From Streptomyces sp. NBC_00433 (GTDB lineage: Bacteria; Actinomycetota; Actinomycetes; Streptomycetales; Streptomycetaceae), in the NCBI GenBank assembly GCA_036015235.1, contig CP107926.1, forward strand, positions 1,054,001-1,118,000: a stretch of 64,000 nucleotides of DNA. The letters are read 5' to 3'. Every line of letters begins with the position of its first letter. The first letter of the stretch is position 1. Positions 1 through 64,000 of this stretch are shown here, piece by piece. The notes beneath the pieces are model-generated. The model had not been told where the DNA came from, ran no database searches, and worked only from the letters and a program-made list of their open reading frames with translations. The position numbers and the translations under genes are program-made.

Positions 1-849
1 ATCCGTGACGCGCGGTTCGACGAGGACGGCCAACTCCACTACGAGATGAACGACTTCGCGAACCGCCAGGTGATCCTCGCCAACGGCAGGGCGTGGCCGT
101 ACTTCGAGGTGGCCGCCCGGAAATACCGCTTCCGTTTCTACAACACGGCCAATCTGCGCTCCTTCGCCCTCGCCCTGGCGGACGGCTCGCCGATCACAGT
201 CATCGGCACCGACGGCGGACTGCTCGCCGCCCCCTTCGAGACCGCGTCGGTGACGCTGTCGCCCGGCGAGCGCGCCGACGTCGTGATCGACTTCTCGCGC
301 TACCCGGTGGGCACGGAGCTGGAGTTGCGGAATGTCATCGCGCAGCCGCCGGGACAGCCGGCCGACGTGGGGCAGGTGCTGCAATTCCGCGTCACCCGCA
401 CCGCGCGGGACACCAGCGTGGTCCCGGCCGCGCTGCGCACCCTCCCGCCGCTGCCGCCCGCCACGGTCGAGCGCTCCTTCAGCCTCCTCATGGACGAGTC
501 GCAGCCGCAGCCCGCCTACGCGTACATCAACGGCAAGGAGTTCGACGACCAGCGGATCGACACCACGATCGCCTACGGCACCACCGAGGTCTGGACGGTC
601 ACCAACGCCAACCTGCGCGCGCCGCACAACTTCCACATCCACCTCGTGCAGTTCCGGGTGCTGGAACGCAACGGGGTGGCGGTGACCTCGGGCGCGGAGA
701 GCGGGCTCAAGGACACCGTGATGCTCAAAGCGGGCGAGACGGTGAAGCTGCAGGCCACCTTCGGCGGCTACCGGGGCGTCTACGTCTACCACTGCCACCT
801 GTTCGACCACGCCTCGATGGGCATGATGGCGCAGATGCAGGTCGTCTGA
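1..849 (+). CDS. multicopper oxidase, C-terminal part (5' end outside window)
   Basis: The reading frame is open from base 1, so the gene starts before the window; about 282 residues are visible. These cover the second and third cupredoxin domains. The type 1/type 3 copper motif HNFHIH lies at 625-642 and the diagnostic HCHLFDHASMGM motif at 790-825, with the axial Met present, so the copper sites look intact. Family knowledge: laccase/bilirubin oxidase/phenoxazinone synthase-type enzymes oxidise phenols or metal ions and reduce O2 to water. The signal peptide and first domain cannot be seen, so substrate class and export route are unknown. A strong hairpin follows the stop. Confidence 0.93.
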   Translation: MRDARFDEDGQLHYEMNDFANRQVILANGRAWPYFEVAARKYRFRFYNTANLRSFALALADGSPITVIGTDGGLLAAPFETASVTLSPGERADVVIDFSRYPVGTELELRNVIAQPPGQPADVGQVLQFRVTRTARDTSVVPAALRTLPPLPPATVERSFSLLMDESQPQPAYAYINGKEFDDQRIDTTIAYGTTEVWTVTNANLRAPHNFHIHLVQFRVLERNGVAVTSGAESGLKDTVMLKAGETVKLQATFGGYRGVYVYHCHLFDHASMGMMAQMQVV

Positions 850-900
850 GGACAGCCGTCCGAGGGCGGTCGTCCGGGCACGATGCGCGCCACAGCCGAA

Positions 901-931
901 GGACGGCTGCCGGGTCCTCCGGCAGCCGTCC
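901..931. terminator. bidirectional hairpin terminator
   Basis: A perfect 13-bp inverted repeat (arms 901-913 and 919-931) with a 5-nt loop sits between the convergent multicopper oxidase and the broken GH3 gene. There is no T-run, as is common in streptomycetes. Confidence 0.7.
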
Positions 932-940
932 CGGCCGTGA

Positions 941-3270
941 TCAGCTCGCGGGCACCAACTGGGCCATGTCGAACCCGGCGACGTCCTTGCTGGAGCCGAT
1001 GCCGTCACCCCACTGCGTGTAGCCCTTGCGGACCCCGTTGTCCTTCTCGTTGAGGTCCAGCGCGAAGGAGAACACGTTGTTCGCCGTCGGCTGCACCGAG
1101 GTGAGGTCGCTCCACGGCACCGCCAGTTCGTAGAGCGTGGTGTGGGTGGCCTCGTCCCTGGTCACGTTGACGGTCGCGTCCGTGACCGGGCCGCTGCCCT
1201 CGGTCGGAGCGGTCCACCGGTAGAGCCGGGCGCCGAGCGAGGTGAGCGCGGCTCCGTATTCGTAGTGTCCGGCCGCCGACGCGCTGCTCTCGGTGGCCGA
1301 CGAGCCCGGCACCCCCGACGTGGCCGCGAACTGCAGGCAGTCGCCCTGCCAGATGTTGGCGTCGGTCGCGGGTTCCGACTGGACGTCGTCGGTGATGTCC
1401 GCCGTCAGGTAGAGGTTGTCGGCGTCCCAGTCGAGCCACACCTTGCCCGACAGGTCGGACGGGCCGCCGTAGGGCTGCGAGCCGTCCAGCGACACCCAGG
1501 TCCCGTCTGCGGTGGTGGCGAGGTCCACCGCGGGGCCGTCCTTCACCTGGTCGAGCGTCCATGACTTGCCGAGGCTCTTGTTGACCACGGGCAGGAAGGT
1601 GACGTGCCCGGTGAGGGCTTCCGACGACAGGTCACCGGAGATGACGCTCGTCACCGGGAAGGCGTATTGCTTGGCGAAGCCGATGCCCGTCACGGGTACG
1701 TCCACGGTGGCCGACCCCTGGGGGGCGATGGTCGCGCTGACCGGCTGCGTGCCCGTCGCGCTGCCGAGCTTCCACTTGACGGCCGTCACCGTGGTCGGGG
1801 TGTCCGACGGGTTGTGCACGACCACCTGGAGCGAGCCGGCCGCCGGGCTCATCCCGGTCACCACCGGCGTGACCTGCTCGGGGGTGGCGCCCGAGGTCAC
1901 GGTGAGCGTGCTGACGGCGGCCTGGGTGTAGGCGCCGGCGCCGCCGGTGAAGGCCGCCGTGGCGTCCAGTTCGGCCTTGGCGCCGGGGCTCGCCGACGCC
2001 GGGACGGTGACGCTCCAGGTGGCCGTCACCTGCCCGCCGGGGGCGACGTTGGACACCGAGACCGGCGAGGTGGGCGCCGCGGTCCAGCCGCTCGGCGAGC
2101 CGAGCTCCATCGACAGGTTGCGGATCGCCTGGGCGCTGGTGTTCGCGAAGGTCGCGGTCGCGGTGATCGTGGTGTTGGGCTTGACGATGCCCGCCGCCTG
2201 GAGGGTGAACGGGCTCTGCACCACGATCGGGGCCGTGCCGGTCACACCGTCCACCGTCACCTCGATCGTCGCGGCACCGGGCGCCCGCATGGCGACCACG
2301 CCGGTGCGGCTGACCGTGGCGACCCGCGGGTCGCTGGAGCGGTGGGTGACGCGGCTGCGGGACAGGTCGGCGAACGACTGGTCGTTGTCGGCCGCTTCGA
2401 CGATGCTGTCCGCGGCCGCGTGCTGCTGCTCGAGCGTGGGATCGGTGTCCGGGGCGATCCACGGGTTCTTGCCCGTGAGGTTCAGCGTGTCGCCGGCCTT
2501 GAAGACCACCTGGCCCGGCTGGACGGTGACCGACCGCACCCGCGGGGTGATGGCGCCGTGCACCTGTACCGTGCCGGTTCCGGCCGCGGTGGCGGAGTCG
2601 GGTCCGACGCGGAATTGGTAGTCGCCGTTGCGGACGACCTGCTTCAGCGCGCCCTCGTCCCACTGGCTGAGGTCGGCGGCCTTGACGGACAGGTCGATGT
2701 GCTGGGTGTGCCCCGGCGCGAGCACCGCCGTCTTACGGAAGCCGGCCAGCTGCTCCTTCGGCAACTCCGCGCCGGGCACGGTGAATTGCCGCGCCGCGTA
2801 GAGCTGGGCGACCGTCGAGCCGGCGACCTTGCCGGTGTTGGTGACGTCGAAGCCGACGCGTACGGTGCCGTCGGCGGACACCGAACCGGGTCCGACCTTG
2901 ACGTGGGAGTAGGCGAACTGCGAGTAGGACAGGCCGTATCCGAAGGGGTAGGTCGGCTTGCCGGTGAAGTGCATGTACGTACGGCCGAGTCCGCCGGTCT
3001 GCGACGGGGTGAGCCCGTAGTTGTCCATCGGCGGGAGCTGCGAATCGTCGGCGTACCAGGTGAAGTCCAGGTGCCCGGAGGGGTTCACCTTGCCGAACAG
3101 GACCTGGGCGTGCGCCGAGCCCTGGCTCTCGCCGTTGTAGCCGCTGAAGACGATCGCCGGGAAGTCCTGCTGGGCCTCCTTGATGTCGTACGGGCCGTCG
3201 GCCTGCATGACCAGCGCGGTGCGCGGGTTGCCCAGCGCGGCGACCTGGCTGATCAGCTCGGACGCGTTCC
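941..3270 (-). pseudogene. GH3 beta-glycosidase remnant: C-terminal domains only, catalytic barrel missing
   Basis: Read on the minus strand, recognisable homology begins at about 3270 with the GH3 C-terminal alpha/beta sandwich (motif YNGESQG, then the PFGYGLSYSQF signature). Next come a fibronectin-III-like domain, a bacterial Ig-like (BIG-type) domain, a NEW3-type domain and a C-terminal CBM9-like carbohydrate-binding domain (last ~190 residues). The N-terminal TIM barrel with the catalytic Asp is absent. The open frame continues to 3451, but that part overlaps the divergent MazG-like gene, has no GH3 features and has no convincing start. The remnant is therefore a 5'-truncated pseudogene that once encoded a secreted multi-domain glucosidase/xylosidase. 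The junction falls at about 3265-3280. Confidence 0.82.
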
Positions 3271-3279
3271 TCACCTCGC

Positions 3280-3285
3280 TAGGCT
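3280..3285 (+). promoter_or_regulatory. possible -10 box of the MazG-like gene
   Basis: TAGGCT at 3280-3285 fits the streptomycete housekeeping -10 pattern TAGNNT and would give a leader of about 30 nt. I see no good -35. It lies exactly at the point where GH3 homology stops, which suggests the incoming gene carries its own promoter. Confidence 0.3.
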
Positions 3286-3320
3286 GCGACCGACCTGCTG
3301 CCCCACTCGTCGGAGGAGCC

Positions 3321-3626
3321 ATGGACATCCGGTCCGCCCAGAAGCTCGCCTGGGAGAACAAGACCGCCAAGGGCTTCAACACCACCGACGTGCCCCTGGA
3401 GTTCGGCCTCCTGACCGCCGAGATCGGCGAGGCTTTCACCGCCTGGCGCAAGGGCCTCCCCGACTTCGGCGAGGAGCTGGCCGACGTCTTCCTCTACCTG
3501 GTGGCCCTCGCGGAGATGAACGGCATCGACCTCGGCGACGAGGTGGCCCACAAGATCGACAAGAACACCCGCCGTGTGTACGAGCGCAACGAGCACGGGG
3601 TACCGATCAGGGTCAGCGACGAATGA
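3321..3626 (+). CDS. MazG-like nucleotide pyrophosphohydrolase
   Basis: The product is 101 aa. Start ATG 3321 has GGAGGAG five bases or so upstream; the longer frame from 3180 runs through GH3 sequence and is rejected. The all-alpha NTP pyrophosphatase signature is present: EIGEA in the first helix and EELADV downstream (EExxE...ExxD metal-binding pattern). Members hydrolyse (d)NTPs to NMP plus PPi. The single short domain resembles the small MazG-like/dCTPase type rather than full two-domain MazG. The gene abuts the truncated GH3 gene, and about 500 bases downstream lies a TIR-like gene on the other strand. The true substrate is unknown. Confidence 0.85.
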   Translation: MDIRSAQKLAWENKTAKGFNTTDVPLEFGLLTAEIGEAFTAWRKGLPDFGEELADVFLYLVALAEMNGIDLGDEVAHKIDKNTRRVYERNEHGVPIRVSDE

Positions 3627-4135
3627 AGCGATGCTGCTAGATCATCAACATCCGATTTCTCACCGACCACTTGCCGCCCGGGCCGGAGCGTTGGACTAGT
3701 TGTTGTCTGCGCTGGTCATCCGGTCCGTTTATGACCGCTGTAAAACCGTCCCGACTCCAAGGGGCAGCACCAAAATCCCCCTCCTGTTCCAAGCTGCGGC
3801 GAACCGTGGGAACAGCACCACATCGGCCGTATGGCTCTCAATGCTTTGCACACCCTGAGCAGGAGCACTCCGATGCAAATTTCCTGACACTGCGCACCCG
3901 GCCGATTGAGGTCGGCCATGCGAAGCTGCCGATCTGATGCCCTACGAAGACCTACCGACTCGACTGCCGGCGGGGACTCCGCACATTGGCGATTCTCATT
4001 TGCCTACACCGACCTACGGCAACCCGAAGGAACTCTGGAGCCGTCGGCTAAGGGTGGTCGTCCAGTGATCGATGCCCCGGCATTGAACACTGGAAGGCCC
4101 GAATGCAGCCGTGGTTGCACCGCAACGTTGAGCGG
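3627..4135. other. 509-base stretch without a convincing gene
   Basis: Several short overlapping frames exist on both strands, but none has a ribosome site, third-position GC bias or recognisable motifs. Base composition is visibly less GC-rich than the flanks, consistent with imported or decaying DNA. Confidence 0.55.
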
Positions 4136-4804
4136 TTACAAGAGCTTGTCGAGAGAGGCTTCGATGCCGGCAGCGCGCAGTTCCGACACGAGACCCATAC
4201 GCCATGCTTTGTTCGGGTCGAGGGGCACGTAGGTGACTCCCAGGTAGTCGCTGGGGATTTCCACACCCGGCTCATGGAGTGCCGCCACCTTGTTGCGGCC
4301 GAGTAGCCCGAGGAACAAGCCAAGCTCAAGGATCACATTTTGACGCGCGCGCCTCTGCAGGCTGCCCCCACCCATGAGGCCACCCTCGTCGTCTCCGGTC
4401 AACAGGACAACCGCGTACGCGGCCTTCTGAGCGTGTTCAAGTAGCTTCCCCAGGATGTCCGCTCCCTGTCCAGCCATTTCGTCGAGGACAATAACCTCCC
4501 GCTTAGTGCATCGCTCCAAAAAGCCCCGGACATCCTCCCGCGACAAATGGTCGCGACCATGGACAAGGAAGATCGCTTCGCCGGACTCGCTACGGTCGAC
4601 ACGAGGCGCCGCATACGACCAGAGTTCAAGTCGATCGCGGATAGATTCCAATACACGCGAACATCCTATCTCGCCCATGTGGCCGCTCGTCCTCGTCTTG
4701 ACAGACGGTCCAAACTCCCGACCAATATCTCTGGCGGGCAGTGGTAGGGACTTCAGCGCCGGGGGCGTGCGGCGGCGGTCCGGAATCACGGCGACCCGTC
4801 GCAC
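4136..4804 (-). CDS. TIR-like (CAP12/Pycsar-type, PF10137-like) nucleotide-binding protein
   Basis: The product is 222 aa from GTG 4804; an internal ATG at 4678 (180 aa) is an alternative. The C-terminal ~150 residues match the predicted nucleotide-binding TIR-like family: IFLVHGRD at the first strand, a RGFLE-type helix, VVLLTGDDEG, and the hallmark RARQNVILELGLFLGLLGR segment containing the Glu that in CAP12-type proteins serves NAD+ cleavage. Family knowledge: such domains act as NADase effectors in CBASS/Pycsar anti-phage systems, but standalone copies of unknown role are common. No cyclase or sensor gene is adjacent. Codon use is less GC-biased than in neighbouring genes, which suggests acquisition. 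Confidence 0.75.
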   Translation of the reverse strand: MRRVAVIPDRRRTPPALKSLPLPARDIGREFGPSVKTRTSGHMGEIGCSRVLESIRDRLELWSYAAPRVDRSESGEAIFLVHGRDHLSREDVRGFLERCTKREVIVLDEMAGQGADILGKLLEHAQKAAYAVVLLTGDDEGGLMGGGSLQRRARQNVILELGLFLGLLGRNKVAALHEPGVEIPSDYLGVTYVPLDPNKAWRMGLVSELRAAGIEASLDKLL

Positions 4805-5332
4805 CCAACTTTGCGCAGACAGCGCCCCGTGCTACGTCGATGGTCTTGACCTTGGCGACCATGCCCCAAGCAGTCCAGGAGGGCTCGCCAATCAGGAATA
4901 GCGGATGCTGAGTTGGCCCGGTAGAAGGCGGCAGGTAGATCGGGGGCTTGCAACGCAGCGAACCGGGACAGCCTGGGCACAGGTGGCGTCTCAAACGCGG
5001 CGGGTGAGCGGCGCACGACTCGGGACCAGTCTGCAAGCAGTCCGTAGCGCAGTCGAAAAGGGCCGTTGGGTGCCAACGCTGGTCAGCGGAAGGCGCCAGG
5101 TCAGGCCGAGTGGCGAGCTCCGCCGCAGGTCAGAAGGTTGACCGAATGGCTCATCACCAACTTTGCGAGACCGTCCCATGGGTCCACGCAGTCCGTGCAG
5201 ACCCTGGCGGTCTCGTACCGCTTTTCGTAGAGGCTGAGTACAACGGGGCGTCGAGCAACGACTCCTTGGTGCCGGAGCTTCGGTACAGCGTGGCCGCATG
5301 GTGGTGCAGTCGGGTGTGGAATGGGCCGGGGC
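4805..5332. other. 528-base stretch, possible gene debris
   Basis: There is no complete gene. Minus-strand frames here carry protein-like but unanchored segments (for example a stretch ending about 5101, and one at 4990-5076 that would run toward the TIR-like gene in a different frame). This looks like frameshifted remnants, but I recognise no family. Confidence 0.4.
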
Positions 5333-5950
5333 TCAGTGGGCGGCGAACCTCGTGGCCGAGGCCAGGAACTGGGGCAGGTGGGGGGCGAAGGCTGGGTGGG
5401 GTGGCTCTGGGGAGCCGGGGAGTTCGGTGCCGGCGGGGTGGAGTCGCCGGAGCGCATCGACGGTGTGGCGTTGGTGGAGCGGGTTCTCCGGGGCTGAGGG
5501 GAGCACGCTGATCGGCATCTTGAGCGTTGCCAGTTCGGCGTCGGTGACGCCTCGCAGGGTCTGGCCGTCCAGCAGGGCCCGGATGGTCCGGTCGGAGGCG
5601 CCGAGGCTGGTCAGGGCGATGCGGGTGCGGGCGTCCGCTGCGGGATCTCCTGCGGTTGCGGGCCATGCCAGCAGCAGTCTTGCGATCCGGTCGGGGATGG
5701 CCAACGCGAGGCGAACGGCCGCCGAGCACCCGTTTGATCCCGCCACCACGGAGACGGGTCCGCTGGGTAGGGCGGCGGCGAGGTGCTCCACCTCCGCATC
5801 CCAACTCGGTGGGCGGTGCAGGCGGTTCGGTGCAAGCACCGTGAAGCCCTCTCGTTCGAGGCCGGCCGTGATTCCCGGTGCTGCCCAGAAGCGGTCGGCG
5901 TCCATGCTGTCTTCCCACAGGCCGCCGTGGATCAGCAGGACTGCTGGCAT
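5333..5950 (-). CDS. alpha/beta-fold hydrolase
   Basis: The product is 205 aa from ATG 5950; the much longer frame to 6946 crosses the protease gene and is rejected. A GTG at 5965 is an alternative that would start even closer to the protease stop. It opens with the oxyanion strand VLLIHGGLW and has a nucleophile elbow VAGSNGCS (Ser72), a conserved late strand ISVLPSAPEN and a C-terminal PPHPAF that supplies the likely catalytic His. It is small for the fold, with little or no cap, and has no signal peptide. It lies 26 bases after the protease on the same strand, possibly co-transcribed. Substrate is unknown. Confidence 0.8.
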   Translation of the reverse strand: MPAVLLIHGGLWEDSMDADRFWAAPGITAGLEREGFTVLAPNRLHRPPSWDAEVEHLAAALPSGPVSVVAGSNGCSAAVRLALAIPDRIARLLLAWPATAGDPAADARTRIALTSLGASDRTIRALLDGQTLRGVTDAELATLKMPISVLPSAPENPLHQRHTVDALRRLHPAGTELPGSPEPPHPAFAPHLPQFLASATRFAAH

Positions 5951-5976
5951 CGGTTGATACCGCACGACGGTCGGGG

Positions 5977-6657
5977 TCAATACAGCGACAGCCCGTAGGC
6001 CGCCAGGACCTCGGTCAGGGGCTGGTAGTAACCGGTGCCGCCGCTGGTGCAGTTGCCTGATCCGCCGGAGAAGAGGCCGAGGGCCGTCGAGCCCGAGAAC
6101 AGCACGCCGCCCGGGTCCCCGGGCTCGGTGCAGACGGTGGTGGCGATCAGGCCGCTCACGACCCCGCCGCCGCCGTAGTTGACCGTGGCGTTGAGGGCCG
6201 TGACCGTGCCGCAGTGCTGGCCGCTGACCGTGCTCCTGCTGCATACCGGCTCGCCGACATACGCGCTGCCGACCGACTTGAAGCCGCTGCCGGGGTGCGG
6301 CACCGCCGGGTTGTCGTAGCGGACCAGGCCGTAGTCGTTGCCGGGGAAGGAGGTGGCCACGGTCGGGCCGATGTACGTGGTCAGGGCGGCGGTCGTGTAC
6401 CAGGCCGTGGTGCCCTGGGTGCAGTGGCCCGGCAGGACCATGTAATACGTGGTGCCGCCGCGGGCGTTGACCTGGACCCGGCAGGCGGTGCCGCTGCTGG
6501 AGTAGACCAGGTCGCCGGCGGAGACCTGAGGCCGCGGTGCGGGCGCGGCGGCGGCCGCGGGTGCCGCGAAGGCGGCAAGCGTCGCGGCGAGCGCGAGCGC
6601 GGCCAGGCCGGATCGGCGGACGGCGGGCCGGGTGGTGGAGCGGTGTCCGATCCTCAA
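5977..6657 (-). CDS. secreted S1-family (chymotrypsin-like) protease homologue, catalytic Ser replaced by Pro
   Basis: The product is 226 aa with AGGAGG before ATG 6657. A Sec signal peptide (Arg-rich start, Ala/Leu core to about residue 38) precedes a streptogrisin-like fold without a visible propeptide. His78 (PGHC) and Asp108 (GNDYG) of the triad are present, and paired cysteines fit the usual disulfides. The nucleophile motif that should read GDSGG reads GDPGG: codon 6112-6114 is CCG (Pro182), one base from the Ser codon TCG. The protein is therefore predicted inactive as a serine protease. It may be a pseudoenzyme, a recently inactivated gene, or a sequencing error. Confidence 0.88.
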   Translation of the reverse strand: MRIGHRSTTRPAVRRSGLAALALAATLAAFAAPAAAAAPAPRPQVSAGDLVYSSSGTACRVQVNARGGTTYYMVLPGHCTQGTTAWYTTAALTTYIGPTVATSFPGNDYGLVRYDNPAVPHPGSGFKSVGSAYVGEPVCSRSTVSGQHCGTVTALNATVNYGGGGVVSGLIATTVCTEPGDPGGVLFSGSTALGLFSGGSGNCTSGGTGYYQPLTEVLAAYGLSLY

Positions 6658-6881
6658 CGGAGCCTCCTGGGTGGGCGGGTCGCGTCGCCCCGGCGGCGCG
6701 GCTCAAGGCGCCGGGCGCCGCACCGCGCACTGCGGAGAGCACCGCGGCGGCACCCCTGCACGGCATGGCCCTGACACTGTGGGCCCAGTATGCGAACGGG
6801 GCAGGACGGGCACAAGGGCACAATGGGGCAGGCCCCGCGCACCCGTACGCCACCCCCGTACGCCCCTGTACGCCGGCCGGG

Positions 6882-7559
6882 TCAGCCCTCGGGCCCGCCT
6901 GACGGAACCCGTCCGGCCGACGCGGTCCGGCCCGAACGCCAGGCAAGGGCGTCGTCGCCGAAGGAGGCGGTGAGCGCCATGGCGATCAGGTCGGGCAGTT
7001 CGGACCGCCCGTCCTCCTCGGCCCAGCGCGTCATCGCCGTGTGCATCACGGCCAGGCAGGCGCTGACCGCGGCCCGTGCGCGGAAGGCGCCGTCAGGGTC
7101 GGACGGGGTGTCCCCGAGGGCCTCGATGACGGTCTGCTGCAACGCGTACTGGCGGTCCAGGTGCCGGGCCCGCAGCGCGGGGGTGCGGACCATGAGCCGG
7201 AGGCAGTCCAGCAGGACCCGCCGCCTCGCCGCCGTCTCGTCCCCGTCGCCACAGGTCAGCACCTCGGCCGCCTCGACGAGCGCGCCACCGACGCGTCGCA
7301 CCAGGGGGTGCGCCGCGGACGTCGCGGCGACCAACCCGGCGATGAGCCGGGCCGGCTGGTTCGGGACGACGACGAGGTCCTCCTTGGTGGGGAAGTGCCG
7401 GTAGACGGTCATCGCCGCGACACCGGCGGCCTCCGCGACGTCGGCCACGGTCACCTCGTCGTAGCCCTGGTCGGTGAAGAGCCGCACGGCGTGCGTCTGG
7501 ATCAGCCGGCGCGTCTCGGCCCGCTGCCGCTCCCTGAGGGTTGGCCGTCCTTCACTCAC
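6882..7559 (-). CDS. TetR family transcriptional regulator
   Basis: The product is 225 aa. The N-terminal helix-turn-helix is typical: a TRRLIQTHAVRLF first helix, VTVADVAEAAGV, then the recognition helix MTVYRHFPTKEDL at residues ~42-57. The C-terminal ligand domain is not recognisable to a specific class. The gene is not close to an obvious target: the downstream gene on this strand is the protease homologue, and upstream lies a 540-base gap. An imperfect repeat just before its start suggests autoregulation. Confidence 0.92.
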   Translation of the reverse strand: MSEGRPTLRERQRAETRRLIQTHAVRLFTDQGYDEVTVADVAEAAGVAAMTVYRHFPTKEDLVVVPNQPARLIAGLVAATSAAHPLVRRVGGALVEAAEVLTCGDGDETAARRRVLLDCLRLMVRTPALRARHLDRQYALQQTVIEALGDTPSDPDGAFRARAAVSACLAVMHTAMTRWAEEDGRSELPDLIAMALTASFGDDALAWRSGRTASAGRVPSGGPEG

Positions 7560-8102
7560 GTGATAGACACTACCGCGGTGTTAGCGACTCACACCTGGCA
7601 GGGGCGGGGGCATGACCGCAGGTACGGTCGTGCCACAGGGGACGGCCGTTCGGAGGGGGGCGGCCGTACCACGCGCGGCGCTCGGCGCGGCTTCGGACGC
7701 TGTGCCGCACGGCAGGGGCGCCGAACAGCCGGCGCTGCGCGTCCGGCCCCGGCGGCAGAGTGCCCGCGGGCAACCGGGCCATCATCCGCCTCGCCCGTCA
7801 CGGGCGGCGCAGGCACAACTCTTCGGCGCGGGCCGCGTCTTCAGGCAGGCCGCGCAGGACCGTCACCGTACGTCTCGTACGCGCTCGGGCCCGGCCGTGT
7901 ACGCCGGGTCGGGTCGTACACGCCCGTGCCCGGCCGCGGCGTCGGGCCGTACGCGCCCGGCACCTGCCACCGCGCCAGGTCGGGAAAACCTCGTGCGGCC
8001 GTGCAACCCGGCAGCGGTGAACGGGAGTACCTACGGACGGACTTGGCCTTCACCGGGCCGCGCGGTGCCGAGCCGCACGGTTCGTTCTCACGAGGAGTAG
8101 AC
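7560..8102. other. 543-base intergenic region
   Basis: Long open frames cross this stretch, but they are GC-bias shadows without start sites. Apart from the weak operator at its left end and repeated GTACGCC/GTACGCG-like words around 7870-7960, I see no structure. It presumably holds the promoter of the following secreted-protein gene. Confidence 0.5.
7567..7581. promoter_or_regulatory. weak TetR-type operator candidate
   Basis: ACAC (7567-7570) and GTGT (7578-7581) flank a GC-rich centre immediately upstream of the tetR start codon; the outer TAG/TTA bases extend the symmetry imperfectly. The position suits autorepression, but the symmetry is poor. Confidence 0.3.
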
Positions 8103-8828
8103 GTGGCTGTCAGTTTCATCAGGAAGGTCGGCGTGGCGGGTGCCGCCGTCGCCGCGGTCGGGGGGATCTCCTTCGGGGCGTCGGCTTTCGCGACCGGCCC
8201 GGGATCCGCCGGGCACCACACCGCGGCGCCGGCCGCCGCACCACGCGGACACAAGGCCGCCGCGCCGGTCGCGCACGAGGCCGCCGCGAAACCCGCGGCC
8301 CCGAAGGTCGTCAGGCAGCTGATCGGCAAGGGCGAGGTCCACGGCACGGCCTGGTCGGTGACCCTGGAGTTCCACCCGACGCTGCCCGAGGGTTACGACA
8401 TCCCGTCCTTCCCGCCTTCCGGCGTGAAGGACGCTCCCTCCACGCCCGCCAAGAAGGTGACGGCGCTGGTGTGCCAGCGGATGGTCATCGACGGCGTCCG
8501 CGTGGACCACCAGGGCGGCCCCTGGGCGGACTGCCAGCCGGTGGACGGTGCCCACGACCCCGGCAGGAGCGGTGAGGCGGGCCTGTGGGGCCTGCACGAC
8601 AAGGGCACCAGTGGTTTCCGGCTCTTCGTCGCCAATCCGGAGTCCCAGGTCGCCTACGGCGTGGTCATCCTGGCCGACGGCACCCGGCTGACCGCCCGTA
8701 CGGTCACCGTGCCCGGCACCGCCTACCGCGCCTGGGCCGTGGCGATCCCGCAGGGCAGGACCATCGCCTCGGTCGACCAGTACGACGCCCGGGACCACCG
8801 GATCAGCCACGAGACCGAGTGGCGCTGA
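8103..8828 (+). CDS. secreted protein with the duplicated sigma-locus domain (first copy)
   Basis: The product is 241 aa from GTG 8103 with ACGAGGAG upstream; the frame is open much further left but without a start signal. A signal peptide (residues 1-31) is followed by an Ala/Pro/His-rich linker and a ~165-residue domain of unknown family. That domain is nearly identical in pattern to the C-terminus of the gene at 9437: shared blocks include GTAWSVTLEF, CQRMVIDGVRVDHQGGPW, GLWGLH-KGTSGFRLFVA and a C-terminal SHETEWR. Two conserved Cys could form a disulfide outside the cell. It lies 57 bases upstream of a SigE-family sigma factor. I do not recognise a function; an extracellular sensor or ligand decoy is one inference. 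Confidence 0.8.
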   Translation: MAVSFIRKVGVAGAAVAAVGGISFGASAFATGPGSAGHHTAAPAAAPRGHKAAAPVAHEAAAKPAAPKVVRQLIGKGEVHGTAWSVTLEFHPTLPEGYDIPSFPPSGVKDAPSTPAKKVTALVCQRMVIDGVRVDHQGGPWADCQPVDGAHDPGRSGEAGLWGLHDKGTSGFRLFVANPESQVAYGVVILADGTRLTARTVTVPGTAYRAWAVAIPQGRTIASVDQYDARDHRISHETEWR

Positions 8829-8831
8829 GCG
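8332..8831 (+). repeat. diverged direct repeat, copy 1 (duplicated domain DNA)
   Basis: This ~500-base segment is repeated at 9736-10186 with long identical runs, for example around 8750-8795 versus 10100-10145. It encodes the shared extracellular domain. Confidence 0.8.
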
Positions 8832-8885
8832 GACGCCCGCGGCAGCGAGGAATGCGACGAGGACGAAGGATGGGACACCCCTTCC

Positions 8886-9440
8886 GTGCGGCAGCCTGAT
8901 CTCTCCGCGCACGACGACGGACCGGACGCCGATTTCAGCCGGTTCGTCGGCGCCCGCTGGCGTGCGCTGACCCATACCGCCTACCTGCTCACCGGGGACT
9001 TCCACGAGGCGGAGGACCTGGTGCAGGCCACTTTGGCGAAGGTCTACCCGCACTGGCGGCGGGTGCGGACGGAGACCGCCGAGCACTATGTGCGGCGGGC
9101 CCTGGTCAACACCAACCGCAGTCGGCACCGCCGGCGCCGGGTCGTACAGCTGCTGCTGCCCTCGCTGCCCGACACCTCCGCCGTCGACAACGGCGGAGGT
9201 GCGCAGCAGGGCGCCGAGCGGGACGTGCTGGTCCGCGCGCTGTCGGAGCTGCCCGAGCGGCAGCGGGCGGTCGTGGTGCTGCGGTATTGGGAGGATCTGT
9301 CGGCGGAGGAGGTCGCGGCGACGCTGCGCTGCTCCGTCGGTACGGTCAAGAGCCAGGCCTCCCGCGCCCTCGCCAAGCTGCGCCACAGCCCTGAACTGGC
9401 CCACTACTCGCTGGCCGGCGGGAACGGAGACCCGCGATGA
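8886..9440 (+). CDS. SigE-family ECF RNA polymerase sigma factor
   Basis: The product is 184 aa, starting at GTG 8886. Region 2 is visible as FVGARWRALTHTAYLLTGDFHEAEDLVQATLAKVY, and region 4 as LPERQRAVVVLRYWEDLSAEEVAATL with the helix-turn-helix SVGTVKSQASRALAKL. This arrangement is that of the actinobacterial SigE family (TIGR02983 type). The linker between regions carries an Arg-rich segment. The stop overlaps the start of the next gene by four bases (ATGA), so the partner membrane protein is probably translationally coupled and acts as the anti-sigma factor. Confidence 0.93.
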   Translation: MRQPDLSAHDDGPDADFSRFVGARWRALTHTAYLLTGDFHEAEDLVQATLAKVYPHWRRVRTETAEHYVRRALVNTNRSRHRRRRVVQLLLPSLPDTSAVDNGGGAQQGAERDVLVRALSELPERQRAVVVLRYWEDLSAEEVAATLRCSVGTVKSQASRALAKLRHSPELAHYSLAGGNGDPR

Positions 9441-10183
9441 CGTACGAACCCGACCAGGAAGGCGGCCGGCTGCGCGAAGCGCTGGCCCGCAGCGTGGAGG
9501 CCCACGACCCCTCCCCCGCACCCGTCGCCGGCATCATCGCGGCCGGCCGGGCCCGCCGCGCCCGGCGCCGCGGCGCGGCGGTGCTCGCGGCGACCGTGTC
9601 GGTCGCCGCCGCCGGCCTCCTCGTCACGCTGCCCGGCCACCACCAGGCCGCCGAGCCCCTGCGCCCGCGCCCGCGGGCGACCACCCCCGCCGCCTCGCCG
9701 TCCGGCGGACCGGTCAGTACGCGGGTGGCGCAGGGCAGCGTCGACGGCACGGCCTGGTCGGTGACCCTGGAGTTCTACCCGACGCTCCCGCACGACTTCG
9801 CCGGCGCTTCGGCCGGGTCGCTGCTGTGCCAGCGGATGGTGATCGACGGGGTCCGCGTCGACCACCAGGGCGGTCCCTGGTCCGACTGCCACCTGGGGGA
9901 CGGTCCCGACGACATCCGCCAGAACAGTGAGGAGGGCCTGTGGGGCCTGCACGAGAAGGGCACCAGCGGTTTCCGGCTCTTCGTCGCCCATTCCGAGCCG
10001 ACCGTCGCCTACGGTGTCGTCACCCTCACCGACGGCGACCGGCTCCAGGCCTCGGCGGCGGCCGTCCCCGGCACCGTCTTCCACGCCTGGGCCGTCGCGA
10101 TCCCGCAGGGCAGGACCATCGCCTCGGTCGACCAGTACGACGTCCGCCACCGGCTGGTCAGCCATGAGACGGAGTGGCGCTGA
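9437..10183 (+). CDS. membrane-anchored probable anti-sigma factor with the duplicated extracellular domain (second copy)
   Basis: The product is 248 aa. An N-terminal cytoplasmic part (residues 1-45; helix RLREALARSVEAH) could bind the sigma factor. One transmembrane helix follows (about 47-66), then a Pro-rich linker, and the outer domain (about 85-248) is the close paralogue of the secreted protein encoded at 8103. The ATGA overlap with the sigma gene and the topology fit a transmembrane anti-sigma factor. No ZAS motif (HxxxCxxC) is present. Inference: the soluble secreted copy and the membrane copy may compete for the same signal. Confidence 0.8.
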   Translation: MTYEPDQEGGRLREALARSVEAHDPSPAPVAGIIAAGRARRARRRGAAVLAATVSVAAAGLLVTLPGHHQAAEPLRPRPRATTPAASPSGGPVSTRVAQGSVDGTAWSVTLEFYPTLPHDFAGASAGSLLCQRMVIDGVRVDHQGGPWSDCHLGDGPDDIRQNSEEGLWGLHEKGTSGFRLFVAHSEPTVAYGVVTLTDGDRLQASAAAVPGTVFHAWAVAIPQGRTIASVDQYDVRHRLVSHETEWR

Positions 10184-10186
10184 GCC
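9736..10186 (+). repeat. diverged direct repeat, copy 2 (duplicated domain DNA)
   Basis: This is the partner of 8332-8831; see that entry. The copy here is shorter because a ~16-residue segment present after the first conserved block of copy 1 is missing. Confidence 0.8.
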
Positions 10187-10368
10187 GCCGGGTGTGACGC
10201 CGGGCGCGGGTCCGGCGCGGTTCGGCAGGAGCCGAGCGGGTATGGCAGTGATGATCGGGCACCGCTTGTGACGCGTGGGACATCTGACCGGGTGCGCGGT
10301 GGGCCCCTGGATGCCGGGCGTGGCGGGGCCGGACGCGTTGATGTCGACGTACCGGAGGGGGCACGACC

Positions 10369-10677
10369 ATGAGGACACTGGTGCTGGGTAGGACGCCCGC
10401 CAGGGTGACGGCGGTGCTGGCCACGTTACGCGGGGACGGATTCGACGTGGAGGGCGTGAGCACCGACGACGAGGCCCTGGCGCTGCTGGCGACCGACGAT
10501 TTCGAGGTGCTGATCATCGGCGGGGGTGTGGGGCCGGGCTCCCGCGCGGCGATCAAGGAGTTCGCGGCCGGCCACCGGGTGCGGCGGGTGATAGACGGTG
10601 CGCTGACCGAGCCTTTCGACGTCTACGTGCGGCGGGAGTTCGAGCCGGTGATCCGGGAGGTCGCCGCCGGGGGGTGA
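10369..10677 (+). CDS. small protein of unknown function, receiver-like pattern
   Basis: The product is 102 aa, with GGAGGGGG before ATG 10369. The alternating pattern (LVLGRTPARV..., FDVEGVSTDDEALALLATDDFEVLIIGGGV) resembles the first half of a Rossmann-like/receiver fold, but the phosphoacceptor Asp is not in place, as the strand ends LIIGGG. It has no membrane segments and stands alone between two gaps of 185 and about 530 bases. I recognise no specific family. Confidence 0.7.
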   Translation: MRTLVLGRTPARVTAVLATLRGDGFDVEGVSTDDEALALLATDDFEVLIIGGGVGPGSRAAIKEFAAGHRVRRVIDGALTEPFDVYVRREFEPVIREVAAGG

Positions 10678-11206
10678 GGCTGCGGGGCACGGGGCGGCGG
10701 GACGGCCGGGGCGGGGGCTCGCTCTCCCCCCCCGGATCGGGGCCACCCGACCCGCGGTTTCCGATCAGGCCCGATATCCCGGCTCAGGGTGACTGGGAAG
10801 GCGTCGAACGGGCACGCGAAACAGTATGAATGCACGCAAGAAAGGCAGTGGCCCCGACTCCCATCTCACTCCGGACCTCCCGCCCGCGGTCGAGGTCCCC
10901 GATCTCCCGCTCAGACCCGCCCCGAAGGACCGTCCCGCACCCCGGTGGAGCCGCGGCGACGACTCCCGCTCCCGCCGGCCGGACCGTGACGGCAGCTCAT
11001 GACGCACCCCGGCAACCCCGGCCGCGCCTGACCCTTCGGGGCCGCATCCGGCGGTGAGCCCGGCACTCAGGGCCTGCGCTCGCCGCCGCTGCGGAGCCCC
11101 CGCACCCGCCGGCGGTACGTGCCTTCGCCCCGCGATCACCGGTCGGCCATACCGTGGCCGGGTGGAATGGTTTCCTCCCTCACCAGGGGGCCTGTACCGT
11201 CCGCCA
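10678..11206. other. 529-base stretch with at most one tiny gene
   Basis: The only plausible coding segment is the 58-codon frame listed separately. The rest shows a C-run at 10729-10736 and no clear hairpin or repeat; the promoter of the sialidase gene should lie near its right end. Confidence 0.5.
10826..11002 (+). CDS. possible 58-aa Pro/Arg-rich peptide
   Basis: ATG 10826 opens a frame with good third-position GC and a sequence (DSHLTPDLPPAVEVPDLPL followed by an Arg/Asp-rich tail) that reads more like protein than the shadows around it. The ribosome site is poor. No family is recognised; it may be spurious. Confidence 0.3.
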   Translation: MNARKKGSGPDSHLTPDLPPAVEVPDLPLRPAPKDRPAPRWSRGDDSRSRRPDRDGSS

Positions 11207-13218
11207 ATGGACAAAGGATTACCTTCCCGAAGCCGGATCTCGCTGCTGACGTGGGCCGTCGTAACGGCCGCGACCGTGTGGGCCGTCCTGGCCGGGGCCG
11301 CCCCCGTCCGGGCCGCACCGGCCGCGGCCGCGCCGACGGTCAGCCGGCCCTTCGCCGCCCACACGGACGGCATCGCCTGCTACCGGCTCCCGTCGGTCAT
11401 CAGCGTCCCCGACCCGGCCCACCCGCACGCTGTCCTGGCCTTCGCCGAGGGTAGGGTCGACAGCTGCGCCGACGCCGGCGAGACCGACCTGGTGATGAAG
11501 AGGTCGGACGACGCCGGGGCCCACTGGGGCAGCCTCGTGACGCTGCTCGGCAAAGACCCCGGCGAGGCTCCCGACGCCTTCCAGAACATCGTCCCCATGG
11601 TCCACGTCCCGATCGGCGGCGGCCCGGCACGTATCACCGTGATGTACGCCTACAACACCGTGGGCACCGACATGAACGGCAATCCGGTCCGCACCGGCAA
11701 ACGCACTTTGCACATCCTCGCCAGCACCGATTACGGCGACAGCTGGCAAGCCGGTGACCCTGTCGACAGCGTGCTCGACGATCCCTCGTGGACGTGGGTT
11801 TCCGCTGGTCCGGGCCACGCCGTCGAGCTCCGGCACGGACCGCACGCGGGCCGGATGGTCGTCGTGGGCGACTACGGCCCCGCAGGGGCCGTCACCCCCG
11901 TGGACCCCGCACAACCCACTGTCCCCGTCCCCCCGATCGTCCAGACCGGCCTGGTGCTGTTCTACAGCGACGACGGCGGCGTGCAGTGGACGCGCGGTCC
12001 CCTGTGGGAGCCGCCGGCCGGAGGATTCGGAGCCAACGAGCCGGCCCTCGCCGAACGCGCCGACGGCTCGATCTACGTCAACGCGCGTGACGACCAGTAC
12101 TGCACCACCGACACCCACCGCGTCGCCGGGGTCACCGACGCCGACGGTACGCACTTCGTGAACGACGACGCAGCCTTCGCCCCCGTGGCGCACCTGACGG
12201 GCCCTCCCGTCTCCGGCTCCCTGCTGACCCTCTCCGACCCGGACGGCACGGGCAAGGGCCTGCTGCTGTACTCCGGTCCCTCCCGCGCGGGCCCGAGCAG
12301 CACCGATCGACAGGCCATGTCGATCCGCGCCTCCACCGACCAGGGCGCCACCTGGACGGACGTGGGCACACTGATCGACGCAGGCCACACCGGCTACTCC
12401 GACATGACCCGGCTGGCCGGCGACGCGAGCAGCCCCCAGCAGATCGGCCTGGTCTACGAGACGGCCGCCACCACTGCGAACGGCACCATCAACTTCACCT
12501 CCTTCACGACCCAGTGGCTCGACGCGAACACCACCGCACTCGTCCAGCGGACCAGTGACGGCACCGGACTCGGCTCCAACGGCGTCGTGAACGGGGGCGC
12601 CGCCCTCATCACGCGCGGCTCCGGCACCGCCCACGCCCTGAGCCTGGACGGCATCGACGACTACGTACGCGTCGTCAACTGCCCCGACCACCTGCGGCTG
12701 ACCCAAGGCGAGGACTTCACCGTCGCGGCGTGGATCAACTACACGGCCACGACCGGCACCCGCCCGATCGTCTGGGGATACGGGCAGGACGCCGCCCCCC
12801 AGTTCTGGCTGCGCGCCGAACTGGACGGCGGCAACCACGACATCACCGGTCGATCACCACCGCCACCGGCGACCACTTCACCGTGCGCACCACGTCCGCG
12901 TACAACGACGGCGCCTGGCACTACGTGGTCTTCCGCCGCCAGGGCGACCAGTTGCTGCTGTCCGTCGATTCCGAACCCGCGGTCTCCAAGACCGCCTCCA
13001 GCGACAGCCTCGTCCTCCACGGCACTTACACGAATCTCGGCGACACCTTCACCATCCACATCGGCGCACGTCCCGACCACCTCCAGCTCTTCAAGGGCGC
13101 CATAGACGAGGTACGCGTCTACGACCGCTCCCTGAGCCGGGCCGAGTGCACCCAGGCCTCGACCGGCGCCGTCCTCTCGAACGAGCAGCTTCGGCTGGAC
13201 TTCAACAGCATCTGGTGA
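11207..13218 (+). pseudogene. secreted exo-alpha-sialidase with C-terminal LamG-like domain, frameshifted
   Basis: ATG 11207 begins a signal peptide (residues 1-45, ending AAPVRAAPAAAA). The six-bladed sialidase propeller follows: the YRLPS motif carries the first catalytic Arg, and four Asp-boxes read SDDAGAHW, STDYGDSW, SDDGGVQW and STDQGATW. The FGANEPALAE segment holds the likely catalytic Glu. A LamG/concanavalin-like domain starts at about residue 475. At about 12846-12856 the frame must shift to continue this domain (DGAWHYVVFRRQGDQ ... DEVRVYDRSLSR) to the stop at 13218; the uninterrupted frame ends at 13105 in nonsense. One missing base near GGTCG explains it. The propeller itself is intact, so a truncated enzyme could still be active. 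Codon 5 is TTA (11219-11221), implying bldA control. Confidence 0.82.
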
Positions 13219-13230
13219 GTCGGCGGTCGT

Positions 13231-14208
13231 TCAGCGGGCGCCGATCTCGGCGGGCAGGCCGAAGGCCGCGAAAATCTCCGCCTCCTGGAAGACGGTGGTC
13301 CTGCTGATGCCGGCGGCGGTGACGGTGAAGACCTGAAGGGTGTGCAGCTCGAACACCCCGCCGTCACCGCCCCGGTAGGCCGCGAAGCCCGGCTGGCCGT
13401 TCGCGGCGATCGGTACGAGGCGCCAGTCGGTGCCCGCCTTGTCGAAGACCCAGTCCATGAACAGGCCGTAGTTCTCGGGCCCGACGAACCAGTTGAGCAT
13501 CGGGGGCATCTCCATGAGGACGTCATGGGTGAGGAGCTGCTTGAGCCCTTCGATGTCCGCCTTCTCGAACGCCGCCATGTAGCGCTCCACGCAGGCCCGT
13601 TGCTCCGCCCGCGTGGGCTCGGCGACCTGGTCCTCAAGGACGCCGGCCTCGTTCAGCCGGGCGCGCGCCCGCTGCAGCGAGCTGTTGACCGACGCGACCG
13701 TCGTACCGAGGATGTCGGCTGTCTCGGCGGCGGAGAAGGCGAGCACCTCGCGCAGGATCAACGCGGCACGCTGGCGTGCGGAGAGGTGCTGCATCGCGGC
13801 GACGAAGGCCAGCCGCAGGCTGCCGCGGTCGACGGCCGCGCCGGCCGGGTCCCCCAGGTGCAGCAGCGCGTCGGGCACGGGCTGGAGCCAGGTGGCCTCG
13901 CCCCCTGGGGCCAGCGGCTGGAGGGGGTCGCTCTGGGCGACCATTCCCGAGGGCAGCGGTCGGCGGCCGCGGCTCTCCAGGGCGGTCAGGCAGGCGTTGG
14001 TCGCGATCCGGTACAGCCAGGTGCGCAGCGAGCCGCGTGTGCCGTCGTAGCGGTTCCGCGCCCGCAGAGCCCGCAGGTAGGTCTCCTGCACGAGGTCTTC
14101 CGCGTCGTGGACCGAGCCGAGCATCCGGTAGCAGTGGGCCAGCAACTCCGACCGGTAGGGCTCGAGCCGGCGCTCGAAGTCCGCCATGTCCTCGGTCGTG
14201 GTCGCCAC
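13231..14208 (-). CDS. ECF sigma factor with C-terminal SnoaL-like domain (SigG/TIGR02960-like)
   Basis: The product is 325 aa. Sigma region 2 (residues ~10-75) reads LEPYRSELLAHCYRMLGSVHDAEDLVQETYLRA. Region 4 (~140-195) has LSARQRAALILREVLAFSAAETADIL and SVNSSLQRARARL. The last ~120 residues form a SnoaL/NTF2-like domain that starts with RYMAAFEKADIEGLKQLLTHDV. Such sigma factors lack a classical anti-sigma partner; the SnoaL domain itself is thought to control activity. It is divergent from a standalone SnoaL gene 180 bases away. Confidence 0.9.
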   Translation of the reverse strand: MATTTEDMADFERRLEPYRSELLAHCYRMLGSVHDAEDLVQETYLRALRARNRYDGTRGSLRTWLYRIATNACLTALESRGRRPLPSGMVAQSDPLQPLAPGGEATWLQPVPDALLHLGDPAGAAVDRGSLRLAFVAAMQHLSARQRAALILREVLAFSAAETADILGTTVASVNSSLQRARARLNEAGVLEDQVAEPTRAEQRACVERYMAAFEKADIEGLKQLLTHDVLMEMPPMLNWFVGPENYGLFMDWVFDKAGTDWRLVPIAANGQPGFAAYRGGDGGVFELHTLQVFTVTAAGISRTTVFQEAEIFAAFGLPAEIGAR

Positions 14209-14390
14209 CGCGGGCCCCCTCCTGTCGCTTCCCCCGCCGGGGACCCTACCGTGCCGGCAGGGGCCGGAAGGAAGTCGCCGCGGCCGCGATGAGTTCGGGC
14301 CCGCCCGCCGGTAGGTATCCGCGGAGGCGAAGACTCCCGGTGAGCCGCGGACCGCGGCGATCCGTACCGGTACGGTGAAGCGAGGGAACC

Positions 14391-14804
14391 TTGAGTACGA
14401 ACCAGAGGCACGCGGCCGACGAGACCGCCATCCTCAAGGTGCTGAAAGACCTCTACGAGGCCTGGGACGACAACGACGCCGACACTTTCGTGGCCGACTA
14501 CACGGAGGACGCCAGCGCGATCCTGCCCGGGTCCTACCGGAAGTCCAGGGACGAGATCCGCGACAGCATGGCGGCCGGCTTCGGCAGCCACCTGAAGGGC
14601 TCGACCACCGTCGACAAGGTGCTGGACGTCCGCTTCCTCGGCGACGACAACGCCGTGGTGGTCAGCGAGACGGGCATCCTCTTCCCCGGCGAGACCGAGG
14701 TGCCGGCCGACCGGCTGGCGGTCGCGACCTGGGTGGTCACCCGGCGGGACGGCAGGTGGCTGCTCGCGGCCTACCACAACTGCCCCGCCGTGCCCGTGAG
14801 CTGA
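14391..14804 (+). CDS. SgcJ/EcaC-type SnoaL-like (NTF2-fold) protein
   Basis: The product is 137 aa from TTG 14391, preceded by GAAGCGAGGGA. The pattern DETAILKVLKDLYEAWDDNDADTF followed by YTEDASAILPG and the closing strand GRWLLAAYHNCP is that of the SgcJ/EcaC family of NTF2-fold proteins (named from antibiotic clusters; catalytic role usually unproven). The gene faces away from the SnoaL-type sigma factor and may be under its control. A strong hairpin follows. Confidence 0.85.
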   Translation: MSTNQRHAADETAILKVLKDLYEAWDDNDADTFVADYTEDASAILPGSYRKSRDEIRDSMAAGFGSHLKGSTTVDKVLDVRFLGDDNAVVVSETGILFPGETEVPADRLAVATWVVTRRDGRWLLAAYHNCPAVPVS

Positions 14805-14818
14805 GGCCGCGCCCGGCC

Positions 14819-14858
14819 CTGACGCCCCTCCCCCGCCGGCGCGGCGGAGGGGCGTCAG
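14819..14858. terminator. bidirectional hairpin terminator
   Basis: A 13-bp perfect inverted repeat (14819-14831 / 14846-14858) with a GC-rich loop that can pair further. It lies between convergent genes, and its right arm covers the stop codon of the membrane protein gene. Confidence 0.75.
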
Positions 14859-15385
14859 GCGCCGGGGGCCGGCTGGAGCACGCGGGCATACCAGCGGCGG
14901 TGGACGACCGGCTCGACGCAGAGGACCGCGGCGCCCGCGACCGCGCCCACGAGCAGCGACGCCCAGCCGCCGCCGTTGGCGACCGCGCCGAGGCAGGCGG
15001 CGGCGACGGCGAGCGGGCGCAGCAGCGTCAGCGGGCCCAGGCCCACGACCATGGCCAGGGTCCCGGCGCGGAAGGGCAGGGCGAAGTAGGCGGCGAGCGC
15101 GAGCAGCACGGCGGCTGCGTAGGCCGCCGGCGGAAGCAGGTAGCCGATGCCGCCGTCGGCGAGTACGGCATAGGCGCGGGCCCGGTCGGGTGCGGCCAGC
15201 AGCACGGCGCCGGCCGTCAGCGCGGGGGCCAGGAGCAGGAAGGAGCCGACGGTGAGACCGCGCAGCGCGGCTCGGGCGTTGGCGCGGTGCTTGCGGATAC
15301 GGGCGTCGCGTCCCGCGTAGGCGCGGAAGCCGCTGAAGGCCGCGTCGACCAGGCCGAGCGCGGCGAGCGGCAGGGCGGGGGTCAT
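14855..15385 (-). CDS. multi-pass membrane protein of unknown function
   Basis: The product is 176 aa. About five hydrophobic segments alternate with short Arg-rich loops (GRDARIRKHRANARAALRG after the first). The start ATG 15385 overlaps the stop of the upstream methyltransferase gene by four bases, so the two are co-translated. The pairing suggests a membrane partner or product exporter for the methyltransferase, but no family is recognised. Confidence 0.8.
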   Translation of the reverse strand: MTPALPLAALGLVDAAFSGFRAYAGRDARIRKHRANARAALRGLTVGSFLLLAPALTAGAVLLAAPDRARAYAVLADGGIGYLLPPAAYAAAVLLALAAYFALPFRAGTLAMVVGLGPLTLLRPLAVAAACLGAVANGGGWASLLVGAVAGAAVLCVEPVVHRRWYARVLQPAPGA

Positions 15386-16317
15386 CGGGCGGACCCGGTG
15401 AACTGCTCCGGGCCGACGAGCCTGCGCGAGGCCCGGCCGAGGTGCCGGCGGAAGGGCGCCTCCAGGTGCGGGCGGACGCCGAGGACCGGGCGCAGGGTGG
15501 TGCAGAAGGGGTTCGCCAGGCCCCGGGGCTCGTAGAGCAGTGCCCGCAGGCCGGGGGCCTCGGCGGCCCGCAGCAGTGTCTCGTCGCGGTGGGCGCGCAG
15601 CGCCGAGGCGACCCCGTCGTGGCGGCCGAGCGGGTGGCGCATCCGGGCGCGGTGGAAGACCCATGCGCCGATGGGCGCGAGGCGGGTCGCCGCGATGTCG
15701 TAGTGGCAGAAGGCGAGCGCCTCGGAGGCGGCCTGGGCGCGGAAGAAGTCCGCCAGGGCGGGGCCGCGGAAGTGGTGCAGCACTCCGGTGGAGACGTAGA
15801 CGGTGGCGGCCTCCGGAAGGTCGAAGGCGTTGCCGTGGACGAAGCGGCAGTCGAGGTTCTCCGCGCGGGCCAGCCGGGTGGCCTCGCCGACCAGCGCCGC
15901 GTCGAGGTCGACTCCGATGAGTTCGACGTCCGGGCCGAGGGCGCCGGTCGCGGCGAGCCAGCGGACGAGGTAGCCGAGGCCCGCGCCGACGTCGACCAGC
16001 CGGAAGGGCCCGGTCTGCGGGGTCGTCGCGCGGATGGCGGCGAACAGCGGGCCGAGCAGGTGCACCAGGCGCTCGCCGATGCGCAGTTCCTCGCTGAGGC
16101 GCTGCAGTTCGGTGTGCACGCAGACCATCAGGTAGTCCACGGCGTGCGGGTCGAGGACATCGTCCTGGTCGGCGGGCAGCCCGGCGACGATCCGGGCGGC
16201 GCGCTCGTCACCGTACTCGCGGAGCCTGCGCAGCACTTCGGCCCGGCGGACGGGAAGCCGGCGGCCGGTGTCCGGGTCCGTGACGGTGATCAGGTCGGAT
16301 ATCTCAACGTAAGGCAC
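15382..16317 (-). CDS. class I SAM-dependent methyltransferase
   Basis: The product is 311 aa if GTG 16317 is used; the frame is open to 16530, but that part is Arg-rich noise. The SAM-binding core is clear: motif I LVDVGAGLGYLVRWLA, motif II ELIGVDLDAALVGEA, NAFDLP, and the post-motif STGVLHHF. An N-terminal ~100 residues with DPHAVDYLMVCVHTELQRLSEE may bind substrate. The C-terminus is rich in His/Arg. Substrate is unknown. It forms an overlapping two-gene unit with the membrane protein downstream. Confidence 0.87.
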   Translation of the reverse strand: MPYVEISDLITVTDPDTGRRLPVRRAEVLRRLREYGDERAARIVAGLPADQDDVLDPHAVDYLMVCVHTELQRLSEELRIGERLVHLLGPLFAAIRATTPQTGPFRLVDVGAGLGYLVRWLAATGALGPDVELIGVDLDAALVGEATRLARAENLDCRFVHGNAFDLPEAATVYVSTGVLHHFRGPALADFFRAQAASEALAFCHYDIAATRLAPIGAWVFHRARMRHPLGRHDGVASALRAHRDETLLRAAEAPGLRALLYEPRGLANPFCTTLRPVLGVRPHLEAPFRRHLGRASRRLVGPEQFTGSAR

Positions 16318-16625
16318 GGTGGAGAACCCTAGTTGCCCCTGTGGTACCCCCCGGGCGAACACGCGGCGGCGGCGCCGGCATGTGCGGGCTGTTGAATGAG
16401 GGGCTGGGGGAATCATTGTTGATATCGCGATACGTGGGGCAGCCCGCTCGGAGGAAATGGGCCACCGACCGCTGCAATAATGCACCTTCCGGCTTCCCTG
16501 AGGGCCGGCGCAAGCCCGGCTCTCCCCCAAGCGGAATTCCCGGCAAGGAGTTCCTCAAGAGGACGTCGCACGGCGATCGGCCATGGTAAACCTGCCTCGA
16601 AGGCTTTACGGAGGGGGATGTCACA

Positions 16626-17294
16626 ATGGGCGACGACGAACTGGGATCGGATCCCGATGAGGAAAGCGGGGGAAGCGGAATCTGGGGGCACCGGAACGGT
16701 AGGGTGCAAATCGTCGTCGCCGTGATCGGCGTCGTGGGAGCCGCTCTCGCGGCCGTACTCGCCGGAGTGTTCACCGGCAACAACGATCACCCCGGCCCAC
16801 CCCCGGGCGCCATGCAGACGCCCTTACCGGTGACGAGCAGCCAGACCCAGGGCGCGCCCGCCGAGTCGAGTGCCTGCACCAAACACCTGCGGATCGTCTC
16901 GCCCCAGCAGAACTACCGGATCGCGGACGGCAATGTCGGCGCCGCCGTCCAGGTCGACGCCTGCGACCTGAGCGGCGACACGGGCTGGATCTTCGATTTC
17001 GACCCCACGGGCGACCAGGCGTACTTCCTCGACGGCACACCGCCGTTCGCCCCGATCGCGCCGGGCGACGGAAGCTGGCACCTTGTCGACCAGGGGATCG
17101 GAAGCGTCGGCGAAGTGAACACCCCGCATATCATCTATCTGGCCGAGGCGACGCCCCAGTGCGCCAGGGCGCTGCGCACGGCCAAGCCTGACAAGGACGG
17201 CGACGTCAGTTTCAAAACGCTGCCCACGGGCTGCACCGTCGTCGACTCCGTCGACGTCACGGTGGTGGCCTATCCGTCCGAACCCTCGAATTAG
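16626..17294 (+). CDS. membrane-anchored extracytoplasmic protein of unknown function
   Basis: The product is 222 aa with GGAGGGGG before ATG 16626. A short acidic cytoplasmic tail precedes one transmembrane helix (VQIVVAVIGVVGAALAAVLAGVF, about 27-50) and a Pro-rich linker. The ~140-residue outer domain has four Cys that could pair and resembles the C-terminal domain of actinobacterial hypothetical proteins (LRIVSPQQNYRI...). Codon 67 is TTA (16824-16826), so expression may depend on bldA. I cannot assign a function. Confidence 0.8.
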   Translation: MGDDELGSDPDEESGGSGIWGHRNGRVQIVVAVIGVVGAALAAVLAGVFTGNNDHPGPPPGAMQTPLPVTSSQTQGAPAESSACTKHLRIVSPQQNYRIADGNVGAAVQVDACDLSGDTGWIFDFDPTGDQAYFLDGTPPFAPIAPGDGSWHLVDQGIGSVGEVNTPHIIYLAEATPQCARALRTAKPDKDGDVSFKTLPTGCTVVDSVDVTVVAYPSEPSN

Positions 17295-17638
17295 CCGGTC
17301 GGGCCGGGGACTTCGTATACGAATTCACCGGCTGTCCCGGTACCGCCGATATCCGCACCGGAACATCCTCCGAATACGGCGCCCCCGCCCTCGGCGGGGA
17401 CGCCCGGCGGGATCGCGCCGACAGGGCAGGCCGGGCGGCCCGTATCCGGCCCGCCGGACGGAACCGGGCCGACGGCCAAGGGCGTTCGCACCCCGAGGGA
17501 CGTCACCACCGCCGGAAGGCGGTACGCTGCGACGCCGCTGTCGTGTTCACGACCGCGGCGTCGCCTTTGTGTTGCCGGCACACCCGGCGCACGGGGCGCG
17601 TCATTTCAGTCACAGCACGTCGAAACTGGGGGCACCAC
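17295..17638. other. 344-base intergenic region with one large hairpin
   Basis: It contains no gene. The feature of note is the 36-base palindrome at 17529-17564, listed separately. Confidence 0.5.
17529..17564 (+). terminator. large near-perfect hairpin followed by a T-rich tail
   Basis: Arms GCGACGCCGC (17529-17538) and GCGGCGTCGC (17555-17564) enclose a second perfect pair GTCGTG/CACGAC (17540-17545 / 17548-17553) with a single mismatch between them; CTTTGTGTT follows. It could end the upstream gene or act as an attenuator 75 bases before the next start. Confidence 0.65.
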
Positions 17639-18067
17639 ATGGCCATTCGCAAGTCCACCATGCAGGAGCAGGTGGCCGAGGCCATCGCGCAGATCAACCC
17701 GGGCGACCGGCCGATCGCCACGATCCACACCGTGACCGGCCCGAGCCCGTGGCTCATCAACTCGCTGGGCGTCATCGCCCAGGCGTTCGTGAAGTACTAC
17801 TTCGTCACGGTCACCGAGCAGGCCGTGGTCTTCCACAAGGCGGGCCGGATGAGCGCCCGTCCCAAGGAGCTGGTGGTCGCGATACCGCGGGCCGAGGCCG
17901 CGGCCCTGGTCAGCGACGTCCGGCGGAAGCCGCTGTGGAGCTCGCTGAAGTTCCAGCTGCCCGGCGAGGCCAAGCCCACCCGGCTGAACGTGGCCCGCTA
18001 CTGGCGGCCCGAGCTGGACCAGTGGGTGCCCGCGGTCACCGGCACGCCGGTCGCCGCCAACTCCTGA
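17639..18067 (+). CDS. conserved small protein, possibly bacterial PH-like domain
   Basis: The product is 142 aa. ATG 17639 follows CTGGGGGC. The order of strands (FVKYYFVTVTEQAVVFHKAGRMSARPKELVVAIPRAEAA) resembles bacterial PH-domain (YokE/bPH-like) proteins: a strand pair ending in a basic loop, then a helix. There are no membrane segments or signal peptide. A terminator hairpin follows the gene, so it is monocistronic. Function is unknown. Confidence 0.75.
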   Translation: MAIRKSTMQEQVAEAIAQINPGDRPIATIHTVTGPSPWLINSLGVIAQAFVKYYFVTVTEQAVVFHKAGRMSARPKELVVAIPRAEAAALVSDVRRKPLWSSLKFQLPGEAKPTRLNVARYWRPELDQWVPAVTGTPVAANS

Positions 18068-18107
18068 CCCGCGCACTCCGCGGGGGGCCCGCTGCCGGGT
18101 CCCCCAC

Positions 18108-18149
18108 GGCCCCGGCTCCCACCGCGCAGGACGCGGGAGAGCCGGGGCC
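18108..18149. terminator. bidirectional hairpin terminator
   Basis: Arms GGCCCCGGCTC (18108-18118) and GAGCCGGGGCC (18139-18149) enclose a 20-base loop with further pairing, between convergent genes. Confidence 0.75.
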
Positions 18150-18156
18150 TCGGCGT

Positions 18157-19923
18157 TCAGGACGGCTGCCTGGGGGCGTCCGGGAGGAGTTGCCAGGCTC
18201 CGGCCGGGGTGAGGGCGGCGGCGCCGGGCACGGGGTGCCCGGCGGAGGTCACCGCGAGGTGGGCGAGGTCGACACCGCGGCCCTCGTAGACCGGGTCGGT
18301 GGTGTAGCGCCAGCGGATCAGGAAGGCGCCGGCCGGCTGCGGGATCTCGGCGTGCACGTGCCACCAGGCGCGGACGGACTGCCCGGACAGCGCGGCCGGT
18401 GTGCCGGACGGCGTCCCCTGGCCGGTGACGGTCAGCGGCAGCGCGTGCCAGGTCGCGCCGCCGTCCGTGGAGTCCTCCAGGCAGAGCGGGTCGGTGGACT
18501 CGGTGTTGACGAACGTGGCGAAGTCGACGTCCACCGGGGCGGTCGCGGTGAGCGGTCCGGTGGCCAGGGTGCTCGTGGTGCCGCCGGCCTGGCCGGAATA
18601 CCAGAGCGGGCCGCCGCCGGGCGCCGCCACCCGCATGGCCTGCGACATCGCCACGCCGATGGCCCGGCGCGGCGGGTTGGTCGAGGGGGTGGCCCGGGTG
18701 GGGTGCACCCGGTTGCTCAGCAGGATGACGAAGGACCGCGACTGCGGGTCGATGACCAGCGAGGTGCCGGTGAAGCCGGTGTGCCCGAGGCTCTGCGGGC
18801 CGGACAGTCCGCCCATGTACCAGATCTGGTCGAGCTCGAAGCCCAGGCCGTGCGAGTCGCCGGGGAAGGCCTGGTTGAAGTTCTGCTCCATCAGCCGGAC
18901 GCTGTTCCCGCTGAGGATGCGGTGCCCGCGGTACGTACCGCCGTTGAGGATCGTCTGGGCCAGCACCGCGAGGTCGTCGGCGGTGGAGAAGACGCCCGCG
19001 TGGCCGGCCACGCCGCCCAGCGCCCAGGCGTTCTCGTCGTGCACCTGGCCCCGCACCATGCCGCGTGCGGGACTGGCCTCGTATTCGGTGGCCGCGATCC
19101 GGGGCAGCTTGTCCGGCGGCGGGTTGTAGCCGGTGTCGGTCAGGTGCAGCGGCGTCGTGATGCCGTCGCGCACCAGGGTGTCCAGCGGCTTGCCCGTCAC
19201 CCTCTCCAGGACCAGCTGCATGCTGAGCATGTTGAGGTCGGAGTAGAGATACGTGGTGCCCGGCGCGTTGATCGGCTCGGCGTCGAGGATCGCCCGCTCG
19301 CGCGAGGGGATGTCGGAGTAGCCCTGCCACAGCGAGGGCACCGGGTCCGCGTCGAATCCCGAGGTGTGGGTGAGGAGTTGCTCGACGGTGATGGCGCCCT
19401 TGCCGTTGGCGGCGAATTCCGGGATGTAGTGCGCCACCGGGGTGTCCAGGTCGATCCGCCCGGCTTCGAGCTGCTGCATGGCCGCGATCGAGGTGAAGAG
19501 CTTCGACAGCGACGCCAGGTCGTAGAGGGTGTCGGTGCGGGTCGGGACCCACTGGTCCCGGGGCAGCTCGGTGGTGGCGTCCGCGTACTTCACCGCGTAG
19601 CCGCCGGCGCCGCGTTCGACGACCACTCCGTCGTGCGCCATCAGCGTGGTGGCGCCGGGGAAGAGGTAGCCGGCCCCGGCGGAGGGGTCCTCCCAGCCGG
19701 CCATCTGCTGCTGGAAGGCGTCGATGGGCGCCGCGTCGAGCCCCGCGTCGCGCGGGCTGCCCCGGCGGAGCACGGTGCCGGCCGGGGCGAACCCGCTGTG
19801 CGGCCGGTCGAAGCGCCCGCCGTCCGCGCGGTGGCCTGCGGGGACCGCGGCGGCGCTGCCGGCCGGCGGGAGGGTGAGGGAGGAGAGCAGCACCACGGCT
19901 GCCGCCAGTACCGGAATCCGCAT
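18157..19923 (-). CDS. secreted serine hydrolase of the class C beta-lactamase/D-Ala-D-Ala carboxypeptidase family
   Basis: The product is 588 aa from ATG 19923, the first residue of a clean signal peptide; the longer frame upstream is not used. The penicillin-binding-fold motifs are present: SLSK (SxxK) in a YDLASLSKLF segment, YSDLN (YxN equivalent), the GGVAGHAGVFSTADDLAVLA signature and HTGFTG near the active-site entrance. The last ~180 residues form an added beta-rich domain (SGQAGGTTSTLATGPLT... RWRYTTDPVYEGRGVDLAHL) that probably binds the wall or a polymer. Likely an esterase/peptidase acting outside the cell. A palindrome lies about 100 bases upstream. Confidence 0.9.
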   Translation of the reverse strand: MRIPVLAAAVVLLSSLTLPPAGSAAAVPAGHRADGGRFDRPHSGFAPAGTVLRRGSPRDAGLDAAPIDAFQQQMAGWEDPSAGAGYLFPGATTLMAHDGVVVERGAGGYAVKYADATTELPRDQWVPTRTDTLYDLASLSKLFTSIAAMQQLEAGRIDLDTPVAHYIPEFAANGKGAITVEQLLTHTSGFDADPVPSLWQGYSDIPSRERAILDAEPINAPGTTYLYSDLNMLSMQLVLERVTGKPLDTLVRDGITTPLHLTDTGYNPPPDKLPRIAATEYEASPARGMVRGQVHDENAWALGGVAGHAGVFSTADDLAVLAQTILNGGTYRGHRILSGNSVRLMEQNFNQAFPGDSHGLGFELDQIWYMGGLSGPQSLGHTGFTGTSLVIDPQSRSFVILLSNRVHPTRATPSTNPPRRAIGVAMSQAMRVAAPGGGPLWYSGQAGGTTSTLATGPLTATAPVDVDFATFVNTESTDPLCLEDSTDGGATWHALPLTVTGQGTPSGTPAALSGQSVRAWWHVHAEIPQPAGAFLIRWRYTTDPVYEGRGVDLAHLAVTSAGHPVPGAAALTPAGAWQLLPDAPRQPS

Positions 19924-20003
19924 GGGAACCTCGTCCGTCGGGGCCGTCGCGTCGTGGCGGCGGGCGGCCGTGGGGGGTGGCTTCCGAAAAGGCTGTTCAC
20001 CAT

Positions 20004-20027
20004 GTGTTGATCGGGGTGTTGATCGAG
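20004..20027. repeat. 12-bp tandem repeat, two units
   Basis: GTGTTGATCGGG (20004-20015) is followed directly by GTGTTGATCGAG (20016-20027), abutting a palindrome in the divergent promoter region. Confidence 0.55.
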
Positions 20028-20045
20028 GTCGGTAAATTACTGACC
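20027..20045. promoter_or_regulatory. operator-like palindrome between divergent genes
   Basis: GGTCGGTAA-A-TTACTGACC is a 19-bp inverted repeat with one mismatch. It lies about 105 bases upstream of the serine hydrolase and 130 upstream of the YciI gene. No regulator gene is adjacent. Confidence 0.5.
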
Positions 20046-20172
20046 TCCCGCGTGCCCGGTCAACCGCGTCCGAAGAAAATCGGTCCGCCCGCGCCCGCCG
20101 TGTCGATCGGCGGCCGCGCCGTTCGACCTGGGATGGAGAGGGTCGAGACGCGACCCCTGACCGAGGAGAGCG

Positions 20173-20595
20173 ATGATGGCGAAGTACATGCTGATCATGC
20201 GAGGCACGGACGAGTCCGTCGCCAAGATGATGGAGACGCCCTTCGAGGAGATGATCGAGGCGATGGGCCGTTTCAACGAGGAGATGATCCGGGCGGGCGT
20301 GCTGGTGGCCACCGAGGGTCTCGACGACCCGTCCCAGGGGGTGGTGGTCGACTTCAGCTCGGAGACCCCGGTGGTCACCGACGGCCCCTACGGTGAGACG
20401 AAGGAGCTGTTCGGCGGCTTCTGCCTGCTCGATGTCGCGTCGAAGGAGGAAGCCGTCGAGTGGGCCAAGCGGCTCCCGGCGATCGCCGGGTCGAAGGTCG
20501 AGATCCGCCGCGTCCCGGGCATCGACGAATTCCCGCAGGACAACGAGTGGATCGTCAGGGAGCGGGCGTGGCGCGAGCGGACCGGCCAGGTCTGA
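20173..20595 (+). CDS. YciI family (YCII/DGPF-type) protein
   Basis: The product is 140 aa; GAGGAGAG precedes two consecutive ATGs (20173 and 20176). It contains KYMLIMRGTDES at the first strand and the diagnostic VVTDGPYGETKELFGGFCLLDVASKEEAVEWAKRLP, the DGPF-like motif. These small ferredoxin-like-fold proteins are standard partners of ECF42 sigma factors, and the next gene is exactly that, overlapping by one base. The biochemical role is unproven; some relatives are dehydrochlorinase-like. Confidence 0.93.
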   Translation: MMAKYMLIMRGTDESVAKMMETPFEEMIEAMGRFNEEMIRAGVLVATEGLDDPSQGVVVDFSSETPVVTDGPYGETKELFGGFCLLDVASKEEAVEWAKRLPAIAGSKVEIRRVPGIDEFPQDNEWIVRERAWRERTGQV

Positions 20596-21899
20596 TGCCC
20601 GAGGTCGTCGGCGGCCCGCCCGGCGCCGAGGCGGCGCGGCGGGCCGCCTCGGCCGTCTGGCGGATCGAGTCCGCCCGGATCGTCGGTGCCCTGGCCCGCT
20701 ACACCGGGGACTTCGCGCTCGCCGAGGACGTCGCGCAGGAGGCGCTGGCCGAGGCACTCGTCGCCTGGGCGCGCGACGGCGCCCCGGCGAACCCGGTGGG
20801 CTGGCTGCTGGCGACCGCGCGGCGGCGGGCGATCGACGCCTTCCGCCGCAGGTCGGCACTCGACGAGCGGTACGCCCTGCTCGCGGGCCGGCTGGCCGAG
20901 GGCGAGTTCAGCTCGGGCGCGCAGGCCCCGCTCGGGCGGCAGGACGACCTGCCGTGGGATCCGGACCGGGTCGACGACGACGTCCTGGCGCTGATGTTCA
21001 CCGCCTGCCACCCGGTGCTCTCGCCCGAGGCCCGGGTGGCGCTCACGCTGCGCGTGGTGGGCGGCCTGTCCACCGAGGAGGTCGCCCGCGCCTTCCTCGT
21101 GCCCACCCCGACCGTCCAGGCCCGGATCACCCGGGCGAAGAAGACGATCGCCGCGGCGCGCGTACCGTTCGAACTCCCGCCGCCCGAGGAGCGGCGGGAG
21201 CGGCTCGGCGCCGTCCTGAGCGTCCTGTACGTGATCTTCACGGAGGGCTCGACGGCGACGGCCGGCGACCGGCTGCTGCGCCCCGACCTCGCCTACGAGG
21301 CCGTCCGGCTGGCCCGGACGCTGGCCGCCCTGCTGCCTGCCGAGCCGGAGGTCCACGGGCTGCTCGCGCTCTTCGAGCTGACCGCGGCGCGCTTCCCCGC
21401 GCGTACGGGGCCCGACGGGGAGCCGGTGCTCCTGGAGGACCAGGACCGGCGCAGGTGGGACCGGTCGGCGATCCGCCGCGGTCTCGCCGCCCTCAGCAGG
21501 GCCATCGGCGCCGGGCGGGGCCTGGGACCGTACGGTCTGCAGGCCGCGATCGCCGCCTCGCACGCGACGGCGCCCTCGGTGCGGGAGACCGACTGGGAGC
21601 GGATCGTGCTCCTCTACGAGGCGCTCGGCCGGGTGGCGCCCTCACCCGTGGTCGAGCTCAACCGGGCCGTGGCCGTCGCGATGGCGGGCGCACCGGGGCA
21701 GGCGCTGGACACCGTCGACGAACTGGCCGTCTCCGGCCGCCTGTCGGGGTCGTACCTGCTGCCGAGCGTGCGCGGCGAACTGCTCGCCCGCCTCGGCCGC
21801 ACCGCCGAGGCGCGGGCCGAACTGGAGCTCGCCGCCCGGCTGTGCGGCAACGCCCGCGAGCGGTCCGTGCTGCTGCGCAAGGCGGCCGCTCTGGAATGA
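20595..21899 (+). CDS. ECF42-type RNA polymerase sigma factor (DUF6596/TPR-like C-terminus)
   Basis: The product is 434 aa; ATG 20595 overlaps the YciI stop (TGATG). Region 2 reads ARIVGALARYTGDFALAEDVAQEALAEAL. Region 4 has LTLRVVGGLSTEEVARAFLVPTPTVQARITRAKKTI. A long helical C-terminal extension (~190 to 434) includes SVLYVIFTEG and LNRAVAVAMAGAPGQALDTVDEL, as expected for ECF42. In this group the extension is required for activity and replaces an anti-sigma factor. The pairing with a DGPF protein is the usual genomic signature. Confidence 0.94.
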   Translation: MPEVVGGPPGAEAARRAASAVWRIESARIVGALARYTGDFALAEDVAQEALAEALVAWARDGAPANPVGWLLATARRRAIDAFRRRSALDERYALLAGRLAEGEFSSGAQAPLGRQDDLPWDPDRVDDDVLALMFTACHPVLSPEARVALTLRVVGGLSTEEVARAFLVPTPTVQARITRAKKTIAAARVPFELPPPEERRERLGAVLSVLYVIFTEGSTATAGDRLLRPDLAYEAVRLARTLAALLPAEPEVHGLLALFELTAARFPARTGPDGEPVLLEDQDRRRWDRSAIRRGLAALSRAIGAGRGLGPYGLQAAIAASHATAPSVRETDWERIVLLYEALGRVAPSPVVELNRAVAVAMAGAPGQALDTVDELAVSGRLSGSYLLPSVRGELLARLGRTAEARAELELAARLCGNARERSVLLRKAAALE

Positions 21900-21993
21900 G
21901 GTGCCCGGCAGGGCCCGGACAGGGAATTGGGCCAGGACATCGATCCCGAAGTGGGCCTGATCACCGGTCCACACAGCCGTTACCGTGATCGGT

Positions 21994-23289
21994 ATGACAA
22001 CCCGGTCGCAGCGCCGCCTGGCCCTGGCCCAGCTCGCCAACTCCGTTGGCGACGGCGCCTTCTACGTGACGTCGGCGCTGTATTTCACCCGGGTCGCCGG
22101 GCTGTCCCCCGCCCGGGTGGGACTCGGGCTCACCCTGGCCTGGGCGTTCGGCTCGCTGGTCGGGGTGCCGCTCGGCCGGGTCGCCGATCGGCGGGGGCCG
22201 CGCGGCATCTCGGTGCTGCTGGCGCTGGCCACCTCGGCGGCGGTGGGCTCCTTCCTCCTCGTACGGGGCTTCGCGGTCTTCGTCGCCGCCGCGTGCCTCT
22301 ACACCGCGGCGCAGTCCGGCCTCGCGGCCTCCCGGCAGGCCCTGCTGGCCCGGCTGGTTCCGGCCGGTGAGCGGACCGGGCTGCTGGCGCGGCTGCAGTC
22401 GACACTCAACGGCGGCCTCGCGGTCGGCGCGGCCCTCGGCGGCCTCGCCCTGAGCGTCGGGACGGCCGCGGCCTACCGGGGCGCGCTCGCCCTGGACGCG
22501 GTGTGCTTCCTCGCGTGCGCGCTGCTCCTGATGCGGCTGCCCAGGACGGCGCCGAGCGCGGCGGGGGCATCGGTGACGGAGGCGGCTTCGGGAGCCGCGG
22601 CCGACTCGGAGCAGACCACGACCGCGCCCCCGGTCCCGGGGATATTCCGGGACCGGCCGTACGTGCTCGTCACGCTGCTCAACGCGATCCTGATGCTGCG
22701 GCTGCCGCTGCTCAGCCTGGTGCTGCCGCTGTGGATCACCGAGCACACCGACGCCCCGGCGTGGGTGGCGTCCGGCCTGTTCGTCCTCAACACCCTCGCG
22801 GTCACGCTCTTCCAGGTAAGGGCGGCGCGCGGCGTCGTCGGGCTGGGCAGCGCGGTGCGGGCCGTACGGCTGTCGGGGCTGGTGATGCTCGCCTGCTGCG
22901 CGGTCTTCGCCCTGTCGGCGGGACGCTCGGCCGGGCCGGCGACGGCCATCCTGGTGGTGGGCGCGATATTGCAGGTGATCGCCGAGATGCAGCAGTCGGC
23001 GGGCTCCTGGCAGCTCTCCTTCGACCTGGCCCCGGCGGACCGGATCGGCGAATACCAGGGATTCTTCGGCACCAGCGTGACCGTCGCCCGGACCCTGGGC
23101 CCCCTGGTGCTGACCACCGTGCTGCTGGACTGGGGCACACCGGGCTGGCTGCTGCTCGGCGGCCTCATGGCGGCGGCGGCCCACGCCACCGGCCCGGCCG
23201 CCCGCCGCGCCGACCGGCACCGCCCGGCTCCCCGCACGGTCGGCGACGACGGTCCCGTGCGGGACGCCGAACTGCCGCAGCCGGCCTGA
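21994..23289 (+). CDS. MFS transporter, drug-efflux-like
   Basis: The product is 431 aa from ATG 21994; a GTG nine bases upstream is an alternative. About twelve hydrophobic helices are present. The loop between helices 2 and 3 carries LGRVADRRGPRG, the MFS signature A. The central loop (~185-215) is Ala/Thr-rich. The second half keeps FLVLNTLAV-like helices and the FFGTSVTVARTLGPL helix. Likely substrates are small hydrophobic or cationic compounds. Not in an operon with neighbours. Confidence 0.9.
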   Translation: MTTRSQRRLALAQLANSVGDGAFYVTSALYFTRVAGLSPARVGLGLTLAWAFGSLVGVPLGRVADRRGPRGISVLLALATSAAVGSFLLVRGFAVFVAAACLYTAAQSGLAASRQALLARLVPAGERTGLLARLQSTLNGGLAVGAALGGLALSVGTAAAYRGALALDAVCFLACALLLMRLPRTAPSAAGASVTEAASGAAADSEQTTTAPPVPGIFRDRPYVLVTLLNAILMLRLPLLSLVLPLWITEHTDAPAWVASGLFVLNTLAVTLFQVRAARGVVGLGSAVRAVRLSGLVMLACCAVFALSAGRSAGPATAILVVGAILQVIAEMQQSAGSWQLSFDLAPADRIGEYQGFFGTSVTVARTLGPLVLTTVLLDWGTPGWLLLGGLMAAAAHATGPAARRADRHRPAPRTVGDDGPVRDAELPQPA

Positions 23290-23328
23290 CCCGCACGGCA
23301 CACCGGCCCACACGGCACACTGACCCCC

Positions 23329-23709
23329 ATGACACCTGACGCGCTCAAGGCCGCCTGCCTGGGACTGAACGGGGCGGCCGAGACCTTCCCCTTCAATCCG
23401 GAGACCTCCGTCTTCAAGGTCGGCGGGAAGGTCTTCGCGATCAGCGCCCTGGAGGCCGACCCGCTGAGCGTGAGCCTGAAGTGCGATCCCGAGATCGCGG
23501 TGCGGCTGCGCGCCGCCCATCCCGAGATCACCGGCGGCTGGCACCTCAACAAGCGCCACTGGAACACGGTGCGCCTCGACGGATCGCTGCCCGACGGACT
23601 GGTCGGCGAGATGATCGAGGATTCCTACGACCTGATCGTCGCCAAGCTCCCGCGCGCCCAGCAGCTCGTGCTGGACTGGCCCGGCGTGCGCAAGCCGGAA
23701 GAGCGCTGA
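23329..23709 (+). CDS. MmcQ/YjbR family protein
   Basis: The product is 126 aa. The family pattern is complete: LKAACLGLNGAAETFPFNPETSVFKVGGKVFA, LSVSLKCDPE, GWHLNKRHWNTVRLDGSLPDGLVGEMIEDSYDLIVAKLP. The CyaY-like fold has been suggested to bind DNA, but no role is proven. No clear ribosome site precedes the ATG. Confidence 0.93.
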   Translation: MTPDALKAACLGLNGAAETFPFNPETSVFKVGGKVFAISALEADPLSVSLKCDPEIAVRLRAAHPEITGGWHLNKRHWNTVRLDGSLPDGLVGEMIEDSYDLIVAKLPRAQQLVLDWPGVRKPEER

Positions 23710-23965
23710 GACCCCGCCGGATCGGCCCGAGCGTGGCCAGGCGGCTCCGGCGGCTCGGCCGGCGACGGGGAAGTGGCTCATCCCCTTGCCCCGGAAGTGG
23801 CCCACGCGGAGGGGACGCCCGGCGCATACGGTCGAGATCACGGCACATCGGGTTCCCCGCCGACGCAGGCGGGCATCTGTGTGCCCGATCGCCGCCGGGT
23901 CGCCTCCCCGGGACCCGTGACGACCACCCGCATCCCGCCCGCCAGCCCCTGGAAGGAGGCCCGCA

Positions 23966-24571
23966 GTGACCCTCGTGTCGCTCGACGCCCTCCCGGTGCC
24001 CCACAGTGCCGCGTCCGCCGCCGCCCTGGAGGTGGCCACCGCCTACCACTCCCCCGCGCTGCTCAACCACTCGCTGCGTGCCTACGTGTGGGCGGCCGCC
24101 CGCGGCACGGCGGAGGGCATCGCCTTCGACCCGGAACTGCTCTACGTGGCCGCGCTCCTGCACGACATCGGGCTGGTGCCGGCCTTCGACAGCCACACCG
24201 TGCCCTTCGAGGAGGCCGGCGGCCATGTCGCCCGGGTCTTCGCGGCCGGCGCCGGATGGCCGGCCGAGCGCCGTACGCGCCTGTCGGACGTCATCGTCCG
24301 CCACATGTGGCCGCGGGTGGAGGTGTCCGACGACCCCGAGGGACACCTGCTGGCCCGCGCCACCGCCACCGAGATCGTCGGCAAGGACGCCGGCGACCAC
24401 CCGCCCGCCTTCCGCGCCGAGGTGCTGGCACGCTACCCCCGGCTGGACCTCGCCGCGGAGTTCCTGGCCTGCTTCCGGGCCCAGGCGGCGCGCAAGCCCG
24501 ACAGCTCCGCGGCGCACGCGGTGCGATCGGGCCTCGCCGACCGGATGGCGGCCAACCCGCTCCACGACTGA
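23966..24571 (+). CDS. HD-domain hydrolase, cyanamide hydratase-like
   Basis: The product is 201 aa from GTG 23966 behind GGAAGGAGG. The HD metal site is visible as NHSLRAYVW (first His), LLHDIGL (HD pair) and a later Asp in RLSDVIVRHMW. Order and spacing match the small HD family that includes fungal cyanamide hydratase. The natural substrate in actinomycetes is unknown. It is followed by a GH15 gene 124 bases later, without obvious linkage. Confidence 0.88.
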   Translation: MTLVSLDALPVPHSAASAAALEVATAYHSPALLNHSLRAYVWAAARGTAEGIAFDPELLYVAALLHDIGLVPAFDSHTVPFEEAGGHVARVFAAGAGWPAERRTRLSDVIVRHMWPRVEVSDDPEGHLLARATATEIVGKDAGDHPPAFRAEVLARYPRLDLAAEFLACFRAQAARKPDSSAAHAVRSGLADRMAANPLHD

Positions 24572-24695
24572 GCGGGGAGCGCTCCCACCCCCCTCGTACG
24601 GCGGCAGGCCGGTGCCCGCCCCCGCGCCGGGGCGCGCGCCGGCCGACAACGGGTGACGATGGTAGGTGGGGGCGTGGTCGAGGACGGGAAGAGGT

Positions 24696-26612
24696 ATGAG
24701 TGACGCCGGAGCCTGGACGCCTTCATCCGAGGACTACCTGCCCATCGCCGAGCACGGCCTCATCGGGGACCTGCGGACGGTGGCCCTGGTGGGCACCGAC
24801 AGCCGGATCGACTGGTTCTGCGCACCGCGCTTCGACTCGCCGAGCATCTTCGGGTCCCTGCTCGACGCGCACAAGGGCGGGCACTGGACCATCAGCCCGA
24901 TGTGCGAGCAGGCGTCGGGCCAGCAGTTCTACTTCCCCGACACGAACATCCTGATCACCCGGATGCTCACCGAGGACGGCATCGTCGAGATCCAGGACTT
25001 CATGCCCCTGGTGCGGGAGCACGATCAGGACCACAGGCAGCGGCTGGTGCGGCGGGTGGTCGGAGTGCGCGGCCAGCTGCGGATGCAGGTGCGGATCGCC
25101 CCGCGCCTGGACTACGGCCGCGCTCCGCACCAGACCGACGCCCTGCCGAGCGGCATCCGCTTCCGCGGCGACGGCCTCACTGTGGCCGTGCACAGCGATG
25201 TGCCGCTGCGGGCCGACGGCGACGACGCCTACGGGCAGTTCCTGGTCGGGCAGGGGGAGAGTCGGCTCTTCGTCCTGCACACCGCGGACACCACCGACGA
25301 CGGCCCGGACGGCACCGCGGACCCGGCCGTCCCCGAGGACGGCGACGCGGTCGACGCGCTCTTCAACGCCACCGCGGCCTTCTGGCACCGCTGGCTGCGC
25401 CAGTGCACCTACACCGGGCGGTGGCGGGAGATGGTGCACCGCTCGGCCCTGACGCTGAAGCTGCTCACGCACGAGCCGACCGGCGCGATCGTGGCGGCGC
25501 CGACGCTGGGCCTGCCCGAGAAGCTCGGCGGCGAGCGCAACTGGGACTACCGCTACGTCTGGATCCGCGACGCCGCCTTCTCGCTCTACGCCCTGCTGCG
25601 GCTCGGCTTCACCGACGAGGCCCAGGGGTTCATCAAGTGGCTGACGGCCTGCCTGCGCAGGACCGACGGCAGCGAGCACGGCCCGCTGCGGGTGCTGTAC
25701 TCGATCGACGGGCAGTCCCACCTGCCCGAGCACGTCCTGGACCACTTCGAGGGCTACCGCGGCTCGCGCCCGGTGCGGGTCGGCAACGACGCGACCGACC
25801 AGCTCCAGCTGGACATCTACGGCGAACTCATCGACTCCATCTACCTGTTCAACAAATACGGCGTCGGCATCTCGCACGACAGCTGGATGGACCTGTGCTT
25901 CATCACCGACTGGCTGCTGGACAACTGGGACCGGGCCGACGAGGGCATCTGGGAAACCCGGGCCGGGCGGCAGAACCACACCTACTCAAGGCTGATGTGC
26001 TGGGTCGCCGTCGAGCGGATGACCAGGATGGCCCGCCAGCGCGGACTGCCCGGCGACCTGGTGCGCTGGAACATCGCCCGGGACAAGATCTACCGGGAGA
26101 TCATCGACCACGGCTGGAGCGCGGAGGCGGGCACCTTCGTCCAGGGCCTCGACGGGAAGCCGGGGAAGCCGGACCCGGCACGGACGGGGAAGCCGGGACA
26201 GCCCGGTGAGCCGCGCCCGGTGCTCGACGCGGCGCTGCTGCTCATGCCGATGGTGAAGTTCCTCTCGCCCGCCGACCCCCGGTTCCGCTCCACGATGGAC
26301 GCCATCGAGGAGCAGCTCGTCATGGACAGCCTGGTCTACCGGTACGACCCGACGATGTCGCCCGACGGGCTGGCCGGCGCGGAGGGCACCTTCTCCATCT
26401 GCTCCTTCTGGTGGGTGGAGGCGCTGACCCGCACCGGGCAGATCGACAAGGCCAGGCTGGCGCTGGAGAAGACGTTCACCTACGCCAACCACCTGGGCCT
26501 GTACGCCGAGCAGATCAGCGTGACGGGCGAGCACCTGGGCAATTTCCCGCAGGCCTTCACCCACCTCGCCCTGATCAGCGCGGCCTTCAACCTCGACCGC
26601 GCGCTGCACTGA
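24696..26612 (+). CDS. glycoside hydrolase family 15 protein (glucoamylase/trehalase type)
   Basis: The product is 638 aa. ATG 24696 is chosen over 24666 because GAAGAGG precedes it. The N-terminal beta-sandwich opens YLPIAEHGLIGDLRTVALVGTDSRIDWFCAPRFDSPSIF. The (alpha/alpha)6 barrel holds GGERNWDYRYVWIRDAAFSLYALLRLGF, with the conserved subsite residues, and GTFSICSFWWVEALTRTG followed by the ANHLGLYAEQI catalytic-base region. There is no signal peptide, so it acts in the cytoplasm. Actinobacterial relatives often hydrolyse trehalose; an isomaltose/dextrin activity is the alternative. A Lys/Gly/Pro repeat insertion at about residues 483-508 is unusual and may be a flexible loop. Confidence 0.93.
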   Translation: MSDAGAWTPSSEDYLPIAEHGLIGDLRTVALVGTDSRIDWFCAPRFDSPSIFGSLLDAHKGGHWTISPMCEQASGQQFYFPDTNILITRMLTEDGIVEIQDFMPLVREHDQDHRQRLVRRVVGVRGQLRMQVRIAPRLDYGRAPHQTDALPSGIRFRGDGLTVAVHSDVPLRADGDDAYGQFLVGQGESRLFVLHTADTTDDGPDGTADPAVPEDGDAVDALFNATAAFWHRWLRQCTYTGRWREMVHRSALTLKLLTHEPTGAIVAAPTLGLPEKLGGERNWDYRYVWIRDAAFSLYALLRLGFTDEAQGFIKWLTACLRRTDGSEHGPLRVLYSIDGQSHLPEHVLDHFEGYRGSRPVRVGNDATDQLQLDIYGELIDSIYLFNKYGVGISHDSWMDLCFITDWLLDNWDRADEGIWETRAGRQNHTYSRLMCWVAVERMTRMARQRGLPGDLVRWNIARDKIYREIIDHGWSAEAGTFVQGLDGKPGKPDPARTGKPGQPGEPRPVLDAALLLMPMVKFLSPADPRFRSTMDAIEEQLVMDSLVYRYDPTMSPDGLAGAEGTFSICSFWWVEALTRTGQIDKARLALEKTFTYANHLGLYAEQISVTGEHLGNFPQAFTHLALISAAFNLDRALH

Positions 26613-26765
26613 AACACCCCGGGCCCGGGGCCGGTCGGCGGCGGCAACCACCGGAAATCAACCAGCTCTTGATCGACCGGCTATTCGTACGTCGGTTCCA
26701 GGATGCCGCGGCGCAAGGTTGCAGCCTCAGTGTCAGGGGTTGTCACCTCGACCCGAAGGAACCGA

Positions 26766-28943
26766 ATGTCCGATCTGTCCCGCCGTAAATTCCTGGGCGC
26801 CGCCGCCACCGTCACCGGTGCGGCCGCCGTCGGTGCCGCCTCGCCCGCCGCCGCCGCGACTTCCGGACACGGCGACGAGCACGACCACGGCCACGAGCAG
26901 GGCCACACCGATCACCGGCACGGTGACATCCGCGACATCAAGCACGTCGTCGTGATCATGCAGGAGAACCGCAGCTTCGACCACTACTTCGGCGCCCTCA
27001 AGGGAGTTCGCGGTTTCGGCGACCGCTCGACGATCCAGCTGCCCGGCGGGGCGTCCGTCTGGGAGCAGCCGAAGACGCCGACGGAGGGTGCCGAGACGCA
27101 GTACCCGTGGCGGCTGAGCGGCGCGAAGTCCTGGAGCGGCGACACCCCGCCGAGCGCCGAGCTCGGCGCGGCCAACTACGGCGGCACCAGCCACGGTTGG
27201 ACCGACCAGCACGGCGCCTGGTACGGCGGCCTCATGAACGGCTGGTATTACGCCAAGGGCGGCCCGACCACCCTGGGCTACCTCGACCGCAAGGACCTTC
27301 CTTTCCACTACGCCCTCGCCGACGCCTACACGGTGGGCGACGCCTACCACTGCTCCGTGCTCAGCGCGACCGGCCCGAACCGCACGTACCTGTGGGGCGG
27401 CACGATCAACGCCGACAAGAAGCACGGGACCTTCACGGCCAACGACGGCGGTGACGAGCGGGACAAGTTCCTGCCCTGGGAGTCCTACGCGGAGACGCTC
27501 CAGAAGGCGGGCACCAGCTGGCGGGTCTACCAGTGCGCCGACGACTACGGCGACAACGGCCTGGAGTACTTCAACACCTTCGCCAAGCTCGACCCCACGC
27601 AGGGCGGCACGGCCGCACCGGGCAACGTCTACTACGACAACGGTGTCAAGAACGTCCCCGAGCCGGCCACCGGGCTCGCGGGCAATGCCGACAACATCAA
27701 CGCCGCGATCCGCGCCGACGTGCTGAACGGCACGCTGCCGCAGGTCAGCTGGGTCGTCAACAACCAGTTCTTCTCGGAGCACCCGGTCACCTCCCCGAGC
27801 AACGGCGCGTACTTCCTGCGCGGGGTCCTCGAAGCGCTCAACGCCGACCCCGACGTCTTCAACTCGACCCTGGTGATCGTCAACTACGACGAGAACGACG
27901 GCCAGTTCGACCACGTCGCGCCGCCGGTCCCGGCGCCGGGCGAGGGCGACGAGTTCGTTTCGGGCACCATGGCGCAGTACGGCGTCACCCAGCCGCTCCC
28001 GGTCGGCCTCGGCTTCCGGGTGCCGCTGATCCTCATCTCGCCCTGGACCCGCGGCGGCTGGGTGACCTCCGAGGTCTCCGACCACACGTCGGTCATCCAG
28101 TTCCTGGAGAAGTGGACCACCGCGCTGGGGATGCCGGCCGTCTCCCCCAACATCAGCAAGTGGCGGCGCAAGGTCTCCGGTGACCTCACCGGCGCCTTCG
28201 ACTTCAGCTCGCCGGTCTACGGGCTGCCGCACCTGCCCGACACCGGTGAGCTGATCCCCGAGACCCGCTACACCCCGCTGCCGGGCGACAACACGATGCC
28301 CACCCAGGAGAAGGGCACGAAGCGGGCCCGCCCGCTTCCCTACCAGCCCAACGCCCACCTGACCGGCTTCGCCCACGGCAGCGCCCAGCTGGCCTTCAGC
28401 AACGACGCGCCGTTCGTCACCAAGGCCAGCCACTTCACCGTCTACAACAACCTGGGCGGCTTCCCGACGCTGGCCGACTACCCGGCCAGGTTCCCCGGCC
28501 AGTACACCGTCGCTGCCAAGGGCACGGCCACCGGTGCCGGCCCGGTCGGCTCCGCCGAGGGCGACACCGCGTACGACCTGACCGTCACCGGGCCGAACCG
28601 GTTCCTGCGCCGCTTCGTCGGCGACACGGCCGCCGCGGGCAAGGACCTCGTCGTCGAGGTGAGCTACTACGACGGCAGGTCGACCGGGCACCCGAAGCTG
28701 AAGCTGACGCTGCACAACAACAGCCACAAGCCGGTGACCTTCACCGGCAGGCACAACCACTACGTCTCCTGCGCCCCGGAGCGGGTGCGGGTCGCCGCGC
28801 GCGGCAGCAAGACGTGGGTGGTCGACGCGGTGGACACCAGCGACGGCTGGTACGACGTGACCGTCACGGCCGACAGCGACCACACCTGGTCGCAGCGCTT
28901 CACCGGCCACCTGGAGACCGGCAAGGCCAGCGTCACCGGCTGA
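26766..28943 (+). CDS. Tat-exported phosphocholine-type phospholipase C
   Basis: The product is 725 aa; GAAGGA precedes ATG 26766. A Tat signal (SRRKFLGAAATVTG) is followed by a His-rich linker (seven His in residues 34-53), then the phosphoesterase domain: HVVVIMQENRSFDHYFG with the metal-binding Glu/Asn, GPNRTYLWGG, YDENDGQFDHVAPP, and SPWTRGGWVTSEVSDHTSVIQFLE. Two C-terminal beta domains (about 560-640 and 645-725) are typical of bacterial PlcC-type enzymes. It cleaves phosphatidylcholine-like lipids outside the cell, probably for phosphate. Its 3' end overlaps the convergent gltD by 11 bases. Confidence 0.93.
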   Translation: MSDLSRRKFLGAAATVTGAAAVGAASPAAAATSGHGDEHDHGHEQGHTDHRHGDIRDIKHVVVIMQENRSFDHYFGALKGVRGFGDRSTIQLPGGASVWEQPKTPTEGAETQYPWRLSGAKSWSGDTPPSAELGAANYGGTSHGWTDQHGAWYGGLMNGWYYAKGGPTTLGYLDRKDLPFHYALADAYTVGDAYHCSVLSATGPNRTYLWGGTINADKKHGTFTANDGGDERDKFLPWESYAETLQKAGTSWRVYQCADDYGDNGLEYFNTFAKLDPTQGGTAAPGNVYYDNGVKNVPEPATGLAGNADNINAAIRADVLNGTLPQVSWVVNNQFFSEHPVTSPSNGAYFLRGVLEALNADPDVFNSTLVIVNYDENDGQFDHVAPPVPAPGEGDEFVSGTMAQYGVTQPLPVGLGFRVPLILISPWTRGGWVTSEVSDHTSVIQFLEKWTTALGMPAVSPNISKWRRKVSGDLTGAFDFSSPVYGLPHLPDTGELIPETRYTPLPGDNTMPTQEKGTKRARPLPYQPNAHLTGFAHGSAQLAFSNDAPFVTKASHFTVYNNLGGFPTLADYPARFPGQYTVAAKGTATGAGPVGSAEGDTAYDLTVTGPNRFLRRFVGDTAAAGKDLVVEVSYYDGRSTGHPKLKLTLHNNSHKPVTFTGRHNHYVSCAPERVRVAARGSKTWVVDAVDTSDGWYDVTVTADSDHTWSQRFTGHLETGKASVTG

Positions 28944-30507
28944 CCCGGCACGCATCGCGGCCGGCCCTTCCCGCCGTCCCCCAGGGACGGCGGGAAGGGC
29001 CGCATAACACGGTGAAGGGGCTGTCGTCGGGGGTGACGGGGGCGGGGAGGGCCGTGGTGCCGGTCAGGTAGCGGTCGGCGGCGGCCGCGGCGGAGCGCCC
29101 CTCGGCGATGGCCCACACCACGAGGGACTGGCCGCGGCCCGCGTCGCCCGCCACGAAGACCCCGTCCGCGGGGTCCGTCCCGTCCGCGGGGTCGGCGGGC
29201 TTCGCCCCGAAGCCGCCGTCGCGTGCGATGTTCCCCCGGCCGTCCAGCGACAGCCCGAGCTGCTCCAGCAGGCCCGTGCCGCGTTCCGTTCCCGAGAACC
29301 CCAGGGCGAGCAGCACCAGCTCCGCCGGGATCAACCGCTCGGTGCCGGGCCGGGGACGCCGCACACCGGGTTCCACCTCGGTCAGGTGCAGGGCACGCAC
29401 CTGGCCGGTCGCGCTCCCCTCGAAGCGCAGGGTGGCGGCGGAGAAGACCCGCGGATCGCTGCCCGCCCGCCCCCGGGCCTCCTCGTGGGCGTGCGAGATC
29501 CGGTAGACCTTCGGATACGTCGGCCAGGGCTCGGCCTCCGGCCGGGTCACCTCCGGCTCCGGGTTGATGTCCAGCTGCACCGCCGAGGCCGCGCCCTGGC
29601 GCAGGACCGTGCCCAGGCAGTCGGAGCCGGTGTCCCCGCCGCCGATGATGACGACGTGCTTGCCCTCGGCGCTGATCGGCGACTCGTCGCGGTCGCCCTC
29701 CGTGACGTGGTTGGCGAGGGTCAGGTACTCCATGGCCTGGTGGATGCCGGACAGGCTCCTGCCGGGCACGGGTAGCTCCCGCTGCTCCCCGGCTCCCACG
29801 GCGACGACCACCGCGTCGTGCCGGCGCGCGAGATCGGTGGCGTCGACGTCGCCGCCGATGTCCATTCCGGTGCGGAAGGTGGTGCCCTCGGCCCGCATCT
29901 GCCCGATCCGCCGGTCGAGCTGGTGCTTCTCCATCTTGAACGAGGGGATGCCGTAGCGGAGCAGCCCGCCGATGCGGTCGGAGCGCTCGTAGACGGCCAC
30001 GGTGTGTCCCTGGCGGGTGAGCTGCTGGGCCGCGGCGAGCCCGGCGGGCCCGGAGCCGACGACGGCGACGCTCTTCTCGCTGAGCCTTTCCGGCGGCTGC
30101 GGCTCGGCGTATCCCCGCTCCCATATCTGATCGGCGATCGCCTGCTCGACGTTCTTGATCGTCACCGGCTCGGCATTGATGGCCAGCACGCACGCGTCCT
30201 CGCACGGGGCCGGGCAGAGCCGCCCGGTGAATTCCGGGAAGTTGTTCGTCGCGTGCAGCCGCTCGGCGGCGGCCTCCCAGTCGCCGTGGGCGGCGTAGAC
30301 ATTCCACTCCGGGATGAGGTTTCCCAGCGGGCAGCCGTTGTGGCAGAAGGGGATGCCGCAGTCCATGCAGCGCGCGGCCTGCTCGGACACGACGGGAAGC
30401 AGCGCCTGGCCGGCGTACACCTCGTTCCAGTCCCCCAGCCGTTCCTCGACGGGGCGGGGCGCAACCGCCCGGCGGGGGTATTTCAGGAAGCCGTAGATAT
30501 CTGTCAT
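28933..30507 (-). CDS. gltD: glutamate synthase small (beta) subunit
   Basis: The product is 524 aa. The N-terminal 4Fe-4S cysteines appear as CMDCGIPFCHNGCPLGN and CPAPCEDACV. The FAD site is VAVVGSGPAGLAAA (~147-160), the NADPH site VVIIGGGDTGSDCLG and the C-terminal FAD contact VFVAGDAGRGQSLVVWAIAEGR. GltD passes electrons from NADPH to GltB in glutamine-dependent glutamate synthesis. The normal C-terminus ends near APVTPDDSPFTV; here the next codon is TTA (29005-29007) rather than a stop, and 23 further codons run through the terminator stem. No gltB lies beside it: the upstream gene is divergent. It may be a second or displaced copy. Confidence 0.93.
   Translation of the reverse strand: MTDIYGFLKYPRRAVAPRPVEERLGDWNEVYAGQALLPVVSEQAARCMDCGIPFCHNGCPLGNLIPEWNVYAAHGDWEAAAERLHATNNFPEFTGRLCPAPCEDACVLAINAEPVTIKNVEQAIADQIWERGYAEPQPPERLSEKSVAVVGSGPAGLAAAQQLTRQGHTVAVYERSDRIGGLLRYGIPSFKMEKHQLDRRIGQMRAEGTTFRTGMDIGGDVDATDLARRHDAVVVAVGAGEQRELPVPGRSLSGIHQAMEYLTLANHVTEGDRDESPISAEGKHVVIIGGGDTGSDCLGTVLRQGAASAVQLDINPEPEVTRPEAEPWPTYPKVYRISHAHEEARGRAGSDPRVFSAATLRFEGSATGQVRALHLTEVEPGVRRPRPGTERLIPAELVLLALGFSGTERGTGLLEQLGLSLDGRGNIARDGGFGAKPADPADGTDPADGVFVAGDAGRGQSLVVWAIAEGRSAAAAADRYLTGTTALPAPVTPDDSPFTVLCGPSRRPWGTAGRAGRDACRVSR
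28963..29001. terminator. strong bidirectional hairpin terminator lying inside the 3' end of gltD
   Basis: A perfect 18-bp inverted repeat (28963-28980 / 28984-29001) with a 3-nt loop lies just after the phospholipase stop. The gltD reading frame passes through it because its expected stop is missing. Confidence 0.85.
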
Positions 30508-30784
30508 GCGGCGCCTCTGGAGCCCACTCGCGGAATCGCGGTCCCTTCCCAGCGTACGACGCCGTGGCCGCGGCGCGGGGCGCCACGGTGTGGGACCCCT
30601 CGCGTACGTCCGGCAGGCAGCCCGGGGTGGCGGAAGCGGTGCGGGCCTGCGTACGTGCAGCCGTCACCGAAGTCCCCATGCGGCACCCCGGTTGACAGCA
30701 CACGCCAATGCCGTCGAGGCGCGGACAGGGGCGGGCCGTTCTGGCAGGCTGAGAAACCGGCGACAGCGGGTTCAAGGGGGCGTC

Positions 30785-32848
30785 TTGCACAGATGGGGTC
30801 GCTCGCTCCTCCTGGCGACCGCTGTGCTGCTCCCCGTCTGGGGATCAGCGGTACTTGCCTGCGCGGAGCCGGCGCGGGCGGATTCCGTACCCGCCCGGAC
30901 CCTCACCGAGACCTGGTCCGGAGGCTCCGCGATCACCATAGGGTGGGACCGCTCGAAGAGCACGGCGTCCATCACGGCGGTCTCGACGCTCCACGTCCCC
31001 GCGCGCTCGGCGATCCTGGCCGGCCTGCGGTCGGGGACGCGGTACATGTACCCCTCGGACCTCCCCCTCGCACCCGTCGTCACGTGCCCGGAGGACTACG
31101 GGCCTGACTCCTGCTGGGAATCCTCGCTGCTGACGAACGACGTGGTGACAGTCGACGTCGACCAGCCGGACACGGCGGGTGCGGCCACGCTGACCGTCAC
31201 GGAACGCCTCTGGGCGAGACGTCCGTCGATATCGCGCGACTACTACCCCGATCTCCATCTGGACCTGGATCCCGTCGCGTCGAACCGGGACTACGCGGTG
31301 TCGTTCGCGACGTGGACCACCACGATCACCGCACCCGGTTGGCACGTCACCACGGCGACCGGGCCGGTAGCCGCCGAGACAACCTCGTCGGTGGCCTTCA
31401 CCGTCCGCACGGCCGACCCGCTGCCCGGCGGCCCCTCGAAGGCCGGGCCCTCGGAATCCGGCGACAGTCCCAGCACGGCGCAAGGCGAGGTCTTCCTCGG
31501 TTCCCCGCACCCGATCACCCCCATGTACACATGGCCCGACCTGGAGTTGGGCTTTCTCGATTGGCTCACCGGGGCGACGTTGCTCTGGGCCCTCGCGCTC
31601 GTCGTGAGGAACGCGGTCGAATCTCCCGCGGGGTGGCCCGGACTCCTCGGCGCGTCCAAGCCGGCGCGGTACGCCCTGGGGGCCCTCGGAGTCCTCGGGG
31701 TTTTCTTGGCGGCCGTGGCGGTGGACCTACCCGGCTACGGCCTCTTGTGGTTCCTCGGCGGGGCGGTCGGCCTCGCACTGGGAGTGATCCACCTCCTGGA
31801 GGACCCGCCCGATCCGCGGCAGTGGCGGGGCAATGCCGGCGCCGTCTGTGTCGGACTGCTCGTCTGGGCCGCCGCGGAGAGCACCGGAGCGCCCCCGGCG
31901 TACGCGCTCTCCCACTGGGGGACGGGACTCGGCGTCCTGATGGCCGGCGGGTTGTCCGCCACCTTCCTCCTCGCCGACTCCGAGGAGCCGGCCGCCCGGC
32001 GGCTCCAGCGCGTCTCGGGCGCGGGGCACGCACGGCTGCTCGGCCGGTGGATCGCGGCCCGCCTGGTGAGCGACAGCAGAGCCGACCTGCAGAAGTCGGC
32101 GCGCGGCGCCATCGCCGAAGGGTCCTTGTCGGCGCAGGACTTCGTCCGGCGGTGGTCGGAACTGGAAATACCGGGCCGGCACGGCTCGCCGGCGGACCGC
32201 CTGCGCCGTATCAGGCGGTCCGCCCTCGGTTCCGCGGGAGGGGCGACACCCGTGGCGGGCGCGGTGACCGGGGCCGCGTACGCCCTGCTGCTCGCGCTTC
32301 CCTGGTCGGCGTTCGAGGCGCTGGGCAAGCCGGCCGCGACCGGCTGGTCCTATCCGCTGTTCGGCAGCTTCCCCGCCCAGGCGGTGCTCGTCCTGCACTG
32401 GAGCGTCTACGGGTTCGTCTACGGCCACCTTTATCCGTGGGTGCGGGGAAGTTCGCCGGTCGCCAAGGCCATGTCCCTGTCGGCGGTGGTCATACCCGCC
32501 GAGGTGCTGCCCGTCGTGGCCTGGGCCTGGGACGACCACACCTCGACCGACCCGGGCCCCGTGTCCTCACTGCTGCTGCCCTGCGTGGCCCTGCTCGGCC
32601 AGTCGCTGATCGTCTGCCTGGGCCTCGGACTGCTCTGGGAGCGCCGCCTCGCCCTCGCCGGCGGGCTGCGCTGGGGCCAGCTGCGCAACCTGCGCACCTT
32701 CTCCTCCGCGTCGGTCCCCGCCGTCACCGTGCTGGTCGCCGCGACGACGGCCTTCGCCACCGCGATCGCCGGCACCTGGGCGCAGGCGGTCACCCATCCT
32801 CCGCCGAGCCCGCAGGTCACAGCGCCGGCCGACCCGCAGCGCGGCTGA
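30785..32848 (+). CDS. large membrane protein, Streptomyces-specific type (DUF6185-like)
   Basis: The product is 687 aa from TTG 30785, with CAAGGGGG upstream; the frame is open further left but lacks a start. A signal peptide (residues 1-32) precedes a ~220-residue extracellular beta-rich domain containing a Cys pair (VVTCPEDYGPDSCW). About ten transmembrane helices in two groups flank a cytoplasmic Arg-rich segment (about 390-500) with RADLQKSARGAIAEGSLSAQDFVRRW. This matches my memory of large Streptomyces membrane proteins called DUF6185, but that is not verified. No function can be assigned. Confidence 0.75.
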   Translation: MHRWGRSLLLATAVLLPVWGSAVLACAEPARADSVPARTLTETWSGGSAITIGWDRSKSTASITAVSTLHVPARSAILAGLRSGTRYMYPSDLPLAPVVTCPEDYGPDSCWESSLLTNDVVTVDVDQPDTAGAATLTVTERLWARRPSISRDYYPDLHLDLDPVASNRDYAVSFATWTTTITAPGWHVTTATGPVAAETTSSVAFTVRTADPLPGGPSKAGPSESGDSPSTAQGEVFLGSPHPITPMYTWPDLELGFLDWLTGATLLWALALVVRNAVESPAGWPGLLGASKPARYALGALGVLGVFLAAVAVDLPGYGLLWFLGGAVGLALGVIHLLEDPPDPRQWRGNAGAVCVGLLVWAAAESTGAPPAYALSHWGTGLGVLMAGGLSATFLLADSEEPAARRLQRVSGAGHARLLGRWIAARLVSDSRADLQKSARGAIAEGSLSAQDFVRRWSELEIPGRHGSPADRLRRIRRSALGSAGGATPVAGAVTGAAYALLLALPWSAFEALGKPAATGWSYPLFGSFPAQAVLVLHWSVYGFVYGHLYPWVRGSSPVAKAMSLSAVVIPAEVLPVVAWAWDDHTSTDPGPVSSLLLPCVALLGQSLIVCLGLGLLWERRLALAGGLRWGQLRNLRTFSSASVPAVTVLVAATTAFATAIAGTWAQAVTHPPPSPQVTAPADPQRG

Positions 32849-32884
32849 CGCACCGGCGCGAGTGCGGTGCCTCCCCCGACGGCC

Positions 32885-33391
32885 TCAGGACAGCCGTTCG
32901 TCCAGGCGGCGCAGATTGCGTTTCTGCTTGCGGTAGCCGAGGACGGCGAAGCCGTCGAAGACCACCACCGCGGCGACCAGCGGAAGAGCCGCCGTCCAGC
33001 TGCGCGAGGCGATGGCGAGTCCCGCGATGGCCAGCAGGAGCACGCTGAAGACAGGCATCGTCCAGCGCACCCGCTTCAGCTGCCGGCGCCGGCGGCCCAT
33101 CAGGCCGCGCATCTGCTCCTGCTGTGCCGTGTCGTCAGGCGTCTGCCCCTTGGCGAGCATCCGGTTCAGCGCCGGGATGTCCGCGTCCTGGTCGCCGGCC
33201 GCGCGCAGGTCGCGGGAGCGCCGTCTCCGGTAGGTCCAGACTCCGATTCCCGCGTAGACGAAGGCGTTCAGCACAGCGCCGATCAGCGAGCGGCCGGGCC
33301 GGAAGGCCAGCAGGATGCCGGTGTCGAGGACGACCAGCACCGCCGCCCACAGCCACAGGTGCCGGTCGATCCAGCGATTCAGACCCTTCAC
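32885..33391 (-). CDS. four-helix membrane protein of unknown function
   Basis: The product is 168 aa from GTG 33391 with GGGAGG upstream. Two N-terminal transmembrane helices (residues 11-52), a basic cytoplasmic loop of ~55 residues (TYRRRRSRDLRAAGDQDAD...) and two more helices (~108-150) end in a basic tail. Convergent with the large membrane protein gene. No family recognised. Confidence 0.75.
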   Translation of the reverse strand: MKGLNRWIDRHLWLWAAVLVVLDTGILLAFRPGRSLIGAVLNAFVYAGIGVWTYRRRRSRDLRAAGDQDADIPALNRMLAKGQTPDDTAQQEQMRGLMGRRRRQLKRVRWTMPVFSVLLLAIAGLAIASRSWTAALPLVAAVVVFDGFAVLGYRKQKRNLRRLDERLS

Positions 33392-33617
33392 GGAACCTCC
33401 CGGGTTCGATTCCTGCGAGGTCGGCTACCCCGGGGGGCGCCGGGCACGGAGCCCTACGCCCGAAGTACGCGCGGCGGTGTAGACGCACCGGGCCGGCGGG
33501 CGCCGCCCGTACCGGGAGGACGGTGCCGGACCACGCGGGGTCGCCTTCCGTGTCGTGGCCGCCGATATAGGGGGCAGGTGCAAGGCACGGGATCCCGGCG
33601 GCGCGGAGGTTGCACAG

Positions 33618-33950
33618 ATGAACGACACGGAGTGGTTGCTCGTCGCCCTGCTGGCCGTGGTCGCGGTCGTCACGCTGGCGATCGCGATCAGGGTGCTGCT
33701 CAAGCTCGTCCGCTCACGGCGGCTGCTGAAGGACTCCGGCATCCCGATGTCCACCAAGACGATGTTCTGGGGATCCATCGTCTATCTCGTCTGGCCCGTG
33801 GACCTGCTGCCGGACCCCATCTACCTCGACGACATCGGCTTCCTGCTGCTGGCCCTGCGCTCCCTGCACGCGGCCGCCAGGAAGGCGGGCGTACGCTACG
33901 CGCTCCCCGCGGCTGAGCGGGGTGAAGCGGGCCGCAAGGCGCGCAAGTAG
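33618..33950 (+). CDS. YkvA/DUF1232-type small membrane protein
   Basis: The product is 110 aa; ATG 33618 follows CGGAGG. An N-terminal helix (WLLVALLAVVAVVTLAIAIRVLL) precedes the DUF1232 signature WGSIVYLVWPVDLLPDPIYLDDIGFLLLALRSL. The DLxPD...DD pattern is diagnostic. Function is unknown. The C-terminus is basic. Confidence 0.88.
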   Translation: MNDTEWLLVALLAVVAVVTLAIAIRVLLKLVRSRRLLKDSGIPMSTKTMFWGSIVYLVWPVDLLPDPIYLDDIGFLLLALRSLHAAARKAGVRYALPAAERGEAGRKARK

Positions 33951-34001
33951 GCACGAGCGGCGGGGCGCCGGGCACGGCGCCACCCTTCCCTTCGGCGCGG
34001 A

Positions 34002-34412
34002 CTACCAGTCCAGCTCGGCCCGTACGGTCTTGCCGCCCGGCCGTGGGTCGACATGCACCCGGCGGGCGAGGCTCTGGACGATGAACCAGCCGCGGCCGCC
34101 GGTCCGGTCGGGGGTCCGCGCGCGCGGGAGGCTGGGGCTGGTGTCCCGCACGCTGATCCCGATCCCGCCGGGCAGCAGGCCGACCCTCAGGGTGAGCGGC
34201 CCGGGGGCGTGGCGGACGGCATTGGTGACCAGTTCGGAGACCACCAGCAGGACGTCGCCGTGGAAGGTGCCGCGGCCGTGCGGGGCGTGGTGGCGCAGGA
34301 AGAGGTCGGCGGCATCCCGCGCCTCGGCGATGCAGCCGGACGAGCCGTCGAAGTCCACGCGCACTTCCGGGGGAAGAGCGTCGTCGTACGGAATGGCCGG
34401 CGGGAGTTCCAT
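34002..34412 (-). CDS. RsbW-like serine kinase/ATP-binding anti-sigma factor
   Basis: The product is 136 aa from ATG 34412, behind GGAAAGGG; a longer frame to 34544 exists but its N-terminus looks random. The GHKL fold motifs are visible: N-box VVSELVTNAVRHAPG, G1-like VRDTSPSLP, G2 GGRGWFIVQSLA, and a closing GGKTVRAEL strand. Such proteins bind SigB/SigF-type sigma factors and phosphorylate STAS antagonists. A STAS gene lies divergently 277 bases away and a SigB-type sigma factor 2.5 kb away, so a local partner switch is likely. Confidence 0.87.
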   Translation of the reverse strand: MELPPAIPYDDALPPEVRVDFDGSSGCIAEARDAADLFLRHHAPHGRGTFHGDVLLVVSELVTNAVRHAPGPLTLRVGLLPGGIGISVRDTSPSLPRARTPDRTGGRGWFIVQSLARRVHVDPRPGGKTVRAELDW

Positions 34413-34615
34413 CCGGACGCCCTTTCCGCTGAGAGTCCCACCGCCCGAGCACTTCACCACTGTCTGTGACCACCCCGTCGTCCTGCCGGGACATCCGTCC
34501 CTGTCGCTTCCCCCAACCAGCGTACCCAGCTTGCGTTTTCGCATCCCCAGTCATGGGCTTTTGCGGTGGTACGCCCGGTGTGTCGTGGTGATCCGCCGGG
34601 AGGACGGCTTTCCTT

Positions 34616-34633
34616 CTAGTGCATTGTCACTAG
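34616..34633. promoter_or_regulatory. inverted repeat in front of the STAS operon
   Basis: CTAGTG-CATTGT-CACTAG is a perfect 6-6-6 inverted repeat. The bases after it include TAGTCT (34631-34636), a possible -10 box, so a bound factor would cover the promoter. Confidence 0.4.
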
Positions 34634-34688
34634 TCTGGGGTGGTGCCAACAGCTCAATGTGGGGTTGCCGCATGAGAGAAGACGTCGC

Positions 34689-35036
34689 GTGATCGGCCCG
34701 TCGTTCCGCGTCGGCGCCGCACTCGACGCCGGTATGCCCCGCCTCCGGCTCCTCGGCGAGCTGGACCTCGACGGGACCGCGGATCTGCGGGCCGCGCTGG
34801 CCGAGTGCTTCGCGCGGCGGCCGGACCGTGTCGTGGTCGACATGCGGGGCCTGCGCTTCTGCGACTGCGCGGGGCTCAACGTGCTGCTGGAGGCCAAGGC
34901 CACGGCGGACAGCATCGGCACCGAGCTGCGCATGGAGGGCGCCTGCCCGCAGGTGGCCCGGCTGTTCGCCCTCACCGGCGCCGGCGGACTGCTGTACCGC
35001 GCCGGCGTGCCGCGTCTGCCACCGAGGATCGCCTGA
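34689..35036 (+). CDS. STAS-domain anti-sigma factor antagonist, phosphosite altered
   Basis: The product is 115 aa from GTG 34689 (GAGAAG upstream; GTG 34659 is an alternative). It is a single STAS domain: PRLRLLGELDLDGTADLRAAL, then VVVDMRGLRFCDCAGLNVLLEA. In RsbV/SpoIIAA the loop reads DSSG or DCSG with a phosphorylated Ser; here it is D59-C60-A61-G62, so no Ser/Thr is available at the usual site. It may be constitutively active toward the anti-sigma factor. The stop overlaps the start of the response-regulator gene by one base. Confidence 0.88.
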   Translation: MIGPSFRVGAALDAGMPRLRLLGELDLDGTADLRAALAECFARRPDRVVVDMRGLRFCDCAGLNVLLEAKATADSIGTELRMEGACPQVARLFALTGAGGLLYRAGVPRLPPRIA

Positions 35037-35719
35037 TGCCCGCCGCACCGCCGAACGCACCGGCCGCCGCGCCGCGTTCCGCCGGTGAGCCCGTCACCAT
35101 CCTGCTCGTCGAGGACCACGACATGGTGGCCGAGGCCATCCGGCTCGCCCTCGACAGCACCGGCGACCTGGAAGTGGTCGGCCGCAGCCTGTCGGTGGAG
35201 GAGGCGCTGGCGGACGTCGCCCGGCTGCGCCCGGCCGTGGTGGTGCTGGACCGGCGGCTGCCCGACGGTGACGGCATCGCCGCCATCGGCCCGCTCAAGG
35301 CCGCCGCGCCCGGCACCCGCGTCCTGGTGCTGACCGGCGAGGCGACACCGGCGGTGGCCGCCCGCGTCGCCGCGGCAGGCGGCTCGGGACTCATACTCAA
35401 GGTCGGCAGCCTGGGAGAGCTCAAGGACGGAGTACGCCTGGTGGCGGCGGGCGAGGTCGCCTTCAGCAAGGGCCTGCTCGGCGAAGCGCTGGAGCGGCTG
35501 ACCGGGCAGTCCGCCGACCTGGGCAGCACCCTCACCCCGCGCGAGCGCGAGACCCTCGACCTGCTCGGCGACGGCCTGGGCACCGCCGAGATCAGCCGGC
35601 GGCTCGGCGTGGCCCTCAACACCGCGCGCAACCATGTCCAGCGCGTCCTGGAGAAGCTCGGCGCCCGCTCCCAGCTGGAAGCGGTCGCCGTGGCCCGCCG
35701 CGAGGGCCTGCTCCGGTGA
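35036..35719 (+). CDS. NarL/LuxR-family response regulator
   Basis: The product is 227 aa. The receiver domain (21-140) has VEDHDMVAEA, phosphoacceptor D72 in VVVLDRRLPDGDG, T-like LTGEA and the Lys of LILKVGS. The C-terminal LuxR helix-turn-helix (~165-225) reads LTPRERETLDLLGDGLGTAEISRRLGVALNTARNHVQRVLEKLGARSQLEAV. It overlaps the STAS gene upstream (TGATG) and the kinase gene downstream (GTGA), so all three are co-translated. Targets may include the sigma gene beyond. Confidence 0.95.
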   Translation: MPAAPPNAPAAAPRSAGEPVTILLVEDHDMVAEAIRLALDSTGDLEVVGRSLSVEEALADVARLRPAVVVLDRRLPDGDGIAAIGPLKAAAPGTRVLVLTGEATPAVAARVAAAGGSGLILKVGSLGELKDGVRLVAAGEVAFSKGLLGEALERLTGQSADLGSTLTPRERETLDLLGDGLGTAEISRRLGVALNTARNHVQRVLEKLGARSQLEAVAVARREGLLR

Positions 35720-36828
35720 CCGCGAAGAGCCCCGCTGGGGGCGGCGGCCCCGCCGCGAACGAGACGGCCTTCACCCTGCTGGTCACGAGCGTCCTGGACT
35801 ACGGCATCTTCATGCTCGACCCCGGCGGCCATGTGTCCACCTGGAATGCCGGAGCCGAGCGGATCAAGGGCTACCGGGCCGAGGACATCATCGGCAGGCA
35901 CTTCTCGGTCTTCTACCCTCCCGAGGAGATCGCCGCCCGCAAGCCCCACCTGGAGCTGGAGGCGGCCGTCGCCGACGGCCGGCTGGAGGACGAGGGCTGG
36001 CGCATCCGCAAGGACGGCTCCCGCTTCTGGGCCAACGTCGTGATCACCGCGCTCTTCGACGAGACCGGCGAGCTGCGCGGCTTCGGCAAGGTCACCCGGG
36101 ACATGACCGAGCGCCGTGCCGCAGAGCAGGAACTCACCGACCGCCGCCGCCTTTTCTCCCATCTGGTGCAGGCGCAGGAGCTGGAGCGCCGCCGTATCGC
36201 CTGGGACGTGCACGACGACTCCATCCAGGCCATGGCCGCCGTCAGCATGCGGCTGCAAAGCCTCGCCGAGCGGGCCGGCGAGCCGCACGCTGACGAGCTC
36301 CTCCGGCTCGACGCCTCGGTGCGCGAGGCGGTGGGCCGGCTGCGCAACCTCACCTTCCGGCTCCAGCCGCCCGGCATCGACCGGCACGGCCTGGTCGAGG
36401 TGCTGTCGCAGTACCTCATCGACGTCGTCGGGGGCTGGGGGCTCGAGGCGTCCCTGGACCACGACCTGGCCGGCGAACCGGCTCCCGAGACCGCGATCAC
36501 CATCTTCCGCATCGTGCAGGAGGCGCTGCTGAACGTGCGCAAGCACGCCCGTGCAAGCTCGGTGAGGGTCAGCGTCACGAACGGGAACGGCGGTGTGCTC
36601 GTCCGGGTCGCCGACGACGGCACCGGAGAACCGGCCGCCCCGCACGGGCTGCGCAAGCACTTCGGGCTGCTGGAGATGCGCGAGCGCGCCGAGACCGCCG
36701 GCGGCTGGTGGACGCTGCACAGCGAACCGGGCACCGGCACCACGGTGGAGTTCTGGACGCCCGACCGCCCGGTCGGCGGGCCCCTCGGGAGCCTCGGCTA
36801 CCGGACCGGCTCCCAGGGTCCGCCGTGA
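35716..36828 (+). CDS. PAS-domain sensor histidine kinase (HisKA_3 type)
   Basis: The product is 370 aa from GTG 35716. A PAS domain (20-145) holds FMLDPGGHVSTWNAGAERIKGYRAEDIIGRHFSVFYP and ends with the PAC-like GFGKVTRDMTERR. The dimerisation helix ERRRIAWDVHDDSIQAMAAVSMRLQ carries the phospho-His. The ATPase has QEALLNVRKHA, VADDGTG and HFGLLEMRERAETAGG. There is no transmembrane segment, so it senses a cytoplasmic cue, possibly light, oxygen or redox through PAS. It is the cognate kinase of the overlapping response regulator. Confidence 0.94.
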   Translation: MTAKSPAGGGGPAANETAFTLLVTSVLDYGIFMLDPGGHVSTWNAGAERIKGYRAEDIIGRHFSVFYPPEEIAARKPHLELEAAVADGRLEDEGWRIRKDGSRFWANVVITALFDETGELRGFGKVTRDMTERRAAEQELTDRRRLFSHLVQAQELERRRIAWDVHDDSIQAMAAVSMRLQSLAERAGEPHADELLRLDASVREAVGRLRNLTFRLQPPGIDRHGLVEVLSQYLIDVVGGWGLEASLDHDLAGEPAPETAITIFRIVQEALLNVRKHARASSVRVSVTNGNGGVLVRVADDGTGEPAAPHGLRKHFGLLEMRERAETAGGWWTLHSEPGTGTTVEFWTPDRPVGGPLGSLGYRTGSQGPP

Positions 36829-36963
36829 CCCCGGCCCGCCGTGACGCCCCGGCGCAGAAAACCGGCGCGAAAACCCGGCGCGAAACCCCTTCCGACGAAT
36901 ATGGCATGGCCCCGCAGACCCGGGGTACACAAGTCCCATCAGTCCGCAACCCGAGGTGATGAC

Positions 36964-37854
36964 GTGACGGCAACCACGCAGTCCGCAGGTACGCCCGTTG
37001 GCGAGGCTGTGGCGGCTTCCCCCACAGCCGGGCAGGTCGGTGAGCTTCCCTGGATCGAGGACGCCGCCAAGGTCGCCCCGAAGGACGCGCGGTCGTTGTC
37101 GAAGGTGTTCTTCGACCGGCTGCAGCATGTGGAAGAGGGCACCGCGGAGTATTCCTACGCGCGGAACACCCTGATCGAGATGAACATGTCCCTGGTGCAC
37201 TTCAGCGCCCGCCGCTTCCGGGGCCGCGGCCCCGAGGAGTGGGAGGACATCCTCCAGGTCGGCACCATCGGGCTGATCAAGGCCATCGACCGCTTCGAAC
37301 TGAGCCGCGAGGTGGAGTTCACCACCTTCGCCGTGCCCTACATCGTCGGCGAGATGAAGCGCTTCTTCCGCGACACCACCTGGGCCGTGCACGTACCGCG
37401 CCGCCTCCAGGAGCTGCGGGTCGAGCTGGCCAAGGCCCGCGACCACCTCACCGCCCTCCTGGACGCCCCGCCCAGCGTCGCCGAACTGGCCGCCTACCTC
37501 GAACTCAGCGAGGAAGAGGTCATCGAGGGCCTGGTGGCCTCCAACGGCTACACCGCGGGCAGCATCGACCTGCCCACCGGCGACACCGAGGACACCGGCT
37601 CGGAGGCAGGACGCTCCTACGCGGAGACCCTCGGCGCCTGGGACCCGGCCATGGAGCTCGTCGAGGACTTCCAGACCCTCGCCCCGCTGCTCGGCAAGCT
37701 GAACGAACGCGAGCGCACCATCCTCCAGCTCCGCTTCGGCCAGGAAATGACCCAGGCCGACATCGGCGTGCAGCTCGGCTACTCCCAGATGCACGTCTCC
37801 CGCCTGCTCACCCGCACGCTGAAGAAGCTCCGCAGCGGAATGCTGGCCGGCTAG
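36964..37854 (+). CDS. SigB/SigF-type (group 3) stress sigma factor
   Basis: The product is 296 aa from GTG 36964, preceded by GAGGTGATGAC. Region 2 shows RNTLIEMNMSLVHFSARRFRGRGPEEWEDILQVGTIGLIKAIDRFELSREVEFTTFAVPYIVGEMKRFFRDTTW. Region 3 has VPRRLQEL and PSVAELAAYLELSEEEV. Region 4 has LNERERTILQLRFGQEMTQADIGVQLGYSQMHVSRLLTRTLKKL. This is the developmental/osmotic stress class regulated by RsbW-like anti-sigma factors; the nearby RsbW-like, STAS and two-component genes are plausible upstream controllers. Confidence 0.95.
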   Translation: MTATTQSAGTPVGEAVAASPTAGQVGELPWIEDAAKVAPKDARSLSKVFFDRLQHVEEGTAEYSYARNTLIEMNMSLVHFSARRFRGRGPEEWEDILQVGTIGLIKAIDRFELSREVEFTTFAVPYIVGEMKRFFRDTTWAVHVPRRLQELRVELAKARDHLTALLDAPPSVAELAAYLELSEEEVIEGLVASNGYTAGSIDLPTGDTEDTGSEAGRSYAETLGAWDPAMELVEDFQTLAPLLGKLNERERTILQLRFGQEMTQADIGVQLGYSQMHVSRLLTRTLKKLRSGMLAG

Positions 37855-37868
37855 CCGACCCGGTACGG

Positions 37869-37898
37869 GACGGCCCGCGGCAGGTCCGGCGGGCCGTC
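37869..37898. terminator. hairpin terminator between convergent genes
   Basis: A 10-bp stem (37869-37878 / 37889-37898) with a 10-nt loop, downstream of the sigma gene and of the convergent SDR gene. Confidence 0.6.
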
Positions 37899-37930
37899 TG
37901 GCGGTTTCAGGACCGCTCGGACGGGTGGTT

Positions 37931-38755
37931 TCAGGACGGGTCGAGGGTGAAGGCCCGCGCCGTCTCGAAGTCCGCGCGGTGCGCCTCGTCGTAGGCCGTC
38001 AGGTAGGTGTGCGCGTCGGAGCCGACCGGGACGCGCAGCGGGGTGCGGTCCGCGGCGACGATCCGCAGCACGACCTCCGCGAAATGGTCCGGGTCGCCCA
38101 GGCCGGCGTTGCCCTCCATGCCGCGCAGCCCCTCGCGTACGGGCCCGGTCACGGGGTCGTACGCGGCGACGCGGCCGCGGGCCTCGGTCAGGGAACTGCC
38201 GTAGCGGCTGGCGAACTGGCCGGGTTCGAGGATCGTGACACGGATACCGAGACCGCCCACCTCTGACGCCAGTGCCTGGCTCAGGCCTTCGAGCGCGTGT
38301 TTGGCCGTGACATAGGCCGACAGGCCGGGCAGTGCCATCCGGCCGGCGAGCGACGAGATGTTGACGACGTGGCCGGAGCCCTGGGCCCGCATCAGCGGGA
38401 GGACCAGCCGGGTCAGCCGCCAGGGGCCGACCACCAGGGTTTCCAGCTGCTCGCGCAGTTCCTGGTCGGAGACCTCCTCCACGGCGCCGAAGAGTCCGGT
38501 GCCGGCGTTGTTCACCAGGACGTCCACCCCGCCGAGCCGGTCGACCGCCAGGGCCACGGCGGCTTCGCACTCCCCCGGGTCGCACACGTCGAGGGCGGCC
38601 GTGACGATGCGGTCGGGATACCGGCGCCGGAGCTCGTCCAGGGCCGCCGGTTTGCGGGCCGTCGCGAGAACGGAGTCACCCGCGGCGGCCGCCGCGGCCG
38701 CCAGCGCATGGCCAAGACCCGAAGAACAACCCGTCACCAGCCATCGACGTGCCAT
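37931..38755 (-). CDS. short-chain dehydrogenase/reductase
   Basis: The product is 274 aa from ATG 38755 (AAGGGGGG upstream). Classical SDR motifs: TGCSSGLG cofactor loop, DVCDP, NNAGTG, ISSLAG and the catalytic YVTAK. The Arg in TARKP after the second strand suggests NADP(H). It resembles the oxidoreductases often annotated as retinol dehydrogenase-like. Monocistronic; substrate is unknown. Confidence 0.93.
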   Translation of the reverse strand: MARRWLVTGCSSGLGHALAAAAAAAGDSVLATARKPAALDELRRRYPDRIVTAALDVCDPGECEAAVALAVDRLGGVDVLVNNAGTGLFGAVEEVSDQELREQLETLVVGPWRLTRLVLPLMRAQGSGHVVNISSLAGRMALPGLSAYVTAKHALEGLSQALASEVGGLGIRVTILEPGQFASRYGSSLTEARGRVAAYDPVTGPVREGLRGMEGNAGLGDPDHFAEVVLRIVAADRTPLRVPVGSDAHTYLTAYDEAHRADFETARAFTLDPS

Positions 38756-38948
38756 GGTCCCCCCTTGCCCGGACCCGGCGACCGCGTCCGACCGGGAGCA
38801 CAGGGTCTCACGGCTCCGCGCCCCGCGAAACAGCGCGCGGAAGCGTAGAACACCCGGAGGGGCGTGGTGTCGTGCGCCGCTCAATCCGGCGTACGCGACG
38901 CGGCACCGCCGTCGGAATGGTGAGGCGAGCACCCGCGTTGTCCCCCTG

Positions 38949-39341
38949 ATGAGCGATTCGCACGGAAATCACCCTGTCGACCCCGCGGAGGAGGCCGCCG
39001 CCACCCGCGAGCGCCTGGCGGCGGCGCAGGCGGCCACGAGCGCGCAGATCACGGCCCTGAGCCGGGACTACGAGGGGATAGTCGAGGCCAACGCCCTGAT
39101 CGCGGTCGACGACGAGCACGACCCCGAGGGGTCGAGCACCGCCTTCGAGCGGGCCCACATCGGCTCCCTGCTGGCGCAGGCCCGCGACCACCTCGCCGCT
39201 CTCGACCTGGCGCTGGAGCGGCTCGAAGAAGGCGGCTACGGGCGGTGCGAGGTCTGCGGCGAGCCGATCCCGCCGGAGCGCCTCGAAGTGCTCCCGGCGG
39301 CGGCGACCTGCGTCCGGTGCGCCGCGGCCCGCGCCCGCTGA
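38949..39341 (+). CDS. DksA/TraR-type C4 zinc-finger protein
   Basis: The product is 130 aa. A long charged helix region (residues 10-95; RERLAAAQAATSAQITALSRDYEGIVEANALIAVDDEHDPEGSSTAFERAHI) is followed by CEVCGEPIPPERLEVLPAAATCVRCAA, the zinc finger. Relatives bind the RNA polymerase secondary channel and modify initiation. The acidic DDEHDPEG tip matches the coiled-coil turn of the family. Confidence 0.93.
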   Translation: MSDSHGNHPVDPAEEAAATRERLAAAQAATSAQITALSRDYEGIVEANALIAVDDEHDPEGSSTAFERAHIGSLLAQARDHLAALDLALERLEEGGYGRCEVCGEPIPPERLEVLPAAATCVRCAAARAR

Positions 39342-39470
39342 GCGCCGCCCGGCAGGGGCCGCGGGGTCCGTCCGGCGGAATGCGCCGGGCCCGGCGGGCG
39401 GGGCGGGGCGCGACGCGCGGCGCGTGCGGCGATCGTGGGGAGCGGAAGCTCCCGTGCGAAGGGCGGCACT

Positions 39471-39989
39471 GTGTCGGACAGTCCGGTCCGCGTTCCGGCC
39501 ACCGGCCGGATGCGCGTGCCACTGCAGCGCCTGCTCTTCGGCGGCGTGTACGGAACGGTGCTCGCCAGTTCCCTGGCGTCCGCCCTCGACCACGACAACG
39601 GCAAGCCCAACGCCGGCTACGACGCGCTGTGGATCATGGTGGCGGCGCTGGCGGCGGCCGCGGCCCACGGTTACGCGCACACCATCGCCCACTGGACGGC
39701 CGGCGGGAAGAAGGCCACCGCCGAGAGCATCCGGTCGGTACTGGACGAGTGGCCCCTCGTGGCGGCCGCGCTCCCCACGGTGGCCGCGCTGCTGGGCGCC
39801 GCCGCCGGCTGGTGGAGCGAGGAGGGCGCCGTCGACGTCGCCCTCACCGTCAACACCGCGGCGCTCTTCTGCTGGGGACTGCTGGCCGCCCGCGCGGCGG
39901 GCCAGGGCTGGGGTTCCGCCTGCCGTGTCGGCGCGGTCGACGTCCTGCTCGGCCTCTTCATCGTGAGCGCGAACGCCCTGACCCACTGA
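39471..39989 (+). CDS. membrane protein of unknown function
   Basis: The product is 172 aa if it starts at GTG 39471 (GAAGGGCGG upstream); a GTG at 39435 would add 12 residues. Four to five hydrophobic helices are present; a central basic loop (HWTAGGKKATAESIRSVLDEWP) separates two pairs. His/Tyr residues in AAHGYAHTIAHW might bind metal or haem. No family is recognised. Confidence 0.78.
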   Translation: MSDSPVRVPATGRMRVPLQRLLFGGVYGTVLASSLASALDHDNGKPNAGYDALWIMVAALAAAAAHGYAHTIAHWTAGGKKATAESIRSVLDEWPLVAAALPTVAALLGAAAGWWSEEGAVDVALTVNTAALFCWGLLAARAAGQGWGSACRVGAVDVLLGLFIVSANALTH

Positions 39990-40021
39990 CCCAGCCGCCC
40001 GGCAGGCGCCGGGCCGTACGG

Positions 40022-41074
40022 CTATTCGCGCGCCGAGCGCCGTGCGCGCGTCCGGCGTGGGCCGGCCACGCTCGCCTCCGCGACGGGGGCCGCCCCCTTG
40101 CGCGGCTTGACGCCGGCCTCGCGGGCGGGTGGCGCCGCCTCGTCCGCGCCGCCGCGCCGCGACAGGGCGGCGAGCCGGCAAGCCCGCTCGGCGTTGTAGT
40201 GCGCCCCGACCAGCAGCGCGAGATTGCTGAACCACAGCCACACCAGGAAGGCGACAGCGCCGGACAGCTGGCCGTAGAGCCGGTCGTACGTGCCCAGGCG
40301 GGCGGTGTACGTCGCGAAGCCGGCCGAGGTGAGCAGCCACAGGCCGACCGCCACGCCGCCGCCCGGCGCGGTCGCCCGCAGGCCCCGTGCCGTGGGCGGA
40401 CCCGAGCGGAAGAGGATCAGCACGGTCGCCGCGGCCACGGCGACCAGGACCGGCCAGCGCAGCGCTCGCCATGCCGACACCGCCGGCTTGCCGAGGTGGA
40501 ACAGGTCGCCCGCCCGGTGGGCGAATTCGCCGGTGACGACCACGCAGATGGTGCTGCACGCCAGCAGGACGAGCAGCATGAGCGCGGTGATCACGACGCG
40601 CGGCGCGGCACGCCAGGCGGGCCGGTGGTCGGCGACGCCGTGGATGTGGTGCAGTGCCCGCCGGAAGACCGCGGCATAGCTGCACGCGGCCCAGGCGGCG
40701 CCCGCCCCGCTGACCGCCGCGAGCGAGGTGGTGCCCGAGGCGTCCTCGGCCATGTGCCGCAGCGCGTCGGCCACCAGCGGCCGCGACTGCCCCGGCATCA
40801 GCACTTCGAGCCCGCCGGGGACCCCGCTGCCGTCGGGGCTGCCGGTCAGCCCGACCAGGGACAGGGTCATCAGCAGGGCGGGGAAGAGGGCCAGCACCGC
40901 GTAGTAGGTGAGCGCGGCGGCCCGCTCGGTCGCGTCCTTGTCCCAGGCCGCTGCCAGGGCGCGTACGAGGTTCCTGCACATCCCGAACACCGCGACCACC
41001 CGTGACGCCCGCCGCCGGGGTTTCCCGCCGGACTTCCCCGGCTCGCCGGTCGACACGCCTTCGCCAGTCGCCAC
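40022..41074 (-). CDS. YihY/BrkB family membrane protein
   Basis: The product is 350 aa from GTG 41074 with GGGTGGGGG upstream; the open frame to 41203 has no better start. Six transmembrane helices carry the family pattern: AAALTYYAVLALFPALLMTLSLVGL, WAACSYAAVFRRALHHIHGV, RPAWRAAPRVVITALMLLVLL, TAPGGGVAVGLWLLTSAGFATYTARLGTYDRLYGQLSGAVAFLVWLWFSNLALLVGAHYNAE. The C-terminus is Arg/Ala-rich. Once thought to be RNase BN, the family is now considered a transporter or membrane factor of unclear role. Confidence 0.93.
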   Translation of the reverse strand: MATGEGVSTGEPGKSGGKPRRRASRVVAVFGMCRNLVRALAAAWDKDATERAAALTYYAVLALFPALLMTLSLVGLTGSPDGSGVPGGLEVLMPGQSRPLVADALRHMAEDASGTTSLAAVSGAGAAWAACSYAAVFRRALHHIHGVADHRPAWRAAPRVVITALMLLVLLACSTICVVVTGEFAHRAGDLFHLGKPAVSAWRALRWPVLVAVAAATVLILFRSGPPTARGLRATAPGGGVAVGLWLLTSAGFATYTARLGTYDRLYGQLSGAVAFLVWLWFSNLALLVGAHYNAERACRLAALSRRGGADEAAPPAREAGVKPRKGAAPVAEASVAGPRRTRARRSARE

Positions 41075-41210
41075 TGCTACCCCCACCCGGCCCGAGGCCG
41101 TCCGCACCACACCTGTCGCGGAAGGTCTTCCCCCGTTTCGGCCGGACCAACGTGCCTGGTCGAACCGGGTCGAGGCAGACACCCGTCCGACCGTCCGAGG
41201 CACCTTCGCG

Positions 41211-44200
41211 TCACCCGGCCTCGTCCGCGTCCCGCCGCTGCCCGGCGGCCTCAGCCGGCGCGGGAAGGTCGTCCCATGTCCACGGGAGCGCCGCGCTCCC
41301 GTCCGGCCCGCGTCCGTACGGGATCAGCCGGGCCGGGAGGGCGGCTCCGTCGCTCAGGGCCCGCTCCGTCAGGGCCTCGGCCTCGGCCTGGGCCCCCGCC
41401 TTCGACAGGGCCCGCAGCAGGGCGTCCACGCCCGCGGCGTGGGTGGTGGCGGCGTGCGCGGCGGGATTCCGGTCGAGCAGCGCCCGTACGTCCCGGTCCG
41501 CCCCGGCGTCCATGAGCCCGTGCAGCAGCAAGGCGACGTCCGCGGGATCCGTGAGGTCGGCGTGTGCCACCGGATCGCCGGCGAGCAGCTCGCCGACCGC
41601 TTCCGTGGCGCCCGCCGCCGTCAGGGCGCTGAGCATCATCCCGGCGATGTCCGTGCGGCCCGGCTCCTGGTCCGCCACCGGGTACTGCGCCAGGAGCGCC
41701 GCCCGAGCGGACACCGGGTCCTCCTCCAGCAGGGCGCGCAGGGCCGCAGGGTCGAGCAGGTCCAGCTCCACCGCCATGCGGTCCAGCAGCGTCTTCCTGT
41801 CCTCGGTGGCGCCGAGCTCGCCCAGTTCCCACAGCAGGGACACGAGGCCGACGAGCACGTCGGAGCCGACCTCGACATGTGCGGCGGGGCCGCGCCCCAG
41901 CAGTCCCGCCACCGCGTCGTCGGCCCCGGCACGGCACAGCGATCCGAGCAGCCGGGCCACCCCGTGGGCGCTCTCCAGGTCGGCGGCGGCGGCAGGGTCG
42001 CGCGCCAGCAGGCGGCGCGCGTGCGGGGAGTCCACCGTGACGAGCGCGTCCAGCAGCTCGGCGACCGCCAGGGCGTCGCCGAGGTCCGCCCTGGCGACGA
42101 GGTCGCAGTGCTCGACCAGCTCCGCCGCCGCGTCGTTCGCACCGGCGCGCAGCAGCTCCCTCAGCATCCAGGGGGTCTCGAAGGGGTCGTCCGGGTCCAG
42201 ATACGCCACGGGGCCGCGTGCCAGGAATTCGGCGACGGCCGCGTCGGCTCCGGCGTCGAGCAGCTCCTTCAGTATTCCCGGCAGGCCGTTCCAGCCCGCC
42301 GTGCGGTACAGCCGCACCCGGCCGATCGCTCCCCGGTCCAGCAGCTCCTGGACGATGGCGCCGGCTCCCACCTCGCGCAGCCGCTTCAGCGTGGGGTAGA
42401 GCGTGACGGAGTCGGCGCCGAAGTCCTCAAGACGGCCGATCAGGCCGCGTTGCCGGAGGTCGGCCACGGCCTCCTCGCCGGAGGGTCCCGCTTCCGCGAG
42501 CGCCTCCAGCAGGTCGAACAGGTCGAAAGGATTCCTCAGGGAGCAGTGCGCGGCCGTCCACCGGGCGGCCGTCCCCGCGGGATCGAGCGCGCCGTGCAGG
42601 CGGCGTACCAGCACGGCAGGGGCGGAGGGGGCGCCCGCGAGCACCGCGCGCCGCCACAGGAGGGCCGCATGGCGGCGCAGCCCGCGGTCCCAGGCGGACT
42701 GCCCCAGGCGCAGCAGGTCACCTGGGTCGTCGGCCTGTTCCAGCAGGCCGTCCCAGAGAGCGGCGTCCGGGCGGTGGCCGGCCGGGTGCCCGCGCATGTG
42801 CTGGTCCAGATAGTCGGCGGGCTCGAAGACCGCGGGTGCGCCGGACCGCGACCGCAGCGCGGTGAGCGCGGTGAGCGTACGGACGGCGGTGGGTGTGCCG
42901 TCACCGCGCCTGCCTCCGCTGAGCGAGGACAGGTCCCGCACCTCCCAGCCGGGGTCGCCACTGCGCTGCCTCGCCGAGAGGGCGCCGTCGGCGGCTCGGG
43001 CCAGCAGGGCCGCCCGCATCGGGGCGTGGTGGCCGAGGCGCCGGGCTTCGAGCGACGCGCTGATCAGCGCGTGCTCCGACGGGGTGAAGAAGACGCCGGG
43101 ACCTGAAAGGTAGGCCGCGAGCAGTTGCGGTCCGCCGGTCAGCTGCTGGATGACCCGGCCGTCGTCGCGGCCCGCCTCCAGTGCGTGGCCCATGCGCAGG
43201 TCGTCGGACAGGTCCTCCCACGCCGTCAGGTCGTCGTCGTCCAGGTTCGGCGGCACGGTCAGCCGCAGGGTCAGCGCCGTGTGGCCGAGCAGCGCGGCGG
43301 CCTGGACGTGGCCGGTGCGGTCCGGGTCCGTGATCTCCGTCCAGTAGGGGTGGGTCCACAGCGTGGCGAGCGCCACCACCCCCGGCTCCCGCGCCAGGCA
43401 GCGGTGGAGTGCCTCGGCGGCGGCCTCGCCCTCGGCGCCGAAGAAGAACCGCTGGGCCTCGTTCAGCCACAGCACCGACCCGCTCCCGACCTGGCCGGAG
43501 ACGAGCAGGGACAGCAGGTCGGAGGCGGTGCTCGGCCTGAGCAGGGGCTGCTCGGGGGCGCATTCGAGCAGCGCTTCGTAGAGGGCGCGGGTCTTGCCGG
43601 TCGCCGACTCGCCGGTGAGGACCAGCAGCCGGGGCATTCGGCCGTCGAGCGCCGTGTCGAGCGCGTCGCGGAGCCGCGTGTCGTGCTCGCGGGTCAGGTA
43701 CGGCGTCAGCGGCCGTTCCGCCGCGTCGTCGGACCGGTCACCGGGAAGGGGCGCGCGGTGCACTTCGAGAACGGTCGGCGTGAATCCCCCGACGGGCGGC
43801 GCGGCCGGCGGGTCGCTGCCGCTGGCCTCCTCGCGGAGCAGGTGGCGCAGCGTGGTGTAGGCGGCGTCGTCGCGGGAGCGCGGCTGCACGACGCTGAAGT
43901 GGTCGCCGGGCAGCACTCCGCTGCGGGGAAAGGCGCCCTGTGCGGACGCGCGGGGCACCACGCGGTCGCTCTCTGCGGCGTAGACGGAGAAAGGGATGGG
44001 GCACGTGCGCTCGCTGACCGCCTCGGTGCCGACGATGTCGCGCAGGACGGCCGTGTGGGTGTCGCGGACGTCCTCGTCGAGCGTCCGCAGCTGCCGCTCC
44101 TGCGGGTTGCCCCCCAGGATCTGCCGGCGCGCGCTCCGGGCGATCTCGGAGCCGGCGTTCGGGCAGGCGAAGAGCACGACCCGCCGGATGCGGGTCAGCT

Positions 44201-44522
44201 CCCTGCCGCGGCCCTCGGCGAGCATCCGCACCAGATAGCGCTGGATGACCAGCCCGCCCATGCTGTGCCCGACCAGCACCAGCCGCCGGTCCGCGCCCTC
44301 GATCTCCAGATGTGTCTTCAGGTGGTCGGCGACGGTGCTCAACGAGGGCAGCGCCCGGTCGGGCCGCAGCCGGGTGAAGCCGGTCGCGTATCCGAAGGTC
44401 CCGGTGTCCACGAAGCCCAGGTCCGGGTCGTCGTCGATCAGCGAGGTGAACCGCTTCCAGACCTTCGGCCCCGAGTTGAAGCCATGGACGAACACGACGC
44501 CCAGCCGGCCCCCGTCACCCAT
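41211..44522 (-). CDS. alpha/beta hydrolase - P-loop NTPase - 36-residue-repeat protein (STAND/NLR-like)
   Basis: The product is 1103 aa; GGGGGAGGG precedes ATG 44522. Residues 1-230 are a lipase/PGAP1-like alpha/beta hydrolase: VVFVHGFNSG, nucleophile S87 in LVGHSMGG, D186 (ESDRVVP), H208 (GDHFSV). Residues 270-520 are a P-loop NTPase with Walker A GESATGKT (304-311) and Walker B VLWLNEAQ (350-357); the A and B segments and the ALATLWTHPYW strand resemble a P-loop module seen fused to many effectors in Streptomyces. Residues ~690-1056 contain about ten degenerate 36-residue repeats with consensus LLxRDPxAHADL...LLxALxxAGADxAV. There is no signal or membrane segment. The effector-NTPase-repeat order is that of STAND conflict proteins; the role is inferred. 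Confidence 0.87.
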   Translation of the reverse strand: MGDGGRLGVVFVHGFNSGPKVWKRFTSLIDDDPDLGFVDTGTFGYATGFTRLRPDRALPSLSTVADHLKTHLEIEGADRRLVLVGHSMGGLVIQRYLVRMLAEGRGRELTRIRRVVLFACPNAGSEIARSARRQILGGNPQERQLRTLDEDVRDTHTAVLRDIVGTEAVSERTCPIPFSVYAAESDRVVPRASAQGAFPRSGVLPGDHFSVVQPRSRDDAAYTTLRHLLREEASGSDPPAAPPVGGFTPTVLEVHRAPLPGDRSDDAAERPLTPYLTREHDTRLRDALDTALDGRMPRLLVLTGESATGKTRALYEALLECAPEQPLLRPSTASDLLSLLVSGQVGSGSVLWLNEAQRFFFGAEGEAAAEALHRCLAREPGVVALATLWTHPYWTEITDPDRTGHVQAAALLGHTALTLRLTVPPNLDDDDLTAWEDLSDDLRMGHALEAGRDDGRVIQQLTGGPQLLAAYLSGPGVFFTPSEHALISASLEARRLGHHAPMRAALLARAADGALSARQRSGDPGWEVRDLSSLSGGRRGDGTPTAVRTLTALTALRSRSGAPAVFEPADYLDQHMRGHPAGHRPDAALWDGLLEQADDPGDLLRLGQSAWDRGLRRHAALLWRRAVLAGAPSAPAVLVRRLHGALDPAGTAARWTAAHCSLRNPFDLFDLLEALAEAGPSGEEAVADLRQRGLIGRLEDFGADSVTLYPTLKRLREVGAGAIVQELLDRGAIGRVRLYRTAGWNGLPGILKELLDAGADAAVAEFLARGPVAYLDPDDPFETPWMLRELLRAGANDAAAELVEHCDLVARADLGDALAVAELLDALVTVDSPHARRLLARDPAAAADLESAHGVARLLGSLCRAGADDAVAGLLGRGPAAHVEVGSDVLVGLVSLLWELGELGATEDRKTLLDRMAVELDLLDPAALRALLEEDPVSARAALLAQYPVADQEPGRTDIAGMMLSALTAAGATEAVGELLAGDPVAHADLTDPADVALLLHGLMDAGADRDVRALLDRNPAAHAATTHAAGVDALLRALSKAGAQAEAEALTERALSDGAALPARLIPYGRGPDGSAALPWTWDDLPAPAEAAGQRRDADEAG
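41355..42455 (-). repeat. about ten degenerate 36-residue (108-base) coding repeats
   Basis: Within the STAND-like gene, units start at approximately residues 766, 802, 838, 874, 944, 979 and 1015, each of 36 residues or a few more and built as two helices with an AGAD-type turn; earlier units (690-765) are more diverged. Confidence 0.75.
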
Positions 44523-44583
44523 CCACGCCCTCCCCCACGACGCAATCGCGCCGGGTTCCTACCCAGGCGGCATCGGCCGCGAA

Positions 44584-45228
44584 CTATCCGCCGCCGCCAC
44601 CCGGGCCCGCGGCGGACGGTCCTGGCCGCGGGGTCGCCGCCGCCCTCTCCCCCTGTCCGGCGGTCGGCGGCCTGAGGCCGTCCAGGAGGAGGTCGAGGAG
44701 GCGCCCGGTCAGGCCCGGCCGGTCCGGTTCGCCCGCGATGAGGGCCACCCCGCCCAGGCCCATGAGGACGTCGTAGGAGTCGACGTCCGCCCGCAGCGTG
44801 CCGTCCTCGGCGCCGCGGGCCATCAGGACCCCGACGGCGTCCGCCAGCAGGAAGCGGGTGCGCATCCGGTCGGCCTCGTCGACGAGGATCGCGCGCAGCG
44901 CCTCACCCATGCCGTGCTTGGTGCTCATGTAGGTGGCGAACAGGCCCATCCAGTGCCGCAGGGCGCGGTCGGCCGGCATGGCGGCCGGCAGGTCGAGTGC
45001 CGCGTCGCAGAGGCGGGCCGTCTCGCTGCGGTAGGTGGCCTCGACCAGTTCCTCCCGGGTGGGGAAGCGGCGGTAGAGCGTGCCGACGCCGACGCCCGCC
45101 TCCTTGGCGATCACCTTCATCGAGGTGTCGGGCCCCTGGCGGGCGAAGACCCGGGCGGCCACCTCCAGGATGCGGTCGTGGTTGAGCTGCGCGTCGGCAC
45201 GCAGCGGACGACGGCTGTCACCGGGCAC
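44584..45228 (-). CDS. TetR family transcriptional regulator
   Basis: The product is 214 aa from GTG 45228 with CCAGGAG upstream; the longer frame to 45435 crosses the promoter repeats. The DNA-binding domain reads NHDRILEVAARVFARQGPDTSMKVIAKEAGVGVGTLYRRFPTREELVEA. The C-terminal domain is of the SBD type found beside SDR genes. A perfect 7-6-7 palindrome sits between it and the divergent SDR gene, so it probably represses both. The C-terminal tail is Gly/Pro-rich. Confidence 0.93.
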   Translation of the reverse strand: MPGDSRRPLRADAQLNHDRILEVAARVFARQGPDTSMKVIAKEAGVGVGTLYRRFPTREELVEATYRSETARLCDAALDLPAAMPADRALRHWMGLFATYMSTKHGMGEALRAILVDEADRMRTRFLLADAVGVLMARGAEDGTLRADVDSYDVLMGLGGVALIAGEPDRPGLTGRLLDLLLDGLRPPTAGQGERAAATPRPGPSAAGPGGGGG

Positions 45229-45269
45229 GTCATCTCCTGGGTTCCTGGGGTCGGGTGGTCGGGACCTGC

Positions 45270-45328
45270 TGTCGGGAACTCGGTGTCGCGGAACTCGGTG
45301 TCGCGTTGCTCGTTGTCGCGGAACTTGC
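45270..45328. repeat. 15-bp tandem repeat, four units
   Basis: Four units of TGTCGCGGAACTCGG (first unit 14 bp, third and fourth diverged) start at 45270, 45284, 45299 and 45314, in the untranslated leader/promoter side of the tetR gene. Confidence 0.75.
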
Positions 45329-45359
45329 TGAGCGGAGCCGCGTCCGCTTACCGTAGAGA

Positions 45360-45379
45360 AAACGGACCCGGTTCCGTTT
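45360..45379. promoter_or_regulatory. TetR operator palindrome
   Basis: AAACGGA-CCCGGT-TCCGTTT: perfect 7-bp arms with a 6-bp spacer, lying between the divergent tetR and SDR genes and 92 bases before the SDR start. Size and position suit a TetR dimer site. Confidence 0.75.
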
Positions 45380-45470
45380 ACCAGCGTAGCGCCTCCCCGC
45401 GGCGTGGCGGACATCCGCCGGGAACGTACCGGCATACCGGCCGCGGAAGCGGCGGGCAGGAGCAGTGACC

Positions 45471-46421
45471 ATGAGCAACCGACTGATCACCACCCCGTTC
45501 GGCGCGGAATCCACAGCTGCCGAGGTCCTCGCGGGCGTGGACCTGAGCGGGAGGCGGGCCGTCGTCACGGGCGCGTCCTCGGGCATCGGCGCCGAGACCG
45601 CGCGCGCCCTGGCCGCAGCCGGGGCCGAGGTCACCCTGGCGGTCCGCGACGCGGCCGCAGGCCGCGGCGCCGCCGCCGACATCACCGCCGGCCATCCGGC
45701 CGCGCGCCTGCGGGTCGCCCCCGTGGACATCGCCGACCAGGCCTCGGTGCGCGCCTTCACCGGCGCCTGGCGCGGCCCGCTGGACATCCTCGTCGCCAAC
45801 GCGGGGGTGATGGCGCTGCCCGGCCTCGAACGCTCCGCCGAAGGCTGGGAATTGCAGTTCGCCACCAACCACATGGGCCATTTCGCGCTGGCCCTCGGCC
45901 TGCACGCGGCCCTGGCGGAAGCCGGCTCGGGCCGGATCGTCTCCGTCAGCTCGGTCGGGCACATCAACGGCCGCGTCGACTTCGGCGACCTGCACTTCGA
46001 GCGCCGCCCTTACGACCCGTGGGCGGCCTACGGCCAGTCCAAGACGGCCAACATCCTCTTCGCCGTCGAGGCCTCCAAGGCCTGGGCCGCCGACGGCATC
46101 ACCGCCAACGCGCTCAACCCCGGGCGCATCCCGTCCACCGGCCTGATGCGGCACCTGGCCGACGCCCGGACGGCCGCCGCGCCCGGAACGGCCGACAGCG
46201 CCGGCGTCTCCGTCAAGACCCCCGAGCAGGGCGCGGCGACCTCCGTCCTGCTGGCCGCCTCACCGCTGCTGAGCGGCGTCGGCGGACGCTACTTCGAGGA
46301 CTGCGCCGAGGCCGGGCCGAACCTGCCGGGAGTCCGCCGGGGGGTCGCGGACTACGCCCTCGACCCGGACGGCGCGGCCCGCCTCTGGGAGGTCTCGCTC
46401 GACCTCCTCAGGGCGGGCTGA
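45471..46421 (+). CDS. short-chain dehydrogenase/reductase
   Basis: The product is 316 aa; AGGAG precedes ATG 45471. Motifs: VVTGASSGIGAETARALAAAGAEVTLAVRD, VDIADQASV, LVANAGVM, NHMGHFAL, SVSSVGH and the catalytic YGQSKTAN. It follows the retinol dehydrogenase/WWOX-like pattern, with an extra C-terminal segment (CAEAGPN...). Regulated by the divergent TetR through the palindrome between them. Substrate is unknown; TetR-SDR pairs often handle xenobiotic aldehydes or ketones. Confidence 0.94.
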   Translation: MSNRLITTPFGAESTAAEVLAGVDLSGRRAVVTGASSGIGAETARALAAAGAEVTLAVRDAAAGRGAAADITAGHPAARLRVAPVDIADQASVRAFTGAWRGPLDILVANAGVMALPGLERSAEGWELQFATNHMGHFALALGLHAALAEAGSGRIVSVSSVGHINGRVDFGDLHFERRPYDPWAAYGQSKTANILFAVEASKAWAADGITANALNPGRIPSTGLMRHLADARTAAAPGTADSAGVSVKTPEQGAATSVLLAASPLLSGVGGRYFEDCAEAGPNLPGVRRGVADYALDPDGAARLWEVSLDLLRAG

Positions 46422-46471
46422 GGGCTCCTCGCCGCGATACCTGGCGAGCGGCCGCCGCGACAGGGCGGCCC

Positions 46472-46798
46472 TCACGTCATCGGGTGCCCACCGCGCCGGT
46501 CCTCCGCGGACTCCACGGTCGCGCGGCGCCCGCGGCGCAGCAGGATCGCGGCATTGGCCACCGCGATGACGAAGAACAGCGCGCAGATCGCCGAGAGGAT
46601 CTCCAGCACGGCCCTGTCGTCGGCACCGGTGTCCGACGCCCACCAGGCGAAGAGGCCGGACCCGATCAGGAAGACCGGGGCGTAGATCATGCACAGCCGC
46701 AGGCGCAGCTTGCTGGCCGTCCTGGCCTTCGTCGGCTCGGTGCCCGAGCGCTGCCCGCCGGATGTCTCCCGGCGGTCTCGTACGGGTGTGGTGGTCAC
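46472..46798 (-). CDS. two-helix membrane protein of unknown function
   Basis: The product is 108 aa from GTG 46798, with a strong AAGGAGG site. A basic, hydrophilic N-terminus (residues 1-40) precedes two transmembrane helices (LCMIYAPVFLIGSGLFAWWAS and ILSAICALFFVIAVANAAILL), and a short basic tail ends the protein. Convergent with the SDR gene. No family recognised. Confidence 0.75.
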   Translation of the reverse strand: MTTTPVRDRRETSGGQRSGTEPTKARTASKLRLRLCMIYAPVFLIGSGLFAWWASDTGADDRAVLEILSAICALFFVIAVANAAILLRRGRRATVESAEDRRGGHPMT

Positions 46799-47006
46799 GG
46801 GGCAGCCTCCTTCGCTCCGGGCGCCGCGGCACGGTACGCCTCGGCCCGGCTCCAGTCGGTTGCGCTCACATGTGCTGGCGGAAGGCACGCACCACTCTCC
46901 GAGGGTGCCGGAGAGGCGGACTTCCCGGGCAACCGGCCCTGTCCTGCCAGGCTACGCCCAGACGGCGGCAGCCCGCCTGGCCACCGCGACGGCGTAAGGG
47001 GGGTAC

Positions 47007-47051
47007 GTGGCGGACGTGGCCGCCGCCCGGCGGAGCGGCCACGTCCGCCAC
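47007..47051. terminator. hairpin terminator of glgX
   Basis: A perfect 17-bp inverted repeat (47007-47023 / 47035-47051) with an 11-nt loop begins 8 bases after the glgX stop on the minus strand. Confidence 0.85.
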
Positions 47052-47058
47052 CCGGATG

Positions 47059-49230
47059 TCAGCGGGCGCCGCGCGGGCGGCGGGTCGTGGCGGTCAGTGA
47101 GCGGCGGATCCGGCTGAGGCCCTGGCGGCGCGGGCTGGTGAGGATCAGGGTGGCGCGGGGCGGGACGAGCAGGGTGCCGCCGGCCTTGGCCTCGGTCTCG
47201 TCCGAGGTGTCGGCGCCGGCGGCGGTGTCCACGGCGACCTGCCAGGCGTCGCCGTAGGCCCGGTCCGGCAGGACGAACTCGACCGGCTCGTGGTGGCTGT
47301 TGAGCAGGATCAGGAAGGAGTCGTCCACGATCCTGCCGCCGCGCGGGTCGGGTTCCGTGATGGCGTCGCCGTTGAGGAAGAGGGCGACCGCGTGGGCGTC
47401 GTCGCGGTGCCAGTCGTCCTGTGCCATGGTGCGGCCGCCGGGCGTGAGCCACACCGCGTCCCCGAGGCCGGGGCCAGGAGTGGCGCCGCGCAGGAAGCGG
47501 CGGCGCCGGAAGACCGGGTGGTCGCGCCGCAGCGCGATCAGCCGGCGGGTGAATTCGAGCAGTTCGATCTGCCCGGGGTCGAGGTCCCAGTGGGTCCAGG
47601 ATATTTCGCCGTCCTGGCAGTAGGCGTTGTTGTTGCCCTGCTGCGTACGGCCGAACTCGTCGCCGTGGCTGATCATGGGGACGCCCTGGGATATGAGCAG
47701 GGTGGTGAGCAGGTTGCGCTGCTGGCGGGCGCGCAGGTCCAGGACGTCGGCATCGTCGGTGTCGCCCTCGGCGCCGCAGTTCCAGGACCGGTTGTGGCTC
47801 TCGCCGTCCCGGTTGTCCTCGCCGTTGGCCTCGTTGTGCTTGTCGTTGTACGACACCAGGTCGCGCAGCGTGAAACCGTCGTGGCAGGTCACGAAGTTGA
47901 CGCCGGCCCGGGGCCGGCGGCTGTCGTCCTGGTAGAGGTCGGAGGAGCCGGTCAGCCGGGAGGCGAGGTCGGGCAGCGTGGAATTCTCGCCGCGCCAGAA
48001 GTCGCGCACGGTGTCCCGGTAACGGCCGTTCCACTCGCTCCACAGCGGGGGGAAGTTGCCCACCTGGTAGCCGCCCTCGCCGACGTCCCACGGCTCGGCG
48101 ATCAGCTTGACCCGGCTGACCACCGGGTCCTGCTGGACCAGGTCGAAGAAGGCCGAGAGCCGGTCCACCTCGTGGAACTGCCGGGCCAGCGTCGCCGCCA
48201 GGTCGAAGCGGAAGCCGTCCACATGCATCTCGGTGACCCAGTACCGCAGGCTGTCCATGATCAGCTGCAAGACGTGCGGGCTGCGCATCAGCAGCGAGTT
48301 GCCGGTGCCCGTGGTGTCGAAGTAGTGCGCCGGGTCGTCGTCCACCAGCCGGTAGTACGAGGCGTTGTCGATGCCGCGCATCGACAGCGTCGGGCCGAGG
48401 TGGCTGCCTTCCGCGGTGTGGTTGTAGACCACGTCGAGTATCACCTCGATGCCTGCCGCGTGCAGCGCCTTGACCATCGACTTGAACTCCGTGACCTGCC
48501 CGCCCCGGCCGCCCGCGGAGGAGTAGCCGTTGTGCGGGGCGAAGAAGCCGATGGTGTTGTAGCCCCAGTAGTTGCGCAGCCCGCGGTCCAGCAGGTGGCC
48601 GTCCTGCACGAACTGGTGCACCGGCATCAGCTCCAGCGTGGTGATGCCGAGCCCGGTCAGGTGGTCGACGACCGCGGGGTGCGCCAGGCCCGCGTAGCTG
48701 CCCCGCACTTCCCTCGGCAGCCGCGGGTGCAGCCGCGTCAGCCCGCGGACGTGCGCCTCGTAGACCACCGACTCGTGGTACGAGTGGCCCGGCGGCCGGT
48801 CGTCGCCCCAGTCGAAGGCCGGGTCGGTCACCACCGACAGCATCGTGTGGTGGAGGCTGTCCGCGGTGTTCTTCCCCTGCGGATCGCCGAAGGGGTAGCC
48901 GAACAGCGACTCGTCGCCGTCGGCCTGGCCGTCGATGGCCTTCGCGTACGGGTCGAGCAGCAGCTTGGCCGGATTGCAGCGCTGCCCGCGCCACGGCTCG
49001 TAAGGGCCGTGCACCCGGAAGCCGTAGCGCTGTCCCGGCCCGACCTCGGGCAGGTAGGCGTGCCATATGAAGCCGTCGACCTCGGTCAGCGGCACGCGCC
49101 TCTCCCGGCCGCGCCGGTCGATCAGGCACAGCTCGACGCTCTCCGCGGCCTCGGAGAACAGCGCGAAGTTCGTTCCTGAGCCGTCGTACGTCGCCCCGAG
49201 CGGATACGCGCGGCCGGTCCACTTCTGCAT
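47059..49230 (-). CDS. glgX: glycogen debranching enzyme GlgX (isoamylase type, GH13)
   Basis: The product is 723 aa; GGAGGGGG precedes ATG 49230 (in-frame upstream codons to 49284 are not needed). An N-terminal CBM48 domain (GRAYPLGATYDGSGTNFALFSEAAESVELCLID) is followed by the GH13 barrel: VVYNHTAEG (region I), DGFRFDLA with the nucleophile Asp (II), AEPWDVG with the acid/base Glu (III) and FVTCHDGF (IV). A C-terminal beta domain has WLTPGGRTM. It hydrolyses alpha-1,6 branches of phosphorylase-trimmed glycogen in the cytoplasm. No other glg gene is adjacent. Confidence 0.96.
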   Translation of the reverse strand: MQKWTGRAYPLGATYDGSGTNFALFSEAAESVELCLIDRRGRERRVPLTEVDGFIWHAYLPEVGPGQRYGFRVHGPYEPWRGQRCNPAKLLLDPYAKAIDGQADGDESLFGYPFGDPQGKNTADSLHHTMLSVVTDPAFDWGDDRPPGHSYHESVVYEAHVRGLTRLHPRLPREVRGSYAGLAHPAVVDHLTGLGITTLELMPVHQFVQDGHLLDRGLRNYWGYNTIGFFAPHNGYSSAGGRGGQVTEFKSMVKALHAAGIEVILDVVYNHTAEGSHLGPTLSMRGIDNASYYRLVDDDPAHYFDTTGTGNSLLMRSPHVLQLIMDSLRYWVTEMHVDGFRFDLAATLARQFHEVDRLSAFFDLVQQDPVVSRVKLIAEPWDVGEGGYQVGNFPPLWSEWNGRYRDTVRDFWRGENSTLPDLASRLTGSSDLYQDDSRRPRAGVNFVTCHDGFTLRDLVSYNDKHNEANGEDNRDGESHNRSWNCGAEGDTDDADVLDLRARQQRNLLTTLLISQGVPMISHGDEFGRTQQGNNNAYCQDGEISWTHWDLDPGQIELLEFTRRLIALRRDHPVFRRRRFLRGATPGPGLGDAVWLTPGGRTMAQDDWHRDDAHAVALFLNGDAITEPDPRGGRIVDDSFLILLNSHHEPVEFVLPDRAYGDAWQVAVDTAAGADTSDETEAKAGGTLLVPPRATLILTSPRRQGLSRIRRSLTATTRRPRGAR

Positions 49231-49359
49231 CACTGCCCCCTCCGACGGGCCGCCGACCGCGGCCCTCAGGGCCTGTCTACCCACGAGTCGTCCTTCACTC
49301 CCCGGGCAGGGGCATCCGCTCAGCGCGGTTCGTCGACGACGGGGTTCACCTCTCGGGAT

Positions 49360-50163
49360 TCAGGAGCCCTCGGCCCGGCGGATCCGGCTGTCGGCGTCGG
49401 CCTGCGAGAGACTGGCGCCGAGGAATTCCGACGTCCTGGGCAGGCTCAGGTGGAGTTCTGAGGCGGTGCTGATCTCGACGGTGCCGCGCGTCACGAGGAA
49501 GTCGAGCGCGTGGCCGCCGCGGTGTCGCGGGGCGTCGATGAAGTGCAGGTGGTAGCCGGCCACGGAGATGCCCTGCTGGTAGGCGGGCGTGCGATAGCCG
49601 GCCAGGGTCCCGGCGGCGCCGCGGATGACCGTCTCCTGCTGCCCGGCGGTCGCCTCGGTGAGCGGCGGGTAGGGCGGCTGCTGCTCCATGACGGTCCGCG
49701 TGTGCACGGTGTCGAACCTCCCGGTCACCCGGACGGCGTAGATGAGGTTCCCGCTGCCGATCTCCTCGTCGATCCGCCGGACGAGGCCCTGCCGGTCGTA
49801 CGGGGTGGTGATCGGGAATCGCGTGCTGGTCACGAAGGGGGTGACGGCGGCGAAGGGGGTCAGCTCGTCGGCGCCGGCCGGGCTCACGCTGCCGTCGGCG
49901 CGCAGGTGGTAGCAGACTCCGTCGAGCACGACCATCTCACCGTCGAGGCGGTTGAAGGTGCCGAGTCCGAAGTCTCCGTGCCGCAGCAGTTCGCCGATGG
50001 TCACGTCGCCGTCGTAGACGCCGTCGAGCAGCGCTCCGATGGTCGATGTCTGGTACACCTCCCGTGGCGTGCCGCCCCCGGCGCGGGCCCCGTGGTGGGC
50101 GAGGACGCCGCGAACCCAGTGGCGGAAGGCCTCACGGGAGTGTTCCTGTGGTGCGGAGTTCAT
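49360..50163 (-). CDS. budA: alpha-acetolactate decarboxylase
   Basis: The product is 267 aa; GGAGGGGAG precedes ATG 50163. Family motifs: YQTSTIGALLDGVYDGDVTIGELLRHGDFGLGTFNRLDGEMVVLDGVCY near the N-terminus, and the zinc ligands in GISVAGYHLHFIDAPRHRGGHALDF near the C-terminus. The enzyme converts acetolactate to acetoin, either as overflow metabolism or to balance branched-chain amino acid synthesis. No acetolactate synthase gene is next to it. Moderately longer N-terminus than the Bacillus enzyme. Confidence 0.95.
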   Translation of the reverse strand: MNSAPQEHSREAFRHWVRGVLAHHGARAGGGTPREVYQTSTIGALLDGVYDGDVTIGELLRHGDFGLGTFNRLDGEMVVLDGVCYHLRADGSVSPAGADELTPFAAVTPFVTSTRFPITTPYDRQGLVRRIDEEIGSGNLIYAVRVTGRFDTVHTRTVMEQQPPYPPLTEATAGQQETVIRGAAGTLAGYRTPAYQQGISVAGYHLHFIDAPRHRGGHALDFLVTRGTVEISTASELHLSLPRTSEFLGASLSQADADSRIRRAEGS

Positions 50164-50597
50164 GGTCAGCCACTCCCCTCCGAAGACAGAACGGGATACG
50201 TGTGGCGAATCACCCGAACTTCTCCTTCATTGTTGGTGCCGCCCACAGACGGGGCAATCCGTGGTTTCCCCGGTCCTTCCGGGGCGCTCACCGACCGGAG
50301 GGTCGAGCGGCCGTCGACATCACTGAGAGTGACGATTACCCCTTGGGGGCGTCGAAGGGAGCGGCGGGCTGTGATCGGCCGGCAGCGGGAGTGCGGCGGC
50401 GTCCGTGAAGCCGAGCGCAGCGCCGTGCACCGCCTGGAATACGCCGGGTACTCATCTCGTTCGAGAGCGAACAGCCCATCCCCGACTCGGCCTGATCGTC
50501 CGCGCGGCCCTGCGGCAGTCGTCGACCGTCGCCGCACCGCCGCCGCCCGACCTGCCGGGTCGTCCTCGTACCGCCGACATCCGAGGGACAGGCACAC
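50164..50597. other. 434-base divergent promoter region
   Basis: It lies between the divergent acetolactate decarboxylase and DUF427 genes. Several open frames cross it but none has a start site. Apart from the ribosome site at its left edge, I see no palindrome or repeat of note. Confidence 0.5.
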
Positions 50598-51395
50598 ATG
50601 ACCGACACCAGCACCGAGAACGGCACCGGCACCGACACCGGCGCCCCCAAGCGCCGAAGTGTCCGGGTGGAGCCCAGCGGGAGGCACGTCCGCACCTACC
50701 TGGGCGGCCAGGCCGTCGCCGACTCCACCCGCGCCCTGATGGTGTGGGAGTCGCCGCACTATCCGGTGTATTACTTCCCCGCCGCCGACGTCCGCGAGGA
50801 CCTGCTCGAATCCGACGGTTCCACCAGGCACTCGCCCCGCCGCGGTGACGGGCGCAAGCACACCGTGCGGGTCGGCGACACCGTGGCGCCCGGCGCGGCG
50901 ATGTACTACGCCGAGGACGCGCTCGTCGAGGAGATCCGCGGCTTCTACCGCTTCGAATTCAGCGCCATGGACTCCTGGTTCGAGGAGGACGAGGAGATCT
51001 TCGTCCACGTCCGGGACCCGTACACCCGGATCGAGATCCTGCCCAGCTCGCGCCATGTGCGCATCGAGGTGGACGGCGTCACCATCGCCGAGTCCACCAG
51101 CGCGCGCATGCTGTTCGAGACCGGGGTGCCGATCCGCTACTACCTGCCGAAGACCCATGTCCGCTTCGACCTGCTCGAACCGAGCGACACCGCCACCGGC
51201 TGCCCGTACAAGGGCACCGCCCAGTATTGGTCGGTCCGGGTCGGCGACACCCTCCACCAGGACGTCGTGTGGTCCTACCGCACGCCCACCGCGGAGAGCC
51301 AGAAGATCGCGGGACTGGTCGCCTTCTACAAGGTCGACATCTACGTCGACGGCGAGATCCAGCCGGAGAAGCCACGCCCCCGGGCCCTGTCCTGA
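50598..51395 (+). CDS. protein with two tandem DUF427 domains
   Basis: The product is 265 aa. The first domain (~15-125) has SVRVEPSGRHVRTYLGGQAVADSTRALMVWESPHYPVYYFPAADVREDLL; the second (~135-250) repeats it as RIEILPSSRHVRIEVDGVTIAESTSARMLFETGVPIRYYLPKTHVRFDLL, followed by CPYKGTAQYWSVRVGD. The small beta-barrel domain is widespread in actinobacteria and its biochemical role is unknown. The two copies differ mainly in charge of the loops. No ribosome site better than AGGGACAGG is seen. Confidence 0.9.
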   Translation: MTDTSTENGTGTDTGAPKRRSVRVEPSGRHVRTYLGGQAVADSTRALMVWESPHYPVYYFPAADVREDLLESDGSTRHSPRRGDGRKHTVRVGDTVAPGAAMYYAEDALVEEIRGFYRFEFSAMDSWFEEDEEIFVHVRDPYTRIEILPSSRHVRIEVDGVTIAESTSARMLFETGVPIRYYLPKTHVRFDLLEPSDTATGCPYKGTAQYWSVRVGDTLHQDVVWSYRTPTAESQKIAGLVAFYKVDIYVDGEIQPEKPRPRALS

Positions 51396-51446
51396 CGAAC
51401 CCTCCGCGGCCGGACGATCCCCCGGGCCCGGACGCGCTGTGACGCG

Positions 51447-52154
51447 TCAGTGGGGGCTCTTCCCGGCGGCGAGCCGTCCGAGCGGGCTGTCGTCGAGGTG
51501 GGCGAGCAGGTCGGCGGGTGACCGGTAGACGCGTGCGGCGCCGGCGTCGAGCAGCTCCTCGCGGGAGTAGCCGCCGCCGGTGAGCACTCCCAGGCCCGTG
51601 ACGCCTGCCTTGCGGGCCGACTGCAGGTCCCACACCGCGTCCCCCACGAAGACGGCACGCTCGGCCGTGACGCCTGCCCTGTCGAGCGCCTGGCGCACGA
51701 TGTCGGGGGCCGGCTTGCTGGATTCGACGTCGTCGGCGGTGGTGACCGCGTGGACGGCGTCCCCGGCTCCGAGTGCGCGGATCATCACGTCCGCCTCCCT
51801 GCCGGAGGCGGAGGAGGCGAGGACGACCCGCAGGCCGCGGTCGGCGCAGGCGCGTAGCAGGTTTGCGGCCTGCCCGAGCGGGGCGAGGCGCGACCAGAAC
51901 TGGGCGTAGAGCGCGTCGTGCGCGGTTTTCAGGCCCGTGTCGCCCGAGCGGTCGCGGTCCTCCCCCGCGAGGGCGTCGAGCAGGTGGTCGCTGCCCATCC
52001 CGATGGCCCGCTGGATGTCGGTCATCGCGACGGTCCGCCCGTTCTGCCGCAGCGCCTCCCACCACGCGACGGTGTGCAGCTGAACGGTGTCCATCAGCGT
52101 GCCGTCGACGTCGAAGAGTGCCGCACCGCGGTCGGAAGGCCCGTCGCCCGTCAT
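51447..52154 (-). CDS. HAD-superfamily phosphatase, phosphoglycolate-phosphatase-like
   Basis: The product is 235 aa; GGAGG precedes ATG 52154, preferred over the codon at 52184. HAD motif I is FDVDGTLMDT, motif II LASSASG, motif III SKPAPDI with the Lys, and motif IV FVGDAVWDLQSARKAG. The alpha-helical cap (C1) lies between motifs I and II. It acts on small phosphoesters, such as phosphoglycolate or sugar phosphates; the exact substrate is unknown. Confidence 0.93.
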   Translation of the reverse strand: MTGDGPSDRGAALFDVDGTLMDTVQLHTVAWWEALRQNGRTVAMTDIQRAIGMGSDHLLDALAGEDRDRSGDTGLKTAHDALYAQFWSRLAPLGQAANLLRACADRGLRVVLASSASGREADVMIRALGAGDAVHAVTTADDVESSKPAPDIVRQALDRAGVTAERAVFVGDAVWDLQSARKAGVTGLGVLTGGGYSREELLDAGAARVYRSPADLLAHLDDSPLGRLAAGKSPH

Positions 52155-52254
52155 ATGCGCCTCCATGGTTCGGCTCGCGTGCACCCTGGCCGGCGGCTAC
52201 CCGGTGCGGAAGACCGCATTCCTGGCCGGCGCCCCCGACCTGCCCGCCGCCCGC

Positions 52255-53274
52255 TCAGCAGCGCAGCGCCGAGCGCCCGGCGTGCCAGGAGTCCAGCAGA
52301 CGGGCCGACAGGCGGTCCTCAAGGAAGGTCGTGGCGTCCGCGCCGAAGGCGACGTCCGCGGACAGGGCGGGCTCGTCGGCGAGCAGGCCGTCGACGACCT
52401 GGTGCCGCACCACCTGCTCGTGCACCGCGTCGGCCTCGACGTGCTCGTCGTAGAAGTGCTGCGCCGCCGCACCGGCGCCGGCGCGGCGCAGCCCGGCCGC
52501 CAGCTGCCGCGAGGCCGGTGAGGAGGTGACCTCGACCCAGGCGAAGTGCCCCACCAGGGCGCCGCGCAGGTCGCGGTGGAGACCGAGCAGCGACATCAGG
52601 TCGACCACCGCGAGCATCTCGGCCGGTGCGCGGTCCAGGTAGCGGCCGTACGAAGGGTCCAGGCCCAGGTCCGCCATGAGGTCGGCGAAGAGCCGCGCGT
52701 GCACCTGGTCGGCCCGGCCCGCGCCGAATTCGTCGTACTCGATCGCGGCCATGGCAGCCTTCGCCTGCCCGTGCAGCCGCGGGAGCACCCAGGCGTGCGG
52801 GTCGGCCTCCTTGAGGTGGTAGAGCGACCGCAGGGCCGCGTACTGGCGGAAGTGGTCCAGGTCGGCGTGGCGCCGCAGGTGGCGGGCGACGGAGCCGGGG
52901 GGATCCGCGGGCTCGGCGAGCAGCTCGGCGAAGACCGCCGCGGGGACGCGCGGGCCGGGCACGTCCCGGCGCAGCGCGGCGAGGAAGCGGTCCTCCAGTG
53001 CGCCGCGCACGGCCAGCAGCGCCGGGTCCCACTCGCGGTCGCCGCCGACGCCGGCGAAACCGCGGTAGTGCAGCTCGTAGAGCACGTAGAGCGCCAGGTG
53101 GAGGTCGTCGCCGTACGGGTCCGCGTCCGCCGCGCGACGGCGCGGGGACGCCTCGGGCGGCCGGGCGGTGCGCAGCGCCTGGAGCACGCCGTGGGAGAGC
53201 GGCCCGCGGGGTTCGGGGAGCCCGGGTTGCCCGCCGGGCGCGGGCGGGCTGTCCCGGCGGGCCGTGGCGGTCAT
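52255..53274 (-). CDS. iron-containing redox enzyme family protein (haem-oxygenase-like fold)
   Basis: The product is 339 aa from ATG 53274. It is an all-helical protein with the pattern LHLALYVLYELHYRGFAGV, HADLDHFRQYAALRSLYHLKEADPHAWVLPRL, AMAAIEYDEFGAGRADQVHARLFADLM and HFYDEHVEADAVHEQV; the His/Glu set would bind a di-iron centre as in haem-oxygenase-like di-iron oxidases. The start overlaps the CDGSH gene (ATGA). Family members act in small-molecule oxidation; the substrate here is unknown. The iron-sulfur neighbour may be the electron donor. Confidence 0.88.
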   Translation of the reverse strand: MTATARRDSPPAPGGQPGLPEPRGPLSHGVLQALRTARPPEASPRRRAADADPYGDDLHLALYVLYELHYRGFAGVGGDREWDPALLAVRGALEDRFLAALRRDVPGPRVPAAVFAELLAEPADPPGSVARHLRRHADLDHFRQYAALRSLYHLKEADPHAWVLPRLHGQAKAAMAAIEYDEFGAGRADQVHARLFADLMADLGLDPSYGRYLDRAPAEMLAVVDLMSLLGLHRDLRGALVGHFAWVEVTSSPASRQLAAGLRRAGAGAAAQHFYDEHVEADAVHEQVVRHQVVDGLLADEPALSADVAFGADATTFLEDRLSARLLDSWHAGRSALRC

Positions 53275-53507
53275 CGCCCGCCGCCCGCCGCGCGACCGGG
53301 CGGGCGGGCGCGGTGGCTGGCGTCGCACCACGGGTAGGCGGCGCTGCGCCGGCAGGTGCAGATCGCGACGGCGAAGCGCCGCGACACGGCGACGGTGCCG
53401 TCGTCGGTGACGACCTCGACCGGGCCCTCGACCACGACGGGGCCGTCGCGCTCCACCGTGACCAGGCGCGGTCGCGGTGATCCGGGGTGTTCATCGGCGT
53501 TCCGCAC
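53271..53507 (-). CDS. CDGSH-type iron-sulfur protein
   Basis: The product is 78 aa from GTG 53507. The 2Fe-2S signature CTCRRSAAYPWCDASH (C-x-C-x(n)-C-D-x-S-H) is complete, with three Cys and one His. The gene overlaps its upstream methyltransferase by 17 bases and its downstream neighbour by four, so the three are translationally coupled. Such proteins are redox-active electron carriers; here probably for the haem-oxygenase-like enzyme. Confidence 0.92.
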   Translation of the reverse strand: MRNADEHPGSPRPRLVTVERDGPVVVEGPVEVVTDDGTVAVSRRFAVAICTCRRSAAYPWCDASHRARPPGRAAGGGR

Positions 53508-54207
53508 GTATCACCACCAGCTCCTCCTCGTCGTCGGTCACCGCCATCAGGCCGCGGGCGCGCAGCCAGGGCAGCCGGGAGCGCAGCACCGGCCCGAGCG
53601 GGACGCGGGCGCGGGCTCCGACGCCGGCGGACAGGCCGAGGCCGGTCAGCAGGTCGACGGTGGTCTGCGGCCCGCACAGGGCGGAGTGGACCATCAGGAG
53701 CACCCCGCCGGGACGCAGCAGCCGCGCTGACGCGACACACAGCGGGTCCACCACCTGCCGGCCGTCGGGCCCGGCGTTCCAGGCGCGGGCGGCCCGGTGC
53801 GCGGGGCCGGTGTCCCGGGCGGGGGGCACGGGGACGTACGGCGGGTTGCTGACCACGACGTCGTAGGTGCGGCCGCTCGCCGCCCGGCCCGCGGGGCGGC
53901 AGATGTCGCGCCTGTGCAATTCGATCGGGTGTCCGGCGCGCAGGGCGTTGACGCGGGTCACCGCCAGCGCGCGCCACGAGATGTCGACGGCCTCGACCCG
54001 CCCCCCGAGCCGGGACGCGTAGAGCGCGAGGGCGCCGCTGCCGGTGCCGACGTCCAGTACGTCGCTGCCGCGTACGATCTCGCGGCTCAGCGCGGCGGCG
54101 AGCAGCGCGGTGTCGGCCTGCGGCCGGTAGACGCCCGGCAGGCGCCAGACCCGGTCAAGCGCGGGCGACGGGGCTGGCGCTTGCGTGGTGGAGGCCGGAT
54201 AGGGCAC
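53491..54207 (-). CDS. HemK/MTQ2-type class I methyltransferase
   Basis: The product is 238 aa from GTG 54207, with GAGAGGAG upstream. VLDVGTGSGALALYASRLGGRVEAVDIS is the SAM site and VVVSNPPYVP the NPPY motif typical of N-methylation of Gln/Asn or other amides. It lacks the N-terminal domain of PrmC. It is the first gene of the methyltransferase-CDGSH-oxidase operon, so a small molecule rather than a release factor may be its target. Confidence 0.92.
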   Translation of the reverse strand: MPYPASTTQAPAPSPALDRVWRLPGVYRPQADTALLAAALSREIVRGSDVLDVGTGSGALALYASRLGGRVEAVDISWRALAVTRVNALRAGHPIELHRRDICRPAGRAASGRTYDVVVSNPPYVPVPPARDTGPAHRAARAWNAGPDGRQVVDPLCVASARLLRPGGVLLMVHSALCGPQTTVDLLTGLGLSAGVGARARVPLGPVLRSRLPWLRARGLMAVTDDEEELVVIRAERR

Positions 54208-54520
54208 GTCGGCTCCTCTCGGTCGGGTTCGGGCCGGTGATGCGCCCCGCTCGGGCCACACCGCACGGACCGCAGATCCGGACCGGCGTGTCGGGTGTGC
54301 GGGCCACGGAAAAAACCCGCAATTCGTCCTTATCGGTCACACCTCGCGGATAACCGCCTCGCCGCGCACGAAACATCAGCGGGGTCGGGCGGCCGCCGCG
54401 GCGCGCTCCCGTCGCCTCCACGAGCGGCCGGTATCCCCGCCGGGACCTCGCCGTCCGCCGCACCACGCGGGGCCCCGCCGTTCGCACGGAGGGGCCCCGC
54501 GTGTTTCCCGACCTGGAGGG
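54208..54520. other. 313-base region with terminator, no gene
   Basis: It lies between the 5' end of the methyltransferase operon and the 3' end of the S15 peptidase gene. The right part is the terminator at 54464-54503. No coding sequence is supported. Confidence 0.5.
54464..54503 (-). terminator. hairpin terminator of the S15 peptidase gene
   Basis: Arms of 13 bp (54464-54476 / 54491-54503), perfect, with a 14-nt loop that has an extra 3-bp stem, 18 bases after the stop codon. Confidence 0.75.
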
Positions 54521-56515
54521 TCAGCGCAGCCGCGCCGCCTGCGAGGCGGGCAGCGCGGCCGCCGGGCCGCCCGAGCGGACCGCGGTGGTCGGACCGCCCG
54601 TCGCGCGCGGGACGGCGGCGCCGGGGCGCAGGGCGTGCGCCAGCGCCGGGAGGCCGCCGACCAGCGGCAGGTTCGCCTTGGACCGGGACAGGTCGATGGT
54701 GATCGCCGGCTTGGTGGACGGGGCGACGATCAGCCCGTTGTCGGTGCCCGCGACGATCAGTGCGAGCCGGTGCCCGGCCGGGACCACATGGTCGGAGGAG
54801 GCCAGCTGGACGGTGATGGTGTAGGGCTTGCCCGCGGTGAGCGGGACGCCGTGCAGCGCCGGGTCGTAGTGCCCGAGGTCGGCCCAGCCGCGGCTGAAGA
54901 CCGTCTGCTGGACGCTCTCGGTGTCGGCCGCGGTGTCGAGGTAGCAGGCGCTGTCCCCCGAGGTGCTGTCGCCCCAGCAGGACCTGGTGCTCAGCGTCGT
55001 GATGCCCTCGGCGCCGGCCTCGTAGTCCCGGATCGTCGCCGGGCCGAGGTCCACGAGGACCGCGGACAGGTGGGCGCTGGTGGTGGACGGCGTCGCGGTC
55101 AGTGTCACCGTGCCGCCGCCGGACAGCCGCAGGTCGGCGGCGAGCACGCCGGTGGTGAACGAGACCTTGGCCGCGGTCGCCTGGTCCGCGTGTGCCGCCC
55201 AGTCGTCCTCGCTCTGCGACGGGTTGTCGGTGTACCGCTCGGTGCCGCCGGCCGGAGGGGGCCCGGCGCTCAGCGTGCCGAGGCCGTTCGCGGTGCCCGG
55301 CAGCAGGCCGAGCTGGGTCGCGGCGGTGCCCGAAGGCGGCCAGGCCGCATCGGTGGTCCAGTGGTCGGGGGTGCGTTCGATGTCGGCCATCGGCTGGCTC
55401 TGGATGCCGTTGTCGACGCCCATCAGGTAGTGGTCGAACCAGAGTTGCAGGGTGTCGACCCAGGCGGACCGCCGGTAGTCGAACGGGTCGACGTGGCCGG
55501 TCTGCGACAGCCATATCTTGCGCGGCACCCCGTTGGCGGCGAGCGCGTCCCACCACTGCCCGAAGTTCTTGGTGCGTACGTTGAGGTCCTGCATCCCCTG
55601 CGCGACGAAGACGCTGGCCTTCACCTTGGCCGCGTCGGCGTAGTAGTCGCGCTGCTGCCAGGCGCTGGTCCAGTCGCCGTTGCGCGGCGCCCCGGTCCGC
55701 AGCGCCTGCTCCTCGGCGGAGCAGTGGGACTGCGCGCCGGAGCTCTCGACCTCGGAGGCGAGCGCGTCGGGACCGCTGCCGTAGAGCGCCGCACCCTGCG
55801 CGAAGTAGTAGTCGTACCAGGAGCTGATGCCGCTGATGTCGACGATGGTCTTCAGGCCGTCGACGCCCGTGGCGGCGACGCCGTTGGCGATGGTGCCGTC
55901 CCAGCTCTTGCCGATCATGCCGACCGACCCGTTGGCCCAACTCGCCGTGGCGGTGGTGCTTCCGGTACGCGAGGTGTAAGCGGTGGCTCTGCCGTTCAGC
56001 CAGTCGATGACGGCCTTGGCGGAGGTGATGTCGAAGGAGCCGCCGACGTCGACGCAGCCGTCGGAGCGGTTGGTGCCCGCGAGGTCGACCAGGACGACGG
56101 CGTAGCCGCGCGGCACGAAGTAGTTGTCGTAGTAGAGCGGGAAGCCCACCGGGTTCCCGCCCGTGCCGTAGGTCTTGACCTGGCTCTCGTTGCCGCGGCC
56201 GCAGCAGGAGTAGTAGGGGCTGGCGTCCATGATCACCGGGACCCGCTGTCCCGCCGCGGCGGGCTCCGACGGCCTGATGATGTCCGCCGCCACACGGTCG
56301 GGTCTGCCGTCGCGGTCGCCGTCGAGGCCGGTGTTGACCCAGACGGACTGGCGGACGGCGTTGGCGTAGGAGTCGACCGGCTGACTGCCGGCCGCCCTTG
56401 GGCCCGGACCGGCGTGCGCGGCGGCCGGGGCGAGGAGGACGAGGACCAGGGCGGCGAGGATCGCCGCCACGACGGATATCGAGTGGGTGGGGGATCTCCG
56501 CGTGAGTGACAGCAC
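54521..56515 (-). CDS. secreted Xaa-Pro dipeptidyl-peptidase/CocE-type hydrolase (S15)
   Basis: The product is 664 aa from GTG 56515. A Sec signal (residues 1-35, ending AAAHA) precedes an alpha/beta hydrolase: ADIIRPSE, MDASPYYSCCGRGNES, RGYAVVLVDLAGTNRSDGC, the nucleophile elbow GKSWDGTIANG, the Asp in VFVAQGMQDLNV and the His in SQTGHVDPF. A C-terminal jelly-roll (about 430-620) completes the X-Pro-DAP/CocE architecture. It releases Xaa-Pro dipeptides or cleaves esters outside the cell. The last ~40 residues are a Pro/Ala-rich tail. Confidence 0.93.
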   Translation of the reverse strand: MLSLTRRSPTHSISVVAAILAALVLVLLAPAAAHAGPGPRAAGSQPVDSYANAVRQSVWVNTGLDGDRDGRPDRVAADIIRPSEPAAAGQRVPVIMDASPYYSCCGRGNESQVKTYGTGGNPVGFPLYYDNYFVPRGYAVVLVDLAGTNRSDGCVDVGGSFDITSAKAVIDWLNGRATAYTSRTGSTTATASWANGSVGMIGKSWDGTIANGVAATGVDGLKTIVDISGISSWYDYYFAQGAALYGSGPDALASEVESSGAQSHCSAEEQALRTGAPRNGDWTSAWQQRDYYADAAKVKASVFVAQGMQDLNVRTKNFGQWWDALAANGVPRKIWLSQTGHVDPFDYRRSAWVDTLQLWFDHYLMGVDNGIQSQPMADIERTPDHWTTDAAWPPSGTAATQLGLLPGTANGLGTLSAGPPPAGGTERYTDNPSQSEDDWAAHADQATAAKVSFTTGVLAADLRLSGGGTVTLTATPSTTSAHLSAVLVDLGPATIRDYEAGAEGITTLSTRSCWGDSTSGDSACYLDTAADTESVQQTVFSRGWADLGHYDPALHGVPLTAGKPYTITVQLASSDHVVPAGHRLALIVAGTDNGLIVAPSTKPAITIDLSRSKANLPLVGGLPALAHALRPGAAVPRATGGPTTAVRSGGPAAALPASQAARLR

Positions 56516-56643
56516 CCGGGGACACTACCGCCTGACGCAGCCATGACAACAGACCGCCTTCAATACAACAGCCGCCGACCTGCCCGGACGAGGCCGCCGG
56601 CCCCGGTCGTCGAGGCGGCGGGTGCGCGACCGCGCCGCTGCCC

Positions 56644-57060
56644 CTACCGCACCGGCGCGCTGCCCGCGTCCTCGCGCAGCGCCAGCCACTCCTGGAGCTC
56701 GATCAGGTTCCCTTCCGGGTCCTCCAGATAGGCGACCCGCATCCGGTCGCCCATCGGAGCCGCCTCCCGGACGAACTCCGCGCCCCGCGAGGCGAGTTCA
56801 GCACAGACGGACCCCAGGTCGTCCACCCGCAGCGCCACCAGCGCGCGGTACCCCTCCGGCTCCGCCCCCAGCCGCCCCAGCACCCCGGCCATCTGCCCCC
56901 GATCCTGCAACGCGACGGCCGCCCCACCGACATCCGGACTGAGCTTGGCATACGGCCCGGCCTCGGCCTCGAACTGCGGCTTGAGCCCGAGCACGTCCCG
57001 GTAGAAGCGGTAGACAACGGGAAAGTCGGACACCAGCAGGCGTATCTGGGTGAGTTCCAT
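56644..57060 (-). CDS. VOC (glyoxalase-fold) family protein
   Basis: The product is 138 aa; AAAGGTG precedes ATG 57060. Two beta-alpha-beta-beta-beta modules are visible: LTQIRLLVSDFPVVYRFYRDVLGLKPQFE and ALVALRVDDLGSVCAELASRGAEFVREAA, ending YLEDPEGNLIELQEW. Metal ligands are not obvious from the motif alone. It lies 10 bases downstream of the large sensor gene and may be co-transcribed. Function is unknown. Confidence 0.9.
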   Translation of the reverse strand: MELTQIRLLVSDFPVVYRFYRDVLGLKPQFEAEAGPYAKLSPDVGGAAVALQDRGQMAGVLGRLGAEPEGYRALVALRVDDLGSVCAELASRGAEFVREAAPMGDRMRVAYLEDPEGNLIELQEWLALREDAGSAPVR

Positions 57061-57070
57061 GCCCACCTTT

Positions 57071-59401
57071 CTAGCCCAACTCCACGCCCGCCGGCACCGA
57101 CGTCCGCACCGCACCCGCACCCCCGGCGCCTGCCTGGTCGCCCAGTTCCTGCTCGACCCAGATCGTCTTGCCCTCCTCGCCGAAGCGGGTGCCCCAGCGG
57201 CTGGCCAGGGTGGCGGTGATGAGCATTCCCCTGCCGCCCTCGTCCTGCGTTCGTGCGTGGCGCAGGTGGGGGGAGCTGGTCGACTCGTCCGAGACCTCGA
57301 CGGTGAGGTTCTCGCCGCGGATGAGGCGGACCCGCGGGTCCCCGGCGGCGTGGTTCAGCACGTTCGTCACCAGTTCGCTGACCATCACCTCGGTGGCGTA
57401 CACCTGGTCGTCCAGGTGCCAGGTCTCCAGCTGGCTGCGTGCGCGGGCCCTGCAGTCGGCGATGGCGGCGCGGTCACGTGGCGTCGTCCAGGACACGTAG
57501 TCGTCCTTCGCGAGGCGGCTGACCGCCGCGGTCAGGACGGCGCCGCCGTCGCGCGCGCGGTCGTGGTCGCCCATGAGCGCGTAGACGATGTTGTCGCAGG
57601 CAGCCTGGGCGTCGTCCGCCGATTTGGCAACGGTGTGCTGGAGCAAGGCGAAGGCGTCGTCGTCGTAGGAGGGGCGCAGCATCGAGTCGGAGTAGAGGGT
57701 CAGCAGGGTGTGCGGCTCAAGGATGGTCCTGAACATCTGGTAGCTGGAGTGGTGGCCCAGGCTGGGTCCGACGCCGAGGTCGACCGGGCCGGTCGTCCCG
57801 TCCGGGGCGGTCACCAGGGGCGCGGGCCAGTTCGCGGCGGCGACGGCGAGCTCGCCGGTGATCGGGTCGTAGACCGCGTATACGCAGCAGGCGTCACCCA
57901 GCCCGGGTGCCTCCTTCGGGTCGGCGGACGCCCGGTCCTCCTGCCGGATGGTGTCGGTGACGTCGTCCAGGTGCGCCAGCAGTTCGTCCGGGGCCAGGTC
58001 CATCCTGGCCAGCGTGGCGAAGGCGGTGCGGAAGCGCCCGATGTCCACCGAGGCCCGCAGGCCGTGCTTGGGTATCTGGCCCATGGCCAGGCCCACCCTG
58101 GCGCCGGACAGCGCGATCACGTCGAACCATTGGGTCTGCCCGGTGCCCGGATTCCAGAAGTAGGCCGTGCTCACCCCGGGCACCTCGGGGAGATTGCGCG
58201 GCAGCAGCTTGCGCTGCAGGGTCGTCGCGGCGGTGAGCTCCCGGGTGTAGCGGCGGCCGTTCTCCATGTGGACGGCCGCACGGACGGCGATCTGCTCGGC
58301 CAGGGCCACGTCGTGGGAGTCGAACGGCGTGGTGGTCCGACGGGCGCGGTAGAGGCAGACCAGCCCCAGGACGCGGCCCTGGTGCACCAGCGGGACCAGG
58401 ATCATCGAGTGCACCCCGGCCGCACGCAGGATTCCCGACCGGGCGGCGTCGTGCATGTGCCAGTCCGACGGGCTGCCCTGGGGATCGACCAGACGCGGCT
58501 TGGTGTCCGCGAGGGCCTGGCTGTACGGGGTCGGGAAGGCGAAACGGCTCGGCTCACCCACCGCGTACACACTGGGGAAGTCCGCGAAGGAGACGAACGC
58601 CGCCCGGCGCATGGGTGCGTCGTTGTTCAGCGGGGGCAGCGGGGCTTCCTCGCCGTGGAGGATGGATTCCACCAGGTCGACGGAGACGACGTCGGCGAAA
58701 TCCTCGGTGGCGACCGACGCCAGTTCCCGCGCCGTCCGCATCACGTCGAGTGTCGCCCCCACCGTCTCGTTCGCCACGGCGAGCAGTCGCTCCGCACTCC
58801 TGGCCCGTTCACTCTCCGTCACATTGTGCATGATCGTCGCGGCACCGACCACGGTCGAGCCCTCGCGCAACGGAAAGGCCAGGACGGAGTAGGTCTGCCG
58901 CGCCATGCGGACGTGCCGCACGACGACCGGGCTCGCGCGGACGGCCCGCCCCTCCTCCATGACCTCCTTCAGCAGCGGGCTCAGCCGTAGCGTGGAGTCG
59001 AGATCCGCCGCGTTCTTGTCGATCACCTCGCCGCACGGCAGGCCGCGGATGGCGAGGGAGGCGGCATTGCTGCGCAGGACGGTCAGATCGGTGTCGTACA
59101 GTTCGAGCCCCGCGGCCGCGTTGTCGAAGGCCGCCGGCATGTAGGCGTACTGCGCCCGGGCCGACCGCGGGCTGGACGCCGATCCGACCGCGGAGATCAC
59201 GGTGCCCTCGTCGTTCCGCCAGGTGTCGAACTGGAAGACGGGGGTGCCCTCGGACTCGCCGGCCGCCAGCAGGTCGCCCAGGACGTCGAGGGCCGACCGG
59301 CCGACCGCGTCTTCGAGGGCGGCCTGCGGAATCCCCATGCCGGTGCGCGCGGCCGTCACCAGCCCGCGCGCGTCGAAACTGAACGAACCGCTGTCCGCCA
59401 C
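57071..59401 (-). CDS. PAS-GAF-SpoIIE-like-HATPase regulator with degenerate phosphatase motifs
   Basis: The product is 776 aa from GTG 59401 (GGGAGG upstream). Two PAS-like regions (1-80, 90-200) and a GAF domain (~205-385) precede a SpoIIE/PP2C-like domain (390-600) and an RsbW-like ATPase (~645-760; VSELVTNVLNHA, GGRGMLITATLA). In active SpoIIE domains the metal ligands lie in VGGDWYD and GDVxGHG; here they read GQTQWFD (421-427) and GQIPKHG (441-447), so both key Asp are missing, and the YTDG motif reads YSDS. The phosphatase is predicted dead and the protein may act as a sensor-scaffold and kinase. It probably takes part in anti-sigma signalling. Confidence 0.9.
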   Translation of the reverse strand: MADSGSFSFDARGLVTAARTGMGIPQAALEDAVGRSALDVLGDLLAAGESEGTPVFQFDTWRNDEGTVISAVGSASSPRSARAQYAYMPAAFDNAAAGLELYDTDLTVLRSNAASLAIRGLPCGEVIDKNAADLDSTLRLSPLLKEVMEEGRAVRASPVVVRHVRMARQTYSVLAFPLREGSTVVGAATIMHNVTESERARSAERLLAVANETVGATLDVMRTARELASVATEDFADVVSVDLVESILHGEEAPLPPLNNDAPMRRAAFVSFADFPSVYAVGEPSRFAFPTPYSQALADTKPRLVDPQGSPSDWHMHDAARSGILRAAGVHSMILVPLVHQGRVLGLVCLYRARRTTTPFDSHDVALAEQIAVRAAVHMENGRRYTRELTAATTLQRKLLPRNLPEVPGVSTAYFWNPGTGQTQWFDVIALSGARVGLAMGQIPKHGLRASVDIGRFRTAFATLARMDLAPDELLAHLDDVTDTIRQEDRASADPKEAPGLGDACCVYAVYDPITGELAVAAANWPAPLVTAPDGTTGPVDLGVGPSLGHHSSYQMFRTILEPHTLLTLYSDSMLRPSYDDDAFALLQHTVAKSADDAQAACDNIVYALMGDHDRARDGGAVLTAAVSRLAKDDYVSWTTPRDRAAIADCRARARSQLETWHLDDQVYATEVMVSELVTNVLNHAAGDPRVRLIRGENLTVEVSDESTSSPHLRHARTQDEGGRGMLITATLASRWGTRFGEEGKTIWVEQELGDQAGAGGAGAVRTSVPAGVELG

Positions 59402-59526
59402 CTGGGACCTCCCTTCGGATGCCCATGAGCCCCATTGTCCGGCTCGGGCCGCGCCGATGCACCTTCCGACCGCGGCGGACCGCGCCTCCACGTTCGGCAG
59501 TCGCTGCCCTACGCGAGAATCGGTGC

Positions 59527-59895
59527 ATGCTGAGAGTCGGTTCCGTAGTGCTGGGTGTCTCGGATGTGCCACGTGCGGCCGCCTTCTGGACGGAGGCCCT
59601 GGGATACGTGCCGCGCGAGGAGATGGAGGACGACTGGGTGGTCCTGGTGCCGCCGGCGGGAGCCGGGGTGCAGATCGCCCTCGGTCTCAGCGCGACGCCG
59701 GCCCAGGAGCACCCCCGGATCCATCTGGACCTCTACGCCGGGGACGCCGCCGACCAGGCGGCCGAGGTCGAGCGGCTGGTGTCCCTGGGCGCCCTGCGCG
59801 TCGACTGGGACCTGTACCCGGACGACCCCGACTTCGTCGTGCTCGCCGATCCCGACGGCAACCGCTTCTGCGTCATCGACACCGGTCACCACTGA
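59527..59895 (+). CDS. VOC family protein
   Basis: The product is 122 aa from ATG 59527; codons further upstream to 59419 are not supported. It reads RVGSVVLGVSDVPRAAAFWTEALGYVPREE, then HLDLYAGDAADQAAEVERLVSLGA and VLADPDGNRFCVIDTGHH, the standard glyoxalase/bleomycin-resistance-like fold. Likely a small dioxygenase- or lyase-like enzyme of unknown substrate. Divergent from the SpoIIE-like gene. Confidence 0.9.
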   Translation: MLRVGSVVLGVSDVPRAAAFWTEALGYVPREEMEDDWVVLVPPAGAGVQIALGLSATPAQEHPRIHLDLYAGDAADQAAEVERLVSLGALRVDWDLYPDDPDFVVLADPDGNRFCVIDTGHH

Positions 59896-59945
59896 AGCGT
59901 CCGACCACCTGTGAGGTCCCGCCCGGCGCACCCCCCGCGGTGGGT

Positions 59946-60455
59946 TCAGCCGGCGCAGGCGCACCCGGCCGCGGTCTTGGCCTCCTGCGGAGTCCGGGCG
60001 GGGTCGACGGCCCGCTCGCCGGGCGTGCAGCAGGCGGTGGTGCCGCAGCACGCCTGCGGCGCGGCGTCTGCGGACCTGCCGAGGGTGTCGGCGTCGGCCT
60101 TGACGGTGTAGACCTCCCAGGACTCGCGGCCGGGGGCGGTGACCCAGACCTTGTCCTGGAGGGCGTAGCAGCAGGACGTGTCGTTCTCCTCGAAGGTGGC
60201 CAGGCCCGCGTCCTTCAGGCGGGTGGTGGCCGCGGTGACCTCCTGGGGCGAGGGGACCTCGACTCCCAGGTGGTCCAGGCGGGTGTCCTGGCCGGCCTCG
60301 CCCTCGATGAGGACGAGCTTGAGCGGGGGCTCGGTGATGGCGAAGTTGGCGTAGCCGTCGCGGCGCTTGGCGGGGGCGGTGCCGAACAGCTTGGAGTAGA
60401 AGGCGATCGAGCCCTCCAGGTCGGCGACGCGCAGGGCGAGTTGGACGCGGGACAT
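59946..60455 (-). CDS. arsI: ArsI-type C-As lyase (VOC family)
   Basis: The product is 169 aa. It has RVQLALRVADLEGSIAFYSKLFGTAPAKRRDGYANFAI and the vicinal Cys pair DTSCCYALQDKVWV that binds the trivalent organoarsenical, as in ArsI. The C-terminal tail is Cys-rich (ACCGTTACCTPG ... GCACAG), typical of the CadI/ArsI group. The enzyme cleaves the C-As bond of methylarsenite using Fe(II) and O2. It is divergent from arsR with a shared regulatory region. Confidence 0.94.
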   Translation of the reverse strand: MSRVQLALRVADLEGSIAFYSKLFGTAPAKRRDGYANFAITEPPLKLVLIEGEAGQDTRLDHLGVEVPSPQEVTAATTRLKDAGLATFEENDTSCCYALQDKVWVTAPGRESWEVYTVKADADTLGRSADAAPQACCGTTACCTPGERAVDPARTPQEAKTAAGCACAG

Positions 60456-60486
60456 GGCGTTCTCCCATCTATTGCTTCGATGACCG

Positions 60487-60506
60487 TCGATACAGTCTCG
60501 ATACAG
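60487..60506. promoter_or_regulatory. ArsR-binding-site candidate: repeated TCGATACAG
   Basis: TCGATACAG occurs at 60487-60495 and 60498-60506, spaced by 11 bp, between divergent arsI and arsR. A short palindrome GACA-AC-TGTC (60527-60536) lies closer to arsR. Either could be the operator. Confidence 0.5.
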
Positions 60507-60547
60507 CGGAGGTTGCCACCCGATTAGACAACTGTCAACATAGAGGC

Positions 60548-60937
60548 ATGTCGAAACAAGCTGGTCTGCCGCTGCTCGGCCAGGACGAGGCGGCGTGCTG
60601 CGCGCCGATGGTCCGCGAGCCGCTGGGCGAAGGGGCCGCCGAAGGCCTGGCGCGGATGTTCAAGGCGCTGTCGGACCCGATCCGGCTGCGCCTGCTGTCG
60701 CTGATCGCCTCGCACGAGGGCGGCGAGGCATGCGTATGCGACCTGTTGGAGCCGTTCGACGTGTCCCAGCCGACGATCTCCCACCACTTGAAGGTGCTGC
60801 GCGAAGCCGGCCTCGTCGGCAGCGAGCGGCGCGGCACCTGGGTCTACTACTGGGTGCTGCCCGCGGCCCTGGTGCAGCTGTCCGCCGTACTGCAGGTCCC
60901 CGCCGAGGCCGCGCTGACCGCGGCCGCCGGGGCATGA
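60548..60937 (+). CDS. arsR: ArsR family arsenic-responsive repressor
   Basis: The product is 129 aa. The winged helix reads LARMFKALSDPIRLRLLSLIASHE, CVCDLLEPFDVSQPTISHHLKVLREAGLVGSERRGTWVYYWV. The metalloid site is the ACVCDL segment and an extra N-terminal CC (residues 17-18), as in the three-Cys actinobacterial type. It represses divergent arsI and its own operon. Its stop overlaps the next gene by four bases (ATGA). No ribosome site is visible, and a -35/-10-like pair (TTGCCA/CAACAT) would place the start site at or near the ATG; a leaderless mRNA is possible. Confidence 0.95.
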   Translation: MSKQAGLPLLGQDEAACCAPMVREPLGEGAAEGLARMFKALSDPIRLRLLSLIASHEGGEACVCDLLEPFDVSQPTISHHLKVLREAGLVGSERRGTWVYYWVLPAALVQLSAVLQVPAEAALTAAAGA

Positions 60938-61695
60938 GCGCCCGGGTCCCGCTCCCGCGCCGGGCGGCCGCGGAAGCTGTCGGCACGGCCGCGCTGGTCG
61001 CCGTGGTGGTCGGTTCGGGCATCCAGGCCACCGAGTTGACCCGGGATGTCGGGGTGCAGCTGCTGGCGAACTCCCTCGCCACCGTCCTCGGCCTGGGGGT
61101 GCTGATCGCGCTGCTCGGACCGGTCTCGGGCGCGCACTTCAACCCGGCGGTCTCGCTGGCCGCCTGGGCCACGAGGCGCCGGGGCGGCGAGGGCCTGGCC
61201 CTGCGTGAGGTCGCCGCCTACATACCCGCGCAGATCGGCGGGGCCGTCGCCGGCGCGATGCTGGCCGACGCGATGTTCGCCGAACCCGTGGTGCGCTTCT
61301 CCGGCCACGACCGGTCGGCCGGCCACCTGTGGCTGGCCGAAGCCGTGGCCACGGCCGGGCTGGTCTGGCTGATCTTCGGACTGGCCCGCACCGGCCGCGC
61401 CCGTCTTGCACCGGTCGCGGTCCCCGCCTGGATCGGGGCGGCCTACTGGTTCACCTCCTCGACGTCCTTCGCCAACCCGGCCGTGACGATCGGCCGGGCC
61501 TTCACCGACACCTTCGCCGGTATCGCGCCCGCCTCCGTCCCGGCCTTCCTCGCCGCACAGCTCGCCGGCGCCGGGATCGGCCTGCTCCTGGTCGCCGCCG
61601 TCTTCGGCCGCTCCGTCCCTTACGACGGCCGGCCTGACCCCCTACCTGCCTCCCGATCCGGCTCCCGACCCGCCGAAGAAAGCGCCCTGACCTGA
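60934..61695 (+). CDS. MIP/aquaporin family channel (AqpS-like)
   Basis: The product is 253 aa. Six transmembrane helices and two NPA boxes: SGAHFNPAVSLAAW and SFANPAVTIGRAF. Related proteins in arsenic loci (AqpS) allow arsenite or methylarsenite to diffuse out down the gradient created by ArsC. The start overlaps arsR and the stop overlaps arsC by one base, so the three are co-translated. The C-terminus is hydrophilic. Confidence 0.94.
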   Translation: MSARVPLPRRAAAEAVGTAALVAVVVGSGIQATELTRDVGVQLLANSLATVLGLGVLIALLGPVSGAHFNPAVSLAAWATRRRGGEGLALREVAAYIPAQIGGAVAGAMLADAMFAEPVVRFSGHDRSAGHLWLAEAVATAGLVWLIFGLARTGRARLAPVAVPAWIGAAYWFTSSTSFANPAVTIGRAFTDTFAGIAPASVPAFLAAQLAGAGIGLLLVAAVFGRSVPYDGRPDPLPASRSGSRPAEESALT

Positions 61696-62135
61696 TGAAC
61701 ACGCCTGCCCCCGGCCTCCCCGAACCTGCCGTGCCGTCCGTGCTTTTCGTGTGCGTGCACAATGCCGGCCGCTCCCAGATGGCCGCCGCTTTCCTCACCC
61801 ACGCGGCCGGCGGCCGCGTGCAGGTCCGCTCGGCCGGCTCCACCCCGGCGGACGCGGTCAACCCGAGCGTCGTGGAAGCCATGCGCGAGGTCGGCATCGA
61901 CATCTCCGCAGAGACCCCCAAGGTCCTCACCGTCGAGGCGGTGCACGCCTCGGACGTGGTGATCACCATGGGCTGCGGAGACACCTGCCCGGTCTTCCCC
62001 GGCAAGCGCTACCTGGACTGGACGCTGGACGACCCCGCCGGGCAGGGCGTCGACGCCGTACGGCCGATCCGCGACGAGATCGGCCGGCGCGTCACCGTCC
62101 TCCTCGCCGACCTCGGCATTCCCGCGACGGCATGA
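61695..62135 (+). CDS. arsC: arsenate reductase, low-molecular-weight phosphatase type
   Basis: The product is 146 aa. The P-loop reads FVCVHNAGRSQMA (CX5R-S), then RSAGSTPA, MREVGIDISAETPKVL and VVITMGCGDTCPVFPGKRYLDWTLDDPAGQ. This matches ArsC of actinobacteria, which use mycothiol/mycoredoxin or thioredoxin to reduce arsenate to arsenite. The product can leave through the upstream channel. No arsB or acr3 pump is visible in the window. Confidence 0.95.
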   Translation: MNTPAPGLPEPAVPSVLFVCVHNAGRSQMAAAFLTHAAGGRVQVRSAGSTPADAVNPSVVEAMREVGIDISAETPKVLTVEAVHASDVVITMGCGDTCPVFPGKRYLDWTLDDPAGQGVDAVRPIRDEIGRRVTVLLADLGIPATA

Positions 62136-62470
62136 ATGCCCCCGGGGCTGTACGTGTCACACCGCCGGCCGGTCGGACCGCGGGCGGGGACGCTGCCACC
62201 AGCAGCCGCGCCCGAGGTACTCGGTGACCCGCCAGAGGCGGACGCCCGCTCCTCATCCACCCCGAACACCCCCACCCGAAGCAACACCCCGGCCGTACAT
62301 CCCCCTGACCGGTCCCGCCCCACCGGCCGGTGGCGACGTGCGCCCCGTCGCGGGTCGGCCGCGCACTTCCCCGCGCCCCCATGGGGCACCGCCCGCCGCA
62401 GAGGACACGCGTCCGGGAACGGATCGCCCGTACGCGGGCCGCCCTGCCAGGCGACCTTCCAGCGGAGGAG
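62136..62470. other. 335-base region without a recognisable gene
   Basis: It separates arsC and the convergent isochorismatase-like gene. Proline-rich shadow frames occur on both strands; I see no start site, hairpin or repeat worth naming. Confidence 0.5.
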
Positions 62471-63112
62471 TCAGCGACGCGCGAGTGCGGCGCGGAATTC
62501 CTCGGTGGTCGTCAGGATGGAGTCCCCGGCGAAGCTCAACGCCGCCAGAGACCGCTCGGCGGCCTCGACATTGCCCGCCCCGCAGGCATCGGTGATCACC
62601 ACCGGGATGTAGCCCAGGTCCGCCGCGTGACGGGCGGTTGGTTCGATGCCGATCTCCATGGCGGCGCCGACGACAGCCACCGTCGTGATTCCGCAGTCCC
62701 GCAGGGCGATGTCGAGCCATGTGCCCTCGAAGGCCGACATCGTGATCTTGTCCAGAACCGCGTCGCGCCCCGCCGGCCGCAGCTCGGGGACGATCTGGCT
62801 CTGCGCCGCGTCCGGCGGGAAGGGCGAAACCACCTCGGCCGCGCTCTCGGTTCGCTGCCAGCCGCGCCACATCCGCAGTTGGGAGGCGCCCATCAGCTCG
62901 ACGGGAAGGGTGATGTGGCGCAGGAAGAACGTACGGACCCCGGCGGCTCGGGCGGCCTCGACCACGGCCGCCGCCCGGCCGATGACGCGGTCGCGGTCGC
63001 TGATCTGGTCCAGGACGCCGACCTGCATGTCGTACACCAGCAGGGCCAGTCGCGGCGGATCGCACGCCTCCTGAAGAGAACGCGGTACGCCGAGGCCATT
63101 TCGCTCATCCAC
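62471..63112 (-). CDS. isochorismatase-family hydrolase lacking the catalytic Cys
   Basis: The product is 213 aa from GTG 63112, though a later start is possible. ALLVYDMQVGVLD holds the catalytic Asp and VLDKITMSAFEGTWLDIAL the Lys. At the position where amidases have Cys (usually TxxCVxxT), the sequence reads MEIGIEPTARHA with Gly, as in true isochorismatases such as EntB, which hydrolyse a vinyl ether and need no Cys. It may thus act on an ether or unknown substrate. No siderophore gene is adjacent. Confidence 0.9.
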   Translation of the reverse strand: MDERNGLGVPRSLQEACDPPRLALLVYDMQVGVLDQISDRDRVIGRAAAVVEAARAAGVRTFFLRHITLPVELMGASQLRMWRGWQRTESAAEVVSPFPPDAAQSQIVPELRPAGRDAVLDKITMSAFEGTWLDIALRDCGITTVAVVGAAMEIGIEPTARHAADLGYIPVVITDACGAGNVEAAERSLAALSFAGDSILTTTEEFRAALARR

Positions 63113-63264
63113 AGGCGTGAGGCTACCCCGCTCCCCCTGCCGCGATCACGCCCACGCGCGGAGCGCACCGGACCCGTGTGCCCCCGGATCGCACCCCCTC
63201 AGCGCCGGGCAGCCGGCCGCCGGCCCGTACCGGCGGACGGACAGGCTTTTGCCGGGCAGACCCC

Positions 63265-63300
63265 ACATATGTCATCGTGTGAAGACATCATATGATGACA
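63265..63300. promoter_or_regulatory. palindromic operator and promoter of the MFS gene
   Basis: A perfect palindrome CATCATATGATG (63286-63297) contains TATGAT (63291-63296), a good -10. TGTCATC (63270-63276) and GATGACA (63294-63300) form a further inverted repeat, and ACATATGT (63265-63272) is a third. A repressor bound here would block the promoter. Confidence 0.65.
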
Positions 63301-63312
63301 AGCTTGGGGAGA

Positions 63313-64000
63313 ATGTCGATGCCTGCCCGACACGTAGGGCCTGACCTGCGGCAGCGTGCGTTGGTTCCGGTGCTGGTCTTCCTCGGCACCGTGGTCGCGG
63401 TGATCAGCAGCCTGGGGGCTCCGCTGGTGCCGACCATCGCCGCCGTGGACCATGTGTCGCTGGCCGACGCGCAGTGGTCGCTCACGATCACGCTGCTGGT
63501 CGGATCGGTCGCCACCCCCGTGATGGGACGCCTGGGCGACGGACCGCACCGGCGGCGGGTGGTGCTGGGGGCGATCGCGGTGGTGCTGGCCGGCAGTGTG
63601 CTGGCGGCGCTGCCGCTGGGGTTCGGCTTCCTGGTCGCCGGGCGCGGGCTGCAAGGGGTCGGCCTCGGGCTGATCCCGCTGGCCATCGCCACCGCACGCG
63701 ACGTGCTGCCGCCCGAGCGGTCACGCCCTGCGGTGGCGCTGCTCTCCATCACCACCGTGGCCGGTGTCGGCCTCGGCTACCCGCTCACCGGCCTGATCAC
63801 CGAGTCGATGGGCGTCCACGCGGGCTTCTGGTTCGGGGCGATCATCAGCGGTCTCGCCCTGCTGGCCGCCGCGCTGGTCGTGCCCAAGGTGGGCGGACGG
63901 GAGAAGCGGCCGCTGGACGCCCCGGGGGCGGCGCTGCTCGCCGTCGGGCTGGCCTCGCTGCTGCTCGCGCTGAGCGAGGGCGAGGTCTGGGGCTGGACGT
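63313..64000 (+). CDS. MFS transporter, DHA2-like (3' end outside window)
   Basis: About 229 residues are seen from ATG 63313 (GGGGAGA upstream), open to the window edge. Helix 1 reads LVFLGTVVAVISSLGAPLVPTIAAV, helix 2 WSLTITLLVGSVATPVMGRLGDGPHRRR (MFS motif A), helix 4 FLVAGRGLQGVGLGLIPLAIATARD (motif B, with Arg), and helix 5 ITTVAGVGLGYPLTGLITESMG (antiporter motif C-like GxxxGxxxxG). A 14-helix drug-proton antiporter is likely. The palindromic operator implies an inducible pump; its regulator is not in view. Confidence 0.92.
   Translation, partial: MSMPARHVGPDLRQRALVPVLVFLGTVVAVISSLGAPLVPTIAAVDHVSLADAQWSLTITLLVGSVATPVMGRLGDGPHRRRVVLGAIAVVLAGSVLAALPLGFGFLVAGRGLQGVGLGLIPLAIATARDVLPPERSRPAVALLSITTVAGVGLGYPLTGLITESMGVHAGFWFGAIISGLALLAAALVVPKVGGREKRPLDAPGAALLAVGLASLLLALSEGEVWGWT

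Follow-up and report, generated by a model that had tools for sequence, protein, structure and literature searches.

A single-gene candidate conflict protein of Streptomyces that joins a predicted lipase-like hydrolase, a STAND-like NTPase and a repeat array

Results

Gene and domain layout

A gene in the window analysed here (64,000 nucleotides of Streptomyces sp. NBC_00433, contig CP107926.1, positions 1,054,001 to 1,118,000) probably encodes an intracellular, single-gene, STAND-like (NLR-like) conflict protein, for which we infer a trigger, assembly, a lipid substrate, killing and a role in defence. The features established for this protein are its predicted fold, an intact catalytic triad and P-loop, the modular exchange of effector and core seen in sequence comparisons, and repeats that change fast relative to one ortholog.

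41211..44522, minus strand: whole gene, 1103 aa (ORF listing, ATG start; AlphaFold model of the full length)

The hydrolase-NTPase-repeat ORF that the first-pass annotation had placed here is present exactly as described, with the order alpha/beta hydrolase, P-loop NTPase, winged-helix-like domain and alpha-alpha repeats in one protein. It is not a chance ORF, because at least six homologs among the matches listed are 64-71% identical and cover 99% of the query, and both AlphaFold models are confident (mean pLDDT 95 for residues 245-700; mean pLDDT 90.3 and pTM 0.74 for the full length). An NCBIfam scan of the protein returned nothing above cut-off, and tandem repeats in the DNA of the gene amount to short, low-score arrays.

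The hydrolase domain

43818..44510, minus strand: alpha/beta hydrolase domain, residues ~5-235
44262..44264, minus strand: codon of catalytic Ser87, GHSMGG nucleophile elbow (S in 41/41 rows)
43965..43967, minus strand: codon of catalytic Asp186 (D in 41/41 rows)
43899..43901, minus strand: codon of catalytic His208 (H in 41/41 rows)

The N-terminal domain has the fold, the Ser-Asp-His triad and the GxSxG motif of the alpha/beta-hydrolase superfamily, and Abhydrolase_6 spans residues 9-212 (Pfam, E 3e-9, above cut-off). The triad that had been read as intact (S87/D186/H208) is invariant throughout the aligned hydrolase rows. Strand 1 of the hydrolase begins at residue 7, so that inspection by eye shows no signal peptide. 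The best structural alignment was to the phospholipase PlaB, a fold match to an entry named from its PDB title alone, and the entries that follow include lipases; the fold is also similar to that of small esterases and type II thioesterases. We consider the domain a likely lipase/phospholipase-like serine enzyme, its substrate being predicted from this fold match.

Within a conflict protein the same domain could instead be a protease, amidase or deacylase that acts on protein or peptide, for example by processing a partner effector. Excerpts of one survey describe alpha/beta hydrolases of VMAP systems that accompany caspases and are named among peptidases, as well as an EAD2 domain that recruits mainly signalling components (PMC7159879), and a CHAT-hydrolase fusion (P0132) exists. 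However, the closest fold is a phospholipase with lipases behind it, alpha/beta hydrolases tied to bDLD3 are linked with membrane-lipid hydrolysis in an excerpt of a second survey (PMC8195603), and the scanned ORFs of the window include no recognisable gene for a partner effector. An activity of this kind is accordingly a quite improbable account of the domain.

The NTPase and winged-helix-like domain

43248..43730, minus strand: nucleotide-binding core, residues ~265-425 (models and Foldseek)
43590..43613, minus strand: Walker A, residues 304-311, GESATGKT (G304, G309, K310 and T311 in 100/100 rows)
43452..43475, minus strand: Walker B, residues 350-357, VLWLNEAQ, with Asn replacing Asp (alignment of 100 rows)
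43128..43136, minus strand: GGP, residues 463-465, at the place of the STAND GxP (G463 in 96, G464 in 94 and P465 in 93 of 100 rows)
42819..43013, minus strand: winged-helix-like domain, residues ~504-568 (secondary structure, both models)

An NTPase fold around residues 270-520, on which the first-pass annotation had staked its reading, is predicted with high confidence; the P-loop NTPase extends over residues ~265-500, and AAA_16 matches residues 278-325 below the Pfam cut-off (E 2e-4). Walker A was correctly located. Walker B also lies where it had been placed, but the pair at its acidic site reads N354-E355: position 354 is N in 95/100 and D in 5/100 aligned NTPase rows, and E355 is kept in 94/100. 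The STAND consensus for this motif is acidic, hhhhD[D/E], and proteins of the class carry a sensor-1 Arg after strand 4 and a helical module with a GxP motif that is followed by a winged helix. The window protein has the P-loop core (GxxxxGKT in 100/100 rows, in addition to the predicted fold), GGP 463-465 with residues 504-568 behind it, and the effector/NTPase/repeat layout with a variable effector. The assignment of residues ~504-568 as winged-helix-like is our own and rests on helices plus a beta hairpin (553-556/565-568) in both AlphaFold models. At the sensor-1 position the sequence reads TLW (387-389), with W389 rather than Arg in 100/100 rows, and for this reason we name the protein STAND-like on the basis of its fold and layout, short of proven membership in the class.

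Foldseek searches with residues 245-700 matched SAMD9 (E 1.7e-8), the STAND protein 6mfv (2e-6), CED-4 (3.5e-5), Avs5 (6.7e-5) and Apaf-1 (2.8e-4), with FtsH, RuvB and ORC listed beside them, and the full-length model matched Avs3 (E 9e-8). The top 50 entries in VIA-align of the NTPase region were generic AAA+ proteins, and the missing STAND entries are an absence within a list that carries no evidential weight. A STAND-like clade with a near-fixed Asp-to-Asn replacement in Walker B (95/100 rows), together with its single-gene lipase form, is apparently undescribed.

The repeat array and evolutionary rates

41352..42764, minus strand: alpha-alpha repeat array, ~36-residue units, residues ~587-1057, predicted sensor (model, periodicity)

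The C-terminal repeat array proposed earlier is real. The strongest C-terminal period is 36 in 10 of the 14 proteins tested, the window protein included (35 in two others, 47 and 32 in one each), and in the AlphaFold model helix pairs span ~587 to 1057. Designed PPRs from the PDB are hit by the clade profile at E 1e-15 and, together with PPR10, come up again in the Foldseek search with the full model. The PPR code residue at repeat position 5 is polar. In the 58 repeats (from 38/74 proteins) that are spaced exactly 36 residues apart and share a fixed anchor, this position is Ala in 39/58 and polar in 5/58; Pfam gave no PPR family for the window protein up to E 1, and none was among the 25 most matched Pfam families in 41 members. 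On these two grounds we set PPR-type RNA recognition aside, at a very low residual likelihood, and the match to designed PPRs probably reflects the period and hydrophobic pattern.

Measured against one ortholog, the repeat array evolves fast: dN is 0.46 in the repeats (residues 661-1050) and 0.12-0.16 in the hydrolase and NTPase, at similar dS throughout (0.67-0.74; dS is saturated in the linker, which yields no value, and 0.55 in the 40-codon tail). From these values, dN/dS comes to ~0.17-0.24 for the hydrolase and NTPase. The replaced Walker B Asp and the absence of a defence annotation by PADLOC might suggest a decaying gene or an unrelated bifunctional fusion that lacks a switch function. 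Against this stand these ratios, a reading frame that is intact both in the window gene and in the ortholog locus L008, and a triad, Walker A, GGP and W389 that are fixed or nearly so. We regard such an origin as highly improbable.

Exchange of effector and core, and distribution

The effector variability that the first-pass annotation had made its test is apparent, as N-termini vary among NTPase relatives and include classic conflict effectors. A trypsin domain occurs in P0204 (NTPase 56% identical to that of the window protein), TIR in P0229 and P0236 (34-36%), a Cap4 nuclease in L042 (37%) and, by eye, in its near twin L044, and an Mrr-like domain in L022 (35%; match below cut-off). By our own count ~20 of the best 120 of 186 homologs have DNA-binding HTH N-termini, so that some members of the family may be transcriptional regulators (further homolog sets comprised the best 120 of 127 and the best 120 of 338). 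The N-termini of 27 loci were read by script, a few of which look misframed; the domain scan of these loci covered L042, L015 and L021 plus pieces of L022, L028 and L041.

The hydrolase also recurs on other cores, with relatives fused to NB-ARC and TPR, NACHT (P0138), TIR (P0150), CHAT, WD40 and VMAP (P0172). A relative at 60% identity carries EAD2, and its gene directly precedes a VMAP-C gene and an AAA_5 gene, which we label MoxR-like; ORF calls at this locus are rough, a wrong-strand ORF having been chosen over the VMAP gene. On a hydrolase tree of 67 rows, pairing with the window NTPase type needs at least 5 changes, 4 of them forced by well-supported branches (the tree excluded P0112, a distant DUF676 esterase counted among the 54 hydrolase-bearing rows). 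These sequence comparisons indicate that effector and core have been exchanged modularly. The proposed effector-switch-sensor architecture is hence supported by the predicted NTPase/winged-helix fold, the STAND matches, the N-terminal variation and the occurrence of the hydrolase on STAND and VMAP cores.

Distribution across genus and family is patchy: any match was found in 16/35 genus genomes and in at least 52/249 family genomes, own genome included in each case, the latter being a lower bound with 3 candidates scored per genome. By blastn, the DNA shared with the one ortholog locus compared is the gene itself and ~60 bp upstream. The BrkB ORF as called begins 7 bp downstream of the gene; Pfam covers it from residue 88 onward, and the true start may therefore lie further on. 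This doubtful start and the short stretch shared with the ortholog locus weigh against an operon with BrkB.

These data also bear on whether the protein is a STAND-type regulator comparable to AfsR or MalT. Its hydrolase would then produce or clear a small signal molecule (ester, acyl or lactone) or use a metabolite as substrate, and the switch would adjust physiology or development without killing. The many HTH N-termini on related NTPases and the resemblance of the hydrolase to thioesterases and small esterases are in keeping with this, as is Streptomyces AfsR, where NOD and TPR block output until ATP binds according to an excerpt of PMC10936776. Yet the NTPase relatives also bear trypsin, TIR and Cap4 nuclease, the hydrolase occurs on VMAP, CHAT, TIR and NACHT proteins, the distribution is patchy and the repeats change fast, and we hold a purely regulatory role to be unlikely.

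Discussion

Proposed mechanism and significance

In the conflict-protein reading that we prefer, the repeat superhelix would keep the protein off and recognise a trigger molecule that probably derives from an invader or from damage. Its binding would release the nucleotide-binding and winged-helix module, permitting ATP binding and a putative assembly that switches on the N-terminal lipase/phospholipase-like serine hydrolase. The hydrolase may then attack the lipids of the membrane or some other ester and thereby bring the infected or damaged cell to a halt. More tentatively, the LNE clade, marked by Asn in Walker B, could be a one-shot switch that binds ATP with little or no hydrolysis and, upon infection, fires an intracellular phospholipase that dismantles the membrane of its own cell. 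It would be the bacterial equivalent of the fungal sesB NLRs, and exchange of the N-terminus would convert the switch into a transcription device or into a protease, nuclease or NADase; this is a possible but somewhat doubtful extension.

The protein may thus be a self-destruct or anti-phage alarm built like plant and animal immune receptors. In fungal NLRs, lipase-like domains have been proposed to carry out the killing, and in a bacterial NLR-like protein a direct output of this kind is apparently still a prediction. The window gene is self-contained and can therefore be tested alone, and it gives an entry point to a larger actinobacterial clade whose effectors, switches and sensors have been exchanged. 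The near-fixed Walker B Asn makes it well suited to asking whether switches of this kind depend on ATP hydrolysis. A hydrolase effector is less novel than first proposed: excerpts of published surveys already propose alpha/beta hydrolases in bacterial conflict systems (PMC8195603, PMC7159879) and report sesB as frequent in fungal NLRs (PMC4986451). Our literature search, which covered titles and the beginnings of abstracts outside preprints, found the present architecture named nowhere, and we make no claim of its absence in print.

Comparison with known systems

Like Avs (AVAST) proteins, the window protein has an N-terminal effector, a central NTPase and, at the C-terminus, a sensor of alpha-alpha repeats; its structure matches include Avs3 and Avs5, and one NTPase relative bears a Cap4 nuclease. 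It differs in having a hydrolase in place of a nuclease or protease and in its length of ~1100 aa. The PADLOC scan of the protein gave no match to Avs models, its best hit being DUF626_VIII on the hydrolase part (E 1e-5), with LmuA (0.012) and WGR_XIII (0.35) as the others.

The SAMD9 family, the top Foldseek match of the NTPase region, is reported in actinomycetes and has a GGT/S Walker A (PMC5445408), whereas that of the window clade is the canonical GKT in 100/100 rows, which argues against membership. Pfam matches to AlbA, Sir2-like or OB-fold domains were absent from the window protein up to E 1.

In the NTP-dependent conflict systems of Kaur and Aravind, the same hydrolase family occurs either as a fusion with EAD2 next to VMAP or in direct fusion with VMAP, and excerpts of both surveys name the alpha/beta hydrolase an effector or signalling domain (PMC7159879, PMC8195603). 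The window gene, in contrast, stands alone and is not part of a VMAP ternary system (VMAP, MoxR and vWA together), as Pfam detected no VMAP, vWA, MoxR or EAD domain either in this gene or in the 13 further window ORFs that were scanned.

Fungal NLRs, in which lipase-like sesB domains are frequent, likewise combine a lipase-like alpha/beta hydrolase with an NTPase and repeats (excerpt of PMC4986451). The fungal proteins use NACHT or NB-ARC with ANK, TPR or WD40, and the hydrolases are likened by layout, not by sequence. Closer at hand, two paralogs in the same genome place a hydrolase 53-56% identical to that of the window protein ahead of an NTPase and repeats; theirs are an NB-ARC-type NTPase (E 5e-8 in L006; E 6e-4, below cut-off, in L005) and true TPRs, whereas the window protein joins the hydrolase to an LNE-type NTPase and 36-residue repeats.

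Architecture and conserved motifs

The query gene is a single open reading frame of 1103 codons with an ATG start. The frame listed beyond its stop, with a 7 bp gap, encodes a membrane protein recognised by Pfam.

41211-44522, (-), query gene: hydrolase, STAND-like NTPase, winged-helix-like domain and alpha-alpha repeats
40022-41203, (-), BrkB/YihY membrane protein

Pfam placed an alpha/beta hydrolase at residues 9-212 of the query protein and a weak AAA_16 match, the sole one for the NTPase part, at residues 278-325, while NCBIfam and PADLOC searches returned no convincing match. The catalytic triad proposed in the first-pass annotation (S87, D186, H208) is conserved without exception across the 41 hydrolase rows aligned, and the Walker A motif was likewise correctly placed at 304-311 (GESATGKT), its defining residues occurring in 100 of 100 NTPase rows. 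The Walker B motif lies where that annotation had put it (350-357, VLWLNEAQ; window 43452-43475), with E355 kept in 94 of 100 rows, but Asn replaces the usual Asp both in the query and in 95 of 100 rows, and LNExQR is the form typical of this LNE clade. This Asn may mean a switch that binds nucleotide with hardly any hydrolysis. The sensor-1 Arg is absent from the query NTPase, where TLW389 is found instead (W in 100/100 rows), and a GGP triplet at residues 463-465 is kept in 93-96 of 100 rows.

The strongest C-terminal period was 36 residues in 10 of the 14 proteins tested, the others giving 35 (homologs P0060 and P0103), 47 (P0087) and 32 (P0074). Across 58 repeats the approximate consensus is PxAVAxLLxxLRxAGAxxAVxALLxRDPAAHADLTD, with positions 2, 6, 9, 12, 13, 21 and 33 the most variable; positions 2, 6, 9 and 13 would share one face of helix 1. 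The sequence profile of the clade matched designed PPR proteins in the PDB, yet the PPR code residues are absent; we therefore use the label "TPR/PPR-like alpha-alpha repeats" and claim no ligand. Evolutionary rates come from comparison with one ortholog (locus L008, Streptomyces sp. DI166), the only one returned from the genome contigs searched: dN was 0.12 for the hydrolase, 0.16 for the NTPase and 0.46 for the repeats, and dS 0.69, 0.67 and 0.74, respectively. Such fast repeat change would fit a sensor under changing selection, and it would also fit relaxed constraint.

Exchange of partners by the NTPase and the hydrolase

Among 120 homologs listed, 54 carry the hydrolase and 66 have the NTPase without it; the NTPase of the carriers is at least 40% identical to that of the query in 40 and more distant in 14. 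Other N-termini on NTPase relatives include trypsin (P0204, Pfam E 5e-10; NTPase 56% identical), TIR (P0229, E 2e-15, and P0236, E 1e-16; 34-36%) and a Cap4 nuclease (L042, E 2.3e-9; 37%), the last with a near-identical locus by eye, L044. An Mrr-like nuclease on L022 fell below the cut-off, a different esterase type, DUF676, is fused to the NTPase relative in P0112, caspase-like motifs in P0216 were seen by eye only, and HTH N-termini (PF13560) occur, by our count, in about 20 of the best 120 of 186 homologs. At the opposite end, P0087 (NTPase 52% identical) has a peptide deformylase domain (Pfam E 2e-31) replacing the repeats.

The hydrolase, in turn, is found on other cores. The query's genome holds two further copies, 56% and 53% identical, each preceding an NTPase and TPRs, with NB-ARC above the cut-off at L006 (E 5e-8) and below it at L005 (E 6e-4). 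Elsewhere it is fused to NACHT (P0138), TIR (P0150), CHAT (P0132), VMAP-M0 and VMAP-C (P0172), WD40 (L052), FG-GAP (L034) and DUF7019 (L039). In genome G004 (L056, 7600-17010) EAD2 (E 5e-10, above cut-off) is fused to a 60%-identical hydrolase, followed directly by genes for VMAP-C (E 2.4e-35), AAA_5, which we take to be MoxR-like, and Tubulin_2 (1708 aa); no vWA was found there at E 0.001, and we regard this as an unusual VMAP-type locus. On a quick hydrolase tree of 67 rows, pairing with the query NTPase type requires a minimum of 5 changes (shuffled mean 21.8), 4 of them forced by well-supported branches, and ten partner labels together require 13. Such a pattern would be expected of an effector moving occasionally between conflict cores.

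Several loci showed further arrangements. In L052 and L053 the hydrolase joins WD40 repeats directly with no NTPase recognised (Pfam on L052 only), and the L053 nucleophile elbow reads HSRGR rather than HSMGG. L055 (3475-5031) pairs the hydrolase with a C-terminal part that looks macro-domain-like by eye and has no Pfam match at E 0.001. L006 (4345-12022) encodes two large convergent NB-ARC and TPR proteins, the hydrolase on one only; judged by eye, the TPR units of one are almost the same as those of the other, so the two may have exchanged repeats. One further NTPase relative in the query's genome (L007, 6990-11156; 33% identical) has LDE in Walker B and a different N-terminus lacking the hydrolase; it is flanked by two similar transposase-like frames in opposite orientation (3968-4798 and 14139-14978, by eye) and adjoined by a near-identical tandem WD40 array (108-1961).

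Distribution and gene surroundings

Any match occurred in 16 of 35 genus genomes (E 1e-10) and in at least 52 of 249 family genomes (E 1e-20), own genome included. A match from hydrolase through repeats was confined to the own genome among the 35; the family survey added one, G210 (residues 6-686 at 53%), whose frame aligns with the query over 7-1067. By blastn, the window and L008 share only the gene and ~60 bp upstream, so the surroundings differ. The gene may be co-transcribed with the BrkB/YihY frame, yet the L008 locus showed no context in common with the window. BrkB/YihY, TetR and an SDR are the neighbors recognised, and Pfam on 13 other window frames revealed neither an evident defence island nor an explanatory metabolic operon.

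Proposed mechanism and relation to known systems

In STAND proteins, sensing by repeats is followed by nucleotide-dependent switching through assembly. By this analogy, the repeats would most likely be the sensor and the NTPase-winged-helix module the switch, via nucleotide-dependent assembly, with the serine hydrolase as putative executioner. PMC13245274 and PMC12169576 describe such sensing and switching steps. The target is probably membrane lipid, given a predicted PlaB/lipase-like fold and the alpha/beta hydrolase proposal in PMC8195603. The main competing explanation is a STAND regulator that does not kill; we consider repeats that sense, an NTPase-winged-helix module that switches and a hydrolase that probably acts on lipid the most likely model.

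This exact architecture, like the LNE NTPase clade, was not found in the literature searched, a search missing some key papers. The first-pass claim of novelty is not supported for the general idea: PMC4986451 already reports lipase-like domains on fungal NLR-type proteins, and PMC7159879 and PMC8195603 propose effector or signalling roles for alpha/beta hydrolases within bacterial conflict systems.
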